DNA of 64,000 nucleotides from Paludisphaera rhizosphaerae (GTDB lineage Bacteria > Planctomycetota > Planctomycetia > Isosphaerales > Isosphaeraceae): the NCBI RefSeq assembly GCF_011065895.1, contig NZ_JAALCR010000008.1, positions 124,001 through 188,000 on the forward strand. Direction: 5' to 3'. Position numbers and translations under genes: made by a program. Under the pieces are notes generated by a model. That model was not told the origin of the DNA. It saw only the letters and a program-made list of their open reading frames with translations, and ran no database searches. Positions 1-64,000 of this stretch are shown here, piece by piece (position 1 is the stretch's first letter; each line of letters begins with the position of its first letter).

Positions 1-1480
1 CTTCCTCGGCGGGGGCCTCGGGGAGTTCCAGGTCGTCGGAGTCGATCGAGGTCAGCCGCTTGCCGCCGTACTGCCCGAGCGAGTTCATGACGAATTCGTC
101 GATGGGCTCGGTGAGGTACAGGACCTCCAGCTTGCGCTTTCGGAAGACTTCCAGATTGGGGTTCTTCTCGATCGCGGCGAGGTCAGGGCCGCCCAGGAAG
201 TAGATCCGCTTCTGGTTCTCGGGCATCCGCGCGACGTAGTCGTCCAGCGAGACGTCGAGCTTGTCGTCGGCCTTGTGCGAGGAGCCGAACCGGATGAGCT
301 TCGCCAACCGCTCGCGCTGGGCGAAGTCGACGATCACGCCTTCCTTGAGCATCATGCCGAACTGGTCGGTGAACGTTTGGAAGGCCTCGGGCTCATCCTT
401 CGCGAGTTGCTCCAGGCGGTCGAAGATCGACTTGAGCAGCGAGCCCCGGATCCGGCGGATCACCGTGTTGTCCTGGAGCGTCTCGCGCGAGACGTTCAGC
501 GGCAGGTCTTCGGAGTCGACCAGGCCGAAGAGGAACCGGAGGTAGTCCGGCAGCAGTTCGCGGCAGTCGTGCTGCACGAGGATCCGCTTGGCGCACAGGC
601 TGACGCCGTGCTCGACGCGCGGGAATCCCATCCGCTCCAGGTTCGTCGGCGGGCAGAAGAGGACCGCGTGGAACTGGATCGGCGAATCGACCGAGACGTG
701 CAGCCGCCAGAGCGGCTTTTCATCCCCGTGGTGGCTCAGGTGCTGGTAGAACCGCTCGTACTGCTCGTCGGTGACCTGGCGCTTGGGCTCGACCCAGATC
801 GGCTTCTGGTCGTTGAGGACCTCGGCTTCGGGGAGCAGCTTGATCGGGTGGGGGACGAAGCTGGAGTACCGCTTGACGGCGTCCTTGATCCGATACGGCT
901 TGGCGAAGTCGTGGGCGTCATCCTTGAGGTGGAGGATGATCTCGGTGCCGCGGGGCAAGGGGGATTCGACGGACTCGATGGTGAACCGGCCGGTGCCGTC
1001 GGACGACCACTCCCAGCCGTGCTCCTCGCGGTAGCTCCGCGTCCGGACGCGGACCTGGTCGGCGATCATGAACGCCGAGTAGAAGCCGACGCCGAACTGG
1101 CCGATCAGCGACAGCTCGGCCTTCGACTTCTGTTCGGTCGAGAGCCCCTTGAGGAACTCGCCCGAGCCGCTGTGGGCGATCGTCCCCAGGTTCGTCACCA
1201 ACTCGTCACGCGTCATGCCGACGCCCGTGTCGCGGATCGCCAGGAGATGCGTGGCGTCGTCGGGCTCGATGGTGATCTCCAGCAGTCCGCAATCGCGCTG
1301 AGATTCGTCGGTCAGCGAAACGAACCGCATCTTGTCGAGCGCGTCGGAAGCGTTCGAGATCAACTCCCGAAGCGCGATCTCCCTGCTCTGATACAGCGAG
1401 TGCGACAGCAGGTGCAGGAGTTGCTTGATCTCCGCCTGGAAGGTGAATTCCTGCTTGTCATGAGTGTGTTCGGTCGTCAT
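1..1480 (-). CDS. htpG: Molecular chaperone HtpG (Hsp90 family), cut by window edge
   Basis: ATP-dependent cytosolic Hsp90-family chaperone. The minus-strand reading begins MTTEHTHDKQEFTFQAE and shows the GHKL ATPase motifs in order: NASDAL, DTGVGM, GTIAHSGS and GQFGVGFYSAFM. The middle domain follows, including NVSRETLQ and a segment resembling YVARMPENQKRIYFL. The gene runs off the window: 493 codons are visible, against about 620-640 for the family, so only the C-terminal dimerisation region is missing. The ATG at 1478-1480 was chosen because the protein then starts just before the conserved ATPase domain. About 115 bases separate it from the upstream aldolase gene on the same strand. Family assignment is very secure. 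Confidence 0.96.
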   Translation of the reverse strand, partial: MTTEHTHDKQEFTFQAEIKQLLHLLSHSLYQSREIALRELISNASDALDKMRFVSLTDESQRDCGLLEITIEPDDATHLLAIRDTGVGMTRDELVTNLGTIAHSGSGEFLKGLSTEQKSKAELSLIGQFGVGFYSAFMIADQVRVRTRSYREEHGWEWSSDGTGRFTIESVESPLPRGTEIILHLKDDAHDFAKPYRIKDAVKRYSSFVPHPIKLLPEAEVLNDQKPIWVEPKRQVTDEQYERFYQHLSHHGDEKPLWRLHVSVDSPIQFHAVLFCPPTNLERMGFPRVEHGVSLCAKRILVQHDCRELLPDYLRFLFGLVDSEDLPLNVSRETLQDNTVIRRIRGSLLKSIFDRLEQLAKDEPEAFQTFTDQFGMMLKEGVIVDFAQRERLAKLIRFGSSHKADDKLDVSLDDYVARMPENQKRIYFLGGPDLAAIEKNPNLEVFRKRKLEVLYLTEPIDEFVMNSLGQYGGKRLTSIDSDDLELPEAPAEE

Positions 1481-1595
1481 ATCGGTGAGGACCTCGGGAG
1501 GGCTTTCTTTATGGAACGGGACTGGAATGGTCGTCAGCGACGACGGTAGTTCCCTCTCCCCCCGGGAGACGGGACCTCTCGTCATCGGCTGTTGG

Positions 1596-2243
1596 TTACA
1601 TCCCACGAAACTCCCGGACGATGGCGACATACTTCGAAGCCAGATCGCGAATCCGGGCGAAATCTCCGGCGGCGACGGCCTTGGGTTCGACGAGCGAGCC
1701 GCCGACGCCCAGGCAGCAGGCGCCGGCCTTGAGGAACGCGGCGGCCGTGTTGAGGTCGACGCCGCCGGTGGGCATCAGCTTGATCTGGGGGAGTGGACCG
1801 CGGACCGCCTTCAGGAACGGAGGGCCGCCGATCTCGGCGGGGAAGACCTTCACCACGTCGGCGCCGGCTTCCCAGGCGGTGAGGATCTCTGTGGGCGTGA
1901 ACGCGCCGGGCATCACGGCCTTGTCGTAGCGCCGGGCGAGACGGATCACGTCCAGGTTCACGGTCGGGCTGACGAGGTACTCGGCCCCGGCGAGGATCGC
2001 GGCTCGGGCGGTCTCGGGGTCGAGCACCGTGCCGGCGCCGAGCGCCACCGAATCCCCCAGGGCGCGGCGAGCGTCGCGGATCACGTCGAGCGCGTCGGGG
2101 ACGGTGAAGGTGATCTCGGCCGCGGTGACTCCACCTTCGGCCAGGGCCTCGACGACCTTCACAAGCGCCTCGCCCGACTCCGCCCGCACGACGGCGACGA
2201 TCCCGCCGTCGAGGATCCGTTTCAGCGTCTTCTCGCGACTCAT
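1596..2243 (-). CDS. eda: 2-dehydro-3-deoxyphosphogluconate (KDPG/KHG) aldolase
   Basis: Class I aldolase that cleaves KDPG to pyruvate and glyceraldehyde 3-phosphate (or 4-hydroxy-2-oxoglutarate to pyruvate and glyoxylate). At 215 residues it has normal family length. The catalytic Glu is E43 in AAEITFT, the GAGTV and SPTVN barrel strands follow, and the Schiff-base Lys is K132 in DVVKVFPAE. The phosphate-binding PTGGV motif is present. Its ATG overlaps the TGA of the upstream Bax1-like gene as ATGA (2240-2243), so the two are probably translationally coupled. That coupling is odd, because the partners are a DNA nuclease and a helicase rather than sugar-acid genes. Catalytic identity is secure; KDPG against KDPGal preference cannot be read from sequence. 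Confidence 0.93.
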   Translation of the reverse strand: MSREKTLKRILDGGIVAVVRAESGEALVKVVEALAEGGVTAAEITFTVPDALDVIRDARRALGDSVALGAGTVLDPETARAAILAGAEYLVSPTVNLDVIRLARRYDKAVMPGAFTPTEILTAWEAGADVVKVFPAEIGGPPFLKAVRGPLPQIKLMPTGGVDLNTAAAFLKAGACCLGVGGSLVEPKAVAAGDFARIRDLASKYVAIVREFRGM

Positions 2244-3532
2244 GGCAGCAAGCCTTCCTGTTTCCCGGGGAGGAACCGCTCCAGCAGGCCCGCCAGTTCG
2301 GGGGCGCTGGGGATCTCCTTGAACCAGAGGATCGGGCCGGGGAGCTTCTCCAGCGCGTCCTCGTCCACCTTCAGCTTGTCCGAGATCACCAGCACGAACC
2401 GCTCCGGCCCCAATCGGGGGAGCTGATCCAGCAGGCGGTCGAGCGTGGTCTTTTTCCAGAAGCCGACGACCTCCACGAACACGTCGAGGCCCGTCTTCTT
2501 GTGGACGGCGCGGAAGTCCGGCACCCAGACGCCCTCGCGGCCCAACTCCACGATATCGGCCGTCTCGGAGAGTTCCCAGGCGGGGACGACCTGGCGGAAG
2601 CGCTCGGCGAAGGCGGGGATCTCGGGAGGAACGTAGGTCCCGGTGTCCGCCGTGTGCGGGACCAGGCCGATACCGGCGTCGATGTGGAAGCTCTTGGGCT
2701 CGCGCTTCGGCCCCCAGCGCAGTTCGGCGTCGAGGCGGAACTCCTTGCAGCGGAGCAGGGCGGGGAGGAACAACGCCATCTGCAGGCCATACCGCGTGGT
2801 CGCGGCGAAGAGGCTCAGCGGGCCGTCGATGTGGAACGTGTACCCCTCGCGCATCGAGCCGCTCACGCGGTAGAGCAGCCGGTGGAACTTGAGCTGCCGG
2901 AACAACTGACGATACCGGGCGGGGGACTCGCCTCGGACTTCAACCACGACCCGGACCGACCGCAGGAGGACCGTCTGGGCGAGGGCCACGTTGTAGCGGT
3001 CGATGAGCCGCTGGGCGGTCATGTCCTGGAACGAGAGCATCCGGTTCTCGTCGCGAAGGTCGGCGAACATGCCGGCGACCAGCGTCTCGGGCTCGACGTT
3101 CAGCTCCTTGCCGACGGCCTCCAGCACCACCTCACGCCGGAAGATGGGCCGGGCGGGACGGCCGCCAGCGGGGATCGAATCCCCCTCGTGAAGCTGGGGA
3201 TGAGCCTGGCCGAGTTCCTTGCGGTACGCGGCGGCGGCCGTGAAGACCTTCTCGCGGATCACGTCGGGCGGGACGTCGGCGACCACCTCGAACTCGGCCC
3301 CGTTCTCCAGCACCTTCGCCAGCCCGCGATGAACGAGCGTCGCCTTCCCCCCGCCGCCAAAGAGTTCGTCGATCTCCCCCTCGATCTCGCCCCGGGTCAT
3401 CCCGACCCCTTCACGAAAGATCGCCAGGAGGCTCTCCGCCGCTTCCAGCCACTGGGCGCTCTCGCGGTTCAGGTAGATCGGGAGCACCCGCTCCTTGCTG
3501 ATCTTCACCCGCATCAGGTCGCCGGTCAGCAT
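2240..3532 (-). CDS. DUF790 / Bax1-like nuclease, partner of XPB helicase
   Basis: Bax1 (DUF790) is known in archaea as the structure-specific nuclease that binds and stimulates XPB helicase in a repair-like pathway. This 430-residue protein has the family N-terminus (MLTGDLMRVKISKERVLPIY) and, near residues 335-360, a PD-(D/E)xK-like core: VPDF followed about 15 residues later by VFVEVVGFWKK. An XPB-like helicase gene lies upstream on the same strand at 4206-5627, supporting a functional pair. The start at 3530-3532 is preceded by GGAGG at good spacing. An in-frame start about 29 codons earlier is possible but lacks a site. The two genes are separated by about 670 bases of repeat-rich DNA, so one transcript is not certain. 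Confidence 0.85.
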   Translation of the reverse strand: MLTGDLMRVKISKERVLPIYLNRESAQWLEAAESLLAIFREGVGMTRGEIEGEIDELFGGGGKATLVHRGLAKVLENGAEFEVVADVPPDVIREKVFTAAAAYRKELGQAHPQLHEGDSIPAGGRPARPIFRREVVLEAVGKELNVEPETLVAGMFADLRDENRMLSFQDMTAQRLIDRYNVALAQTVLLRSVRVVVEVRGESPARYRQLFRQLKFHRLLYRVSGSMREGYTFHIDGPLSLFAATTRYGLQMALFLPALLRCKEFRLDAELRWGPKREPKSFHIDAGIGLVPHTADTGTYVPPEIPAFAERFRQVVPAWELSETADIVELGREGVWVPDFRAVHKKTGLDVFVEVVGFWKKTTLDRLLDQLPRLGPERFVLVISDKLKVDEDALEKLPGPILWFKEIPSAPELAGLLERFLPGKQEGLLP

Positions 3533-3693
3533 GGGAGAAACCTCCCGGGTCGGCGGGTTTGAAATTGGGTTTGATTGCTGGCCGAGGCATCGAACCCGGA
3601 GCCGTTCAATTGATTGCAAACCAAGAACTTACGTCTAATCCCTGGCTTCAGTATCTGGCTTTGTTCGACCAGATTCACATGCTCAGCCACCCG

Positions 3694-4066
3694 GGTGCCA
3701 TGGCCACGCTGGCGTGGCCATGAACCGGCGCGGGACGGTTGCATGACCGACGCCGATCGCAGGGCCACGCCAGCGTGGCCACGGTCCCCAGATCCGCCAG
3801 CCACGATTCGATCCGAACCAAAACGGCCTTCCCCCCTCGCGGGGGAAGGTGGCCCGAAGGGCCGGATGAGGAGGGATCGGCGTCGCTCTGAAGTTGCAGG
3901 ATCGGATGCGAGTGCGATGGCGGTCGTCCCCCTCATCTGACCGCTGCGCGGTCCGTCTTCCCCCGCGAGGGGGGAAGACTGTTCTCGTCGACGGACCCGC
4001 TCGATCCGAAATCCGACGACCCTCACCCGGCCCTGCGGGCCACCCTCTCCCGGCGGGAGAGGGGAC
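3694..4066. repeat. Cluster of palindromic intergenic repeats (two families)
   Basis: This gap between the Bax1-like and helicase genes holds no convincing gene. It contains two palindromes of the CCACGCTGGCGTGG type (3694-3722 and 3761-3783). It also contains three arms of a second family: 3827-3876, 3924-3977 and 4012-4066. Each arm of the second family pairs a C-rich/G-rich hairpin with a GGCCCGAAGGGCC-type hairpin. Related arms occur at 12995-13157, and palindromes of the first family at 17301-17397. They resemble REP/BIME-type elements; any role in termination or mRNA stability is inference. Confidence 0.75.
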
Positions 4067-4205
4067 ATGGTTTGCGCCGGCTTCTGATCGTCGATTCGAC
4101 GGAGCATGAATCCCTCACCAAGCTCAACGGCAAGCGCACGGATATCCAGATAGAGAATGGTCCCGAACTGCCGATTCTGATCAGCCCAGGTAGAAAAAGC
4201 CGAGT

Positions 4206-5627
4206 TCAAGAATCCCCGTCGTATGCACTGTGCTGCCTGCGACGGTTGGAGGTGTATTCCTCAACTGTTCCGCGCGTCACCACCTCGTAGAGGACGGCCT
4301 GCTTGTCGCCCGACTTGCGGAGGATCCGGCCCAGGCGCTGGACGTGTTCGCGGACCGAGCCCGAGCCGCTGAGGATGACGGCCACGTTGGCCTCGGGGAC
4401 GTTCACCCCCTCGTTGAGCACCTTGGAGGTCGCCACGATCGGGTATTCGCCCGAGTTGAACTTCAGCAGGATGTCCCGGCGCTCCTTGGTCTTGGTCTGG
4501 TGGGTGATGACCGGGACCAAGAACCGGCGAGCGATCGTATAAACCGTCGCGTTGTCGTGGGTAAAGATCAGCACGCGGTCCTGGCCGTGGCGTTCGAGCA
4601 GCTTGTCGAGCAGTTTGAGCTTGGCCGGTGCGGCCAGGGCCAGGTCGCGCTGTTCGCGGTAGGCGCGGAAGGCCTCGCGACCCTCCGGCGAGCGGAAGGC
4701 CAGGAAGAGGAACCGGCTCCAGCCGTCGGGCCGGCGCATGTCGATCCCCGAGCCGCTGACGAACGCCCGGTAGCACTCGCGGGCGTTGTCGTACCGCAGC
4801 CGCTCCTCCTCGGAGAGCGAGACGTAGAGCGGGATCACCTGATACTCGGCCAGGAACTGGCCGCGAAGCTGGGTGATCTCTCGGCGGTAAACGATCGGCC
4901 CGATGAGCTGGTCCAGATGGGTGTGAGCGTTGTCGGCGCGTTCAGGGGTCGCGGTCAGGCCCAGGCGGAACGGGGCGATCGACGAGATGGCCGAGAGCCC
5001 GTACGTCGCTCCCGGCAGGTGGTGGCACTCGTCGAAGACGATCAGCCCGAAGCGATCGCCCAGCCGCTCCATGTTCATCCAGGCGGAGTCGTAGGTGGTG
5101 ACGGTGATCGGCTGGACGTCGTTGTAACCGCCGCCGAGGAGGCCGATCTCGACGCCGAAGCTCATCGAGAGTTCGTCGTACCACTGGTTCATCAGGTCGA
5201 TGGTCGGCGTGACGACCAGCGTGGGACGGCCCGCCTTCTCGATGGCCATGTTCGCCAGGTGGGTCTTGCCGGTCCCCGTGGGGAGCACGACGACACCGCG
5301 GCCGCCGGCCTTCCACCAGGCGTCCAGGCCCTCGACCTGGTGCGGAAAGGCTTCCTTGGCCACCTGGATCTTCCAGGGCGTCTGGGTCGGACCGTAGCCC
5401 CGGGCGTCGTCGACGTAGGCGATCTTGCGGCCGCGGAGATGCTCGACCAGCGGCCGGTACCAGATGGCCTCGGCCCGCGAGGTCTTGGTGCGGGGGTCGA
5501 AGCGAACTCCCGGCAGCGCAGCTTCCTGGCCCTCGGCCAGGCCCTCGACGACGACCGTGCCTCGGTCGAAGACCAGTCGCAGGGGGCGGGAATCGCCCTC
5601 GACCGAGATCGCCTCCCCCGCACTCAT
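4206..5627 (-). CDS. XPB-like superfamily 2 DNA helicase
   Basis: ATP-dependent DNA helicase of the XPB/Rad25-like SF2 group, 473 residues. Domain 1 has Walker A in VVLPTGTGKTHLA, motif Ia VVTPTIDLMNQW, a DECHH Walker B box and the GLTATPER motif III. Domain 2 has LIFTHDNATVY, VATSKVLNEGVNVP and the arginine-finger region QRLGRILRKSGDKQ. A short N-terminal domain precedes the helicase core, as in archaeal and bacterial XPB. The downstream same-strand DUF790/Bax1 gene supports an XPB-Bax1 pair acting on DNA damage or branched DNA. Function beyond helicase activity is inferred from the archaeal system. The ATG at 5625-5627 gives a normal family length. Confidence 0.88.
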   Translation of the reverse strand: MSAGEAISVEGDSRPLRLVFDRGTVVVEGLAEGQEAALPGVRFDPRTKTSRAEAIWYRPLVEHLRGRKIAYVDDARGYGPTQTPWKIQVAKEAFPHQVEGLDAWWKAGGRGVVVLPTGTGKTHLANMAIEKAGRPTLVVTPTIDLMNQWYDELSMSFGVEIGLLGGGYNDVQPITVTTYDSAWMNMERLGDRFGLIVFDECHHLPGATYGLSAISSIAPFRLGLTATPERADNAHTHLDQLIGPIVYRREITQLRGQFLAEYQVIPLYVSLSEEERLRYDNARECYRAFVSGSGIDMRRPDGWSRFLFLAFRSPEGREAFRAYREQRDLALAAPAKLKLLDKLLERHGQDRVLIFTHDNATVYTIARRFLVPVITHQTKTKERRDILLKFNSGEYPIVATSKVLNEGVNVPEANVAVILSGSGSVREHVQRLGRILRKSGDKQAVLYEVVTRGTVEEYTSNRRRQHSAYDGDS

Positions 5628-5713
5628 GTCCCGGCCGCTCCGCTTTCCAAACCGTCGACGACACCTGGAGTTTTATCCAGTCTACCCGACGAGGAACCGG
5701 TCGACGAGCCCGG

Positions 5714-5770
5714 GAAAACACAAGCCCCCGCGCCGGCTCCTGGAGAGGCAGGGGGCCGGAAGCGGGGGCT
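5714..5770 (-). terminator. Rho-independent terminator after lipoprotein gene
   Basis: Read on the minus strand, AGCCCCCGC and its complement GCGGGGGCT enclose an inner GCCGGC/GCCGG stem, and TTGTGTTTT follows. It sits just downstream of the stop of the lipoprotein gene at 5796 and before the helicase start, so it probably separates the DUF1559/lipoprotein unit from the helicase. Confidence 0.7.
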
Positions 5771-5795
5771 CGCGTGGATCGTCGAAGCGGACGCG

Positions 5796-6260
5796 TCAGG
5801 GCTTGGCCGAGTCGGCCGCGACCTTGACGTCATAGTCGATCGGTTCGTTCTTGCCGGCCACGACCTCGGCGTCGAACGTCGCTTCGACGGGCCCGCCCTT
5901 GGTGGGCTTCTTCTTCTTGCCGTCGTCGGGAGCCATCGACGCCATGAAGGGGTCGTCCTGGAAATCTCCAGTGACGTTGGAAGCCGTCTTGGAGACCGCG
6001 ACCTTGAACTTGCCTGCGGTGGCGCCCGAACTGGCCCCGGTGGTGAGGGTGTACTTGCCGTCCGGGCCGGTAACGGCCTGGGCGGGGAGGCCAGAGGGGT
6101 CCTCAGGCAGGAACATAACCGCAGCTTCGGCCAACGGCTCGCCGTTCTGGGTGATCGTGCCGGTGACGGGGTGGAGGGTCGGCCCCCCGCAACCCGCCAC
6201 GGCCAGGATCATCAACGACGAACCGAGGACGAGAGACTTCATACGATGCTTCACCTTCAT
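5796..6260 (-). CDS. Lipoprotein, carboxypeptidase-regulatory-like (planctomycete type)
   Basis: A 154-residue lipoprotein. The N-terminus has a hydrophobic segment ending in the lipobox VAGC (Cys24). A beta-sandwich-like stretch follows (VTGTITQNGEPLAEAAVMFL, then GPDGKYTLTTG), typical of the transthyretin/CarboxypepD_reg-like small lipoproteins that accompany DUF1559 proteins in planctomycetes. The DUF1559 gene lies immediately upstream on the same strand, 24 bases away, so they are probably one operon. A second such DUF1559-lipoprotein pair, in the same order, occurs at 60633-62241. An internal start six codons in (MKSLVL) is also possible. The specific role is unknown; a surface-associated structural role is inferred. 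Confidence 0.8.
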   Translation of the reverse strand: MKVKHRMKSLVLGSSLMILAVAGCGGPTLHPVTGTITQNGEPLAEAAVMFLPEDPSGLPAQAVTGPDGKYTLTTGASSGATAGKFKVAVSKTASNVTGDFQDDPFMASMAPDDGKKKKPTKGGPVEATFDAEVVAGKNEPIDYDVKVAADSAKP

Positions 6261-6284
6261 GCACTCCTGCGAATCGGCCGTCGA

Positions 6285-7325
6285 TCAATACTGATCCGCG
6301 CTGACGACCTCGCCGCCGGCGAGGGTGTTGATCGCGAACCAGACGTCGGGGTTGATCGAATCCTTGATGAACTTGACGCTGCCGTCGGCGAAGCCGGTGT
6401 TCACACCGCCGGAGTGACGGCTGCTGATCGACCAGGCGTATCCCAACCGCCCCGGATTGTTGGCAACCTGGGCGACCGTCGCCGGGCCGTTAGGCATGGT
6501 CGAGGGCCAGTTCGTGGTGTAGGTGCGGGCGTAGACGATGCCGTGGGTCGAAGTCCACAGCCCCTGGCCCCAGTAGGCGCCGTACGCGGTGGTCGTCTTC
6601 TGCCTGCGCGACTCCAGCGAGAGGGTCGTATTGCTGGTGCCGTCGGTGATCTGGGCGAGCTTCGTCGAACGGTCGGAGCCCGAGAAGATGCCGCCGTCGA
6701 GGGGCGTGGTCGTGAAGAACGAGAGGTTGTAGGCCTCGTAGTACCGACCGCAGGGGAGGATGTAGTTCGACCGCTGGGAGTTGAACCCGTTGTAGGCGCC
6801 GTTGGAGGTGGAGGCCGTCGCGTTGTACGGCTGCAGGTCCGTGTCCGACGGGCAGATGTACGCGTTCAACACCGAGCTGGTGACCGTCGTGTTCGCCAGG
6901 TAGGAGGTGTTCCCGCCGACGACGGTGAGGTTCGGCGAGGCGTTCGTCGCCGGGCACGAGGGGAGGCTGTAGTTATAGGCGTTGGACATCTGCATCTGCT
7001 CGAGCTGAGGCAGAATCAGCACGAACGCGGTCGTATTCAGGACGAATCCCTTCCCGCCGGTGCCGTCGTTGGGGCCGGCGGTGGTTCCGGACGTCGCCGA
7101 CCAGAGCTTCGCCGGGGGGAACGAACCGGTGGCCGATTCGTAGTTGTGCATGGCCAGGCCGATCTGCTTCATATTGTTGACGCACTGGGCGCGTCGGGCC
7201 GCCTCACGCGCCGCCTGCACGGCCGGAAGCAGCAGGGCGATGAGGACGGCGATGATGGCGATGACCACCAGCAGCTCGATCAGCGTGAAGCCGCGACGAA
7301 ATCTCGAGGGAACATGAGCGGACAT
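6285..7325 (-). CDS. DUF1559 prepilin-like protein
   Basis: Planctomycete pseudopilin-like protein of 346 residues. The N-terminus has a type IV prepilin methylation motif ([12 protein letters not shown]), a long hydrophobic helix, then the [20 protein letters not shown] signature. The C-terminus has the family H-x9-DG element ([20 protein letters not shown]). It is expected to be processed by a prepilin peptidase and exported; the biochemical role of DUF1559 is not established. I chose the ATG at 7323-7325 because GGAGG lies upstream and the methylation motif then sits about 11 residues in. An earlier in-frame ATG adds 23 residues not seen in the family. It probably forms a transcription unit with the following lipoprotein. 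Confidence 0.92.
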
Positions 7326-7614
7326 TAGACGAAATGCCTCCGCGACAGGGTGAAGAGAGTACGATGACGGCGACGCCGAGACCAGGCCGCGCACGATCGA
7401 TCGGGAAGAGGAAGAACAAGCCTAGACCACCCACACAGATGCAACAATGCGATTTTCGGTCATCCTTTTCTAACTTTGGACACGCATCCTCCAGATCGTT
7501 CGCGTATCGCCTGCCAGAGCCGACGGATATACTGGCGAACCCGCGGGCCGGTCGTCGATCGAATCGCCCGATCCTTGGTTTGACGGATTTGCAACGAGAG
7601 CAGGCGTCCCTTCC

Positions 7615-8520
7615 ATGAGCGAGCGGCTCGACAAGTTGGTGGCCGAACGATTCAAACTGTCCCGACGCTCCGCGCGCGAGGCCATCGAACGCGGCCAGGT
7701 CGACGTCGGCGGCGAGCGTCGGGTCGACCCCGCCGATCAGTTCGAGGCCGACGCTGAGATCGCATTCAACCCCAACCGGCCGAGGATCGGCACGGAGGAT
7801 CGTCGGCTGAAGGTCCTCCACGAGGACCGCGACCTCCTCATCATCGACAAGCCGGCGGGGCTGCTCGTCCAACCGACGCAAATGCGCGAACGCGACACCC
7901 TGCTGGAACGTGCGGGGCGCTACTTGATCCACAAGCGGGGAGTCAAGAAGCCGTACATCGGCATCGTCCACCGGATCGACCAGCAGACCTCGGGAGTGGT
8001 CCTGCTGGTGACGAATCCGCGCGCCCTGCGGCCGTTCCAGGAGTTGTTCCGCACCCACACGATCGAGCGCGACTACCTGGCCGTCGTGGAGGGGGTCTTT
8101 CTGACTCCCGAGGGGAGCATCGACCTGCCGCTCGTCGAGGACGCCGGCGACAACCGCCGGGGCGTCTCGCGCGATCCCGAGCGGGGGACGCCCGCGACGA
8201 CCCATTTCAAGCTGGTCGAGACCTACGGCACGACCGCCAGCCTGGTCTCCATCCGCCTGGAGACCGGCCGGACGCACCAGATCCGCATCCATATGGCGGC
8301 CATCGACCATACGATCGTCGGCGACCCCGTCTACGGGCGTCGCGGCCGGCCGAAGTTCCCCATCGACTTCCCCCGCCAGGCTCTCCACGCCGCCGCGCTG
8401 GGCTTCAACCACCCCTTCTCAGGCCAGCCCATCCGCGTCGACGCCCCCCCGCCGGCCGACTTCACCGCGCTGGTGGACCAGCTCAAACACGACTACGGCG
8501 TCGCCGGCCGCGGCGAGTGA
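7615..8520 (+). CDS. RluA-family pseudouridine synthase with S4 domain
   Basis: Converts uridine to pseudouridine in structured RNA, probably 23S rRNA. An N-terminal S4 RNA-binding domain (about residues 1-60, SERLDKLVAERF...RGQVDVGG) is followed by the RluA catalytic domain. The catalytic Asp is D122 in VHRIDQQTSGVVLL. The conserved LETGRTHQIRIHM and GDPVYG motifs are present. The 301-residue length is typical of RluC/RluD-type enzymes. The exact target site cannot be assigned. It stands alone, divergent from the DUF1559 gene and convergent with the PP2C gene. Confidence 0.93.
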   Translation: MSERLDKLVAERFKLSRRSAREAIERGQVDVGGERRVDPADQFEADAEIAFNPNRPRIGTEDRRLKVLHEDRDLLIIDKPAGLLVQPTQMRERDTLLERAGRYLIHKRGVKKPYIGIVHRIDQQTSGVVLLVTNPRALRPFQELFRTHTIERDYLAVVEGVFLTPEGSIDLPLVEDAGDNRRGVSRDPERGTPATTHFKLVETYGTTASLVSIRLETGRTHQIRIHMAAIDHTIVGDPVYGRRGRPKFPIDFPRQALHAAALGFNHPFSGQPIRVDAPPPADFTALVDQLKHDYGVAGRGE

Positions 8521-8560
8521 ATCGAGACGAGCGGCACGGCTGCGATCGCGAGCCTTTCGC

Positions 8561-9595
8561 CTACTTCTCCTCGCCCTGCATGGGGAATTCCTCGGTGTCG
8601 AGGGCCATTACGTCCCTGGGCCGTGAAGACGAGGACCGTCCCTCGAAGACGGGAGGGGCGACGAATGGGGGGATCGTGTAGTCGGCGAGGACGATGGTGA
8701 CGTTGTCCTTGCCGCCGGCGTCGAGAGCCTTCTGCAAGAGCGTTTCGGTCGCGACCTGGGCACCTTTGCGACGGCTCAGGACCTCAAGAATCTTGGCGTC
8801 GTCGACCATGTCGCTGAGGCCGTCGCTGCAGAGCAGCAGGCGGTCGCCGTCCTCCAGACGGGTCCAGCGAACGTCGGCCTGGATCTTGCCTCGGTGGCCG
8901 CCGAGGTAGTTGGTCAGCGTGTTGCGCCGGGCGTGGGTGCGGATGTCCTCGGGCCTAATCTGGCCAGCGTCGGCGAGGGCCTGGGCGACGGTGTGGTCGC
9001 GCGTGAGTTGGGTCATCTCGCCGCCGCGAAAGAGGTAGGCGCGGGAGTCGCCGACGTGGATCAGGAACAGGTGGGAGCCGATGCTGTAGGCGAGCGTCAG
9101 CGTCGTCCCCATCCCGAAGAGGCGGCGGTCGCGGTCGGACCTCTCGGTCAGGCGGCGGTCGATCTCCTGAAAATACATGCTCATACGGTTGAGCAGCTCG
9201 CGGGCCTCGCGCTCGTTGATCTTGAAGCCCCATTTGACCGACTTGTCGGCCAGGCGGACGCCCGTGCTGATGGCCATCATGCTCGCCACGTCGCCGGCGT
9301 TCATGCCCCCCATACCGTCGGCGACGACCATGCAGTAGCCGTCCTCGGCCAGTTCGTGAGGGAGCTCGCCGGCGGGGAGGTTGTCGGCGATGACCTCCAT
9401 CCGGCGGGAGACCTTCGAGACCATGTAATGGTCCTCGTTGCGGCTCCGCACCTTGCCCGGATCCGAAACCGAGGCCAGGTCGACCACGACCGACGACGAC
9501 GGCGGCTCCTTGGGAGCCGGCCGCGCCGAGGAACTGAGGGGGCTGACCAGGAACTCGAATTGAGAGGTCTCAATCTTCACGGGCGTCGCCGTCAT
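8561..9595 (-). CDS. PP2C-family Ser/Thr protein phosphatase
   Basis: Metal-dependent protein phosphatase of 344 residues that removes phosphate from Ser/Thr kinase substrates. About 50 low-complexity N-terminal residues precede the catalytic domain. Its motifs occur in order: RNEDHY, VADGMGGMNAGD, a GDSRAYLF strand, LLCSDGLSDMV and KDNVTIVLADY. The aspartates that bind the two metal ions are all present. The ATG at 9593-9595 has GGGGAG upstream; a long upstream in-frame extension lies antisense to the divergent exported-protein gene and is not believed. It could oppose kinases such as the one at 57.6 kb, but no direct link is visible. Confidence 0.92.
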   Translation of the reverse strand: MTATPVKIETSQFEFLVSPLSSSARPAPKEPPSSSVVVDLASVSDPGKVRSRNEDHYMVSKVSRRMEVIADNLPAGELPHELAEDGYCMVVADGMGGMNAGDVASMMAISTGVRLADKSVKWGFKINEREARELLNRMSMYFQEIDRRLTERSDRDRRLFGMGTTLTLAYSIGSHLFLIHVGDSRAYLFRGGEMTQLTRDHTVAQALADAGQIRPEDIRTHARRNTLTNYLGGHRGKIQADVRWTRLEDGDRLLLCSDGLSDMVDDAKILEVLSRRKGAQVATETLLQKALDAGGKDNVTIVLADYTIPPFVAPPVFEGRSSSSRPRDVMALDTEEFPMQGEEK

Positions 9596-9809
9596 GGATG
9601 ACGCTCCCCAGGCCCGGTTCATCATCAGCGCCGCCGGTCGTTCCGGCCGCCTCAGACAGCATAATCCAGCAAACTTCGGACCGTACGCGAATTCCCCGCA
9701 AGCCGCCGTTTTGTTCCGGGCCGTTCGCGACGGGTCCTCGATTCCGACTCTCGGTTCCGATAACCTGGCCTCCGCCGCGAGAGAATCGGCCCCCCTGGGA
9801 GGCTTGACG

Positions 9810-11156
9810 ATGCGTTGGAGGTTGTTCGCCGCCGGGATCGGAACCTTGCTAGGCTTCGCCGCGGGGGGACTCACAGCCGGCGAATTGAAGGTGGGCGCAG
9901 CGGCTTCCAAGCTCGCGGCCGACGACGCCATGGTCATCGGCGGCAGTATCGGCCCCGGCAAAGCGAAGGGCCAGGAAGGCGAGCTGCGGGCCTCGGCCGT
10001 CGTGATCCAGGACCCGCAAGGGGCCAAGGTCGTCCTCGTCGAGTGCGACGTCCTGATGGTCGAGCGCGACGTGCTCGACTCCGCCGCGAAGCGGATCGCC
10101 GAGGCGACCGGGGCACCCTTCGACAACGTCCTGATCAACGCGACCCACACCCACCACGCTCCCACGACGGTCACCGTCCACGGCTACCAGCGTGACGAGG
10201 GCTTCGCGAAGCAGGTCGGCGACCGCGCCGTCGAGGCGGCCGTCGCGGCCGACCGGCGGCTCGCCCCGGCTTCCATGTCGTTCCGGCTGGGGGAGGAATC
10301 CTCGGTCGGTCGTAACAGCCGGCTCTTGCTGGCGAACGGCATGATCTTCTGGGTCGGAGCCCAGGACGACGTCGTCCGCCCCACCGGCCCGTTCGATCCC
10401 GAGCTACCCGTCTGGGCCTTCCGCCGACCCGACGGCTCGCTGGAAGCCCTGTTGTTCAACCACTCGACCCACACCATCGGCGCAAGGACGCCCGGCCTCC
10501 GCTCGCCCGGCTTCTACGGTCTGGCGGCTCAGGAGTTGGAAAAGGAGTTGGGCGGGACGGCCCTCTTCTTCGAGGGCGCTTCCGGCTCGACGCACAACCT
10601 CGAGCTTAAGGCCGACGAAATGACCCTGCGGATCAAGAACGCCGTCCGCGCCGCGCTCGCGAAGGCCGAGCCGAAAGCCGTCGATCGCGTTCGGGGGCTC
10701 CGCAAGGAGGTCGTCGTGAAGGTCCGCGACTTCGACGAGGCTCGCGAAGACGCGGCCGTCGCGGCCTACGAGGCGCACAAGGTGAAGGACGCCAAGAACG
10801 CTCAGTTCGTCATCGACACGTTCCGCGACATGCGGCGGGGCCTGGCTTCGAAACGCGGCGAGGAGCGCAAGACGTGGGTCCAGGCCGTCCGGATCGGCGA
10901 GTTCGCGGTTGTGGGCGTTCCGGCCGAGTTCTTCACGGTGCTCGGCCAGGACATCAAGCGCCGGAGCCCGTTCCGCTACACCTACGTCTTCGAGCTGGCC
11001 AACGACTACATCGGCTACACGCCCGATCGAAAGGCTTTCGATCTGGGCGGCTACCAGACGTGGACCGGCTTCCACAGCTACACCGCGCCCGGCACGGGCG
11101 AGATGCTCGCCGAGGAGGCCCTCGGCCTGCTGAAAACGTTGCACGACGAGCCCTGA
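9810..11156 (+). CDS. Exported neutral/alkaline ceramidase-like hydrolase
   Basis: A 448-residue exported protein with an N-terminal signal peptide (MRWRLFAAGIGTLLGFAAGG). The body resembles the N-terminal domain of neutral ceramidases: early KVGAAASKL, then DVLINATHTHHAPTT-like histidines typical of the zinc site, a second histidine in NHSTHTIG, and a glycine-rich FFEGASGSTHN segment. Planctomycetes carry many such ceramidase-like proteins whose substrates are unknown, so true ceramide amidase activity is not claimed. The ATG at 9810 is preceded by GGGAGG. The DUF1080 gene follows 42 bases downstream on the same strand, a frequent partnership among exported planctomycete proteins. Confidence 0.82.
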   Translation: MRWRLFAAGIGTLLGFAAGGLTAGELKVGAAASKLAADDAMVIGGSIGPGKAKGQEGELRASAVVIQDPQGAKVVLVECDVLMVERDVLDSAAKRIAEATGAPFDNVLINATHTHHAPTTVTVHGYQRDEGFAKQVGDRAVEAAVAADRRLAPASMSFRLGEESSVGRNSRLLLANGMIFWVGAQDDVVRPTGPFDPELPVWAFRRPDGSLEALLFNHSTHTIGARTPGLRSPGFYGLAAQELEKELGGTALFFEGASGSTHNLELKADEMTLRIKNAVRAALAKAEPKAVDRVRGLRKEVVVKVRDFDEAREDAAVAAYEAHKVKDAKNAQFVIDTFRDMRRGLASKRGEERKTWVQAVRIGEFAVVGVPAEFFTVLGQDIKRRSPFRYTYVFELANDYIGYTPDRKAFDLGGYQTWTGFHSYTAPGTGEMLAEEALGLLKTLHDEP

Positions 11157-11198
11157 GAGATCTCCTCCTCATCGAACCGACCTGAAAGGCGACGCCCC

Positions 11199-11999
11199 AT
11201 GCTCCTCTCCACGTCGTGCCTGATCCTGGCGTCCGCGTTCGCCCTGGCGGCTCCGCCCGAGAACGCGGAGGGTTGGACGCCCCTGTTCAACGGCAAGGAT
11301 CTGACCGGCTGGTACACCTTCCTCCAGCAGCACGGAAAGAACGCCGACCCGGACAAGGTCGTCACGATCGAAGACGGCGCGATCCACCTTTACAAAGGGG
11401 TCCCGGACGGCTCGCGCGTCGTCATGGGCTACATCGCCACGGAGCAGGAGTACGGCGACTACCACCTCCGGCTCCAGTACCGCTGGGCCGGACCGAAGTA
11501 CGAGCCGCGCTACGCTCTCAAGCGGGACGCCGGAGTTTATTACCACATCACCGGCCCGGACAACGTCTGGCCGCGCGCCCTTCAGTATCAGATCGAGGAG
11601 ACGAACGTCGGCGATCTGATCGCGCTTTATGGGATGAAGGCCGACACCTGGATCGACCCGAGGACGCGCGACGTGAAGTCGCCCGACTATCCGACGTTCC
11701 TACCTCCCGACCAGGGGGGCGAGCCCCGCATCCTGGGGATGAAGCCGATCGACTACCAGCACCGGATGGTCGGCACCACCGAGCGCGAAGGGTGGAACGA
11801 CGTCGAGGTGATCGCCAAGGGGGCGCGAGTCACGCACCTCCTGAACGGGGTCGTCGTGAATCGGGGGGCGAACGTCCGGTTCGACGACCCGAAGGCCCCC
11901 GGCTCGCCCGTCCCGCTGACCCGCGGTCGAATCGCGCTGGAGATCGAGGCCGCCGAGATGTGGTTCCGCAACGTGGAGATCCGGCCGGCCGAGCATTAA
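11199..11999 (+). CDS. Exported DUF1080 protein (3-keto-disaccharide hydrolase-like)
   Basis: A 266-residue exported protein with a short signal peptide ending near ALAAPPEN. The DUF1080 signature GWTPLFNGKDLTGWYTF is followed by a concanavalin-like jelly-roll fold with alternating aromatic strands (YGDYHLRLQYRW) and a C-terminal MWFRNVEIRP ending. Members of this domain family act on 3-keto-glycosides or bind carbohydrate. This one is probably a periplasmic carbohydrate-active protein, but its substrate is not readable. It follows the ceramidase-like gene closely and precedes an exported dienelactone-hydrolase-like gene in the same direction. Confidence 0.87.
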   Translation: MLLSTSCLILASAFALAAPPENAEGWTPLFNGKDLTGWYTFLQQHGKNADPDKVVTIEDGAIHLYKGVPDGSRVVMGYIATEQEYGDYHLRLQYRWAGPKYEPRYALKRDAGVYYHITGPDNVWPRALQYQIEETNVGDLIALYGMKADTWIDPRTRDVKSPDYPTFLPPDQGGEPRILGMKPIDYQHRMVGTTEREGWNDVEVIAKGARVTHLLNGVVVNRGANVRFDDPKAPGSPVPLTRGRIALEIEAAEMWFRNVEIRPAEH

Positions 12000-12072
12000 C
12001 CCGGCCTTTCCCTTCCTCGTAAGATGGCGTTGATCGTTCTTGCGATCGGGTTCATCTCGAAGGGAGACACGC

Positions 12073-12960
12073 ATGCACGAACAGCCGAAGAGCGCCGCCG
12101 GAGTGGGGATCGAGGAGTCGGGGACGGGCGTCTCGCGGAGGGGCTTCGCGATCACGACGCTGGCCGCGGGCTTTGCGGCGGCCGTTCAGCCGGTCTCGGC
12201 CCAGACGATCACGACCGATACCGAGGGGCTCGACGCCGGCGAGGTCCAGATCCCAACGGCCGACGGCAAGGTGCCCGGCTATCGCGCCGTCCCCAAGGGG
12301 GCGGGGCCGTTCCCCGTCGTGCTGGTCGTCCAGGAGATCTTCGGCGTCCACGAGCATATCAAGGACGTCTGCCGGCGGTTCGCCAAGCTGGGCTACTACG
12401 CCATCGCCCCCGAGCTTTATGTGCGGCAGGGGGACGTCTCGAAGAGCACCGACATCCGCGAGATCATCTCCAAGGTCGTCTCCAAGGTCCCCGACAAGCA
12501 GGTGATGTCCGACCTGGATTCGGCCGTGGCCTTCGCCAAGGGTGAGAAGGGAGACGTCTCCAAGCTGGCGATCACGGGTTACTGCTGGGGCGGCCGAATC
12601 GTCTGGCTGTACTCGGCCCACAACCCGAACTTGAAAGCGGGCGTTGCCTGGTACGGCAGACTTGTCGTCGAGCCCGACGAGCTGCACCCCAAGAACCCGA
12701 TCGACATCGCCGGCCAGCTCAAGGCCCCGATCCTCGGCCTGTACGGTGCGGCCGACACGGGCATCTCCCTCGCCTCTATCGAGCAGATGCGCGAGGCCGT
12801 CAAGGCGTCGCCCGTCGAGGTCGAGATCCACGTCTACGAAGACACCCCCCACGCCTTCTTCGCCGACTACCGCCCGAGTTATCGCAAGCTTGAGGCCGAG
12901 AATGGCTGGAAGCGGCTGCTGGCATGGTTCGCCAAGCAGGGCGTTGGGCCGAAGGCTTGA
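12073..12960 (+). CDS. Dienelactone hydrolase family protein with TAT signal
   Basis: An alpha/beta hydrolase of 295 residues. The N-terminal [17 protein letters not shown] is a twin-arginine export signal. The hydrolase fold then shows [15 protein letters not shown], the nucleophile elbow TGYCWGGR with Cys in place of Ser (typical of dienelactone hydrolases), an acid region [10 protein letters not shown] and the catalytic His in EDTPHAFF. It cleaves lactone or ester bonds; the true substrate is unknown. The ATG at 12073 has GGGAG upstream and puts the RR motif about 20 residues in. It ends the exported block that starts at 9.8 kb. Confidence 0.88.
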
Positions 12961-12994
12961 GGTATGCAACTCAAAGTCCGCCAGCCAATCCCAG

Positions 12995-13157
12995 GTCCCC
13001 TCTCCCCCCGGGAGAGGGTGGCCCGAAGGGCCGGGTGAGGGTCGTCGGACCTGTAGGCATAGCAACGGCACGCCGATCGATTGAATCCAGCGTGCCCTTC
13101 GAACTCCGACGACCCTCATCCGCCGCTGCGCGGCACCTTTTCCCGGGGGGAGAAGGA
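12995..13157. repeat. Inverted pair of palindromic repeat arms
   Basis: Two arms of the same family seen at 3827-4066 face each other here. The left arm (12995-13050) ends GGTGAGGGTCGTCGGA and the right arm (13105-13157) begins TCCGACGACCCTCATCC, so the whole can form a long stem-loop. It lies between the convergent dienelactone hydrolase and GH127 genes, and may serve as a bidirectional terminator or simply be a REP-doublet or MITE-like element. Confidence 0.75.
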
Positions 13158-13189
13158 ACGATTCGCATCGGTTTCGAAGGCTGTTCTCT

Positions 13190-15496
13190 TCACTCCGCGA
13201 ACGCCTCCAACTCCGCGCACGAGGAGAACGCCTGGCTCGGGTCGTCGCCGGAGGCGGGGCGGCCGAGGACGCGGACGGCCTTCGCGGTGATGGGCTCCTT
13301 GAGCTTCAGCTCGAAGGCGACGCCCGGCGCGAGGTCGCCTCGGGTCGCGTCGACGGCCGGGTAGTCGGCCAGCTCGCCGATCGTTTCCCAGGGGCCGTTC
13401 GCCTGGCGCTGGATTTGGACCTGTGGCTTACCCTGCGAGGCGTCGAACCAGCCGCCGTCGTGGAAGGTCTTGCCGTGGCGGAAGACGACGCGGCGGATCG
13501 CGACCGGTTCGGCGAGCGTCACGGCGTACCAGTCCTCCTTCGGCTTGCGGCCGTTGAACGTGACGACGAAGCTCGAGACGTCGCCGTCGTTGATCGACCC
13601 GCCGACGTTCCCCGGCCGCGACCGCGATTCCTCGGCATACGCCAGCAGCGAATCAGCCTGCTTGACGGCCACCCCCGGCGCACGGAGCCAGACCCGCAAC
13701 GCGCCCCCGGTCGCGCCGGCATCGGCGAACGGCACGAACACAGCCGGGAACGGGGCCGAAGGCTCCTTGCCGACGACCGGGAGCCGGAACGCCAGGGCAG
13801 CCCCGGGCGCGGGCTCGGCCTTCACATCGGCGGTCAGTCCGACCAGCCGCAACGGCGGGCCGCCCGGGTTGCGGGCCTCGTCGTAGGCCAGCACGAACGG
13901 GCCCCAGGTCAACGCCTGGCGGTCGGGGTTGGAGACGCCCCCCGCGACGGCCTTCAGCTCCAGGTCCTGGTTGATCTGAATCTCCGTCCCGTTCTGCCAG
14001 GCGTCCGAGGCCAGGACGATCGAGCCGTCCGGCTGGACCTTCAGCTCGGCCGACGACCCCCGCGATGAGACGGTCAGCCGCGCCGTCCACCAGGGTTTCG
14101 GAATCACCAGTGCGAGCGAAAAGGGCCTGGACGACAGCAGCCTCAGCGTCGATCGTCCAGTGCGGGGAAACTCGCTCGTCTGCTCGACGACGACCTCACC
14201 GCCGGGGAGTGGGACGGTGGCTCGCGAGGACTCGCGCGTCTCGACGATCAGGGCCTCGCGGCCTTCCCATTCGCCCATGAGATACGCCTCTTGCACCGCC
14301 AGGGCCATCCCGCGCGGGCCGCTGGAGTGGCAGCAGGTGATGTGGGCGTCGTACTGCTTGCGGCCGTCGAGGGCCGTGTAGTAGCACCAGTCGGACCCGG
14401 ACGGATGCTGGGCGGCTGCGAGATGGTTGTAGGCGGCGCGCTCGATCTCGTCGGCGTACTTCCGCTCTCCGGTGAGGCGGAGGAGTTGGAGCGAGAGTTG
14501 GATCCACGTGGTCGTCACGCAGACCTCGCCAATGTGGTCGGCGACGCCGTTGGGCAGGTCGTGAGCCTTGCGAAAGTGCTCCGCCGCGCTGGCCGATCCG
14601 GTGATGTAAAGCCGGTTCTTGACCACGTCGTTCCAGGCGTGGAAGACCGGGTCGAGATACGCCCGGTCGCCCGTCGCGCGGGCCAACTCGCAGAGACCGA
14701 CGAGATTCGAGAGCATCTCATAGGCCTTGGCGTTGCCGACCTCGTCCAGCCCCTTGCCGGCCGTCAGCCGCGAGAGGATCCCCGGGCCGTTGGGCTCATC
14801 CCACGACTTGACGATGTAGCGGGCGAACTCCAGGAAGCGTTCGTCGCCCGTGGATCGATAGAGGAGGACGATCGGCTCCAGCACGCTGGTCGCGGCCATC
14901 CCCTGATGCGTGCCAGCGGCGAGGATGCTTTTCCTGGCCGGGAAAGTGGCGATCAGCAGGTCGCCCATGCGGCGGCAGGCGTCGAGGGCTCTGGCGTCGC
15001 CCGTGTACTGGTGGTAGGTCAGCAGGCCGATCAGGTTGTACTTGTGCGACCAGACGTCCCAGTCGGCCCCTCGGTAAAGGCCGAAGCGTTGCTCGGGGAC
15101 GTAGGTGCCGAGGTAGCCGTCGGGTTCCTGGCAGGCGACCAGTTCGGCGACGACCTTGTCGAGCTTCGCCTTGAGCGCGGGATCGCCGGTGTTGACCCAG
15201 GCGAGCGTCGCCGCGTGCAGCCACTTGCCGATGTGCTCGCCGATCCAGGGGTGGCTGCCGGGCTTCTTGCGATAGCCCGCCAGCAGTGGCTCGACTTCGA
15301 CGTTCAGCAGCCGGACCTTCTCGTTGAGCGCCACCCGATTCCCCAGCCAGCCGCCGAGATGGATTCGCGAAGGCGAAAGCGTCCGCGCGACGTCGGGGAG
15401 CTTATCGGGCGTCTTGAACGGGAGTGGCTCGATCGGCGCGGCCTGCGCGATGGTCGCGACCGCCAGTCCGACCAGCAGAGAGGCGAAGGTCTTCAT
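13190..15496 (-). CDS. Glycoside hydrolase family 127 (beta-L-arabinofuranosidase-like)
   Basis: An exported 768-residue enzyme with a signal peptide (MKTFASLLVGLAVATIAQA). An (alpha/alpha)6-barrel region of DUF1680/GH127 type follows, with PWIGEHIGKWL, DGYLGTYV and SHKYNLIGLL. The GH127 zinc-cysteine site is complete: EVC with Glu and Cys, and later the vicinal ITCCHSSG cysteines, one of which is the nucleophile in characterised enzymes. A C-terminal beta-rich extension (about residues 620-768) looks like a discoidin-like binding domain. The expected role is release of L-arabinofuranose from plant-type glycans. It lies 33 bases downstream of the BshB1-like gene, but the functions appear unrelated. 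Confidence 0.9.
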   Translation of the reverse strand: MKTFASLLVGLAVATIAQAAPIEPLPFKTPDKLPDVARTLSPSRIHLGGWLGNRVALNEKVRLLNVEVEPLLAGYRKKPGSHPWIGEHIGKWLHAATLAWVNTGDPALKAKLDKVVAELVACQEPDGYLGTYVPEQRFGLYRGADWDVWSHKYNLIGLLTYHQYTGDARALDACRRMGDLLIATFPARKSILAAGTHQGMAATSVLEPIVLLYRSTGDERFLEFARYIVKSWDEPNGPGILSRLTAGKGLDEVGNAKAYEMLSNLVGLCELARATGDRAYLDPVFHAWNDVVKNRLYITGSASAAEHFRKAHDLPNGVADHIGEVCVTTTWIQLSLQLLRLTGERKYADEIERAAYNHLAAAQHPSGSDWCYYTALDGRKQYDAHITCCHSSGPRGMALAVQEAYLMGEWEGREALIVETRESSRATVPLPGGEVVVEQTSEFPRTGRSTLRLLSSRPFSLALVIPKPWWTARLTVSSRGSSAELKVQPDGSIVLASDAWQNGTEIQINQDLELKAVAGGVSNPDRQALTWGPFVLAYDEARNPGGPPLRLVGLTADVKAEPAPGAALAFRLPVVGKEPSAPFPAVFVPFADAGATGGALRVWLRAPGVAVKQADSLLAYAEESRSRPGNVGGSINDGDVSSFVVTFNGRKPKEDWYAVTLAEPVAIRRVVFRHGKTFHDGGWFDASQGKPQVQIQRQANGPWETIGELADYPAVDATRGDLAPGVAFELKLKEPITAKAVRVLGRPASGDDPSQAFSSCAELEAFAE

Positions 15497-15529
15497 GGGA
15501 GAGGGTCCTTGAGGAACGAGGCGATCCGA

Positions 15530-16222
15530 TCAGAGCAGGAGGGAGTCGAGCCCGGTCAGCCCGACGGGCTCTCGGCTGGCGAAGGGCTCGGCGTGACCGA
15601 CCCCCACCATGTGGCCCCAGTACCGGGTGCGGTCGCAGACCGAGTCAATCACCCCCGGCCGACCTTGCGGCTGGTTGTCCACAAGCTGCGAGCGGTAACA
15701 GCTCATGGCCGCGCGCTTGGCCTCCAGCTCGTCGGTGATGTCGATCACCAGGCTGGGCCGTTCGACGATCCTCAGATGCACGCTGAAGTAATAGAGGATG
15801 CGCGCGGGGTGAAACGGCTCGCCGGGGATGTCCGACTTGGAGAGCTTGCTCCAGAACCGGGCGTCCTCAATGAGCTTCGTGGCCGAGGTGTGGTCCGGGT
15901 GGGCGTCTTCCCAGTAGGGGGCGAAGATCAGCCGAGGGCGGACCTTCCGGAAAACGGCCGCGAGCGCCCGGCGGTTGGCGAGGTCCGGGAGCAGGCTGCG
16001 ATTCGGCAGGCCGAGGTTCTCGCGCCAGGGGTTGCCCAGGTGCTCATTGGCCGCGGCCGTCTCAGCCCGGCGCTTCTCCAGACTGCCGAGCGGAGTGGGC
16101 TCGCCGCTGGTGAGATCGAGGATTCCGACCTTCCAACCCTGCTTGGCGAGCCGGATGATCGTCCCGCCGACGCCCAGCTCCGCGTCGTCGGGGTGGGGAG
16201 ACACGACCAGAGCGTCGAGCAT
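15530..16222 (-). CDS. bshB1: PIG-L deacetylase, BshB1-like (bacillithiol biosynthesis)
   Basis: A zinc-dependent de-N-acetylase of the LmbE/PIG-L family, 230 residues. The start MLDALVVSPHPDDAELGVGG carries the HPDD metal motif, DLTSGEPTPLGS resembles the BshB1 family and HPDHTSA supplies the second metal motif. The ending EPVGLTGLDSLLL is also like BshB1. BshB1 hydrolyses GlcNAc-malate in bacillithiol synthesis. bshA and bshC are not nearby, so the pathway role is inferred. The start at 16220-16222 follows homologue length; an earlier ATG 12 codons upstream is possible and neither has a strong ribosome site. Confidence 0.83.
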   Translation of the reverse strand: MLDALVVSPHPDDAELGVGGTIIRLAKQGWKVGILDLTSGEPTPLGSLEKRRAETAAANEHLGNPWRENLGLPNRSLLPDLANRRALAAVFRKVRPRLIFAPYWEDAHPDHTSATKLIEDARFWSKLSKSDIPGEPFHPARILYYFSVHLRIVERPSLVIDITDELEAKRAAMSCYRSQLVDNQPQGRPGVIDSVCDRTRYWGHMVGVGHAEPFASREPVGLTGLDSLLL

Positions 16223-16321
16223 GAAACCGACCCGTCGGGTGAGCAAGACCGTCCGCACCGGGCGAGACTGCGCCCGGCGCCCCTTGAGTCGATCAGCTTA
16301 CCCGCCTGGGCCTGCGCGCGG

Positions 16322-16359
16322 AACAGGCGAGCGGAGGGGCGTCTCCCCGCTCGCCTGTT
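16322..16359. terminator. Long perfect-stem hairpin between same-strand genes
   Basis: AACAGGCGAGCGG is matched by CCGCTCGCCTGTT around a GGGGCGTCTCC centre. The hairpin separates the histone-H1-like gene from the BshB1-like gene. No T-run follows on either strand, so it may act as a processing or stability element rather than a classical intrinsic terminator. Confidence 0.5.
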
Positions 16360-16403
16360 GATGGACGTGGAGTGAATCGAAACGGAAGAGGAGTCGGACC
16401 GGG

Positions 16404-16844
16404 TCAGGCCGAAGGAGCGGACTTCTTCGCGGCCTTGGGCTTGGCGGCCTTCTTGGGGGCGGGCTTGGCCTTGGCCTCGACCTTGGCTTCAACGGCCGGC
16501 TTCTTGGCGGCGGCCTTCTTGGGGGCGGGCTTGGCCTTGGCCTCGACCTTGGGGGCCTCCGCCTTCACCGTGGTCTTCACGGCCTTGGCCTTCGCCTTGG
16601 GAGCGGCGGCCTTCGCCTTGGGGGCGGCCTTCTTCTTGGGAGCCGGAGCGGGCTTCTCGGACCCGGGCAGCGCGGCGGCGACGACCTCGACCACCTCGGC
16701 GGCCTTCTCGGGGACGGCCTTGACCGCCTCGACGATCTTGGCCGGGGCCTTCTTCACGGCCTTCGTCGTCGCGACGGCGGCTTCGACCACCGTCTCCTTC
16801 ACGCTCTCCACGACCGTCTTCGATTTCGTCTTCTTCGTTGCCAT
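16404..16844 (-). CDS. Histone H1-like Lys/Ala/Pro-rich nucleoid protein
   Basis: A 146-residue, very basic low-complexity protein. The N-terminal third is a helix-prone Val/Glu/Lys stretch (VVESVKETVVEAAVATTKAV). The rest is Lys-Ala-Pro repeats, including two near-identical units around VEAKAKPAPKKAA. This is the composition of bacterial histone-H1-like DNA-condensing proteins. It probably binds DNA non-specifically in the nucleoid, which planctomycetes keep highly condensed. The ATG at 16842-16844 is preceded by GAGG. Because such repeats are GC-rich and slip-prone, length variation between strains is expected. A domain-based assignment is not possible. Confidence 0.8.
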   Translation of the reverse strand: MATKKTKSKTVVESVKETVVEAAVATTKAVKKAPAKIVEAVKAVPEKAAEVVEVVAAALPGSEKPAPAPKKKAAPKAKAAAPKAKAKAVKTTVKAEAPKVEAKAKPAPKKAAAKKPAVEAKVEAKAKPAPKKAAKPKAAKKSAPSA

Positions 16845-17489
16845 GTCGACCTCACGATGTGGGACTGGGGACGGGGCGGCCTTGACCCTCGCCGCGCCCG
16901 GGACGCCCTCCGAATTGCGGACCGCGGTTCAATGCGACTCGAACCGAGCCCTCCGGATGTGGACGGGCGGGGCGACCTCGTCGCGTCGGCGTCCGTACGA
17001 TTTCGACGCGCGCACGCGCAAGTTCGCTTGTGGAATTCTAGCCCACAATCAAGGGCCGTGAGATCGTGTTTTGATGATTCGTTCCCCTCTCGAAACGAGA
17101 TTTCGAGACGCCCGCGTCAAGCCGTGCGGCGTGCGGCGAGATTGCCGGGCGCAGGCCGCGCGTGACGCGCTGGAGGCGAGAGAACGATCGGCGTCGAGAC
17201 GACGAGAGAAAGGCCCGATACCGAAGAATGGACAGGCGGGAACGAGACAGGCGATGATCCCGCGCCGGGGAACGGAAGCGCGGCCTCGATGCTCCTGATG
17301 GGTGCCATGCCCACGCTTGTCGTGGGCATGCGATCGGCGACGGTCGCGCGGGCGTCCCACGCCGGTCCATGGCCACGACAAGCGTGGCCATGGCACCCGC
17401 GAATCACTCCTCGTCGGGACAAGCGTCAGGTCGTCAGCACCCCGGATGGGGAGACCAGAAACACGGCCTCGACGCTCTGGCAGCGGTCG
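16845..17489. other. Intergenic region with two REP-like palindromes
   Basis: No gene is supported between the histone-H1-like gene and aroF. The region contains a small CTCGAAA/TTTCGAG hairpin near 17090-17110 and the pair of inverted palindromes annotated at 17301-17397. Short open frames here have no recognisable features. Confidence 0.6.
17301..17397. repeat. Inverted pair of CCATG-CCACG palindromes
   Basis: GGTGCCATGCCCACGCTTGT (start 17301) and its near reverse complement ending CGTGGCCATGGCACC (to 17397) enclose about 35 bases. Each arm is itself palindromic. The same family is found at 3694-3722 and 3761-3783, with a CTGGCGTGG variant core. It appears to be a REP-doublet-like element downstream of aroF. 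Confidence 0.7.
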
Positions 17490-18503
17490 TCACATGCTCC
17501 GGTCGACGGCCTCGGCCACGCGGCGGCACTGGGCCATGAGCTGGGCGAAGGCGGCCGGGGTGATGGTCTGCGCTCCGTCGCTGGCGGCCTTCTTGGGATC
17601 CTCGTGGACCTCGATGATCAGCCCGTCCGCGCCGGCGGCGACCGACGCCTTGGACATCGCCGCGACGAGGCTCGCCTTGCCGGTGCCGTGCGAGGGGTCG
17701 ACGACGACGGGGAGGTGCGACTTCTCGTTGAGGTAGGGGACCGTGGCCAGCGGCAGGGTGAAGCGGGTGTGGTCCTCGAAGGTGCGGACGCCGCGCTCGC
17801 AGAGGATGACGTTGGGGTTGCCGCGGTCGAGGATGTATTCAGCGGCCAGGAGGAACTCCTCGATCGTCGCGCTCATCCCGCGCTTGAGGAGCGTCGGCTT
17901 GCCGGAGTCGCCGACGGCCTGGAGCAACTGGTAGTTCTGCATGTTGCGGGCGCCGATCTGGAGGACGTCGGCGTACTCGGCGAGCATCGGCACGTGCTCG
18001 GGCGCCATGACCTCAGTGACGATCGCCAGACCGGTCTCGGCCCTGGCGGCGGCGAGCATCTTCAGGCCGGCTTCCTTGTGGCCCTGGAAGCTGTAGGGGC
18101 TGGTCCGGGGCTTGAACGCCCCGCCGCGGAGGCCCGTCGCGCCCAGCTCCTTGAGCTTGCGGGCGATCGAGACGATCTGCTCCTCGTTCTCGACCGAGCA
18201 CGGCCCGGCGATGGCCGCGATCTTCTTGCCGCCGATCTCCAGCCCCAGCGCCTTCACGACCGTTCGGTCCTTCTTGACCTCGGCCGACGCCCGCTTGTAC
18301 GGGGCCATGATCGGGAGGACCTTCTCGACGCCCTCGCCGACTTCCAAGGTCTCGACGAGCCCCGGCCGCTCCTGGCCCAGCGCGGCGACGACCGTCTGGT
18401 GCTCGCCCTTGATGACCTGCGGAGTCAGCCCTAGAGAGGAGATTTGCTGCGACATGGTTTCGATCTGCGCCCCGGTCGCGTCAGGTTTCATCACGACGAT
18501 CAC
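17490..18503 (-). CDS. aroF: 3-deoxy-7-phosphoheptulonate (DAHP) synthase, Thermotoga type
   Basis: First enzyme of the shikimate pathway: condenses phosphoenolpyruvate with erythrose 4-phosphate. The 337-residue protein matches the Thermotoga-type class Ibeta layout. A ferredoxin-like/ACT-like N-terminal regulatory domain (residues 1 to about 70, [15 protein letters not shown]) is followed by the TIM barrel with [62 protein letters not shown] and EVHEDPKKA. The metal ligands Cys (AGPCS), His, Glu and Asp are present. In T. maritima the extra domain mediates tyrosine feedback inhibition. The gene follows a long leader with a candidate attenuator (18569-18750), suggesting control by both transcript level and allostery. 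Confidence 0.96.
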
Positions 18504-18568
18504 GGTCGACGCCCTTTCTGTGGTAATGGGCCGACGGCCCGAGTTTGAATGGACTTGCTCACGAAACG

Positions 18569-18604
18569 AAAAAAGCCCCGGTCCTGAAGGTCAGGTCCCG
18601 GGGC
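18569..18604 (-). terminator. Attenuator terminator in aroF leader
   Basis: On the minus strand a hairpin GCCCCGG...CCGGGGC with an inner CCTGA/TCAGG stem is followed by six T residues and ends 66 bases before the aroF start. Nothing but a leader peptide lies upstream, so a terminator here is best explained as conditional. The 5' arm (18604-18592) can instead pair with CAGGTCGCCGGGC at 18671-18659 inside the leader reading frame: six pairs, a one-base bulge, then five more. That would form an antiterminator. Confidence 0.8.
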
Positions 18605-18636
18605 CTTGGGTATCTGCTTGTATGGGAGTGGGGTTC

Positions 18637-18750
18637 TTAGGAACAACCTCCGCACACAGCCCGGCGACCTGATGCAGCACTGGTAAAGAACCAGTACCGC
18701 CAGCCCAGATAAGAGCCCGTAAAGTAGGTCGCAAACAGGCCGAACGTCAC
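18637..18750 (-). CDS. Aromatic-rich leader peptide of aroF
   Basis: A short frame of 37 residues ending at TAA 18637-18639, 133 bases before aroF. Ten of its first 22 residues are aromatic (Phe, Tyr or Trp), culminating in WRYWFF. The codons TAC TGG TTC TTT sit in a small hairpin (ACTGG/CCAGT, about 18698-18676) just before the candidate antiterminator strand. This is what a ribosome-stalling leader for Phe/Tyr/Trp supply looks like. The GTG at 18748-18750 is a tentative start with only a weak upstream site. The frame stays open to GTG 18961-18963, so a longer leader of 108 codons is possible. Confidence 0.6.
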   Translation of the reverse strand: MTFGLFATYFTGSYLGWRYWFFTSAASGRRAVCGGCS

Positions 18751-18825
18751 GCGAGGGAACCCCAAATGTCTCGACTCGAACTCTGATCTTCGATCGTCGT
18801 ATCGAACCGTCTGAAGAAGGCGAAT

Positions 18826-18970
18826 CCGACCGGACCCGGGTGTGGACCGGGTCCGGTCGAACCTAGCCTTTGGTAGGCTTCGGAATATGCGGCTTGCCCG
18901 ACGGCAAACCCGTCGGCTGCCGTTAGGCGAGCCGCCTCTGGTTGTCACTACACACGCGATCACCTCCTTT
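18826..18970 (-). promoter_or_regulatory. Upstream part of aroF leader: strong SD, mini-ORF and hairpins
   Basis: At 18958-18970 the minus strand reads AAAGGAGGTGATC, a full match to the anti-Shine-Dalgarno end of 16S rRNA. Seven bases after its GGAGG core, GTG 18953-18955 opens a 10-codon frame ending at TAA 18923-18925. A GTG inside the site itself (18961-18963) opens the long frame that continues into the aromatic peptide. Downstream lie a CCGACGG/CCGTCGG hairpin and a perfect 12-bp GACCGGACCCGG/CCGGGTCCGGTC hairpin (about 18826-18860). The layout suggests a structured, translated leader; which start is used is unknown. Confidence 0.45.
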
Positions 18971-19179
18971 TCGTTCTAGCCTCCCCGGGCCCGCGGGAGT
19001 CCAGCCTCGTCGCGGGAGCGGGCTCTAGTCCGTCGCGCCACGGTAGCGCGATCCGAGAGTCGAGGGGCGCGTGTCGCCGATCTCGACACGGTCACTCTAT
19101 CCAGGACGACCCACAGGATCAACAGGCTGGATCGGAAACCGCACCCATCAACGGACGCGGCGGTGGGCGATTCATCGTC

Positions 19180-19455
19180 TCATTCTTCGCGGTAGCGCCC
19201 AGCCAGCCGGGCCCAGACTTCTTCGAGCGTCGAGAAGGCGTCGGGGTTCGCCTCGGCGTGAGCGAGGCGCTGGTCAAGCAGCGCTTTTCGTTCGTCCGAC
19301 AGTTCCTCGCCGTTCGCCAGCTCGTGATGGAGGTCGGCGAGTTGAGTCTTCAGCTCGTCCAGCGACTCCCCCTGAGTCCAATGATCGGGGAAGTCCTCAA
19401 GGTAGCCGAGGAAGCCATCCCCGTCCTGCCAGTAGACGAACTTCAACGGGGGCAT
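19180..19455 (-). CDS. HicB-like protein with addiction-module-like C-terminus
   Basis: A 91-residue small protein. The N-terminal half (FVYWQDGDGFLGYLEDFPDH followed by TQGESLDELKTQLADLH) matches the HicB-type partial RNase H fold found in type II antitoxins. The C-terminal half (ERKALLDQRLAHAEANPDAF then STLEEVWARL) resembles the unrelated short addiction-module antitoxin family, an odd combination. No HicA-like toxin lies next to it. The stop is 12 codons into a gap before other genes, and a strong AAAGGAG precedes the ATG, 15 bases after the DUF1552 stop, so it may be cotranscribed with that unit. Orphan regulatory HicB proteins are known; antitoxin function is not shown. Confidence 0.72.
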   Translation of the reverse strand: MPPLKFVYWQDGDGFLGYLEDFPDHWTQGESLDELKTQLADLHHELANGEELSDERKALLDQRLAHAEANPDAFSTLEEVWARLAGRYREE

Positions 19456-19470
19456 TGCGACTCCTTTAGC

Positions 19471-20784
19471 TCAGGCCAATTCCAGCCCCCGCATGGTCCC
19501 GGTACTGGTGGCGAAGCGATCGGTTTCGAGGCCCAGGCGCTGGAGCATGGAGACGAACAGGTTGGGGAGGGGATAGTTGCGCTCGCGGTCGAAGGCGAGG
19601 TGTCCGGCGTGCTTGAAGCCGCCGCCGGCGAAGAGGACGGGGAGGTTCGTCGTGACGTGGGTGTTGGCGTTCCCCATGTTGCTGCCGTAGAGGACCATCG
19701 TGCGGTCGAAGAGGGTTTCGTTCCCCTCCTGATGGCCCTTCATGCCGGTGAAGAGTTCGTCCAGCAGCTTCATGTGCCACTGGTCGATCGACTTGAGCTG
19801 GTCGATCTTCGCCTTGGATTTACCGTGGTGCGAGAGGTTGTGGTAGCCGTCGGTGGTGTCGTGGCCGTCGACGTGGATGGCGGGCGAGTTGACGCTGTCG
19901 AGCATCAGGGTGGCGAAGCGGGTGGAGTCGGTCTCGAAAGCGAGCCGGGCGGCATCGTACATGCGCCGGACCTTCTCCATGTACTCGCGAGGATCCGCCG
20001 GATCGACGGGGGGCTTGGCGTCGACCTTGGGCTTGGGACGGTACTCCCACTCCTTGGCGGCGGCCATCCGCTTCTCCAGGTCGCGGACGCCTGTGAGGTA
20101 CTGGTCGAGGCGGTCGCGGTCCGGGGCTCCCAGATTGCGATTGAGAAGGCCGAGCTGCCCCGCGACGGCGTCCATGATGCTCCGGCCGCGGTCGAGCCGG
20201 CGGACCTGATCGCGGATCTCTTCCGGACTGCCCTGGAGGTAGAGCTTCTTGAAGACGTCGGACGCCTTCTCCTCGCAGGGGATCATCGCCCCGTCGCCGG
20301 TCCACGAGAGCGAACGCGCGCCTCGGGAGACGTTCACGCCCAGCGTCAGCGAGGGAAACCGCGTCAGGTGCCCGATGCGCTCGGCGGCGTACTGGTCGAG
20401 GGAGATCGTGTTGCGGAAGCCGGCGTTGCCGGGATGGGGCGCGGCGGTCAGGAAGCAGTTGTCGGCCGGGTGGCCGCCGTCGACGTCCGGGTGCCAGACG
20501 CCGCTGAAGACGGTGAAGTCCTTCTTGTGGGCAGTCAACAACTCGAGGTAGGGGGACGGCTTGTAGTCGCGTCCGGCCTCGGTCGGGAAGAACTCCTCGG
20601 GGAGCACGCCGAGGTTGTTGCAGATCCCCAGGAAGCGCCGCGGCCGCTCCGCCGAGCCCGGCTCACGGGCGAACGCCGGCCTCATCACGTCGAGCATCGG
20701 CAGCGACAGGGCCACGCCCACACCGCGGAGGAACGCGCGACGGGAGACGGGTCGGCGGGTCGAGGCGAAGGCGGAGTTGGACAT
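19471..20784 (-). CDS. DUF1552 protein with TAT signal
   Basis: A 437-residue exported planctomycete protein. A twin-arginine signal ([21 protein letters not shown]) is followed by the DUF1552 body with [37 protein letters not shown], a metal-like histidine segment [16 protein letters not shown] and a C-terminal [16 protein letters not shown]. The sulfatase/DUF1501-like fold suggests a metallohydrolase, but no activity is known. It lies 41 bases after the cytochrome-type DUF1592 protein on the same strand. This is a pairing repeated many times in planctomycete genomes, so the two probably act together in the periplasm. Confidence 0.92.
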
Positions 20785-20825
20785 GGCCGGGCTCGCTTCG
20801 GGTCGGGATGATTCGGGGACGTTAC

Positions 20826-23384
20826 TTACTTATTTCGGAAAAGCTCGCTCTGAACAATGGCCTGGACGACCGAACGGACGCCGAGGTCCGGGCCGGCGGA
20901 GTCGAGGATCCGCTCGGCTTCCTCGCGGTCGCCGAACCGCACCGGCGCTCCGGTGGAGTAGGCGACGAGCTGACCGAGCAGGGCTCGCGCGATCTGCCGC
21001 TCGTCGGCCAGCAGCAGCCGCTTCATCTCGCGGACGTCGTGAAAGGCCCGACCGTCGGGAAGCTTGGCCGAGGCGTCGACAGTCGGCCCAGCGCGGAACT
21101 TGAACGGCTGGCCGTTCTTGCCGAAGCCCTCCATCTTCTCCCCGTTGTCGCCCATTACGCGGTACTTGTCACGGAAACCGCCAAGAACGTCGAAGCTCTC
21201 CAGCGCGAAGCCGGGAGGATCGATCTTGGTGTGGCAGGTCGCGCACGAGGCGACCGCCCGGTGTTTGTCGAGTTGCTCGCGGATCGTGGTCGCGCCGCGG
21301 AGGTCGGGCTCGACGGCCGGCACGCCCGGGGGAGGCGGCGGCAGCGGCTTGCCGACGATCCGCTCCATCACCCAGACGCCCCGCAAGACGGGCGAGGTCG
21401 TCGTCCCGTTGGCCGTAACCTTCAGGATGCTCGCCTGAGTCAGCAGACCGCCGCGGATCGAGTCCGCCGGCAGCGTCGTCTTCTTGAGAGCCCAACCGCC
21501 AGGTTTGGACAGACCGTAATGGTCGGCCAGGCGGTCGTTGAGGAAGGTGAAGTCCGAGGCCACCACCGTCCGCGCGGGGAGGTCGGCCTTGAGCATCTCA
21601 GCGAAGTAGAGCCGCGTCTCCTCCAGGGCGGAATCGGCCAGGAGGTCGTCGAGGTAGTAGTCAGGGTAGAGGTTCTCGTCGGGCGAGGTCGACGAGATCT
21701 TCCGGAGGTCGAGCCAGTAATCCAGGAAGGCGTCCACGAACCGCCGCGACTTCGGGTCGTCGATCAGGCGGGCGACCTGGCCGCGCAGGGCGTCGGGCTC
21801 GTGGAGCTTCTCTTCGTCGGCCAGCTTCCGCAGCTCGTCGTCGGGAGGCGAGTTCCAGAGGAAATACGAGAGACGAGCGGCGAGGGCGTGGTCGTCGAGC
21901 GGGCCGGGGGCCTCCGCAAGACAGATGAACTCCGGCGAGCACAGCACGGCCGAGTATCCCGCCTGCATGGCGTCGGCGAACGATCCACCCGAGGCCAACG
22001 CCTCCTTGATGATCGGCAGAAACCGAACCTCCTCCTCGGAGGTCGTCGGTCGACGATAGGCCTTGCGGACGAACGCCCTCAACAGCCGCTCGGCGTCTTC
22101 CGAAGGATTGTTTGCGACGACCTCGATCGTTCCGCCGGGGCCGGACTTAATCGGCAGGTCGCCGAAGAGAGTCTTGTGACCGGCCGGAGGCCACTGATCG
22201 TTGATCGGCCCCTCGACCTCCATCCAGCGGAAGGCGACTCCGGGGCTGCCTTCGCGGGTGGCCAGCGGGTTGTGCCAGGCGGGGGGCCGCGACCGGAACA
22301 GGCGGGCGGCGTCGAAGACGATCACCTCGTTCTTCTGGAGCCAGACGTCCAGCTCGTCGACGCCTGGCTCGGGGTCAACGTCGAAGCCTCCGAGCGTCCG
22401 GCGTTCGCGGGGAGGCTGCTCGGCCATGATCACCACCGGCTCAGTCGTCCTCCCCTTCGAGGCGACGTTACGGTCAGGAGTCCACCACCTCGGCTCCTTG
22501 CCCGGCCCGGCCCAGAACGAGTAGGCGGAAAACCGCAGCTTGTAGCGGCCGGCGACGGGAGCGCGGAAGCGGTCGAAGCGGGGTTCGATCGGCTCGTAAC
22601 AGCCAGCGACGACGCCGAACGCCTCGTGCTCGCGCTTCTCCGGGTCGGACTCGCCGACGGAGACGGGGACCTTCTCGTCTGTGACCTCGGGCTGGGCCGT
22701 CCAGTCGAGCAGGGGGAACGTGGCTCGTTCGGGGCTGCGGTTGAACGGGCCGAACTTCATCTTGTTGACGAGGTTCCGCTGCTCTCGGGCGTAGTAGCGG
22801 ACGGTCCCGCCCTTCGGAGCCTCGGCGCGGGGGGCGGTGGCCTCTCGCAGGGCGTACTCGGCGGCCCCGAGGTACCGCGACATCTGGATGTGCGAGACAT
22901 CCAGCGCCTCGCCCGACTTGTTGAACCGGTTGGCCGTGCCGTCTTCAGGGAGCCGGTCGCGAAGCTGCAGCCAGGGAGCGTCGAGCAGGTCCCGAACGGT
23001 GTTCTCGTACTCGTAGCGATTCAGCCGCCGCCAGACGGCTCGACCCGAGGTGCGGGCACGGTCGCGGTCGGCCCCGGCGAGGAGGTCGCCGAGCCCCTTC
23101 TGAAGCGCACGACGTGCGGCGGGGTCGGGGGCCTCGACATCCTTGGGCGGCATTTCGCCGTCACGGACGCGATCGTGAATCGCCACCCACTTGCCGAAGA
23201 GCGCCGGGTCTCCGGTATCGAACCGCAAGGCGGAGAGGTCAAGGCCTCCCTTCTTGGTGTTCGCGTCGTGGCAGCCGGCGCAATTCTCTTCGAGGAATGC
23301 ACGCTGAGGGGCGGGCAGGTCCGCACCCTGGGCGGCTCCAACGGCGATCAGGAGGACGAGGACGGTGGAAGTCGAGGTCTTCAT
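20826..23384 (-). CDS. Planctomycete cytochrome-c / DUF1587-1592-1588-1585 protein
   Basis: An 852-residue exported protein of the PSD/PSCyt type. A signal peptide ([20 protein letters not shown]) is followed by an N-terminal haem-c site CAGCH, a central region with the DUF1587 [15 protein letters not shown] motif, DUF1595/1592-like helices ([18 protein letters not shown]) and a second haem-c site CATCH in the DUF1588/1585 part. It is thought to be a periplasmic c-type cytochrome linked to degradation of complex polymers, working with the adjacent DUF1552 protein. The start at 23382-23384 gives a clean signal peptide, although no clear ribosome site precedes it. An earlier ATG at 23454-23456 is the alternative. 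Confidence 0.9.
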
Positions 23385-23568
23385 GGCGGGAGGGACCCCG
23401 GGGGGCGGGGCGACTTCGCCGTTACGAGGTCGCAGGCCGACGTTCTCGATGGACAAGGCAGGCGGAGCGATTCATCCGGAGTTTACCCGAAGTTCAACAG
23501 GGGGCAAACCATTTTCCCCATCATCATGCATCGATCCGCCGAATGTCTCGCCGACGCCTCGTCCTGCT

Positions 23569-23979
23569 TCACCCCTTCGTCTTGAAGACCAGGAGATACG
23601 GAACGGCCGAATTGCCCTCGGCGTCCTTGAAGTTGTGGAACTTGGCCGAGTTGAGCCAGATGACGTACGTCTTGCCCGGATCGAGCTTCACCGGCAGGAC
23701 GCAGGTCTTGCGGTCGTCCTTGTATGAGGGCTGGCCGGCCGTGGCGGGGAAGGAGTCTTTGGAGTGCTGGGACCATGACCAGGACTTGTCCATCATGGCC
23801 TTGCTGAAGGTTACCTTGATCTCGGCCGTCGCGGGATCGACGCCGTCGGCCCCGGCCCTGGGGATGGTCTCCACCACCACCGGCGGCGCGGTCGCCAGGG
23901 TGAGTTCCTGGCCTCGGGCGGTCGCAAGCGGGAGGGCGAGTCCGAAGATCATCAAGGGGAGGAACAGGCTGCGTGACAT
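23569..23979 (-). CDS. Exported Ig-like (Big_5/SbsA-type) domain protein
   Basis: A 136-residue exported protein: signal peptide (MSRSLFLPLMIFGLALPLAT) followed by a single Ig-like domain. VVETIPRAGADGVDPATAEIKVTFSKAMMD has the start typical of Big_5/SbsA Ig-like domains (P.nG..V......i.v.Fs..m), and LDPGKTYVIWLNS plus the final PYLLVFKTK match the closing strands. Stand-alone forms are frequent in planctomycetes. The function is unknown; a structural or binding role outside the cytoplasm is inferred. It is not clearly part of an operon. Confidence 0.8.
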   Translation of the reverse strand: MSRSLFLPLMIFGLALPLATARGQELTLATAPPVVVETIPRAGADGVDPATAEIKVTFSKAMMDKSWSWSQHSKDSFPATAGQPSYKDDRKTCVLPVKLDPGKTYVIWLNSAKFHNFKDAEGNSAVPYLLVFKTKG

Positions 23980-24060
23980 GGTGGCATCCTCGTTTCCGAA
24001 AGGAGTCGGCCCTCGTCGCGTCGATCCCGGTTCGCCGACGCAATGGTCCGACGGGAGGAA

Positions 24061-26097
24061 TCAGGAGGTAGGCGGGACTCGATAGGGGCGGCCTTCCTCA
24101 AAGGCCAGACTCATCAATTTGCGGGCCTCTTGGTTGCAGGATGGATCGAGCTCGATCGCCTGGCGGAGGCGCTGGCGGGCCTCGGGAAATCGGCCGTTCT
24201 CGGCCAGCGCAGCCGCCAAGGTGTCGAGGATGTTGGAATCCCGGCCTTCGGTTCCATCGACGGCCCTCATCGCCAGGTCGAGGGCCAATCGACCGTTCCT
24301 GAGGGCGTCGACAGGACAGGTCGACAGGTGCCATGCCAGGAGGTTGAGGATCATCGGCTCGTCGGGAGACCAACGTCGGGCCGTCTGGAGATCCTCGAAC
24401 ATTCGCTCGAAGTCGCCGAGTCGCTTAGAGCATTCGGCGCGAATCACGTAGAATCCCGCCTGGTCGGGCCGCATGTCGATGGCCGTCTCGGCGGCCTCGA
24501 TCGCGTCGGCGAATCGGTCGAGCCTCAGAAAAACCTGGGCCTTGAAGGCCGAGAGATTCGGGTCTTCACCCTGGAGTCGAATCACCTCGTCGATCGCCCC
24601 CAACGCCGCCTCGAAGGAGCCGGCATCGGCGTGGAAATAGGCCAGGTCGCACCAGGCCCTGGGATTGTCGGGCACAATTCGGACGACCGGCTCGAACGCC
24701 TCGGCCGCTTCCGCGGGTCGACCGAGCATGCGCAACGCCTGGCCCTTCTGGACGTAGCCGTTGGCGTCTTCGGGGTCGAGCTCGATCGCGCGCTCGGCGT
24801 CCTCAAGCCCCCGCTCGGCGTCTCCAAGCATGATCCGACAGCAGGCGCGGATCGCGTGGAGGGTCGCGATGGAGTGGGGGCCCAGCACCCGCGCCGCGGG
24901 AGCCACCCCGTCCGATTCCAGGATTTCGATCGAACGAGTGAGGTACTCGACGGCCTGCGTCGGCCGGCCTCCGTCGAAATCCATGAGTGCAAGATGAAAG
25001 GCCGGCAGGATCCAATCGGGAGCGAGCCGAGCCGCCTCCGTGTATTCGACGCGGGCCTCGTCCATCCTGCCGAGCCGAGCCAGGATGGTGGCCCGCGTGT
25101 TACGGGCGTCGGCATGGTCCGCGTCCATGGCGATCGCTTCGTCGGCCTGGGCGAGCGCCTCTTCGGTCCGTCCAAGGCTGTCGAGGCAAACCGCCAGGGC
25201 TCTGAAGAGTTGAGGCTCCCGAACGCCACGACCGACCGCTGCTTCCGCCGTCGCGAGTCCCTCGTCAAGTTTGCCGAGAGCAATCAATGCATCGGTCCTG
25301 AACACCGGCAAGACCGTCATCCCTGGGTCGATGGCTTCAACCAGGTCCAACTCCGCTAGAACCCTCGACGGCAAGCCGAGCCGGAGGTACGAGAACGCCC
25401 TGGACGCGAAGCGTTCCGCGGGTTTCAGCGACAGGAGACCCATCATCATGGGATCGCCGGGGCTGCTTGGACCGTCGCCCAGCTCGATCCCGCGGGCGGC
25501 CAACCACCCGGTCAACCGCCTCCCATCCTTGAGGACGGCGTCATGCTTCCAGACGGGCCAGCGTATCGACCGGCCGTGATGGATCGCGATCGTCGCGATC
25601 AGTTCATCGTCGTCGAAAAACTCCAGGGTCGGCCCGCCCAGGCACATGCAATGGCAGAAGGTTTCCGGGTCCTCGGAGATCTTGAACGCGTCGATCAACC
25701 CGCGAATCGCCGCAGCATCCTCCTCTTCGAACAGGACGTTCGCCCCCAGGCTGTGTTCGCGATAGACGCCGCCATCGAGCGCCCGCACTCGCATCGTCCG
25801 ATGCAGCATGCTTTCGAGCGACGCCTGGGACGGCGCTTCGCCCGTTCTGAGCCCCTGCTGAAACTCGTAACCCATCCGATCCATGATCATCGTCATGTTC
25901 CCCTGGGCCACGACGACGATGGGGGAGTCGGACTCCGGCGGCCCGATGAGATCGTTGCCAGACGGCTTCTCGGCGCCCGATGGACCTTCGGGGGGGGTCG
26001 AGGATCGGGCGTCGGCGCCGCCGCGGTCGCCCACCTTCTCGGGCTCGGGGGTCTGGCTCCGCAAAGCGCCGAAGAGCCGTCGGAGGAAATGGAACAT
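24061..26097 (-). CDS. Large TPR-repeat protein
   Basis: A 678-residue soluble protein. The first 60 residues are low-complexity Pro/Ser/Gly. Residues from about 65 to 230 form an uncharacterised domain (VVVAQGNMTMIMDRMGYEF, then DAFKISEDPETFCHCMCLGG). From about residue 250 to the end there are tandem tetratricopeptide repeats (for example LAVCLDSLGRTEEALAQADE, then AIAMDADHADARNTRATILA). No transmembrane segment or export signal is visible. The partner is unknown. The C-terminal repeats have the usual Ala8/Gly-like TPR consensus and predict a protein-binding superhelix. It is monocistronic as far as can be seen. Confidence 0.85.
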   Translation of the reverse strand: MFHFLRRLFGALRSQTPEPEKVGDRGGADARSSTPPEGPSGAEKPSGNDLIGPPESDSPIVVVAQGNMTMIMDRMGYEFQQGLRTGEAPSQASLESMLHRTMRVRALDGGVYREHSLGANVLFEEEDAAAIRGLIDAFKISEDPETFCHCMCLGGPTLEFFDDDELIATIAIHHGRSIRWPVWKHDAVLKDGRRLTGWLAARGIELGDGPSSPGDPMMMGLLSLKPAERFASRAFSYLRLGLPSRVLAELDLVEAIDPGMTVLPVFRTDALIALGKLDEGLATAEAAVGRGVREPQLFRALAVCLDSLGRTEEALAQADEAIAMDADHADARNTRATILARLGRMDEARVEYTEAARLAPDWILPAFHLALMDFDGGRPTQAVEYLTRSIEILESDGVAPAARVLGPHSIATLHAIRACCRIMLGDAERGLEDAERAIELDPEDANGYVQKGQALRMLGRPAEAAEAFEPVVRIVPDNPRAWCDLAYFHADAGSFEAALGAIDEVIRLQGEDPNLSAFKAQVFLRLDRFADAIEAAETAIDMRPDQAGFYVIRAECSKRLGDFERMFEDLQTARRWSPDEPMILNLLAWHLSTCPVDALRNGRLALDLAMRAVDGTEGRDSNILDTLAAALAENGRFPEARQRLRQAIELDPSCNQEARKLMSLAFEEGRPYRVPPTS

Positions 26098-26294
26098 GGC
26101 ATCCCCGAACGAGGAATTCCCGGCCGACCTCGGCTTGAGACGTTCGCCTCACAAATCTCGACTTCGATCAATCGCGAGCGAGATCGAACCTAACACATCC
26201 ATCGAGGCGTCTCAAAGGGTCCGCGCAATCCGGGACGCCGCCTCGTTGTGGCCCCTGCGTCCAGCCCCTGAGCGATCGCACGATCGAAGGACGT

Positions 26295-26352
26295 CAAAAA
26301 ACAAGAAGCTCCCACCCCGCCGGGGCCGAATCCGGCGAGGGGGAGACTTCCT
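26295..26352 (-). terminator. Rho-independent terminator after alpha/beta hydrolase
   Basis: On the minus strand GAAGTCTCCCCCTCGCCGG pairs with CCGGCGGGGTGGGAGCTTC and is followed by TTGTTTTTT. It lies about 35 bases beyond the stop of the hydrolase gene at 26385. Confidence 0.85.
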
Positions 26353-26384
26353 GAGGATGAATCGGTTGTTTTGTCGGGTCGTAC

Positions 26385-27263
26385 TCAGACCGCGGTCTTG
26401 ACGCGCTGGACGTGAGCGACGACCTGGCGAGCCACGGCGTCGGCGTGGGTGACGAAGGCGATATGGCCGGCGTTCTCGATCGACTCGAAGCGGGCGCCGG
26501 AGATCTCCATCGCCAGCCGCTTTTGTCGAGAGGCCGGGACGATCACGTCGCGAGCCCCCGCCAGCACGAGGGTCGGCACGTCCACCCGCCAGAGGCGGTC
26601 GGTCACGTCGAAGTGCTCGAGTTGACCCAGACGGGCCGCCATCACCGTTTGAGGCGTCCGCCAAATCCGCTCGACCACCTGATCAGCCTGCGGGCCGGGC
26701 TCGGGCTTCTTGGCATACAACAGGTTGAGGAACTGGTTGATGAACGGGCTGTTCGTGGGGAGTGCGTACCGCTCCAGAACGTGCCGGACGATTCCGGCGG
26801 CGGTTGTGGCCCGGAACTTCGACTCTATCCCGTGAACCACGAGGGAATCGATCATCCGAGGGTGGTCGACGGCCAGTTCCAGCGCGACGGCCCCGCCGAA
26901 GGAGACGCCTAGCACCGACGGCCGCTCAAGGCCTAGACGCTCGATCAGGCCCGCCAGGTCGGCGGCGTGCCAGCCGAGTTCGACGTGAGGGGTTCGGGTC
27001 GCCCCCAACGGCCCCGCGCCGCAGGGCCGCTCGCCGCGCAGGTCGTAGGAAATGACCTCATGGTGCTTCGCCAGTCGACGGAGCAGAGGCTGGCACAGCC
27101 GCCAACCTCCGGCCATCCCCGGAATCACCACGAGCGGGTCGCCGGAACCCATCCGAACGACTTCGAAGTCTTCCCCGTTGACCACAACGCGGCGCGTCCG
27201 CCGCGTTCCCGCCTCCGGCGCGATGCTCGACCAGCTATCCTGCCATTTCGTCGCAATCCGCAT
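26385..27263 (-). CDS. Alpha/beta hydrolase
   Basis: A 292-residue cytosolic alpha/beta-fold hydrolase. The oxyanion-side motif PLVVIPGMAGGW is followed by ISYDLRGERP, the nucleophile elbow LGVSFGGAVALELA with Ser, an acid in LAGARDVIVPASR and the catalytic His in ENAGHIAFV. The triad is complete. The substrate is unknown; close relatives are annotated as esterases or carboxylesterases. The ATG at 27261-27263 is chosen because GAGGGGGG precedes it; a GTG five codons upstream is also open. It is monocistronic, ending in the strong terminator at 26295-26352. Confidence 0.88.
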   Translation of the reverse strand: MRIATKWQDSWSSIAPEAGTRRTRRVVVNGEDFEVVRMGSGDPLVVIPGMAGGWRLCQPLLRRLAKHHEVISYDLRGERPCGAGPLGATRTPHVELGWHAADLAGLIERLGLERPSVLGVSFGGAVALELAVDHPRMIDSLVVHGIESKFRATTAAGIVRHVLERYALPTNSPFINQFLNLLYAKKPEPGPQADQVVERIWRTPQTVMAARLGQLEHFDVTDRLWRVDVPTLVLAGARDVIVPASRQKRLAMEISGARFESIENAGHIAFVTHADAVARQVVAHVQRVKTAV

Positions 27264-27478
27264 CTCGCCCCCCCTCACACCGCCTCGGCCCGCTCAACAA
27301 GCCGTCACTCAAGCCGCCGCATCTTGAAGTTGCTCGTCGAGGAAACCCATTGGCTCCGCCCGTTCATCGCCAGCGAACTGGCCTCTGAGTGGCGGATTCG
27401 ATCACCCTTCTTTCGCACTTCACGTGCCTTCCGGTTTTCCCGACACAAATTCTCGTTCGACACCCTGATTCACTTGAC

Positions 27479-27784
27479 GCCGAATTTCCGACACCTCAAC
27501 AGATCGTCGAAATTTCAGCGCTGAAACATGGATCAGAAAGCAGCACTCGACAGAATCGGAATCACCCAAATTACCCAGGCGATCCATTTTCCGAAACCAG
27601 GGGCAATCAAGAAGACTTTGCGGATTACAGCGGCTCAACGACACCATCCCACGTCAGGTTTCGCAATTTCCACGAGATGTTGAACTATCCAGAAACGCCG
27701 CTCGACGAGCGCTGAAAATTGTCGATACTCCAACAGCGCTGAACTTGCACTTCAGCGCCGAATTCCGGAAGATCAACAGGTCGG
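27479..27784. repeat. Degenerate repeats with AGCGCTGAA cores upstream of sigma-54 activator
   Basis: This gap is visibly less GC-rich than its surroundings and carries repeated words: the perfect palindrome TTCAGCGCTGAA at 27514-27525, AGCGCTGAA at 27708-27716 and CAGCGCTGAA at 27734-27743. GCCGAATTTCCG (27479-27490) and GCCGAATTCCGG (27757-27768) are each followed a few bases later by TCAACAG. It looks like decayed copies of one element. Small frames crossing it on both strands have no recognisable product. Confidence 0.5.
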
Positions 27785-27876
27785 TCACAACAACTCTGGA
27801 AACCCTGGCAAAACAGAGGGTTTTCGAGTTGCTAAGCGACCTGGGCGGAATGCGAGTGAAGTAACGGAGATCGACG

Positions 27877-30939
<3,063 letters not shown>

Positions 30940-30966
30940 AGCATCGCCCCGGATGGACGGGTGGGC

Positions 30967-31908
30967 TCACTTGGGGGCGGGCTCGTTCCCGATCGTCATG
31001 TCCATCGTGTTCTCAATGGTCTGTTCGAGCTGATTTCCGCCGACCGTGATCAGCTGGACCATCTTGATTTTGACGTGAGAGCTGTCGAGCCGGCCCTTCT
31101 CCTTGTCGAAAGCGTACGAGCCGTCGCTCTTCTGCTCCTTGATCTCCACCTGAAGCTGGGGGTTCTGAAGGTCCTCAAGCTTCATCTTGGCGTCGAGGGC
31201 GATCTTGACCCGTCCGGGCGCATTGGCCTCGGGGCCGACGACGGTGTAGGTCTTGTCGGTGACGACGGTCGCGAACTGGGCGAGCGGGAGCTTGGACTCC
31301 TCGCTCCAGCCCTTGCCGTCGGCGATGGCCTCCTCGGGGAAGATCAGGATCGACTGGGTGATCATCTTCTTCACCGATTCCTCCGAGAAGAGGGTGGCCA
31401 TCGGCCCGGTGAAACTCTGCTTCAGACTGTCGAGCGACTTCTGGGGGATCGAGACGGAGTCGATGCGGCCCCGGGGATCCATCTTGAAGGTGTATTGGAG
31501 GCCGGCCACGGCCTTGAACATGGAGCTAAGCTGGGCGGCGATGGGGCCTTCCTGAGCCTTGTCCGGCTCAGCGCTGTCGAACTCGAACGGAGGCTGGCCG
31601 GCCACCTCCATCTTGATCTTGATGCGTTCGTTGGCCTGGGTCATCTGGGCGACGCCCTCGGGGGAGACGTCGTCGACCGTCCAGCGGACGTCGCTGGCCT
31701 GCTGGATCGTCTGACCCGCCTCTTTGTCGCCGGCCTTCATCCTGGTGTCGGTCTTCTGAACCAGGGTGTACCGGATGGTCTCACCCTTCGTGAACTTCCA
31801 GCGGAGGGGAGCGTCGGCGAGGGCCGCCGGCGCGGTCGCGAGGATCGCGGCCAGCCCCAGGGCGGTTGCGAGGGCGCGACGTCGGGGCGTGGGGGACGGG
31901 TGCGACAT
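30967..31908 (-). CDS. Exported DUF6263-like protein (copy 1)
   Basis: A 313-residue exported protein with a signal peptide ([20 protein letters not shown]). The mature part begins [20 protein letters not shown], the DUF6263-type opening, and continues as a beta-rich fold with repeated [15 protein letters not shown] and ILIFPEEAI-like segments. It ends in an extracellular-style [14 protein letters not shown] stretch. Function is unknown. The ATG at 31906-31908 has TGGGAG upstream; an earlier start adds 20 non-signal residues. The next gene upstream is a clear paralogue (both have LRW.F.kG...RY, a QT...LPE.....G..W region and a closing EQ.....m...I), so a tandem duplication is likely. Confidence 0.83.
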
Positions 31909-32005
31909 CAATCGGAACTCCCAGGTGGTGAAGCGGCGGGCGTCATGCCCGGCCGACGCCCCTCGCAACAGGCGAAGGAACCGACGGCGGGCGTCCAGAT
32001 TCAGC

Positions 32006-32959
32006 TCAGCGTGAAGGTGCGGGGGCGGGGGCCTCGACCGAGGGAACGTATTTCAGTTCCAGGCGCGTCTCGGCCGATTGCTCGATGCTCTGACCGCCGG
32101 CGGTGATGCCGAGCGTCATGGATTCCTCCAGCCTTCCAGACAGGAGCAGGCCGGCGCGAACGTCGAAGGCGAAGGTTCCCTTGCCGGCTTGCCGCAGCAG
32201 CTTCATCTCCAGCGCGGCCTCCGGGGTCGGGCGAAGCGAGCAGTTGGACTCGACGTCGACGTCGTGAACGTGGGGAGCGTCGGCCCGAGGCCCGCGCTCG
32301 GTGTACGTCCGGTCGAGGACCAGGGCGCCAAGCATCGGCATGGGGGCGGTCACCTGGCGGGTCCAGGTCGCTCCGGGTTCCACAGAGGCCTCGGGAAGGA
32401 GAGGGGAGGTCTGGACGATCAGGTTGCGGATCCCCTCTTCGGAGAAGAGCAGCGCTCCGCCGAGCGTCCCGGCCTGGCGGACGGCCGCCTGGAGGGCTGG
32501 GGTGGGTTTCAGGTCGGAGATCTCGCCTCGGGCGCTCACGCGGAAGGAGACCTCGGAGCCGGGAAGGGCTCGGAGCAGCTCGACGAGCCGGGCCGAGTAC
32601 GGACCGTCCTCGTGGATCGTCCCCTTCGCAGTGTCGTATTCGAAGGCGATCGGCCGGCCGTCCCCCTCGACCTTGACGTGGACGCGGTCGATGGTCAGCG
32701 TCACCTCGGCGGCGTCCGCCTCCACCTTGCCGATCGTCCAGTGGAAGTCGACGTCCTGGCGACGTTCGGTGTGGACGCCCCGGCCTCCTTCGGGCTTCGA
32801 CCCGTAGGCGACGACCTGCCGCAGCTCGTAGCGGAGGACCTTTCCAGGCTCAAACCGCCACCGTAGAGAGACAGGTTCGCCGGCCCTCGCGGTCGGCAGG
32901 AGCGTCAGCAGCAGCATCAGGAGGGCGGCCGTCAGCCTCCGTGGGGCCGGATCCTTCAT
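32006..32959 (-). CDS. Exported DUF6263-like protein (copy 2)
   Basis: A 317-residue exported paralogue of the following gene: signal peptide (LTAALLMLLLTLLPTARA), then LRWRFEPGKVLRYELRQVVA and a shared order of conserved blocks (DVDFHWTIGKVEADAAEVTL; LLFSEEGIRNLIVQTSPLLP; AFDVRAGLLLSGRLEESMTL). Identity to copy 1 looks low to moderate by eye, so the duplication is old. Biochemical role unknown. Both genes lie on the minus strand 97 bases apart and may be cotranscribed. Confidence 0.8.
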   Translation of the reverse strand: MKDPAPRRLTAALLMLLLTLLPTARAGEPVSLRWRFEPGKVLRYELRQVVAYGSKPEGGRGVHTERRQDVDFHWTIGKVEADAAEVTLTIDRVHVKVEGDGRPIAFEYDTAKGTIHEDGPYSARLVELLRALPGSEVSFRVSARGEISDLKPTPALQAAVRQAGTLGGALLFSEEGIRNLIVQTSPLLPEASVEPGATWTRQVTAPMPMLGALVLDRTYTERGPRADAPHVHDVDVESNCSLRPTPEAALEMKLLRQAGKGTFAFDVRAGLLLSGRLEESMTLGITAGGQSIEQSAETRLELKYVPSVEAPAPAPSR

Positions 32960-33050
32960 GGCTCGGAGCCTTTCCGGTTCGATGCAGTCGGTCCAGAAGC
33001 GACCTTCTCCTTAGGGACTTTCAGCATACCCACGGACGACCGAGAATACA

Positions 33051-33740
33051 TCATCGTGCGTTCGGGTCGTCGATCGATCGATCGTCCTCGATCGCGATGA
33101 TGGGATTCGTGCGCGGCCGGTTCGGATCGCCGGGACGCAGCAGGCAACTCATGAAGATGAAAACGTACGCGATATTGCAGGTGATCGACGCCAGCAGGTT
33201 TCCACTGACCGCGTAGACCGTCCCCAGATAAAGACCCACCACAAGAGTGAGCAGGGCGTAAGAGATGGAGACCGGGTGGAGGACGGCGAAAAGGAAGCTG
33301 GCGAGGACGACGCCCCAGGCGTCTCCGCAAAGATCCATGAGAGTCTGCTGGAAGACGCCTCGAAACATCATCTCCTGACCCACGCCGGTCGCCACGGCGA
33401 TGAGCGCCAGGTCGTCCCAGGTGCTGTTGGCCAGCAGCGGCACGAATTCGTCGTCGAAGAGCCGCCGCAGCCAGATGAACGGAGCGAACCGCCACCGGAG
33501 GGAGGCGACGAGCAGAAAGGCCAGCGGAACCCCAAGGAGCGCGCCGGTCGCTCCGGCGTGGAAGTCCCAGCCGAACCGCTTCAAGGGGGCGTGGCCGAGC
33601 AGCCAACCGAGCAGGAGCGACGCCGGCGCGAGGCCTCCCTCGGCGAATACGGCCAGGGTCATAATCGCGTCATGGCCCGGCGCGTCGATCTCTGGGTCCG
33701 GGAAACTTCCCGAATCGCTCAAATCATCCCGATCCTGCAT
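33051..33740 (-). CDS. CPBP/CAAX-like membrane protein with altered catalytic residues
   Basis: A 229-residue polytopic membrane protein of the CPBP (CAAX prenyl protease/bacteriocin-processing) family. The first family motif EExxxR is here GQEMMFRG, with Gln122 in place of the first Glu. The second motif keeps its His (FAVLH, His155). The third, normally a His-x3-Asn, appears as ITCNIAYVF with the His gone. Two of three catalytic motifs are therefore altered, and it may be a non-proteolytic relative or a membrane regulator. About five hydrophobic segments are visible. It has no obvious partner nearby. Confidence 0.8.
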   Translation of the reverse strand: MQDRDDLSDSGSFPDPEIDAPGHDAIMTLAVFAEGGLAPASLLLGWLLGHAPLKRFGWDFHAGATGALLGVPLAFLLVASLRWRFAPFIWLRRLFDDEFVPLLANSTWDDLALIAVATGVGQEMMFRGVFQQTLMDLCGDAWGVVLASFLFAVLHPVSISYALLTLVVGLYLGTVYAVSGNLLASITCNIAYVFIFMSCLLRPGDPNRPRTNPIIAIEDDRSIDDPNAR

Positions 33741-34010
33741 CCCGTCCTTTCGCGACTCCAGACACTCGCCTCGCAGGCGGTCGGCGGGGACCGTCCGGCT
33801 CGACTTGCTCGATAGTAAGACTAGCTGACGCCGCAGCCTGTGTCGATCCTCGGCCTTGCGGCGGCGGGTGGGAGGGTCAAGCCGAGGCGTCGTTCGCCTC
33901 GGTCGGCCAGGGTCAAACGCGGCGACCCCGGTCGAACGCCCTTTTGGAGAAGAGCGTCGACGCAGGGTCGCGCGGAACGAATTCGAGGGCCGCTTGACCG
34001 AGAATCTCGG

Positions 34011-35453
34011 TTATTGGGCGGTAATGTTTTTGACCCGGGGGTCGGCCAGGCTGATCCGTCGCGACTGGAGGCCGCCGTTGCGTCGGATGACGTAGAGCAG
34101 GGCGGAGTCGGTCTGGACGGCTTCGGGCTGGCTGAGGACGTGTCGGATGTGGTCGGGCCGCAGGGTCTCCCAGTTCCGCTCGCCGACGTTCATCCCCACC
34201 AGGATGTCTCCCCGCTGCAACGCGGCGGCGGCCGCGGGGCTGCCGGGCAGAACGGCCTGGATGAAGAGGCCGCCGCGGAGCTTCGGGTTGACCGCGGAGA
34301 CGTCCTCGGTGGCCGCCGGCGAAGTCCTCAGGCCGATCGACTCCCAGATCGGATCGTTCGGCTCATAGGCGGCCAGAGCCGTCTCCTGGGTCACGGGCCG
34401 GACGTCCACGGCCAGCGCGGTCTCGACGCCGCCGCGACGGACGACGACCTTCGTCGCGGAGCCGGGCCGAGCGTCGAGGAACGCCCGCTCCACGTCCACA
34501 ACGTTGGTGACGGTCATTCCGCCGATCTGCAGCAGTTCGTCGCCAGGCCGAACGCCGGCCGACTCGCCCGGCCCGCCGTGCTGAACGTCGGCCGCCACCA
34601 GAACCCGTCGTCCGTTGCGGACCGTCTCGGCCGCCGAAACCCCGTGCCAGGTCGCCGCCAGCCGACGCGTGCTGAGCATCTCGGCGGCGGTCCGCTTCAC
34701 CTCGTCGATGGGGAGGGCGAAGCCGATCCCCTGAGCGCCGGCCCGCACCGCCACGTTGATGCCGATCAACTCGCCTTCGATGTTGATCAGCGGCCCCCCA
34801 GAGTTTCCGGGGTTGATCGCGGCGTCGGTCTGGATCAGGTTGCGGTAGACCTGCTCGTCGGACAGGGTCACGTCGCGGTGCAGGGCGCCCACGATCCCGA
34901 CGGACACCGTGTTCTCATAGCCGAACGCGTTGCCGATGGTGATCACCGGCTCGCCGATCATCAGGTCGGACGACGTTCCAATCGTGATCGCCGGCAGGGG
35001 GGTCCGGGGTTCCACCTTGATCAGGGCCAGGTCCATCACCGGGTCGAACTGGAGGACCCGGGCCGGGTACGTCGTGCCGTCCAGAAGCTGGACCTGCACC
35101 CCCTGAACCCTATCCACCACGTGGTGGTTGGTGAGGATGTAGCCCCGGCCGTCGACGATGACGCCCGAGCCCATGCCGTTGACCCGCGGTCTTTGATTCT
35201 CCTCCGGCGAGAAAGGCCAGCGGCTGCTGGACGCCGCCTTCTTCTCGCTGGAGATGTTGACCACGCAGGCCTGCGTCTTCGCCACGGCCTCCACCACGGC
35301 CGTCCGTCGGACGCCGACCGCCGACGGGTCGGACGCCTTCGCCGTCGCCGCAGTCAGAGCCAGAACGACCGCCATCAAGGCGACGCCCGCCCGAGGGCCC
35401 GGCAAGCCCAGGGGGCGTTCCACCCCTCCTCGGCGATTCCAAGGTTTTGACAC
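34011..35453 (-). CDS. HtrA/Deg-type serine protease with two PDZ domains
   Basis: A periplasmic trypsin-like protease. After a signal region (LMAVVLALTAATAKA) the S1 domain shows the complete triad: His in LTNHHVVD, Asp in MDLALIKV and Ser in NPGNSGGPLIN. Two PDZ domains follow: ESAGVRPGDELLQIGGMTVT and a degenerate one, AAAALQRGDILVGMNVG. The likely role is quality control of exported proteins. Start choice: GTG at 35451-35453 has GGGGA upstream and leaves a normal signal peptide (480 residues). A start 37 codons earlier is open but lacks a site. Location upstream of the DUF6263 and CPBP genes gives no functional clue. Confidence 0.9.
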   Translation of the reverse strand: MSKPWNRRGGVERPLGLPGPRAGVALMAVVLALTAATAKASDPSAVGVRRTAVVEAVAKTQACVVNISSEKKAASSSRWPFSPEENQRPRVNGMGSGVIVDGRGYILTNHHVVDRVQGVQVQLLDGTTYPARVLQFDPVMDLALIKVEPRTPLPAITIGTSSDLMIGEPVITIGNAFGYENTVSVGIVGALHRDVTLSDEQVYRNLIQTDAAINPGNSGGPLINIEGELIGINVAVRAGAQGIGFALPIDEVKRTAAEMLSTRRLAATWHGVSAAETVRNGRRVLVAADVQHGGPGESAGVRPGDELLQIGGMTVTNVVDVERAFLDARPGSATKVVVRRGGVETALAVDVRPVTQETALAAYEPNDPIWESIGLRTSPAATEDVSAVNPKLRGGLFIQAVLPGSPAAAAALQRGDILVGMNVGERNWETLRPDHIRHVLSQPEAVQTDSALLYVIRRNGGLQSRRISLADPRVKNITAQ

Positions 35454-35907
35454 GATGTCGTCCCCAATCGCGTTGAGCGTCGGCTGACTTCCATGCCCCG
35501 GCCCGGCGACTCCGCTCCGCCGCCCACCAGGCTCGTCCGACGTGCTCTTGGATCGGTTGCCCACATTACCAGCTTGAACCTAGTCCACCGTCTTTCGCCC
35601 AGGCTTTCCACGTTCCGCAACTATCCGAATAACACAATCAAATTTCCCATTTTAACGCCCGCACGTCATGAATAAGCCGTCAGGTCGGTCGTTTCGTTGC
35701 ACGGAATTGGTGGAGCGGCGCCACTCCTGAAGCCTCGCGGGGGAGCGCGCCTCCTCAACTCGGCACGCTCGGACGGCTCGATCGCGGCGACGAGGTCCTA
35801 ACCTCTGCCGCCGATTCACGATTCAAAAAAATCGCCCTGCCCAAAACCCCCGCCTGATCGTCAAACTAGAAGAGGGCAGGTTTCTTAAGGTCGCGGAGTC
35901 GGGATGA

Positions 35908-36231
35908 ATGGCCGAAAAGTCGCCGAAGCGGTTGAAGTTGGAAGCAAGCCTCAGTGAGGACCCCTCGGACGCCTTCTTGCGATATGGCCTGGCCGTGCAG
36001 TGCCTGCGCGAGGGCGATGTGGACGAGGGCCGAGAGCGGCTCAAGGCGCTCATCGCCGACGGGCCGGCGGAAGCGGTCGCGGCTTACCAGCAGCTCGGGC
36101 AGTCCTATGCGGAGGCCGAGGAGTTCGAGGCCGCCGCCGAGACGCTTCGGGCCGGGATCGCGTTGGCGCGAACCCGAGGTGACGGCCACGCCGCAGCCGA
36201 GATGGAGGGGCTCCTTGACACCCTCGACTGA
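35908..36231 (+). CDS. Small TPR-like protein
   Basis: A 107-residue soluble protein with two or three tetratricopeptide-like helical repeats (DAFLRYGLAVQCLREGDVDE, then AAYQQLGQSYAEAEEFEAAA). This is a common small planctomycete protein of unknown role. It precedes the iron-type alcohol dehydrogenase gene by 21 bases, so the two are probably cotranscribed. ATG at 35908 follows a GGAG/GGGA purine run. Confidence 0.75.
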   Translation: MAEKSPKRLKLEASLSEDPSDAFLRYGLAVQCLREGDVDEGRERLKALIADGPAEAVAAYQQLGQSYAEAEEFEAAAETLRAGIALARTRGDGHAAAEMEGLLDTLD

Positions 36232-36252
36232 CGGGGCCTGGAGGGCGGCCCA

Positions 36253-37374
36253 GTGATCGGCCCCATGCTCTCGTCCGGGATCGCGCCTGCGATCCCTGCC
36301 GGGACGACGGCTCTCGAACTCCCCGCGCCCGTGAGGATCGGCGCCGGCTCGGCCCGAGGCCTGGCCGCTGCGCTGGCGGGGCTGGGGGTCGCCCGTCCCC
36401 TGATCGTCACCGATGCGGGGCTGGTCGCCGTCGGACTGGTCGACGCCGTCCGTCAGCCGCTCGACGCCTCCGAGCTGTTCGCCGAACTCTCCCCCGACCC
36501 GACGGAAGCGGATGTCTCGCGCGCCATCGAACGCTTCCGTGAAAGCGGCTGCGACGGCCTGGTGGGGCTGGGAGGCGGCTCAGCGATTGAGACCGCCAAG
36601 GCGATTCGGCGGTTCGTCGGCGGGACGCCGCTGGTGGCGGTTCCGACCTCGGCCGGCCCGGGGGTTGAGGCCCTGCCCACGGCCCGAATCCGCTCGATGG
36701 AAACCGGCTGCAAGCGCGACGTCGGGGGAACGCCCACGCTCCCCTCGCTGACGATCTCCGACCCCTCGCTCACTCGATCGGCCCCCCCTGCGCTGACGGC
36801 GGCGACGGGGATCGACGCCCTCTCGCATTGCCTGGAGGCCTACCTCGCCGCCGGGTTTCATCCGTTCTGCGACGGCGCGGCGATCGAGGGCCTGCGGTAC
36901 ATCTTCCGAGGCTTCGAGGCCGCCGTGCTCGACGGCTCGAATGCCGAGGCCCGCGCCGCGATGACCGTCGGATCGCTCCTGGGCGGCGCGGCAGCTCGGA
37001 AAGGACTGGGGGCGGCCCACGCCCTGGCTTTCGCCGTCGAGGTCGACGCCCCCGGTCGGCACGCGCCGCTGGTGGCGATCCTCCTCCCACACGTCCTGAG
37101 ATACAACCGTCAGGCCGCCGAGCCCCGCATGGCCGAGCTGGCCTCGCGCGTCGGGCTGGGTCGGGCCGGCGACGGCCCCGGCCACCTCATCACGCTCGTG
37201 GAACTTCTTCGTTCCAACGCCCCCCTTGCACGTAAGCTCGGCGATCTGGAAGGCCCCTCACGCGACCGCATCCCCGAATACGCCCGCCTCGCCCTTCTCG
37301 ACCCCGACCTCGCCTCCAACCCCCGCGAGTGCACCCAGACATCCCTCGAAGAGCTTCTCGATCGTGCCTGGTGA
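36253..37374 (+). CDS. Iron-containing alcohol dehydrogenase
   Basis: A 373-residue metal-dependent NAD(P)-linked alcohol dehydrogenase of the group III family. The nucleotide site is GLGGGSAIETAKAI, followed by PTSAGPGVE. The metal ligands are the Asp and His in GIDALSHCLEAYLA and the two His in GAAHALAF and RHAPLVAILLPHV. The full set of four ligands is present. Substrate is uncertain; the family covers ethanol, butanol, lactaldehyde and glycerol enzymes. The frame opens with GTG at 36253, with an ATG four codons later. It lies 21 bases downstream of the small TPR gene. Confidence 0.9.
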   Translation: MIGPMLSSGIAPAIPAGTTALELPAPVRIGAGSARGLAAALAGLGVARPLIVTDAGLVAVGLVDAVRQPLDASELFAELSPDPTEADVSRAIERFRESGCDGLVGLGGGSAIETAKAIRRFVGGTPLVAVPTSAGPGVEALPTARIRSMETGCKRDVGGTPTLPSLTISDPSLTRSAPPALTAATGIDALSHCLEAYLAAGFHPFCDGAAIEGLRYIFRGFEAAVLDGSNAEARAAMTVGSLLGGAAARKGLGAAHALAFAVEVDAPGRHAPLVAILLPHVLRYNRQAAEPRMAELASRVGLGRAGDGPGHLITLVELLRSNAPLARKLGDLEGPSRDRIPEYARLALLDPDLASNPRECTQTSLEELLDRAW

Positions 37375-37705
37375 ACCCGTCCCAGGAGCACCCGAAATGG
37401 CTTCGCTCGCGAACGAAGCCAACCGACATACCGACCCTAAACCACGAACCCGAAGCAATTTGCGTCGATAATACGTCGGGTCCGTTCGCGCGCTTTTCGG
37501 CGATCGTGGATCGCGATTCTCTCTCCGACAATCAGGTTGCCAACGAGCGATGGAGACGCGTGGCCTCTATCTCTACGATGGTTCCTGATGACCCTCAATG
37601 AATAACACCCGGATTCAATCCGCCGATGACCCGCGTCGCGCTCATGTGCCGACGGCGACCATCGAATCGGGCGATGATTCGTGCGCGTGAAGGGTTAGCC
37701 GGTCC
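37375..37705. other. Intergenic region, nothing recognised
   Basis: About 330 bases between the alcohol dehydrogenase and a convergent small gene. No convincing hairpin, promoter or repeat was found; short frames are unsupported. Confidence 0.4.
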
Positions 37706-38110
37706 TCAAGATCCGCTCACGATGACCACGTCCCCGGCGCGGACGCGGTTGTACACGTCGGAGCGAACCAGGTTGATCGTCTGCCTGGAGGCGGTATAGA
37801 CGGGGAGAGGCGCCCCATTGGCAATGCCGTCGTGCACTTCGTGCAGGAAGTCGTTGATCTTCTCCCCCAGGCCGTCCTCGCGGCCGTAGGGGACGAGCAC
37901 GACGGCTTGCTGAAGATGGTTGCGAAGCTGCTCCATGTTGGGCTTGCGCACGTACAGGAAATAGCTCAACCGGACCTGGCGGAGGATGCCGTCAAGCCGG
38001 CCAGCCGGAAGTTCGACGGTGCCGGCCGCCCCCCCCATACCCGATTGCAGGGACCGATCTTCCAGACGGTGGGACGCTTCGGGTCGAAAAGCTCGCCTGT
38101 GCATCGTCAC
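37706..38110 (-). CDS. Small protein with planctomycete LExRxL N-terminal motif
   Basis: A 134-residue protein of unknown function. The N-terminus carries SHRLEDRSLQSG, which matches the RLEDRxLLS-type motif found at the start of many planctomycete cell-surface proteins. No standard signal peptide is obvious. The rest shows no domain I recognise, but it has a helix-rich middle (PNMEQLRNHLQQAVVLVPYG) and a beta-like ending (VRAGDVVIVSG). GTG at 38108-38110 has GGAG six bases upstream; ATG two codons later is an alternative. A similar N-terminal motif is seen at 45651-46856. Confidence 0.6.
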   Translation of the reverse strand: MTMHRRAFRPEASHRLEDRSLQSGMGGAAGTVELPAGRLDGILRQVRLSYFLYVRKPNMEQLRNHLQQAVVLVPYGREDGLGEKINDFLHEVHDGIANGAPLPVYTASRQTINLVRSDVYNRVRAGDVVIVSGS

Positions 38111-38683
38111 ATTCCGCTCCTGCCTGGCGCTTTGGGAGAAGATTGCGGGCCGACGTCCTCGCTCCCGCCAACGCTTCTTCCTCTTTCATCGACTTCCCGC
38201 GTCGACAACTCTCGTCATAGTCGCCCCCAATCGGCACGACCGACGCATCCCGACCGGATCAAGGGGGCCCTGCGACCGGTAGGTCGATCGTTCTGCTCCT
38301 TCACCTCCTCGTAACCTGGGGGCCGAATCCCCAGCCGGCATCAGGAGAGTTGCGCCGCTCCCCCACGTGTGCGCCTGGTGTGCGACTGTCGAGAAGCTTC
38401 GGGGCGTCAACGATCGGCCATCGCATCACAAACCATACTAAACGTTAATCTTCAAAATATGCCCTTTTCGTCGTTCCTTCGCCATGCCGTCGCGGTAGAG
38501 TGACGACCGTCGTTGGCGAGGACGAGTCGCGAGCCCAGGGTCGTGGGCCTGGCGACGTGGTGCATCACGCTGGTTTCTCCACCCTCTCTCAAGGGTGGAC
38601 GATCGCGATGCATGTTTTTGGAACGGTCTCGCCAGGGATGATCCGAGTCTTGCACCTCTTCCATCGAGACTGGAGGTCCCGTC
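38111..38683. other. Intergenic region with leader hairpin before DUF1559 gene
   Basis: About 570 bases without a convincing gene. It includes an AT-richer patch near 38430-38470 (CTAAACGTTAATCTTCAAAA) that could contain a promoter, and the TCCACCCT/AGGGTGGA hairpin at 38578-38599 in the presumed leader of the DUF1559 gene at 38684. The 71-codon open frame starting at 38500 has no features of a real protein. Confidence 0.45.
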
Positions 38684-39730
38684 ATGAAAGTGCGTCGCGC
38701 TTTCACGTTGATTGAGCTACTGGTGGTGATCGCTATTATCGCGGTGCTGATCGCGCTGCTGCTCCCCGCCGTGCAGGCGGCTCGCGAAGCGGCCCGACGG
38801 ATGCAGTGCGTCAACAACATGAAGCAGATCGGGCTGGCGATGCACAACTACGCCAGCACCTACGACACGTTTCCACCCGTGGCGACCCTGATGACCACGC
38901 AAGCGGCGGCGACCAGCCCCGACCAGGGGCCGAGTTTCCTGCTCCGGGCTGCTAACAACATCGAAGGGGGGCTCCTCTTCAATGCCTTCAACTGGTTGAT
39001 CTCCCCGGTCTGGGGCGGCAGCGACTACATCAACTCGACGGTGCGGAACGCGGTCGTGAACACGTTCCTCTGCCCGAGCGAGGCGTCAGGCAACGTCTGG
39101 CCGGCCGGGACGAACTACGCGGCGAGCTACGGCCCTCAGTGGCACTGGAACACGCCCCAGTCCGGGCCGTTCTCGTACTCGACGGCTTCCTCGTTCGCCT
39201 CGTTCACCGACGGCATGAGCAACACCGTGGCCGTCCTGGAGGTCGTCCGCGGCGACCTTTCTCCGGCTCTCTACCGGGGCGACGTCTACGACAACCAGTC
39301 CGGAACGCCCCCCAGCACCGTGACCTTCTTCGAGAGCATCCCGCAGCTCGACAGCTACGCCGCCGCCTGCGCGGCGATGAAGCAGGCCGACACCGGCGGC
39401 GCGGCGTACAGCGGAAACGCCAGTTCGGTGTCGCGACAGTGGGGAGCCGCCCACGCCTACTGGGCCAACGGCCGTGTCGAGGTCGGTGCCACCAGCAACA
39501 TGGCGCTCACGCCGAACTCAACCCTCCCCGACTGCGCGAGCTTCACCATCACCAACCTCGGCCCCGCCAGCGCGGGGATGTACGGCCCCCGGAGCTTCCA
39601 CCCCGGAGGCGTCAACACCCTCTTCGGCGACGGCTCGGTCCGCTTCGTCAAGGACTCGATCAGCCGGATCACCTGGTGGTCGATCGGCTCCAAGAACGGC
39701 GGCGAGGTCGTCAGCTCCGACGCCTTCTAG
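38684..39730 (+). CDS. DUF1559 prepilin-like protein
   Basis: A 348-residue protein of the planctomycete pseudopilin-like family. [20 protein letters not shown] is a class III signal with the cleavage/methylation motif (Ala in place of the usual Gly before FTLIEL). The [20 protein letters not shown] signature follows. It ends with an H-x9-DG element ([20 protein letters not shown]). Expected to be exported and assembled or anchored at the surface; biochemical role unknown. GGAGG lies about eight bases upstream of the ATG. No lipoprotein partner follows here, unlike the other two DUF1559 genes in the window. Confidence 0.92.
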
Positions 39731-39855
39731 GCTTGGGCCGTGCGATTTCCACGTCCTCGACGCCGCCCTTGCATCGGCGGCGTCGAGGATCTCGCCGATG
39801 GAACCGAGGTCGACGGAGCCGAGCCGGTTTCGATGCCGCCTCGAATTCGCGTGGG

Positions 39856-42800
39856 TCAGCCGAGTTTCGCGTGCGGGTGCCCGTAGACCACGTACGCCAG
39901 CCACGTCGCATCGCCAGCCTTGCGGGCTTCCTCGCGGGCCGCGACGGCCGCCTCGGAGATCATCGCCCCCTGCTTGAGATGAGTGTAGAAGGACTCGGTG
40001 AAGGTCCTCGCGGGGCTGTCCCCGACCGACCAGAGCGTGCCGACGAAGGCCCCCGCACCACGCCTGAGGAAGGCCTGGGCGAAGCCGCCGACCCCGGTCA
40101 GTTTGTAACCTGCTCGCCCGGCCTGGCAAGCGTTCAGGACGACGATCGGCGCCCGCCCGTCCGACCCCAGATTCGCGTGGGACTCGACGGTCGTCGCGGT
40201 AAGCTTGTCGAGAACGTACTTGCCCCCCTCGACGCGGCCCTCCATCAGGAGCTGGGCGTCAGAGATATTCCCCTGATCGGCGACGCCGTGACAGGCGAAG
40301 TGGAGCAGGTCGAACGCCCCCGGCTGGGCGAGCAGTTTCCGTACGGCGCCGGACTTCGCCTCCACCCTCGTGGCCTTAAATTCGTCCTCCAGGAATTTCC
40401 ACTCCTTCTCCGCCTCGGGAAGCACGTAGTCGGGATGGGGGTAGCTAGGGATCACGTAGCGAGCTTTCCCCGCGTGGTCACCCACCTTCTCGTTCGGCCA
40501 ACCCGCATCGTCGAGCCATCTCACGAGGCCCAACTGCCCCAGGAATCGCTCCTCCGAGCCCAGCGGCTTTCCGGGCGCGCAGAGGTGCACCAATTCCCAG
40601 GGGATGAAGGGCTCCTCGGCCATGACCATGATGCTTTTGAGCTGGTCTCGATAATCCCACAACACTCGCTGCAATTTATCCGGAATCAACTCGTTGAACA
40701 TCACCGCGCCGATCGCGCGCAGCTCTTCGAGGAAGTCATCCTGGTCCCCGTCGGTGCTGACCCACCGGTCTTCGATCGTCTTGTAGAGTTCCTCCACATA
40801 CCGCTTACGATCGCCGACGAGCGGCTTCGAATCGCCCCGTTCCAGCACTTTGAGGGCGGGAGATTGCAACCGGTAGCTGTAGGAGACGTCATCGCCGTTC
40901 CGACGCTCGATGATGGTGAGTTGGTGCAGCGGGGCGGCCAGCTTTGGCGCCTCGGCGGTCGTCGCGCTCGCCGAGGCCCTGCGGGGAGACTTGCCCCGGG
41001 TCTTGACGATCTGGGGCTTCAGCACGAGGGTGACCAGAGGCACCTGGCCCTGCCGCGCCACCACGCGGACCTCGCCCTCGCCGACGTGCGTCGGCCTGAG
41101 GATGAAATAGAGCGGCGTCGGCTCGCCGGGCTTCGGTGGATCGATCTCGACCCAGTCCTCGTCGACCGACTCGAAGTTGACCTTGGGCAAGACCTGGATC
41201 AGCAGCTTCCGACTCGGGTCGATCTCAACCTGACTCTCCGAGGCCGCGGCGTGGATCGCCTTGCCTATGACTTCGCGCGAGACGAGGACTTCGACCGTCG
41301 TCGTACGGTTGAGGACCACCTCTTCTTCCATCTCGGCGCGGAAGTGGCAGGTAACCTTCGGCTCGACGGCCGTCTTCTTTCCCGGTCCCCGGGTCGCACC
41401 GCCGCCTCCTCGGCTCGCACCGTCTCCACTTCGGGTCGTACCGCCTCCACCTCGATTGGCTGGCCGTGGCGTAGGATCCGGCGCGGTCCCGTGGGCGATC
41501 GCGAAGGTCGGCATCGCCCGACGAGCCAGGACCTTGTCAGCATCCTTCGTCGGATTGACGGCCAGTCTCGCGAGGTTGGCCAACTCCTCCGCGTTGGAGA
41601 GCTCCGATTCCTCGGGGAGGACGCCGACCGGCTTGTACCCAGAGAGGACGACCGCGCGACGCGTCGTCGACTCGAACCCCTTTGAAGCGGCGGGAATCAT
41701 CGAGTCGGTCACCGAACGCGTGTCCGAGCGGCCGGTCTCGTGGAGGTTGAGGGCGCTGTGGAGCGAGGTTTGGCCCTCGATGATCTTCGCCTGCTCGAGC
41801 ACCTCTTCGCTCGAGAACGCATAGTTGAGCATCTCACCTTGATGCTCCCGCCGGATCACCACGTAGCTCGGGCTGTCCTGCTTGATCGACTCGAGGGCCT
41901 CCTCAACTGGCGTCGTAGCTGCCATCACGACGATGTCTGTGTCCACCGCCGCGGGGATCTCGGCGCCGGCCACCCCACCCACCTCGATCACGTCAGGACT
42001 GAAAGCTGCCGCCCTGGGGAGGCCTCTCTTACCTCCCTTCGGACGGCGAGTTCCACCGCGTGTCGTGTTGGTAGACCGGGGCCTGGTCTCGATCTCAGCC
42101 GGGCCGGCGAGTCTCAGCCAGCGAGCCAGGGCGTTGGCGACCTCGGGCCGGACGAAATAGTTGGTGTGATAGACCTGCGGGTTCTTGCCGAAATCGAGGG
42201 TGTCCTTGATGTACTTGCCGAGTTGCGGGTCCACCCGGGTCATGGAGGCCGTATCGACTACCAGGTCATTCGCCTCCTTGATCAACTGCTTGGCGAAAAC
42301 GTCGATGATCCACTGCAGCAGGCGGCCCGGGAACTCCTTCGGCTCGTGATCGCCGCCGAAGACGCGCGGCTCGAACTCGGACGTGATCGCGCAGTAGTAA
42401 CTGTTGGCGATGCTCGGCTGGTTCACCTGCTCCTCGTTGAGCTTTTTGATGAAATCGCCGTCCGGCTCCATCGCGGCCAGCCCGGGTACGGCGCGTTCGG
42501 TGACGATGGTCGTCGCCAAGTACTTCACCAGCGAGCCAAGGCCTTGAGCGATCTCCCCGAGGACGAGGGTGACCGCCTTGGCCTGGGGCATCATGCCGAT
42601 CACGCGACAGGCCGCGACCGAGAGATTGGTGTAGAAATCGATCATGGCGTGCCAGTTCGCCGGTTCGGCCAGCCGGGTGCCGCCGTTGGTCACGGCGACG
42701 AAGACGACTCGCTCGATCAGGACCGGGAAGCTGGCCAGGGGCAGGAGGTGTTCGGACAGGCTCCGGAGGACCAGCCCCCCGCGGCTGTGCGTGACCACGT

Positions 42801-43725
42801 CGAGCCGAGGAGGATGCGGCCATGAGATGCTCTGGAGGCGAGCGAGCAAGTCCGACGCATTCTCCAAGGGGTCGTTGCTGAGCGTCGCGTGATCGAAGCC
42901 GATCACCAGGTCGTAGTTTTCGCGGGCCGCTTTGAGGAATTCCTGTCCCCAGGGCGTTGCAGACAGCGCGCCGTAGGAACCGATCGTGCTGCTGAACGTG
43001 CCGTGGACGAAGAGCAGGACGCGCGCCGGTCGATCCTTCGGCAGGAGCGACGTGGGGTCGTCAAGCAAGCCCCAACGGCTCGGGTCCCCATCCGACATCG
43101 CGACGAGGCCGCGCCGCACGTTCCGCTCGAGAAACGCCATGGCGCTGCCGACGGCGATGCGAGCGGCGAATTTGAAGACGAACGCCCTGACTTTCTCCGC
43201 GATGAAGTCGCCGATGATTCCACGTCGCGTCTCGCCTCGCTTCGGGGCCGCCTGGAGGGCCGGCGTGATCTGGAACTTCACCATCCTCTGAGCAGGGGCC
43301 GCGGCCCGGCCGCGCTTCTGGCCTGCGGCCGATCGAGTCGTGGCCTCGGTCGCGAACTCCCACGAATACACGCCATCCTGTTCGAGCAGCACGACCGCGT
43401 CTTCGTGAGGCTCCAGAGAAAGAGCGAATTCGGTCGCTTCAGCGGCCCTGGCTGCCCGCCCGCCACGCTTCGCAGCCGGCGGCGCGGAGCTATCCGGCTC
43501 AAGCTCGACCTGGTCGACCAGTTCCATCTCCTGCCGGCGGAACGCCTCGACGACCGCATCGTCGGCAGCCGTCTCCGCGTCCGCGTTCCGAGGCATCGGG
43601 ACTGCGGTGGGGAAGGCCCCCGACCTCGTCCGCCGTTTGGGCTTCGCCGACGTGACGATTTCAGCGACACGGTAGCCGGAGGCCGTAGTGATCTGCAGGC
43701 CACTCTTCCGATGGATTGTCGGCAT
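39856..43725 (-). CDS. Alpha/beta hydrolase - CHAT protease fusion protein
   Basis: A 1289-residue protein with no export signal. The N-terminal 220 residues are basic and low-complexity. Residues about 235-480 form a lipase-like alpha/beta hydrolase: LLFVHGTFSS, and Ser314 in the VVTHSRGGLVL elbow. A middle region includes a CBS-like stretch (DSPSYVVIRREHQGEMLNYA), a Gly-rich linker and a beta-sandwich region (VLNRTTTVEVLVSREVI). The C-terminal 300 residues are a CHAT caspase-like protease with catalytic His1146 (LLHFACHGV) and Cys1200 (VVLNACQAG). CHAT proteases act in cell-death and conflict systems; the hydrolase could be an effector or a regulated substrate. No partner gene is adjacent. 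Fusion identity is sure; function is inference. Confidence 0.85.
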   Translation of the reverse strand: MPTIHRKSGLQITTASGYRVAEIVTSAKPKRRTRSGAFPTAVPMPRNADAETAADDAVVEAFRRQEMELVDQVELEPDSSAPPAAKRGGRAARAAEATEFALSLEPHEDAVVLLEQDGVYSWEFATEATTRSAAGQKRGRAAAPAQRMVKFQITPALQAAPKRGETRRGIIGDFIAEKVRAFVFKFAARIAVGSAMAFLERNVRRGLVAMSDGDPSRWGLLDDPTSLLPKDRPARVLLFVHGTFSSTIGSYGALSATPWGQEFLKAARENYDLVIGFDHATLSNDPLENASDLLARLQSISWPHPPRLDVVTHSRGGLVLRSLSEHLLPLASFPVLIERVVFVAVTNGGTRLAEPANWHAMIDFYTNLSVAACRVIGMMPQAKAVTLVLGEIAQGLGSLVKYLATTIVTERAVPGLAAMEPDGDFIKKLNEEQVNQPSIANSYYCAITSEFEPRVFGGDHEPKEFPGRLLQWIIDVFAKQLIKEANDLVVDTASMTRVDPQLGKYIKDTLDFGKNPQVYHTNYFVRPEVANALARWLRLAGPAEIETRPRSTNTTRGGTRRPKGGKRGLPRAAAFSPDVIEVGGVAGAEIPAAVDTDIVVMAATTPVEEALESIKQDSPSYVVIRREHQGEMLNYAFSSEEVLEQAKIIEGQTSLHSALNLHETGRSDTRSVTDSMIPAASKGFESTTRRAVVLSGYKPVGVLPEESELSNAEELANLARLAVNPTKDADKVLARRAMPTFAIAHGTAPDPTPRPANRGGGGTTRSGDGASRGGGGATRGPGKKTAVEPKVTCHFRAEMEEEVVLNRTTTVEVLVSREVIGKAIHAAASESQVEIDPSRKLLIQVLPKVNFESVDEDWVEIDPPKPGEPTPLYFILRPTHVGEGEVRVVARQGQVPLVTLVLKPQIVKTRGKSPRRASASATTAEAPKLAAPLHQLTIIERRNGDDVSYSYRLQSPALKVLERGDSKPLVGDRKRYVEELYKTIEDRWVSTDGDQDDFLEELRAIGAVMFNELIPDKLQRVLWDYRDQLKSIMVMAEEPFIPWELVHLCAPGKPLGSEERFLGQLGLVRWLDDAGWPNEKVGDHAGKARYVIPSYPHPDYVLPEAEKEWKFLEDEFKATRVEAKSGAVRKLLAQPGAFDLLHFACHGVADQGNISDAQLLMEGRVEGGKYVLDKLTATTVESHANLGSDGRAPIVVLNACQAGRAGYKLTGVGGFAQAFLRRGAGAFVGTLWSVGDSPARTFTESFYTHLKQGAMISEAAVAAREEARKAGDATWLAYVVYGHPHAKLG

Positions 43726-44382
43726 GAATCGTTTTCCATCCAGGTTTCACGGCCTGAGAACGGGTCGGGCCCCGATGACCGATCGATCCTCGATCACGCT
43801 GGATCATGTTAGACGCCGGCGAGGACAACAGGACGCCCGGGTGGACGACGCGTCTTGTGGAATCCCGAGGACGAAGGGACGCCCCCTGAACGCCGGTTCG
43901 GGATTACCTTGTCCAGGAGAATCCGCCGCGGGTCTCGCCTTCGACGGCAAGGGAGAAATCGCCGAACTCGGTCGGAATCCCCACTGCGACCTCGCGAATA
44001 AATCAACCCCGTGATCAGACTACCAGGGGAGAAAAGCGGTTAACAAGGCGGTACTTACCAGTACCTCAACAACCTTAATCGACCATCGAAAAGGGCTCAG
44101 CGAAGGCAGTCGGCGCGCGATGCATGACGCCACCGACCGACCACGATGCTTGTCCAAGATCGTTGCCGTCAGGGATAATCGCCTTCGTAGCGAGTGGACC
44201 GACCGTGTCGATCCGCTCGGTGGAAGACCTGGGAAACGGCTTGAAGGCCGCGCCTATGCCTGGCAATTCAACGCGGGCGATCCACTTGACCATCTGATTC
44301 CATCAACCTGACCCGACGTCAAACCGATCCAATCCACTGATCGACCAACGTTCGGCGTCGCTCACGACTGCCTCAACGACTT
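43726..44382. other. Intergenic region, nothing recognised
   Basis: About 650 bases between the divergent CHAT fusion and GH43 genes. It includes a short GGTACT/AGTACC hairpin near 44050. Short open frames on both strands have no recognisable product. Promoters of both divergent genes should lie here, but I could not place them convincingly. Confidence 0.4.
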
Positions 44383-45369
44383 ATGAATTCGACACGCCGA
44401 CTTCGACTCGCAGCCTGTCTTCTTCTCCTCGCGATCCCTCGGTCCGGACATTCCCAGGAGAAGACGTCCGGCAATCCGATCTTCGAAGGCTGGTACGCCG
44501 ATCCCGAGGGCGTCGTCTTCGGCGACACGTACTGGATCTATCCGACCTATTCTGCCCGGTACGGCGAACAGGTCTTCTTCGACGCCTTCTCGTCGAAGGA
44601 TCTCCTGACGTGGGAGAAGCATCCGCGCGTCCTCGATGGGAAGTCCGTCGCCTGGGCGAAGCGTGCGATGTGGGCGCCCGCCGTGGTGGAGAAGGGGGGC
44701 AAGTACTACTTCTTCTTCGGCGCAAACGACATCCAGAACGACCAGACCCTCGGCGGCATCGGCGTCGCGGTGGCCGACGATCCCGCGGGTCCGTTCAAGG
44801 ACTACCTCGGCAAGCCGCTCGTCGACAGATTTCACAACGGCGCCCAACCCATCGACCAGTTCGTCTTCAAGGACGCCGACGGGGCTTACTACCTGATCTA
44901 CGGCGGCTGGCGGCACTGCAACATCGCCCGGCTCAACGACGACTTCACGGGCTTCGTCCCCTTCAAGGACGGCGTCTCCTTCAAGGAGATCACCCCGGAA
45001 GGCTACGTCGAAGGTCCGTTCATGTTCATCCGAAACGGCAAGTACTATTTCATGTGGTCGGAGGGAGGCTGGAAGGGTCCGGATTACAGCGTCGCCTACG
45101 CGATCGCCGATTCCCCCTTCGGCCCCTTCAAGCGCGTCGGCAAGATCCTGAAGCAAGACCCCGAGATCGCCACGGGAGCCGGTCACCACTCGGTGATCCA
45201 CGTCCCGGGAACCGACGAATACTTCATCGTCTACCACCGCCGCCCTCGCGGCCAGACCGACGCCAACGCCCGCATCACCTGCATCGACCGCATGGAGTTC
45301 GACGACAAGGGCGCGATCAAGCCGATCCGCATCACCAACGAAGGCGTCCCGGCCCGTCCGCTGCGATGA
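44383..45369 (+). CDS. Glycoside hydrolase family 43 protein
   Basis: A 328-residue exported five-bladed beta-propeller glycosidase. The signal peptide (RLRLAACLLLLAIPRSGHSQ) precedes IFEGWYADPEGVVFGDTYWI, in which the ADPE Asp is the catalytic base. APAVVEKGGKYYFFF follows. The transition-state Asp is in QPIDQFVF and the catalytic acid Glu in YVEGPFMFIRNGKYY. Likely substrates are arabinose- or xylose-containing plant polysaccharides. ATG at 44383 lacks a clear ribosome site but gives the expected signal length. Together with GH127 at 13 kb it indicates arabinan/arabinoxylan use. Confidence 0.92.
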   Translation: MNSTRRLRLAACLLLLAIPRSGHSQEKTSGNPIFEGWYADPEGVVFGDTYWIYPTYSARYGEQVFFDAFSSKDLLTWEKHPRVLDGKSVAWAKRAMWAPAVVEKGGKYYFFFGANDIQNDQTLGGIGVAVADDPAGPFKDYLGKPLVDRFHNGAQPIDQFVFKDADGAYYLIYGGWRHCNIARLNDDFTGFVPFKDGVSFKEITPEGYVEGPFMFIRNGKYYFMWSEGGWKGPDYSVAYAIADSPFGPFKRVGKILKQDPEIATGAGHHSVIHVPGTDEYFIVYHRRPRGQTDANARITCIDRMEFDDKGAIKPIRITNEGVPARPLR

Positions 45370-45650
45370 CTCCAGCATTCGAGCCCCGAACTTCATCCGT
45401 GTTTTATCGCCCCGGATCCGGAAACCAGCCCTCGCCGAACCTGACGCCCGCGAACGCCGGATCGGCGTCGCCCTCGCCATTGCCGACCGTCGCCCTCCTC
45501 GCCGACATCCGCCTTTCGTGCGGCTCCGACGACCGATCTTGGCAAAATGAGCGCACGTCAACCTTGCCGATTGCCTCGACTCGCATCATGAACTAATTTG
45601 GGAAACACGGGCGGTTTAAGAGGTTTACTCAGTTCACGCGAGAGGTCAAC

Positions 45651-46856
45651 ATGGCTGTCGGCGGAAAATCCCGCAGGGCGAAGTGGAGCGTGGAGGTCCT
45701 GGAAGTTCGGGCGTTGATGGCGACCTTCCAGATGCCGGGCGTTCAGGGACTCGGCGGCGGTCGGAACCTGTCGGCGACGTTTGATCGGATGGTGGGGTCG
45801 CTTCAAGCCCAGTTGGCCATCCAGGCGCCGAAGGACACCGCGCCCGAGAAGCTGGCGCAGGTGGTCGACGAGGTCGTGAGCCAGTATGAGGCCGCCTCGC
45901 AAGCGACGTTCGCGGGCTTTCCCAAGACGACGAGCCTGCTGGTTCAGCAGGGCGAGGCGCTCCGGCAGGAGATCGACTCGCTGAAACTGCAGTACGATCT
46001 GGGGTTGATCACGGTGTCAACCTTCAACTACGACGCCTACATGGAGATCAAGGAGCTGACCCTCAGCCGCGAGGTCTGGCCGGCGGGGACGCCGCTGTCG
46101 ACGTTCCTGGTCATGGCGACGGAGACCTCGGACGGGCTGTCGACGATCGCGACGACGGTGCAGACGACGAGCACGATCACCGACGAACAGGCCGCGGCCG
46201 TCCTGAAGTCGGAGGCGCTGGCGTTCCAGACCGAGGCGATCCTGGGCGCGACCCAGCAGCCGCAGGTCGCGGCCCCGATCAACCTGGCGACGAGCACGTT
46301 CATCGCCCAGGTCGACGCGGCGGTCGGCCAGCCAAATTTCGCCGCGCTGATCGTCTCGGCGACGACCGGCTTCGCCGACGCGCTGGTGAACGCGGGAGGC
46401 GCTTTCGGTCCCGGCGGTTCGATCGGCAAGCGGATCCAGCAGCCGTCGGTGGTGGCCGACCCGCTGGCGATCTCGGACGTCGCCACCTTCGCCCACCTTC
46501 AATACCGCGAGGTCGTGACGACCTCGACGACGGTCCTCCACCGCAACTTCACGTCGGCCTCCGACCGCTACGGCCGGTTCATGACCACCGACGTCTTCAA
46601 ATCCCCCGCGCAGGCGATCCGTAAGCTGGCCCTCGACCAGAGCTGGTACGGCACCAACCAGGCGTACTTCGTCGAGGACGTCACGCTCCCAACCGGGACG
46701 CGGGTCTACGTCGGCAAGGTCGCGCCGATCTACCAGGGGATCTTCCGCCGCGAGGCGACCCCCAGCCTGTACCCCGGCATGGCCGCCCAGTACCTCGTGG
46801 CGAACACCCGCGCCCCGGGCATCATCTGGGGGAACTTCCGGGCGACCGGAACCTGA
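45651..46856 (+). CDS. Planctomycete surface-type protein with LExRxL motif
   Basis: A 401-residue protein of unknown function. The N-terminus (SRRAKWSVEVLEVRALMATF) has the basic run followed by LEVRALMA that marks many planctomycete extracellular proteins in place of a classical signal. The middle is helical and Ala/Thr-rich (residues about 60-230). The C-terminal part (YREVVTTSTTVLHRNFTSAS, later VYVGKVAPIYQGIF) is beta-rich. No known domain was recognised. GAGAGG sits just upstream of the ATG. It is convergent with the zinc-ribbon gene. Confidence 0.72.
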   Translation: MAVGGKSRRAKWSVEVLEVRALMATFQMPGVQGLGGGRNLSATFDRMVGSLQAQLAIQAPKDTAPEKLAQVVDEVVSQYEAASQATFAGFPKTTSLLVQQGEALRQEIDSLKLQYDLGLITVSTFNYDAYMEIKELTLSREVWPAGTPLSTFLVMATETSDGLSTIATTVQTTSTITDEQAAAVLKSEALAFQTEAILGATQQPQVAAPINLATSTFIAQVDAAVGQPNFAALIVSATTGFADALVNAGGAFGPGGSIGKRIQQPSVVADPLAISDVATFAHLQYREVVTTSTTVLHRNFTSASDRYGRFMTTDVFKSPAQAIRKLALDQSWYGTNQAYFVEDVTLPTGTRVYVGKVAPIYQGIFRREATPSLYPGMAAQYLVANTRAPGIIWGNFRATGT

Positions 46857-46895
46857 GCCGATCCGGGCCGACCGTCCGACGAAGCGCCCCGGCCG

Positions 46896-48119
46896 TCACC
46901 GCTGGGGCGCGAGATCCGAGCCATAGACGACGAAGTACCAGCCGGCGCTGTCAGTGGCGCCGGCTGGAAAGTGTTTCGTGTAGATCTGTTCGCAGTCGAT
47001 GCAGTGGGTCTCGGTTTCACGAAGCATCTGACCGAATTCGGAATCCGCGGGGAGGTTCAGCCGGGCCACGACGTCGTGCGAGGCCTGAGCGGTGCGGGCG
47101 AACGCGGTGAGCAGCGGCGCGTGATGCCGACTGAAGAGTTCCTTGACCTGGGCGCGAGTGGGCAAGGGCGTTGAGTGTGTCTCGGTCTTGAGACGCTCGC
47201 CTTCGAGCGCGAGCACGCCGAGAGCCGTCCAGGCTTCACTCCCGCCGGGGGAAGTCGGCGCCGGCAGCGTTTCGAGTGCGTCTGCGAAGCGGTTATGGAA
47301 GCTCACCGTTGAGCTCAGCATGCGGTCGTATGCGGCGATGTCGGCCTTCTCCGTGGAAGACAGCCTGGCGTCCCACGCCGTCAACACGATATGCGAGGTC
47401 CCCGGCAAGCCGAAGCCGACGTAGAGATTGAGGGCCAGCAGGGCGATGGTCACGAACCAATCGAGCTGCTCGCGCGTGCTCTCGCCGCTGAACGCGAGGC
47501 GGTTCCCCCGAGCAAAGCTGATCGCCGCGCCCACCAGGCCGATCACGACGAGCACGCCGCCGATCACGCAGAGCCCCAACGCCCCCGTGCCCACGTAGGA
47601 CACTGCGTCCCACTGGCCGCCTCGTTGCAGCCCTCGCGAGACCCGCCCCAGGAAGGCCACGATGATCATCAACCCCATCGCGGCCTGTCGGATCTGCAAC
47701 CCCCAGGGGCCTTCATCCCTCCGCTTCCGTTTCAGCTTCGCCGACGGCTCGAACCCCGCGCGGGGCAGGGGGGCGTATTCCGGCTCGGCGACTCCCGTCT
47801 CGACGAGCCCCTGCCGCGAGGACGGCGCGGGAACCTCGTCGGCCAGCCCGTAAGGGTCGCTGACTTCGACGATCGGCTCGGGCTCGCGAACGGGCGCGGG
47901 CCTGGGCCGCGGGCGAGTCGTCGACTTCACCTCGGCCGGGGCTGAGACGCGCGCCGCCGGTGCTTCGCGGGGCGTCGCCTTGTGGGCCCCCGACGCCACC
48001 CGCTCCCCGGGGATTCGCATCACCGTCCCGCAATCCTTGCAGCGGCCCCGCCGCCCAGCCAGTTCGGGCTCCACCGAGTGCGGCTTGCGACAGAACGGGC
48101 AGGCGAACTCGATCTTCAT
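46896..48119 (-). CDS. Zinc-ribbon membrane protein
   Basis: A 407-residue protein. The N-terminus is a zinc ribbon (CPFC at residues 8-11 and CKDC about 20 later). A Pro/Arg/Ala-rich linker (about 35-140) follows, then hydrophobic segments (AAMGLMIIVAFLGRV, TGALGLCVIGGVLVVIGLVG and FVTIALLALNLYVGFGLPGT) and a C-terminal alpha-helical soluble region. Such zinc-ribbon/membrane proteins are common in planctomycetes and of unknown function. The ATG at 48117-48119 follows a GGGGGGGAAC run. It is divergent from the small secreted protein downstream on the other strand. Confidence 0.78.
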   Translation of the reverse strand: MKIEFACPFCRKPHSVEPELAGRRGRCKDCGTVMRIPGERVASGAHKATPREAPAARVSAPAEVKSTTRPRPRPAPVREPEPIVEVSDPYGLADEVPAPSSRQGLVETGVAEPEYAPLPRAGFEPSAKLKRKRRDEGPWGLQIRQAAMGLMIIVAFLGRVSRGLQRGGQWDAVSYVGTGALGLCVIGGVLVVIGLVGAAISFARGNRLAFSGESTREQLDWFVTIALLALNLYVGFGLPGTSHIVLTAWDARLSSTEKADIAAYDRMLSSTVSFHNRFADALETLPAPTSPGGSEAWTALGVLALEGERLKTETHSTPLPTRAQVKELFSRHHAPLLTAFARTAQASHDVVARLNLPADSEFGQMLRETETHCIDCEQIYTKHFPAGATDSAGWYFVVYGSDLAPQR

Positions 48120-48455
48120 GTTCCCCCCCTACGCCGACGCCGCTCTGGCGACGCCCCACGCCCTGGCCATGAAGATCTTATAATCACACAGTCGCGACCT
48201 GTCCAATGCTTGCATCGGAAATGCGACGGCGATGCGCCACGGTCGATCAGCGGCCGCCGGCAACGACCAGATGGATCGGAGAGAACGACGACGCGCCGAT
48301 CCCCGAAACTGCGGTTGGCCGATTGATGAGGTTCCGATAAAGTCCGCCGAGACCAGAGCCGACAGGACGTCGGCGAGGGGCCCATCTCTTGCATCCACTT
48401 CTTCAGAATCGCGCGCGGCTCAACCGGATGGATCGGTTCGTTGGGAGTTACGCCC
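48120..48455. other. Intergenic region between divergent genes, nothing recognised
   Basis: About 336 bases between the divergent zinc-ribbon and small secreted protein genes. Overlapping short open frames occur on both strands but none has a credible start or product. No clear promoter or repeat was seen. Confidence 0.35.
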
Positions 48456-48863
48456 ATGAGACACGCCCGCACGCGGATCCGGGACGGCCGCAGGACGCTC
48501 GCCGCCCTGCTGATCGGCGGCTACTGCGTTTGCGGCTGGGGATGCCACCAGCACCATTACTACTACTATGGGGCCTCGGGAGCGGGCAGCCCCTGCCCGC
48601 CGGGGACCGTGTCCTCGGGCGTCGTCGTGCCCAGCAACGTGACCGTCGGTCCGGTCTGCGAAGTTCCTTCCTCGGTGAACGGCGAGCCCGTCGTCATCGA
48701 CGGCCCGTCCACCGTCATCGACAACGGCCGGGCCAAGCCGAAAGTCGTCGTCAGCCAGCCCGACCGCAGGACCTCAAAATACGGCTGGCGCAACAGCAAT
48801 CCTGAGGACGTACCGACCTTCACTCAGATCGAAGGCGCGGTCGGCGGCACGAGGGTCAAGTAA
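48456..48863 (+). CDS. Small exported His/Tyr/Cys-containing protein
   Basis: A 135-residue probable exported protein. The hydrophobic N-terminus (TLAALLIGGYCVCGWGCHQH) contains several Cys residues and could include a degenerate lipobox, followed by a HHYYYY tract. The rest is Ser/Val/Pro-rich with no recognised domain. ATG at 48456 has GGGAG eight bases upstream. A TTG five codons earlier is open but has no site. Function unknown. Confidence 0.65.
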   Translation: MRHARTRIRDGRRTLAALLIGGYCVCGWGCHQHHYYYYGASGAGSPCPPGTVSSGVVVPSNVTVGPVCEVPSSVNGEPVVIDGPSTVIDNGRAKPKVVVSQPDRRTSKYGWRNSNPEDVPTFTQIEGAVGGTRVK

Positions 48864-48906
48864 AGCGAGAGATCCTCACGTCGCGGCATGAAGGGATGAT
48901 TCCGCG

Positions 48907-49668
48907 TCAGCGTGAGTCGTCGTTCGCAGGTCGATGCTCGATCGCGTCCGGATCGCCCCCGCGAGTCGCCAGGCCGGCGAGCGCCTGACGAAACGAGACG
49001 ACGTGGAGGAAGATCCCGATCGGCGCCAGGAACGCCGGCACCCAGACCACCGGCCACGCGGCGATCGCGGTGAACGGCGCCCCCGACCAATCCAGGTGGA
49101 GGGGGCCCGGAACGGACGTGGCGACAGTCCCGATCGCGTTGAGCAGCATCGCCAGGCCGAAGACGTTCCAGGCGATCGTCGCCCGAGGCCCGATCCAGCC
49201 GGAGGTGATGCCGGCCGCCGCCAGCGGCGCGGTGAGGCCGACGAGGGCGTCGAAGTTCCGGCCCTCGAACGTGATCTGCACCGGCGCAAACCCCTCCGTG
49301 TAGAGTCCCCAGAAGGCCAGTTCCACGGCCACCCTGAAGGACTGGAGGGCCACCGGCTGCCACGGAGGGACCTCCCCGATAATCCGCCGGGACGCCCTGG
49401 TCGAACCGAGCCCGACGAACGTCGCGAGGCCCGTCAAGGGGACCAGCGGCCAGCGGGGCGGGCGGGCCTCCCACTGGGAGAGGACCCCGCTCATGCCGAC
49501 GAGCGCCGTCGCGCCCAGCCAGACCATCATCACCGCCGCGAAGGAGGGGGCGAGCCAGCGGGGCAGCCCGGCCTTCCGAGCCCCCCGCGCCGTCCCAAGG
49601 GTGAGCAGGAGGACGACGACGAACGTCGTCCCGGTCAGCAGTGCAGCGGTCCCGATCGATCCGGTCAT
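48907..49668 (-). CDS. Polytopic membrane protein of unknown function
   Basis: A 253-residue protein with about seven hydrophobic segments (AALLTGTTFVVVLLLTLGTA, LAPSFAAVMMVWLGATALVG, WPLVPLTGLATFVGLG and others). No recognised catalytic motif. It ends in a charged C-terminal tail. ATG at 49666-49668 is preceded by GAGAGG. It lies 32 bases downstream of the NmrA-type gene on the same strand and is probably cotranscribed from the promoter at about 50685-50712. Confidence 0.75.
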   Translation of the reverse strand: MTGSIGTAALLTGTTFVVVLLLTLGTARGARKAGLPRWLAPSFAAVMMVWLGATALVGMSGVLSQWEARPPRWPLVPLTGLATFVGLGSTRASRRIIGEVPPWQPVALQSFRVAVELAFWGLYTEGFAPVQITFEGRNFDALVGLTAPLAAAGITSGWIGPRATIAWNVFGLAMLLNAIGTVATSVPGPLHLDWSGAPFTAIAAWPVVWVPAFLAPIGIFLHVVSFRQALAGLATRGGDPDAIEHRPANDDSR

Positions 49669-49700
49669 GGCCCACCTCTCGACGATTGGGGGAGAGGCGA

Positions 49701-50639
49701 TCATACGAACGCCGCGCGATGCTTCTCGATGAACGCCTCGAGCGTCATCGGAGGACGACCGCCGAGCTTCTCGACGAGGTCGTTGGTCCCCTCGAAAACG
49801 CCGTTCTGATGGTCGATCGCGACCTCCTTCAGATGCTGCACGACGAAGGAATCGCCGATTCTCTTGGTTTTCCCGCCCAGTTCGCCATACATGTTCCGGG
49901 AGGACGCCCCCTCGGTCGGGCTCTGGCGGCCGGAACTCTGCAACGCCAGGAACGTCTCGAAATCAACCTGCTTGTACTCCACCCGCTTACCCAGCACCCG
50001 GCTCAGGACCACGGCCGTCTCCTCGTAGGTGTATTCAACGGGGCCGTAGAGCGGATAGATCTTCCCCTTGTGCGGCGCGGGGTCGTCAAGGATTCCGGCG
50101 ATCACCCGGCCCTGGTCCTCGGCGGCGATCGGGGCGTGCTTCCCCGTGCCGAACGGCACATGAAGCAGTCCGGCCTTGATCAGCGGCGAGAGGTAGATGA
50201 GCCACTCGGCGAAGTAGGTCGGCCGGATGTGGGCGACCGTCAGGCCGGACCAGTCGAAGACCCGCTCGGAGAGCCAGTGGTCGGTCGCGGCATGACTCTT
50301 CGCGTCCTCCCGCGCTGACTTCTGCGACATGTTGACGATGCCGTCGACACCGGCTTCCTTCGCGGCCTGCGCGAAATAGGCCGTCGCCTCCAGGATGCCG
50401 GGTCGGATCGGATAGACGAAGTAGGCCCGCTGCACCCCGTCCAGCGCGGCCCGGACCTGACCGAAGTCGAGCAGATCGCCGTAGACGACCTCCACGCCCC
50501 GGGCCCGCAGCCGCTCCGACCTCTCATCACGCCCGTGGGCCAGCGCCCGGACCTGATGGCCGCGAGCCAGCAACTCGTCGACGGTCGCCCGACCGGTGTC
50601 GCCCGTCGCGCCGGTGACCAGGATCTTGATCGATGACAT
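49701..50639 (-). CDS. NmrA-like NAD(P)-binding protein
   Basis: A 312-residue atypical short-chain reductase of the NmrA/YtfG type. The Rossmann motif is VTGATGDTGRA, followed by GDLLDFGQVRAALDGV and YFVYPIRPG. Lacking an SDR Tyr-x3-Lys pair in the usual place, it may be a redox sensor or a quinone/aldehyde reductase. AGGAG precedes the ATG at 50637-50639 (an earlier in-frame ATG at 50682-50684 is not needed). It is divergent from a TetR regulator, with a shared promoter/operator between them, suggesting TetR-controlled stress or detoxification. Confidence 0.88.
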   Translation of the reverse strand: MSSIKILVTGATGDTGRATVDELLARGHQVRALAHGRDERSERLRARGVEVVYGDLLDFGQVRAALDGVQRAYFVYPIRPGILEATAYFAQAAKEAGVDGIVNMSQKSAREDAKSHAATDHWLSERVFDWSGLTVAHIRPTYFAEWLIYLSPLIKAGLLHVPFGTGKHAPIAAEDQGRVIAGILDDPAPHKGKIYPLYGPVEYTYEETAVVLSRVLGKRVEYKQVDFETFLALQSSGRQSPTEGASSRNMYGELGGKTKRIGDSFVVQHLKEVAIDHQNGVFEGTNDLVEKLGGRPPMTLEAFIEKHRAAFV

Positions 50640-50672
50640 TGGACTTCTCCTCGGCGAGAGAATAGGATTGTG

Positions 50673-50719
50673 TTCGACATCCAAATACTAGGCACCCCGA
50701 TTTAGATGTCAACTATAAT
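50673..50719. promoter_or_regulatory. Divergent promoter with candidate TetR operator
   Basis: On the minus strand TTGACA (50712-50707) and TAGTAT (50690-50685) are spaced 16 bases apart: a good sigma-70-type promoter for the NmrA gene. Overlapping it is the imperfect inverted repeat TTCGACATCCAAAT (50673-50686) and ATTTAGATGTCAAC (50700-50713). On the plus strand TATAAT occurs at 50714-50719 near the start of tetR. The arrangement fits TetR repressing both genes. Confidence 0.65.
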
Positions 50720-50745
50720 CCCAAAGTTTCGCCGAGGAGTTTCCC

Positions 50746-51288
50746 ATGCGGAAGTCGAGGGAAGAGGCGGTGGAGACCCGCAAGCGGATCGTCTCGGCGG
50801 CCGCGCGCCAGTTCCGGAAGAACGGGATCGTCGCGACGGGGCTCAACGATCTGATGAAGGCCGCCGGCCTGACGCACGGCGGCTTCTACAAGCACTTTGA
50901 GTCGAAGGACCAGCTCGTCGCCGAGGCGTGCGCGGAGGCCGTCGACGGGCTGATCGAGATGATGGCGGGGCAGCCGACGTTCCCGGCCGCTGTGGCGGCG
51001 TACCTCTCGACCCAACACCGGGACAATCCCGACGCCGGCTGCCCGCTCGCCGCGATCGGCAGCGAGCTCTCCCGTTGCGAGGGCGAAACTCGCCAGGCGG
51101 CGACGGAAGGCTTCGAGCGGCTCGTGACGCTCCTGGCAGAGAAGTCCGGGGCCGAGGACGCCAGGCGTCGCGCCCTGGCTGCGGCCTCGATGATGATCGG
51201 CGCGGTGACGATGTCGCGCATCGTCACCGACCCGAAACTCTCGACGGAGATTCTCCACGAGGTCGAGAAAGCCCTGGCCGAAGGCTGA
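50746..51288 (+). CDS. TetR-family transcription regulator
   Basis: A 180-residue one-component repressor. The N-terminal DNA-binding domain has RIVSAAARQFRKNGIVATGL and LMKAAGLTHGGFYKHFESKD, the classical TetR helix-turn-helix, and a ligand-binding helical C-terminal domain follows. It closely resembles the TetR group that carries a Cys in CPLAAIGSEL. It lies divergent to the NmrA-like reductase gene with an operator-like repeat between them, so it probably represses that unit and itself. Inducer unknown. AGGAG precedes the ATG. Confidence 0.92.
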   Translation: MRKSREEAVETRKRIVSAAARQFRKNGIVATGLNDLMKAAGLTHGGFYKHFESKDQLVAEACAEAVDGLIEMMAGQPTFPAAVAAYLSTQHRDNPDAGCPLAAIGSELSRCEGETRQAATEGFERLVTLLAEKSGAEDARRRALAAASMMIGAVTMSRIVTDPKLSTEILHEVEKALAEG

Positions 51289-51568
51289 GCCAAGCTGCGG
51301 CGATCACGGACGGCCCGACGACGCGGGAACTCGGTCTGTCGGCGGTTTCGAAGCGTCTCCGGGGGCGGCATGAGTCGGCGGATGGGACGACCTCCCGCGA
51401 CCGGAACCCTATAACTTTTGCCCCATCGACACCTCTTGCCCGACACCGGCATCCCGACCTTCGGCGCCAACCCACGCGTAGACGGCGACTTCTCTATCTC
51501 GCCACAAATTGCTAGAATATCTGGGCTTCTTTGATGCACATCTCAAGTTCTTCCAGGTATTTGCCGAC

Positions 51569-52444
51569 ATGAGGCGGACTCGATCGTGGAAGGAGACGCG
51601 CGCGCTCGTGACCGGCGCGTCCTCAGGGTTGGGGAAGGCGATCGCGGAGGATCTCGTCCGCCGAGGCGCCCAGGTGCTGCTCACCGGCCGATCGCTCGCC
51701 CGCCTGGAGGAGGTTCGCAACGACCTCGTCCACGGAGGGGCCGATCCCAACCGCGTCAGCATCATCGCGGCCGATCTCACCGTTGAGGCTGACCGTCGTC
51801 GTCTGTTCGACGAGGCGGCGAATCGGTTCGGCGCGCTCGACCTGGTCGTCAACAATGCGGGCGTCGGCGCGACAGGGCAGTTCGACACCCATGAGCCCTG
51901 GGTCCTGCGCCGGGTCTTCGAGATCAACTTCTTCGCCATGGCCGAGGTCTGCCGCGCCGCGCTGCCGATGCTCGCCGAAGGCGTGGACCCGGTGATGCTC
52001 GTCACGGGCTCGGTCAACGCCCGCCGGGCGCTGCCGGGACGCTCGGAATACTGCGCCAGCAAGTTCGCCGTCACCGGCTTCCTGGAGTCGATCCGGATCG
52101 AGTGGCGGCGTTTCGGGATCCACGTCGCTCAGTTGAACCCGGGCTTCTCAGCCACGCCGTTCGACGATCACGCGGTCGTGAAGACGGCGAGGGTGTCGGT
52201 GGCCGAATGGCGGACCATGCCGCCGGAAGCCGTCGCCGCAGCGGCGCTTCGGGCCGTCGAGAAGAAGAAGAGCGAGATCACCCTCACCGGCAAGGGAAGG
52301 CTCCTCGTGCTGGTGAACCGGATCGCCCCTCGGTTCGTCGACTGGGGCCTCTCGCGATGGCTTCTCCGCCACTTCCCCGACGCTCCCTCCCTGCGAAAGG
52401 GTTCGCCGAAGCCGCCGCGACCGGTGGGACACGCCTCTTCCTGA
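51569..52444 (+). CDS. Short-chain dehydrogenase/reductase
   Basis: A 291-residue classical SDR. The nucleotide site is LVTGASSGLGKAIA, followed by the structural NNAGVG motif. The catalytic Ser is in VTGSVNA and the Tyr-x3-Lys in SEYCASKFAV. It ends with a hydrophobic C-terminal region (RLLVLVNRIAPRFVDWGLSR), a feature of membrane-associated SDRs. Substrate unknown. ATG at 51569 is chosen as the first methionine before the Rossmann fold; a TTG 20 codons upstream is also open. No partner gene is apparent. Confidence 0.9.
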   Translation: MRRTRSWKETRALVTGASSGLGKAIAEDLVRRGAQVLLTGRSLARLEEVRNDLVHGGADPNRVSIIAADLTVEADRRRLFDEAANRFGALDLVVNNAGVGATGQFDTHEPWVLRRVFEINFFAMAEVCRAALPMLAEGVDPVMLVTGSVNARRALPGRSEYCASKFAVTGFLESIRIEWRRFGIHVAQLNPGFSATPFDDHAVVKTARVSVAEWRTMPPEAVAAAALRAVEKKKSEITLTGKGRLLVLVNRIAPRFVDWGLSRWLLRHFPDAPSLRKGSPKPPRPVGHASS

Positions 52445-52454
52445 GGGAAGACCG

Positions 52455-53744
52455 TCAGACGGTCGGACCGACCAACGTGCTCGACGCGGAGCCGTTGCGC
52501 GGGGCCGAGCCGAGACGGAGGCGCCGCAGGTTCATCGTCGGCCGGAACATAACCAGCAAGGCCAGGGGAAGGTACAGCAAGACCAACGTCCCCCCCTTGT
52601 CCAGGTACCAGAACTGGCTGGCCGCCAGCAGCGCCGCCGACATCGCGATCAATTGGGCCAGATCCTTCTGGGCCGGCCAGAAAGTCACCACCAGAACCAT
52701 CGCCGCGTAGCCGATCAACACCGGCAGGCGGAAGCTGGGATCGATGCCGCCCCAGAAGCTGTTGGCGCTCGATGGGGGGGCGAACCGCGGGAAGAGGCCG
52801 ACCTCGGCGATGCTCCGCGCCCCCAGTGCGCCGGCCCACTCCGAAAGGCCCAGCCCGGCCGCCCCCAAGAGCGCGCAGACGAAGGCCACGGACGCCGCAA
52901 CGGAGATGTATACGATCCGCTGCCGCCCCCGGTAGAACCCCGTCCAGAGGGCGATCAGCCCCAGACAGGCCGGGATCCATCCCGCCGCCAGGCCGATCAA
53001 GAGCCCGGAAATCGCCGGCCGCGCGTACCAGAAGACCGCATAGATGATGAGCGCCGAGGCGACCAATTGACCGCTGTCCACCAGGGCCATCCGTGTGTAT
53101 GGCAGGAGCAGATAACAGGCGGCCATCGACAGGCCGGTGAGCGAGCGTTCGTAGTGTCGCCAGCCGATCAGCCACAGCCCCGACGCCAGCGCCAGGTGCG
53201 CCAGCACGGCCAGGACTCGTGAGACGATCACCTGGGGCCGTTCGTGCCTGAGCGAGTTCGGGAGAGGCGTGATGTCCAGGACCTGCTGGACCGCCGCGTT
53301 CTTTTCAACCGGCTTGGGAGATCGCCCGTTGCGGTCGTGGCCGGAGGGCTCAGCCGGATTCCGCGCTGCGCCGTCCTCAACAGGGAGACTCACGGTCTCC
53401 ACCAGCAAAAGGCCGAGGACGCCTATGGAGAGCGTCAAGAGTCCCGAGGCGCTGAGATTCGGCTCCAGGAGTGGACGTCTGGAGAACCCCAGGTCGACCA
53501 GGAAACGAACCAGCCAGGCGGCCGTCCCACCGAAGAGGAGGATGAAGCCAATCCAGTGGCGCTTCTCGCCGCCGGCCACGATCAGCATCATGCCGGGCAC
53601 GAGCGCGAAGAGGAGCAAAAGGTCGAGGTTGCGAACGCTCCAGATCCGGCCGAATTTGAAGAAAAGCGTGACGCAGCCCAGCAGCGAGAGGAAGAGCCAA
53701 ACGTATGGCCCTAAACCCAAATCGGTGACGAACGGCCCTTCCAT
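52455..53744 (-). CDS. Polytopic membrane protein
   Basis: A 429-residue protein with about ten hydrophobic segments (WLFLSLLGCVTLFFKFG, LDLLLLFALVPGMMLIVAGG, LIGYAAMVLVVTFW and others). A loop of about 80 soluble residues lies near 120-200. It has no catalytic motif I can recognise. The topology is glycosyltransferase-like but no DD/DxD signature was confirmed. Its start lies 10 bases after the stop of the RNase III gene on the same strand, so the two are probably cotranscribed. Confidence 0.78.
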   Translation of the reverse strand: MEGPFVTDLGLGPYVWLFLSLLGCVTLFFKFGRIWSVRNLDLLLLFALVPGMMLIVAGGEKRHWIGFILLFGGTAAWLVRFLVDLGFSRRPLLEPNLSASGLLTLSIGVLGLLLVETVSLPVEDGAARNPAEPSGHDRNGRSPKPVEKNAAVQQVLDITPLPNSLRHERPQVIVSRVLAVLAHLALASGLWLIGWRHYERSLTGLSMAACYLLLPYTRMALVDSGQLVASALIIYAVFWYARPAISGLLIGLAAGWIPACLGLIALWTGFYRGRQRIVYISVAASVAFVCALLGAAGLGLSEWAGALGARSIAEVGLFPRFAPPSSANSFWGGIDPSFRLPVLIGYAAMVLVVTFWPAQKDLAQLIAMSAALLAASQFWYLDKGGTLVLLYLPLALLVMFRPTMNLRRLRLGSAPRNGSASSTLVGPTV

Positions 53745-53754
53745 GGAGACCTCG

Positions 53755-54489
53755 TCAGTCTGACTGATAGGGGATGGGTGAGCCGGAGAGCTGGCAGAGG
53801 GCGTTCATCGCCGCTCGCTGCTCGGCTTCCTTCTTGTTTCGCCCCCAGGCCGGAGCATAGCGATTGCGGCCGATCTGAGCCGCGATCTTGAAGCACTTCG
53901 AGTGATCCGGGCCCTTCTCGTCGAGCAGCAGATAGGTCGGCGTCTCGCCGAAATCGCGCTGGGCGGCCTGCTGGAGGTTGCTCTTGTAGTTGAGCCCGTT
54001 CTGGCCCTCGACGGCCGATTCGATCTCGGGCTCCATGTAGCGGGTGATGAATCGGGCCGCGGCGGGCATGCCGCCGTCGACGAAGATCGCGCCGATGAGG
54101 CTCTCGAAGACGTCCGCCAGCAGCGACGACGGGGTTTGATCGCCCGCGCCCATCCCCTTGCCCAGAAACAGGTAAACGTCCAGTTCCAGGGTCTCGGAGA
54201 TCTTCGCGCAGGTGCGTCGCGAGACGACGATCGACTTGATCCGGGTCAGTTCCCCTTCCTGATAGTCGGGGAACTTGCGGAAGAGCATCTCGCAGACGAC
54301 GGCGCCGAGGATGGCGTCCCCCAGGAACTCCAACCGCTCGTTGGAGGCCAGGCGGTGATTCGCACCGGAGGCGTGGGTGAGCGCCTCCCGAAGCAGGTCC
54401 GGGTCGTGGAATTCATAACCCAGGACGGCCTGGCACTCGGCGAGCAGGCGTGCCTCGTCCCGGTGGGTCGTGGTGTTTGGCGCAGCGAT
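53755..54489 (-). CDS. rnc: Ribonuclease III with non-canonical start
   Basis: Double-strand-specific endoribonuclease that processes rRNA and mRNA. The catalytic domain includes GYEFHDPDLLREALTHASGA, NERLEFLGDAIL with the signature Glu/Asp, and DVFESLIGAIFVDGG. The C-terminal double-stranded RNA-binding domain has NLQQAAQRDFGETP and AWGRNKKEAEQRAA. After the in-frame stop at about 54579 there is no ATG, GTG or TTG before this essential region; the first ATG, at 54331-54333, would delete it. The best candidate is ATC at 54487-54489, eight bases after GGGAG, giving 244 residues, normal for the family. A sequence error is the alternative. Confidence 0.8.
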   Translation of the reverse strand: MAAPNTTTHRDEARLLAECQAVLGYEFHDPDLLREALTHASGANHRLASNERLEFLGDAILGAVVCEMLFRKFPDYQEGELTRIKSIVVSRRTCAKISETLELDVYLFLGKGMGAGDQTPSSLLADVFESLIGAIFVDGGMPAAARFITRYMEPEIESAVEGQNGLNYKSNLQQAAQRDFGETPTYLLLDEKGPDHSKCFKIAAQIGRNRYAPAWGRNKKEAEQRAAMNALCQLSGSPIPYQSD

Positions 54490-54738
54490 GGTCGTGGCTC
54501 CCGGCGGGAGTCGCGCAGGGACGGTCGGAGGTGGTCCGAAATCAATACGAATACCAGGCTAGCTCGCGGGAAATCCCGTGTCAACCGTCTGATGCGTCGA
54601 TTTCCCGGATCCGGGACGCGGCGTTGGCGTGCGAGATTCCTATGGATTTCGTCGGCTTGAGCGCATACCGTTGAATTGTGAACATCGCCGCAATCACTAC
54701 GTGCTAGTACCATTGATCCGACCGACAACGGAGGCCCC

Positions 54739-55350
54739 ATGTCCCCATCCTCTGACGTCCTGAACGCCTTCGTCTTGCTCGACCGCTCCGGCTCCATGAG
54801 TACGCGATGGGACGAGGCCCTGGGGGCGATCAACGCCTACGTGCACGAGTTGGGGGAAGCCGCCGTCGCGACGCTGGCGACCTTCGACGCGGTCGACGGC
54901 CTGAAGTTCGAGGTGATCCGCGACCGCACCCCGGCCGCCGATTGGAAGGACGTCAAACCCAGCGAAGCCTCGCCTCGCGGGTACACGCCGCTGCTCGACG
55001 CTCTCTCGCGCATCATCGCCCTGGCCGAGGCGGCCGGCGGCGAGAAGACCATGATCGTGGTGATGACCGACGGTCAGGAGAACGCCAGCCGCGAGATCAC
55101 CAAGGAGAGCGCCCGCGCTGCGGTCGAACGTTGCAAGGCGAAGCACTGGCAGGTCATCTTCCTTGGGGCTGACTTCGACGCCTTCGCCGAGGCCGGCGGA
55201 GTCGGCGTCGGCGTCCACCAGACGATCCGCTCCCGCGGCGGCAGCTACGGCCTCACGATGAAGAGCATGGCCCGCTACTCGCGGGAATACCGCGACACCG
55301 GCAAAGGCGTCGCCTTTACTGACGAGGACCGCAAGGAGGCCGATCAGTAA
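54739..55350 (+). CDS. von Willebrand factor A domain protein
   Basis: A 203-residue vWA protein without export signal. The metal-ion-dependent adhesion site begins DRSGSMS, with a later Thr in YTPLLDAL and an Asp in VMTDGQEN. The complete MIDAS suggests a divalent metal-dependent protein-binding role. Such small cytosolic vWA proteins often work with AAA ATPases or in stress responses, but no partner is adjacent. Upstream is about 250 bases with no clear promoter. Confidence 0.85.
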   Translation: MSPSSDVLNAFVLLDRSGSMSTRWDEALGAINAYVHELGEAAVATLATFDAVDGLKFEVIRDRTPAADWKDVKPSEASPRGYTPLLDALSRIIALAEAAGGEKTMIVVMTDGQENASREITKESARAAVERCKAKHWQVIFLGADFDAFAEAGGVGVGVHQTIRSRGGSYGLTMKSMARYSREYRDTGKGVAFTDEDRKEADQ

Positions 55351-55374
55351 GCCGTCGGCCTCCGGCCCATCGCC

Positions 55375-56550
55375 TCAACGGTTCGGCACTGCCGCAGGGG
55401 AGATTCGTCCATCGACGGCCCACACCCCGCGAACGCCCCGAAAGGCGCCGGTAACGACGGCGGTGATCGTGTGATCGTCCTTCACGAACAGGGAACCCCA
55501 GAGCTGCTTCGATCCGGCCTCGTCGGGAAACGGGTAGGACCTGTTCGTGAAACCTCGGGCGTCGGCGTCGCCCGTGCAGACGACGAGGCGGCAGTCGCGC
55601 ATCGCCCCCGAACGGTCCTCCTGAAAGGAGATCGCCGTCGAGCCGTCGCCGAGCCGTCTCAGATAGGGCGCGCCGGCGTACCAGGAAGGGTTGAGAGGTT
55701 CGGCGAGCGCCCCCCAGCGCCGGGAGTCGTCGCCGCCGACGACGCCGTCGCGGCCAGGCTCGCGGAGGATGATGGACGGCTTGAACCGATCGCCGGAGAG
55801 GCCGTCGTCCTCGATGGCGACGGCCACGCGGCGGCCGTCGGCGAGCAGCGCAGGGACGGGCATCCCATCGCGACGACCTCGGCGAAAGGCGAACGCTTCG
55901 GCCGGGCTCCAGGTCGAGCCGCCGTCGACGGATCGAAGGACGTCGATCTCCTGTTCGTTGGTCGTCGGGAACGGCCGCTCGTTGGCGAAGTAAACCTGGA
56001 TCTCCCCCGAAGGGAGTTCCACCGGCGCGGGCTCCCAGCAACCGTCCTGGAAAGTCGTCCCGCCCTCGTAGAGCGTCCGGGGCGGAGACCACGTCCGGCC
56101 GTGATCGTCGCTCCGAGCCATCCGGATCAGGAAGGGCCGAGTCAGTTCGGCCTTCGCAGCGCGTTCGCGTTGCATCCGCACGGCCTTCCTGGGCCGTTCG
56201 TTCCAGAAGTAGAGCAGGGGACCGGAGCGGGTCGGCAGGATCTCGGCGTTCGTCAGCCAGCACTCGGGGTCCTCGTTCACGAGGACCGGCGCTTCCCAGG
56301 TCGCGCCGTCGTCTGCGCTGCGGCGGAAGTACAATCGGCCGCCGCGGTCGTAGGCGCAGCCCACTCGCCCATCGCCCAACCGCGCCATCCGGGCGTAGTC
56401 GGCCCCCTCTTGCACCAGGCGGAGCGTCTCGGGCTCCCACGAGACGACCGGAGGCGCAAAGCCGGCCGCAACGATCAGGATCAGGATCGACCAAACCAAC
56501 GCCAGGCCAGGCCGCACGATTCGAGCAAGCATCGAAAGGTTCCCCTGCAT
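55375..56550 (-). CDS. Exported sialidase-like (BNR-repeat) protein
   Basis: A 391-residue exported protein of the exo-alpha-sialidase-like fold. A signal-anchor (LALVWSILILIVAAGFAPPV) is followed by a six-bladed beta-propeller with at least three Asp-box repeats: RSADDGATW, RSDDHGRTW and RSVDGGSTW. A FRIP-like Arg region is not conclusive. The catalytic Tyr/Glu pair of true sialidases cannot be confirmed by eye, so it may hydrolyse or only bind other glycans. ATG at 56548-56550 follows GGGAGG; an earlier ATG is 17 codons upstream. Confidence 0.8.
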   Translation of the reverse strand: MQGNLSMLARIVRPGLALVWSILILIVAAGFAPPVVSWEPETLRLVQEGADYARMARLGDGRVGCAYDRGGRLYFRRSADDGATWEAPVLVNEDPECWLTNAEILPTRSGPLLYFWNERPRKAVRMQRERAAKAELTRPFLIRMARSDDHGRTWSPPRTLYEGGTTFQDGCWEPAPVELPSGEIQVYFANERPFPTTNEQEIDVLRSVDGGSTWSPAEAFAFRRGRRDGMPVPALLADGRRVAVAIEDDGLSGDRFKPSIILREPGRDGVVGGDDSRRWGALAEPLNPSWYAGAPYLRRLGDGSTAISFQEDRSGAMRDCRLVVCTGDADARGFTNRSYPFPDEAGSKQLWGSLFVKDDHTITAVVTGAFRGVRGVWAVDGRISPAAVPNR

Positions 56551-56765
56551 CAAAGACCTCCCTTGATCGTAGGCCCTTCGATACCCAGGTGCGATCCCCA
56601 ACCGACATCGGCGTCGCGGTGGATGGGGCTTCCTGGATCGGCTAAGCGGGTCTGTCGAATCGGTTCCGGGTGGTGGTAAGATATCGGAATCCCTGTTCGA
56701 GATCGGTCAGCGAGGGTTTCGCGAGCGAGAGCGCAACCCCGGATGAACTCATCGAGGTCGGAAGC

Positions 56766-57506
56766 GTGTCCTCGATTCCTCCTGATCGCCCTTCCCAGAG
56801 AAGATTCCCAACCACGCGCTGGAGCCGGGTGGTCGCCGCTACTGGTTCAGGCGCTCCCCAGGGACGCGAGAACCTTGAGGCGCTCTGCGAAGCATACTGG
56901 TATCCGCTCTACGCTTACGCCCGCCGTCGCGGCCATTCGCCCGAACAGGCGCAGGATCTGACCCAGGACTTCTTCGCGTACGTGCTGGAAAAGGATCTGC
57001 TCGCCCGAGCCGACCCCCATCGAGGCCGATTTCGGTCGTTCCTGCTGGGGGTTTACACCCACTATCTCGCGAACCGGCATGATTATGAGCACGCCCTCAA
57101 ACGCGGAGGCGGACGCTCGGCCCTGTCGATCGACGCCACGACCGCCGAGGGCCGCTACGACCGGGACCTCGTGCTGAACCTGACGCCAGAGCGGATCTTC
57201 GACCGTAGCTGGGCGTTAACGCTGCTCGGCCGGGTCCTGGACGAACTCCGCCGCGAGTACGAGGATTCCGGTCGCGAAGCGGTCTTCGAGACGCTCTCCG
57301 TCAACCTGACGGAAGGGCCGCAGGCCGAATCCTACGCGGCGATCGGCCGGCGGCTGGGCGTCTCTGAAGGCTCGGCGCGGGTCGCCGTCCACCGACTGCG
57401 CCGCCGTTACGCCCATCTGCTCCGATGCGAGATCGCGGCGACGGTGGAGGACTCCGAAGAGATTGAGGACGAGATTCGAGCGCTCTTCGCCGCCCTCCAG
57501 GCCTGA
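56766..57506 (+). CDS. ECF-type RNA polymerase sigma factor (planctomycete, kinase-linked)
   Basis: A 246-residue sigma-70-family factor. The sigma2 region shows LCEAYWYPLYAYARRRGHSP and QDLTQDFFAYVLEKDLL, typical of planctomycete ECF factors paired with Ser/Thr kinases, and sigma4 shows the SYAAIGRRLGVSEGSARVAV helix-turn-helix. GTG at 56766-56768 is preceded by GAGG and leaves the conserved TTRWSRVVAA start. It sits directly upstream of a zinc-ribbon Ser/Thr kinase gene, a pairing known in this phylum in which the kinase may control the sigma factor. The target promoter may be the GCGGTAACG-N15-CTTAAT motif found twice nearby. Confidence 0.92.
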   Translation: MSSIPPDRPSQRRFPTTRWSRVVAATGSGAPQGRENLEALCEAYWYPLYAYARRRGHSPEQAQDLTQDFFAYVLEKDLLARADPHRGRFRSFLLGVYTHYLANRHDYEHALKRGGGRSALSIDATTAEGRYDRDLVLNLTPERIFDRSWALTLLGRVLDELRREYEDSGREAVFETLSVNLTEGPQAESYAAIGRRLGVSEGSARVAVHRLRRRYAHLLRCEIAATVEDSEEIEDEIRALFAALQA

Positions 57507-57526
57507 GCCGGGAAATCGGTCGCGTC

Positions 57527-57556
57527 GCGGTAACGGCGCAATCCCATTTGCTTAAT
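57527..57556 (+). promoter_or_regulatory. Candidate ECF promoter upstream of kinase gene
   Basis: GCGGTAACG at 57527-57535 and CTTAAT at 57551-57556 are separated by exactly 15 bases, with the kinase start (57645) about 90 bases downstream. The same two words with the same spacing recur at 60152-60181. The -35 word resembles ECF-type GGTAAC/GGAAC elements. Confidence 0.65.
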
Positions 57557-57644
57557 ACCTCCGATGAGGGGCCGAACCGGCGGCCGAACCGGGCTCGTCG
57601 AGTCCGACTTCGAGTGGGCGCCAAGTCAAACCGGAAGCCCGATC

Positions 57645-60158
57645 ATGCGGACCGAAAAGATCTGCCGACGTTGCGGCGCCCAGCAGCCGGAGGACGGCCC
57701 AGCCGGGCTTTGCCCCGGCTGCCTGCTTGGACTGAGCCTCGACGCCCTTCAGCCCGCGGCGCGGGACGAACCGCACCGCGCTTTACCGGCGTTCGGCGCA
57801 TCGCATCCGCCGACGGCCCGAACCACCGAGGACGAGTTCCGGCTGTCGCCGCCGGCCCCGGGGGTCCTCAGCGACCTCGACCGAAGCATCGGGACGATCC
57901 CGCGCGTTCTGCTCCGCGACGGCCGGCCCGACAGCGCTCAGCCTGTGCGTCCTCATTCCGAGGAGGTGCCGTCCACTTCGGGCCTCCCAAGCCGGTATCA
58001 GCTCTTCGGCGAGTTGGCCCGCGGGGGGATGGGCGTCGTGCTGATGGGGCGCGACGTCGACCTGGGCCGGGAGATCGCGCTCAAGGTTCTCCTGGAACGG
58101 CGTCGCGACGATCCGGAAAGCATTCGTCGGTTCATCGAGGAAGCCCAGATCGGCGGCCAGCTTCAGCACCCGGGGATCATCCCGGTGCACGAGTTGGGCC
58201 GGCTGCCGGACGGCCGGCTGTACATCGCCATGAAACTCGTTCGCGGCCAGACGCTGGCCGCGTTGCTGCGGACGCGGCGGGGGCCGTCCGACGACCTCGC
58301 TCGGTTCCTGGCGGTGTTCGAACAGGTCTGCCAGGCGATCGCCTACGCTCATACGCGAGGAGTCGTGCACCGCGACCTGAAGCCCTCAAACGTCATGGTG
58401 GGGAGCTTCGGCGAGGTGCAGGTGATGGATTGGGGCCTCGCCAAGGTGCTCGACAAGGGAGGCGCCGCCGACGAGGCTCCCCGAAGCGCGGGGTCGGACG
58501 AGCGAGGCGCGGTGCGGATGGTCCGAAAGGGGTCGGAAGCCGGCGCGTCCTACGCCGACGCCGTGCTGGGAACGCCCGCCTACATGGCCCCCGAACAGGC
58601 CCGAGGCGCGTTCGACACCCTCGACGAACGCGCCGACGTCTTCGGCCTGGGCGCGATCCTCTGCGAGATCCTCACCGGAGCGCCGGCCTACGCAGCTCCG
58701 ACTGACGAGGCCATCTACCACCAGGCGGCGCGGGCCGACCTGGCGGACGCCCGCGCCCGGCTCGACGCCAGCGACGCGGAGTGTGAGTTGGTGGCCCTCG
58801 CTCGTTCGTGTCTGGCCCCGGCGCCCAAGGACCGTCCGCGCGACGCCGGAGTGGTGCTGGCTCGATTGACCGCCTACCTGACCCATGTCCAGGACCGGCT
58901 TCGAGAGGCCGAACGGGCTCAGGCCCAGGCTGAAGCCCGCGCCGAGGAAGAGCAGACCCACCGCATCCTGGCCGACGGCCTGGCCCGCGAAGCCGAGGCG
59001 CGAGCGGCCGAGGAACGCAAACGGCGGATCCTGACGGCCGTCCTGGCAGGCGTTCTGCTGACCGCCGCTCTGACGGGGGCCGGGGTCTGGTCCCTCACGG
59101 CCCGCTACCGAGCGGACCGCACCCTTCGGACGACGACGGAGATCGAGGAGGCGCTCGCCGGGGCCGACGATCTTCGCGATCGCGCCCGAACGGCGGCCGA
59201 ATACGATCCTGCGCTCTGGGTCGAGGCGACCGAGTCGGCCCGTCGCGCCGAGCTGCTGCTCAGTCACGGCGAGGCGACGCCCGCCCTCGGCCGTCGCGTG
59301 GTGGACCTGCTCGCGTCGATCAGCGCCGAACACGCTCAGGCCGACGCGGCTTTCAAGGACCGCGACATGGTCCAGCGGCTGGCCGACATCCACGCCAACA
59401 CGTCGTCCCACCTGAGCCGCAGCCGCGAGGACGCCCAGTACGCCGAGGCCTTCCGTGACTTCGGCATCCCCGTCGACGAGTTGAGCCCCGCCGAGGCCGC
59501 GGCGCGGATCGCCGCGCGACCGATCGCCATTGAACTGGCCGGCGCCCTCGACCACTGGGCATTCAGCCGACGGCGGAACCGTCCGCCCCGGATCGCGGAG
59601 GCCGAGCGCCTGATCCGCGTCGCCCGCATCGCCGACCCCGATCCCTGGCGCAATCAACTCCGCAACGCCCTCGACCTCATGACCGTCGACCGGTCCCGAG
59701 CCCGAACCGATCTGGAACGCCTGGCGGCCTCCGCCGACGCCACCGGCCTGACCGCCGCCAGCGCGGAACGCCTGGCGTGGGCGCTGGCCGATCTGGGGGA
59801 CAGCGAGGCCGCCGTCGCCCTGTACCGAGCCGCCCAGCGCGCCCATCCCGACGACTTCTGGATCAACAGCAACCTCGCAAGCTCGCTGGTGCGCCTGGAG
59901 CGATACGACGAAGCCGCGCGATTCGCATCCGTCGCGGTCGCCATCCGTCCCCGGACGGTGCATGTCCTCGTGCTGCTGGGGAAGGCGTTGCAGCTTGCGG
60001 GCCGCCTCGACGACGCTGAAGCCACCCTACGTGACGCGCTTCAAATCAACCCCCGCGACGCGGGCGCCCTCGCCGCCATGGACGCCGTCATCAAGGCGCG
60101 GAACGAGGGCGACGCGGGAATAGGCCCGGTCGATAGAAAAATTTCGAGGGAGCGGTAA
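57645..60158 (+). CDS. Ser/Thr protein kinase with zinc ribbon and TPR region
   Basis: An 837-residue membrane kinase. It begins with a zinc-ribbon (CRRCGAQQPEDGPAGLCPGC). The kinase domain runs from about residue 115 to 390: glycine loop ELARGGMGVV, Lys in IALKVLLE, HRDLKPSN catalytic loop near 241, DWG in place of the usual DFG, and GTPAYMAPEQ. A coiled-coil stretch (about 410-465) precedes one transmembrane helix (about 466-485). The C-terminal part is helical and TPR-like (NSNLASSLVRLERYDEAARF). It follows the ECF sigma factor gene, a recurring pair in planctomycetes, so it may sense an outside signal and act on the sigma factor. GGAAG precedes the ATG at 57645. Confidence 0.93.
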   Translation: MRTEKICRRCGAQQPEDGPAGLCPGCLLGLSLDALQPAARDEPHRALPAFGASHPPTARTTEDEFRLSPPAPGVLSDLDRSIGTIPRVLLRDGRPDSAQPVRPHSEEVPSTSGLPSRYQLFGELARGGMGVVLMGRDVDLGREIALKVLLERRRDDPESIRRFIEEAQIGGQLQHPGIIPVHELGRLPDGRLYIAMKLVRGQTLAALLRTRRGPSDDLARFLAVFEQVCQAIAYAHTRGVVHRDLKPSNVMVGSFGEVQVMDWGLAKVLDKGGAADEAPRSAGSDERGAVRMVRKGSEAGASYADAVLGTPAYMAPEQARGAFDTLDERADVFGLGAILCEILTGAPAYAAPTDEAIYHQAARADLADARARLDASDAECELVALARSCLAPAPKDRPRDAGVVLARLTAYLTHVQDRLREAERAQAQAEARAEEEQTHRILADGLAREAEARAAEERKRRILTAVLAGVLLTAALTGAGVWSLTARYRADRTLRTTTEIEEALAGADDLRDRARTAAEYDPALWVEATESARRAELLLSHGEATPALGRRVVDLLASISAEHAQADAAFKDRDMVQRLADIHANTSSHLSRSREDAQYAEAFRDFGIPVDELSPAEAAARIAARPIAIELAGALDHWAFSRRRNRPPRIAEAERLIRVARIADPDPWRNQLRNALDLMTVDRSRARTDLERLAASADATGLTAASAERLAWALADLGDSEAAVALYRAAQRAHPDDFWINSNLASSLVRLERYDEAARFASVAVAIRPRTVHVLVLLGKALQLAGRLDDAEATLRDALQINPRDAGALAAMDAVIKARNEGDAGIGPVDRKISRER

Positions 60159-60181
60159 CGTTTCCGCCCCCCGTGCTTAAT
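60152..60181 (+). promoter_or_regulatory. Second candidate ECF promoter, before DUF1559 gene
   Basis: GCGGTAACG at 60152-60160 and CTTAAT at 60176-60181, again with 15 bases between. The copy begins in the last codons of the kinase gene and lies about 450 bases ahead of the DUF1559 gene at 60633. Its near identity to the copy at 57527 suggests both are recognised by the same sigma factor. Confidence 0.65.
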
Positions 60182-60632
60182 CCCTCAGTGAAGGCACTCT
60201 CGGAGGGTCGTTCCGGGAGGCGGTGAGAGACCCAGCGATCGGCCCCGGGGCTTCGCTTCCGGCCGCCCTTCTTCCTTGCCTCGATCCGACGCGCCTTCGG
60301 TGGTTGATTCGATTCGGCGGAGCGATGTGAGATTCGCATCGGAGCCGACGAACTTATCGATAGCAGCGGGCCGATTGGCCCACCCTGTGCCTGTCTTCGT
60401 CTTCGTCTTCGTAGTCTGATCCCGACCACTCGTGCAATCGGTCGGGACGCCCAGGTTAATCGCTCGTGAGTTCGACCTCGTCGGCCGTCGCGGCCTGACG
60501 GGATGTCTCGCGCCCAGGCTCTCATCTGAATCTGGACTTCTTCGTCCAGGCCTCGCCCGCGTGGCGACACGTCCATAGGTTTTTCAGCGTCGTTCCCTTC
60601 GAGTCCGTCCCAGCTCTTTCGGAGAATCATCC
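60182..60632. other. Long leader region before DUF1559 gene
   Basis: About 450 bases without a supported gene, between the second candidate promoter and the DUF1559 start. It may be a long untranslated leader. It contains a repetitive GTCTTCGTCTTCGTCTTCG stretch near 60392-60410. No riboswitch was recognised. Confidence 0.4.
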
Positions 60633-61643
60633 ATGCGTCGTCGCGGCTTCACGCTGATCGAGTTGCTCGTGGTGATCGCCATCATCGCCGTGCTGATCGC
60701 ACTCTTGCTTCCCGCCGTGCAGTCGGCCCGCGAGGCCGCCCGCCGAGCGCAATGCGTCAATAATCTCAAGCAGCTTGGGTTGGCCGTAGCCAACTATGAG
60801 AGCTCCCAGATGTGCCTGCCGCCGGCGCACGTCGGCTACAACTGGAACGACTGGTCGGCGACCTCGATGATGCTGGGCCAACTGGAGCAGTCGAACCTGT
60901 TCAACTCGATCAACTTCTCGACCGGCTTCGCCAGCCCGGCGACCATGCAGAACACCACGGCCTTCAACACCAAGCTCTCGTTCCTGCTCTGCCCTTCGGA
61001 CATCGACCGGATGTCGAACTCGGCCGGCCACACGAACTACTCGATGTGCGCCGGGTCGGAAGCGTACACGATGAAGTACGGCGATAACTTCCGGGGCGTC
61101 GGCATCGACCTCGGCCAGCAGGGCGGGGTGGTCGGCCGCATCACCATGGGGGCGATCATCGACGGCACGAGCAACACGGCCTCGTTCAGCGAGCGAGTCA
61201 AGGGGATCGACTCGGGCCTGGATACGCTGAAGCCGACCTCCAGCGTCTCGAACACGAGCACCTGGTACCCCAACGTCAGCCCGATGGTCGACTACCTCTC
61301 GTGCAAGTCGCTCTACCCCAACGCGTCGAACCTGGCCAACCTGGCCCTCTCCGGGAATCCGACGAACACCCTCAGCGGCATGGGGAGCTTCTGGCATCTG
61401 GGTCTGGGCCGCAACGGCGGCATCTACACCCACATCATGACGCCTAACACCTGGAACTGCGTCACCAACAACCAGGACATGAACGGCGCCCTGCTCACGG
61501 CCAGCAGCCGTCACGCTGGCGGCGTCAACGTCCTGTTCGTCGACGGGTCGGTGCGGTTCATCAAGGACTCGGTCGCCCTCGGCCCCTGGTGGGCTATCGG
61601 CACCATCGCCAATGGCGAGGTCTTCTCCAGCGACTCGCTCTGA
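60633..61643 (+). CDS. DUF1559 prepilin-like protein
   Basis: A 336-residue planctomycete pseudopilin-like protein. [20 protein letters not shown] is the class III signal/methylation motif; [20 protein letters not shown] follows. The C-terminal H-x9-DG element is [20 protein letters not shown]. Cleavage by a prepilin peptidase and export are expected; the role is unknown. The gene lies downstream of the ECF-kinase pair and just upstream of a small lipoprotein, the same order as the pair at 5796-7325. A candidate ECF promoter precedes it, so it may be an output of the sigma factor. Confidence 0.92.
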
Positions 61644-61737
61644 CGCCCCCTCCTCGTGTAGCCAACGCAAGTATCAGGCCCTCTCGGTCCGAACCGGCGC
61701 TCCCGGTTCGACCTTGGGGGGGCGGAGGAAGCAAACC

Positions 61738-62241
61738 ATGAATCGGAAAGTCGTGCGGTGGGCCGCCTCGTCCCTGGCGTCCGCCTGCCTCCTGGCCCTC
61801 GTCGGCTGCGGTGAACCGCACTATGAACACGCGAAGGTCCACGGCAAGGTGACGTACAAGGGCAAGCCCGTCACCACGGGGTCCGTCCTGTTCGTACCGA
61901 CCAAGCCCATGGCCGACGGCAGCCTCCTGCCGGCCTCCGGCGAGCTTAACGCGGAGGGCACCTACGAACTGACTTCCGGCGGCGAACCCGGCGCGGTGAT
62001 CGGCGAACACAAGGTCGTCATCATGGCCGTCGATCCCGGTGCGACCGCCGAAGCCGCTCCCGACGTCTCGAAGGTCGAAATCATCGGTCCCTCGCCCTCG
62101 GGGGGGCCGCCCAAGGGGGGCTCGAAGGTTCCCAAGTTCAAATCGCTCGTCCCCGAAAAGTACGGCGATCCCACCAGCACTCCGTTGGTCGAGACGGTGA
62201 AGTCGGGTGAGAATACCATCGACATCGAGCTGACTGACTGA
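61738..62241 (+). CDS. Lipoprotein, carboxypeptidase-regulatory-like
   Basis: A 167-residue lipoprotein. The signal ends in the lipobox LVGC (Cys24). A transthyretin-like beta-sandwich follows (KVHGKVTYKGKPVTTGSVLF, then GTYELTSG), then a Pro/Gly/Lys-rich linker. It is similar in type to the lipoprotein at 5796-6260, each paired with a DUF1559 gene. ATG at 61738 has GGAGGAAG upstream; an earlier start would add 42 residues without a signal. Function unknown. Confidence 0.84.
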   Translation: MNRKVVRWAASSLASACLLALVGCGEPHYEHAKVHGKVTYKGKPVTTGSVLFVPTKPMADGSLLPASGELNAEGTYELTSGGEPGAVIGEHKVVIMAVDPGATAEAAPDVSKVEIIGPSPSGGPPKGGSKVPKFKSLVPEKYGDPTSTPLVETVKSGENTIDIELTD

Positions 62242-62295
62242 GTCGGACGGGAAGGCGCGGCGCCGGCCCTCGGCCGACCTCCGCGAGATCCGCCC

Positions 62296-63744
62296 GTGCT
62301 CTCAAAACCGATCCGCATCCTCGCAACGGCCGTCCTGGCCCTGACCGCTTCCGCGGCCTGGGCCGGCGACGGCCCTTTCGTTCATCGCGGCTATTACATC
62401 ACGTTCATGCGGATGCCGACCTACGACCTTCCCGACTGGAAGAGGATCGTCGACGGAGTCCGCGCGGACGGCGGCGACACCCTGATGCTCTGGGTCGCCG
62501 GCGGCTTCCGCTCGCGAAGGCATCCGATCACCTGGGCCTACAACCAGGACCACGAAAACGTCCGCGACGACTTCGTCCGCGACCTGATCGCCTACGCCCA
62601 CACGAAGGGCGTGCGGATCCTGCTGGGCTTCACGCCGTTCGGCTACGACGGGGTGAACCGGTTCGCCGTCGATCACCCCGAATTGAAGGCGACAGGCCCG
62701 GACGGCAAGCCGACCGCCCCCTTCGGGATCGGCTGCTGGGGGTGGAACCTCTGCCCGTCGAAGCCCGAATCCCAGCGCCTGATGCTCGACTACGCCCGCG
62801 AGCTGGCTCGCGACTTCTACCCCGAAGCCGACGGCCTGCTGATCGAATCGTCCGACTACGCCGCCTGCCACTGCGCCGACTGCCGGGAACATTTCTTCGA
62901 ACGCGAATTCGCCTTCGTGAAGGCGATCTCGGACGACGTCTGGGCCCGCAAGCCCGACGCGGAGATCATCGTCTACCCTCACTATTTCTCCGGTGCTGAG
63001 GCCCCCGGCCTGGGCGTCCGAGGAGCGAGGCTGCCGTTCGACCCGCGCTGGTCGCTCTTCTTCACGCCCCACAGCGCCCACCCAGAGCCGACGCTCATCA
63101 AGCGGGCTCGCGGCAGCTACTGGTCGGACGACTCGCCGGCCCGCCGCACCCCGCACGAGATCCAGGCCAACGCCCGACGCGCCCGCGACGAGGGGATGAC
63201 CGGCTACGTCCCCTCGCTGGAGGCCTTCACCTTCGTCTCCCAGAAAGCCGACGAGGGCCAGGCGTGGCTCAAGGGAAAGCGGCAGATCCCGCTCGGCTTC
63301 GGCTGGCTCGCCCCGGGCGATCCGCCCTATGACGAGATCCTCGCGCGGGTGAACCGGATCGCCTACCGCGAGTTCAGCCGCAACCCCGACCTTGACTTCA
63401 ACGCCTTCCGCGCGACCCTCGGCCGCGAACGGCTCGGCGCGGCCGACTCACCCCAGGCGGTCGACGACCTCCTCGCCCTTCAGTCCCTCTTCAACGCCGG
63501 CCGGACCTGGTGCCAGCCCGCACCCATCGCCAGCCCCGACCGGGTCCGCGCGATGACCTCACCGGGCGAACTCCCCGCCTCGCGGCGTGCCGAGATCCGA
63601 GCCGATCTCGACCGCCTTCAGGCCATCGCGTCGCGCCACGTCGAACCAAGATCCGACGGCGAACGCGAACTCCTCCACGTCGCGCGCTGGGTCCTCAGCC
63701 TCTGGGGCCCCGCAGAGCGTGGGCTCCTGGGCGAGTCCCCCTGA
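62296..63744 (+). CDS. Exported TIM-barrel-like glycosidase-related protein
   Basis: A 482-residue exported protein with a signal peptide (ILATAVLALTASAAWAGDGP). The body is a probable (beta/alpha)8 barrel of glycosidase type: DLPDWKRIVDGVRADGGDTL, GVRILLGFTPFGYDG and ADGLLIESSDYAACHCADCR with a Cys-rich CHCADC cluster. The Glu of LLIESSD is a candidate catalytic acid, but I do not assign a GH family. It starts with GTG at 62296-62298. It follows the lipoprotein by 54 bases, so it may belong to the same regulon. Confidence 0.75.
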   Translation: MLSKPIRILATAVLALTASAAWAGDGPFVHRGYYITFMRMPTYDLPDWKRIVDGVRADGGDTLMLWVAGGFRSRRHPITWAYNQDHENVRDDFVRDLIAYAHTKGVRILLGFTPFGYDGVNRFAVDHPELKATGPDGKPTAPFGIGCWGWNLCPSKPESQRLMLDYARELARDFYPEADGLLIESSDYAACHCADCREHFFEREFAFVKAISDDVWARKPDAEIIVYPHYFSGAEAPGLGVRGARLPFDPRWSLFFTPHSAHPEPTLIKRARGSYWSDDSPARRTPHEIQANARRARDEGMTGYVPSLEAFTFVSQKADEGQAWLKGKRQIPLGFGWLAPGDPPYDEILARVNRIAYREFSRNPDLDFNAFRATLGRERLGAADSPQAVDDLLALQSLFNAGRTWCQPAPIASPDRVRAMTSPGELPASRRAEIRADLDRLQAIASRHVEPRSDGERELLHVARWVLSLWGPAERGLLGESP

Positions 63745-64000
63745 TCACATCCCGCGGATTCCGCGAAGTTCATCGAACAGAATGGCAAATCAGAGCCCAT
63801 ATCTATTTAAGCGGGCAGCCACTCGCGAGGCCCTGCGATCGGAGGAACAGACGGCCCGGAAGCTCGAAAGATGACCAATCGAAGCCAATCCCAGACGCCG
63901 CAGATTCGCTCTCAAACGCCTACCCAACGAGATGTTGCGTCGATCGGCTTCGTTGCACGTCTGCTGCGAACGAACCCGGCAGGCGTGGGAGGTGGAATCG
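63745..64000. other. Terminal intergenic stretch, nothing recognised
   Basis: About 256 bases to the window edge. A small CGCGG/CCGCG hairpin follows the stop near 63751-63763. No gene, promoter or repeat could be supported; a gene may begin beyond the edge. Confidence 0.35.

Follow-up and report, generated by a model that had tools for sequence, protein, structure and literature searches.

A candidate ribosome-mediated transcription attenuator with an aromatic-codon leader upstream of aroF in planctomycetes

DAHP synthase is the entry step to phenylalanine, tyrosine and tryptophan. The trp and phe attenuators of proteobacteria contain control codons, an antiterminator and a terminator that share strand 3, and a strand 1:2 helix. 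For aroF in Corynebacterium glutamicum, an attenuator was proposed with a leader containing Phe-Tyr-Phe, according to an excerpt of PMC4046766. The uORFC-13-1 motif located before aroF in Acholeplasma is a candidate derived from 24 sequences, and the same source, in the portion consulted, attributes a hypothesised attenuation mechanism to Escherichia coli aroF (PMC8632094). The rnTrpL/trpL of Sinorhizobium meliloti encodes a leaderless leader peptide that starts at the AUG of the transcript, as stated in part of PMC10117765. Planctomycete leader genes were counted statistically in PMC4833913, whose main text does not contain the word aroF. No described planctomycete aroF attenuator was found among the open-access papers searched, in agreement with a preliminary description of the present locus, which knew of no such case.

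We analysed a 64,000-nucleotide stretch of the Paludisphaera rhizosphaerae genome (the window), in which aroF and its upstream region lie on the minus strand. The putative regulated gene (17490-18503) encodes a DAHP synthase with an N-terminal ferredoxin-like domain, as judged by NCBIfam and Pfam matches (NF006421, 5.9e-144; TIGR01361, 3.1e-115; also PF00793 and PF18152). It is preceded by a 37-aa leader peptide ORF (18637-18750; GTG at 18750-18748, TAA at 18639-18637; MTFGLFATYFTGSYLGWRYWFFTSAASGRRAVCGGCS), the stop of which is separated from the aroF GTG (18503) by 133 nt (18636-18504). The preliminary description had singled out this peptide, and its coordinates were confirmed. F, Y or W account for 10 of its first 22 residues, and the control codons comprise five F, three Y and two W within the 26 codons that precede the RRA tail. 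The peptide is unique in the window: among 91,922 stop-free 22-codon stretches in six frames, only seven overlapping stretches, all from the leader, contained nine or more F/Y/W. Neither an evident Shine-Dalgarno sequence at the leader nor a promoter for it was found in the window.

The leader RNA contains the parts of a switch. A codon hairpin (H1; ACTGG-TTCTTTA-CCAGT, 18679-18695) spans the last aromatic codons, which had been described as sitting in a hairpin of their own. Strand 2 (CAGGTCGCCGGGC, 18659-18671), the 5' half of an antiterminator, lies within the leader ORF and pairs with 18604-18592, as the preliminary description had it. That segment is strand 3 (GCCCCGGGACCTG, 18592-18604), which is both the 3' half of the antiterminator and the 5' arm of the terminator, as indicated by folding and covariation. 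Strand 4 (CAGGACCGGGGC, 18586-18575), followed by six Ts (18574-18569), forms the 3' half of the intrinsic terminator (18569-18586), as indicated by folding energy and covariation. The 32-nt terminator hairpin has a predicted energy of -23.5 kcal/mol, bearing out the earlier claim of a strong terminator with six Ts at 18604-18569; it was missed by a simple consensus scan, presumably owing to the discontinuous stem. The predicted fold of the leader RNA ending at strand 3 contained the strand 2:3 pairing, and the predicted fold of the full-length leader contained a strand 1:2 pairing.

We propose that this region is a ribosome-mediated transcription attenuator through which aroF responds to the supply of charged aromatic tRNA, a reading to which we assign a probability of roughly 0.86. 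We infer leader translation, ribosome stalling, the direction of the response and the role of the codon hairpin, as follows. When charged tRNAs are plentiful, the ribosome would pass the F/Y/W codons and continue to the leader stop; with the ribosome over strand 2 (18671-18659), strand 3 would form the terminator (18604-18569) together with strand 4, and transcription would end short of aroF. If Phe, Tyr or Trp runs short, the ribosome would stall at the aromatic codons, leaving strand 2 free to pair with strand 3, so that no terminator would form and aroF would be transcribed. The codon hairpin may serve as an RNA polymerase pause that keeps the ribosome and the polymerase in step.

Of the 400 aroF relatives found, the loci of the best 80 were fetched; two of them (L025 and L062) had no gene start, leaving 78 loci and the window usable. 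A comparable aromatic frame was present in 24 other Isosphaeraceae-type loci, and upstream regions of this type shared the same order of aromatic codons (GWWWSWAFT-like), codon hairpin, strand 2, stop and terminator. All 25 Isosphaeraceae-type leaders contained F and W codons, and 24 contained Y codons. A covariance model of the architecture (R1) matched 35 of 45 family genomes in one place each, extra matches falling on the other strand at that place, and had no match in the other 10. Wherever the leader loci reached far enough, aroF lay downstream (28/28, window included), and two more of the 30 ended at contig ends. Conservation of the leader frame in relatives, on which the preliminary description had made its reading depend, was thus observed. 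The leader in a genome of the window's genus (G030) was the same as that of Paludisphaera soli (L029).

Covariation was examined in two alignments, one (A1) of 22 of the 25 Isosphaeraceae-type sequences, with L008, L023 and L027 omitted, and one (A3) of 31 distinct sequences, which includes L008, L023 having no match at threshold and L027 lying outside the search. In A1, H1 covariation was 0.518 versus 0.213 in shuffled alignments (0/500 shuffles) and the antiterminator score was 0.102 versus 0.072 (4/500), with shuffles that ignore relatedness here and below, so that related sequences can beat them without any structure. In A3, which was fitted to a model containing H1 and therefore favours it, 89.7% of the H1 cells were paired and four of the five pairs had changes on both sides; the H1 loop differs in length by whole codons in L026 and L029. 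The antiterminator had 95.1% of its cells paired and both-side changes in 3 of 12 pairs, with 0 of 500 shuffles as good on percentage paired or on score, and its covariation within the family appears modest, four cells having changes on both sides. For the terminator helix, 89.5% of the cells were paired and 4 of 12 pairs had both-side changes (0/500 shuffles on score). Slid versions of all three helices had fewer paired cells and lower scores than the true register.

The pairings thus covary, and the 1:2 / 2:3 / 3:4 logic invoked in the preliminary description stood in part: the 2:3 and 3:4 helices covary, but a conserved strand 1:strand 2 helix was not detected across the 31 sequences (mean z -0.18; 2/31 below -2). 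A strand 1:2 pairing can be constructed for the window and for four of its congeners, with z from -0.5 to -1.8, which is not above chance. Because strand 1 is not conserved, the codon hairpin stands in place of the 1:2 helix.

The stalled and the terminating ribosome were placed by means of ribosome footprint sizes. Strand 2 lies 16 nt after the first base of the last aromatic codon in 17 of the 31 sequences, 19 nt after it in six, 18 nt in one and 4-10 nt in seven. A ribosome stalled 16-19 nt before strand 2 would just leave strand 2 free. The leader stop lies 13 nt past strand 2 in 13/31 and 19 nt past it in 15/31, so a terminating ribosome would reach no further than the 3' end of strand 2, which is the part met first by strand 3. 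This limited overlap and the seven short distances of 4-10 nt tell against the attenuation reading. In leaders of other families, the spacing was 11-12 nt in 12 of 29, and strand 2 begins at the leader stop codon in L041, L051 and L053, which is nearer the classical arrangement.

Recurrence in other planctomycete families was scored by fixed criteria, which asked for six or more F/W/Y among 12 codons, together with a stop no more than 35 codons away and a terminator downstream. Of the 75 aroF upstream regions that measured 430 nt or more (the window's among them), 39 had all three features and 44 passed on aromatics alone, compared with 0 and 2, respectively, of 177 control ORFs of at least 200 aa, mechanically picked and uncurated, from the same loci. 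None of the 33 other long ORFs within the window had them. The figure of 39 is a lower bound, since the criteria miss clear cases (L010, L015, L016 and L030). Phylum-wide loci fetched after the criteria were fixed, taken as the 30 best matches to one aroF minus the window and one short contig, passed in 18 of 28 cases (19/28 on aromatics alone). A further set of new loci from the class passed in 5 of 8; it was drawn from 19 of 30 loci examined, of which one was too short and ten were duplicates of earlier loci. The criteria failed in 36/75, 10/28 and 3/8 aroF regions, which counts against the attenuation reading. Passing loci of the later sets carried 11 family labels besides the window's (12 in all), and seven of these loci, with five family labels, come from other classes of the phylum. 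Among the Gemmataceae-type genomes listed, an aroF of this type was found at threshold in 12 and not in another 12, and 41 further genomes did not match.

The leaders of other families are diverged in sequence, for example MTRTYWRYFWFSFTCLGGRAGGCA (L065), MANKFWYYFWFSFTRPGSGAGGCA (L048) and MARYFLAYYRFWFYFTPPVRGVVGGM (L047), each followed by a terminator, and ranged from 19 to 48 aa in the 28 leaders measured. Leader starts were set by eye, following the aromatic frame, with 28 leaders per test, L081 being replaced by L060 in the frame test. F/W/Y codons made up 27.7% in frame versus 8.7% and 12.0% in the other two frames, the frame having been chosen for being aromatic. Strands 2 and 3 were diverged yet complementary, at p <= 0.05 versus shuffled leaders, in 20 of 29 other-family leaders, which were hand-picked as loci with both leader and terminator present, with some leader limits set by hand, and include two near-identical pairs (L077/L081 and L034/L036). 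In the later sets, the alternative pairing reached p <= 0.05 in 12/18 and 3/5 leaders; it was no better than in shuffles in 9/29, 6/18 and 2/5 other-family leaders. The shuffles in the other-family pairing, promoter and strand 1:2 tests kept base composition only. Since strand 2 must resemble strand 4, strands 2 and 3 that diverge yet stay complementary are just what a switch between terminator and antiterminator calls for. Directly observed are the parts, their repeated occurrence upstream of aroF, the covariation of the three helices and the spacing.

Outside Isosphaeraceae, 15 of 28 leaders had a sigma-70-like -35/-10 pair ending 5-9 nt before the leader ATG, as in L082 (TTGACA-N17-CATAAT-6 nt-ATG). 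The shuffle expectation was 0.03 for the full pattern and, for the -10 alone, a mean of 0.48 with a maximum of 4 in 1000. The position of this predicted promoter at the leader ATG suggests that these 15 leaders are leaderless, with aroF as the next gene. The pattern was absent from the window leader, and a weak promoter pattern was present in 7 of 21 other Isosphaeraceae-type loci, not in the same placement.

The preliminary description had also stated that no gene lies upstream of the terminator to be terminated. This is not entirely accurate, as a conserved small RNA/mini-ORF unit, here called element B, is present at about 18982-18827 on the minus strand. It contains an extended Shine-Dalgarno sequence (AAAAGGAGGTGATC), a stretch that we take to match the 3' end of 16S rRNA, and a 10-codon mini-ORF from GTG 18955 to TAA 18923 (MCSDNQRRLA). 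By eye, the stop lies in a hairpin loop and is followed by a second hairpin and then by a G+C-rich hairpin; the last hairpin (18859-18827) is without a proper T tract in the window. The ORF has 9-16 codons across planctomycete copies, and of 79 regions upstream of aroF at least 39 matched the element B pattern.

The terminator might accordingly be assigned to element B or to another upstream transcript, insulating aroF from it, with the aromatic ORF being incidental. This would suit the imperfect last hairpin of element B in the window, its position immediately upstream in loci of the Isosphaeraceae type and in several from Gemmataceae, and the finding of no promoter between it and the window leader. 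However, in three Gemmataceae loci (L034, L036 and L038) element B has its own terminator and lies upstream of a separate aromatic leader with a second terminator. In the 15 loci where a promoter sits at the leader ATG, no element B pattern was seen (up to 900 nt upstream examined), yet the terminator is still present, leaving nothing else in the transcript to terminate. The aromatic frame and the antiterminator pairing, moreover, are both conserved. We regard insulation as a very improbable account of the terminator.

From its distribution, element B itself looks like a small gene in its own right, which in some families lies next to aroF. Of 246 planctomycete genomes, 23 were matched by a model built on the copies linked to aroF, and a model to which distant copies were added matched 91 of 244 with exactly one copy each, under strict filters and in genomes partly overlapping the earlier set. 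In the 15 of 22 distant genomes for which both places are listed, element B and aroF are either on separate contigs or over 1 Mb from each other. By eye, three distant copies precede an apparent nuoA, and a run of at least five Ts occurs within 80 nt after element B in 9 of 22 copies. In L129, L130 and L142, GAGGATCACCTCGATCC is located just after the mini-ORF hairpins and could sequester the element's own ribosome-binding sequence. In L020, L024 and L028, element B lies directly before aroF and no aromatic leader was seen; its terminator ends 42-43 nt before aroF in L020 and L024.

The Rfam model CC2171 (RF01867), a Caulobacter sRNA, scored 24.4 bits at element B in the window and 37.2 bits at the best planctomycete copy, under the gathering cut-off of 75 bits. 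It matched element B in 9 of 17 loci at E <= 0.5 and in 0 of 10 others at E <= 0.01. In the controls, a second place in the same genome scored 23.7 bits and matches occurred in 6 of 14 control genomes, which makes kinship of element B with CC2171 a lead only. The RF01867 consensus contains an in-frame 22-codon ORF ending in ..KALSA-stop right after GAAAGGAGGUGAUCCAGUG, the same ribosome-binding stretch as in element B, and CC2171 may, to go by this consensus, be a gene with a tiny ORF instead of a non-coding RNA. We also entertain, tentatively and as the less probable case, a two-stage aroF leader in Isosphaeraceae and part of Gemmataceae, in which element B would be read through into the aromatic attenuator. 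If so, two inputs, a general translation signal and the charging of aromatic tRNA, would be combined at aroF.

In tnaC-like logic, the nascent peptide and not uncharged tRNA stalls the ribosome. An arrest peptide of this kind, binding free Phe, Tyr or Trp or another ligand in the exit tunnel, might explain why the ORF runs on beyond the aromatic codons into a partly conserved RAEGG-like tail. Across families, however, the order and length of the leader vary widely while the aromatic content is kept. At strand 2, the residue preceding the conserved Arg varies (R/H/F/P/C/Y/L/S/D), whereas the Arg codon is CGG in 31/31 sequences, so that the constraint on strand 2 is probably on the RNA rather than on the peptide. 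We consider an arrest peptide highly unlikely. Less probable again is that the ORF is a small protein-coding gene, for an aromatic-rich small membrane protein, that precedes aroF by chance: an open aromatic frame does recur across many species, but its product is 19-48 aa long and poorly conserved in sequence, and the covarying alternative pairing overlaps the 3' end of the ORF. Control of the terminator by a ligand-binding riboswitch or a T-box, which its position before an amino-acid gene might bring to mind, can be given hardly any credence, as no Rfam family reached gathering score in the whole window, a permissive scan of 18480-19200 returned only CC2171 and C4, both far under cut-off and outside the leader, and the Rfam T-box model did not recognise the window leader.

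Elsewhere in the host genome, a second DAHP synthase copy (contig C56) is 53% identical to aroF, and no aromatic leader was seen by eye in the intergenic region before it. An attenuator was seen neither before ilvB nor before two trpE-like genes of the same genome, a weak negative, since for the latter the inspection was confined to the upstream end of the open frame. These absences count against the attenuation reading. Within the window, the next ORF upstream (19455-19180, minus strand, 91 aa) had weak, below-cut-off matches to TIGR02574 and PF09720, which are addiction-module components. Downstream of aroF, at 17396-17300, an inverted pair of TGCCATGGCCACGCTTGTCGTGG-like and CCCACGACAAGCGTGGGCATGGCACC sequences looks by eye like a repetitive palindrome, and a 146-aa Lys/Ala/Pro-rich ORF at 16844-16404 (minus strand), with PAPKKAAAKKPAV-like repeats, resembles histone H1-like tails by eye.

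Attenuation requires translation in step with transcription. Planctomycetes have an unusual cell organisation, and segregation of transcription from translation has reportedly been proposed for Gemmata. An attenuator before one gene in many planctomycete families would offer a simple genetic test of coupling in the phylum; the leader occurs in Gemmataceae MAGs, L034, L036, L038 and L049 among them. If the attenuation reading is true, the switch is a candidate for the principal control over entry into aromatic amino-acid synthesis in planctomycetes. One switch would read Phe, Tyr and Trp codons jointly, with natural variants that have or lack a leaderless start.

Like the proteobacterial trp and phe attenuators, the planctomycete leaders have control codons and a strand 3 common to antiterminator and terminator. 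Unlike them, they are without a conserved strand 1:2 helix and carry the control codons in a hairpin of their own, and in Isosphaeraceae strand 2 lies inside the leader ORF. The leaderless start suggested for 15 of 28 leaders outside Isosphaeraceae resembles that of S. meliloti trpL, as far as the consulted part of PMC10117765 describes it; there, the system is a trp attenuator with trpE, and the window leader is without such a promoter. With the uORFC-13-1 motif, in the text consulted of PMC8632094, the locus shares a uORF with at least one Phe codon followed by a terminator and aroF, but the Acholeplasma motif is a different one from another bacterial group. The C. glutamicum aroF system, in the excerpt of PMC4046766, likewise couples a DAHP synthase gene to a short aromatic-codon leader peptide and a proposed attenuator. 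It belongs to another phylum and has F-Y-F, whereas the planctomycete leader has runs of F, Y and W and comparative support for three helices.
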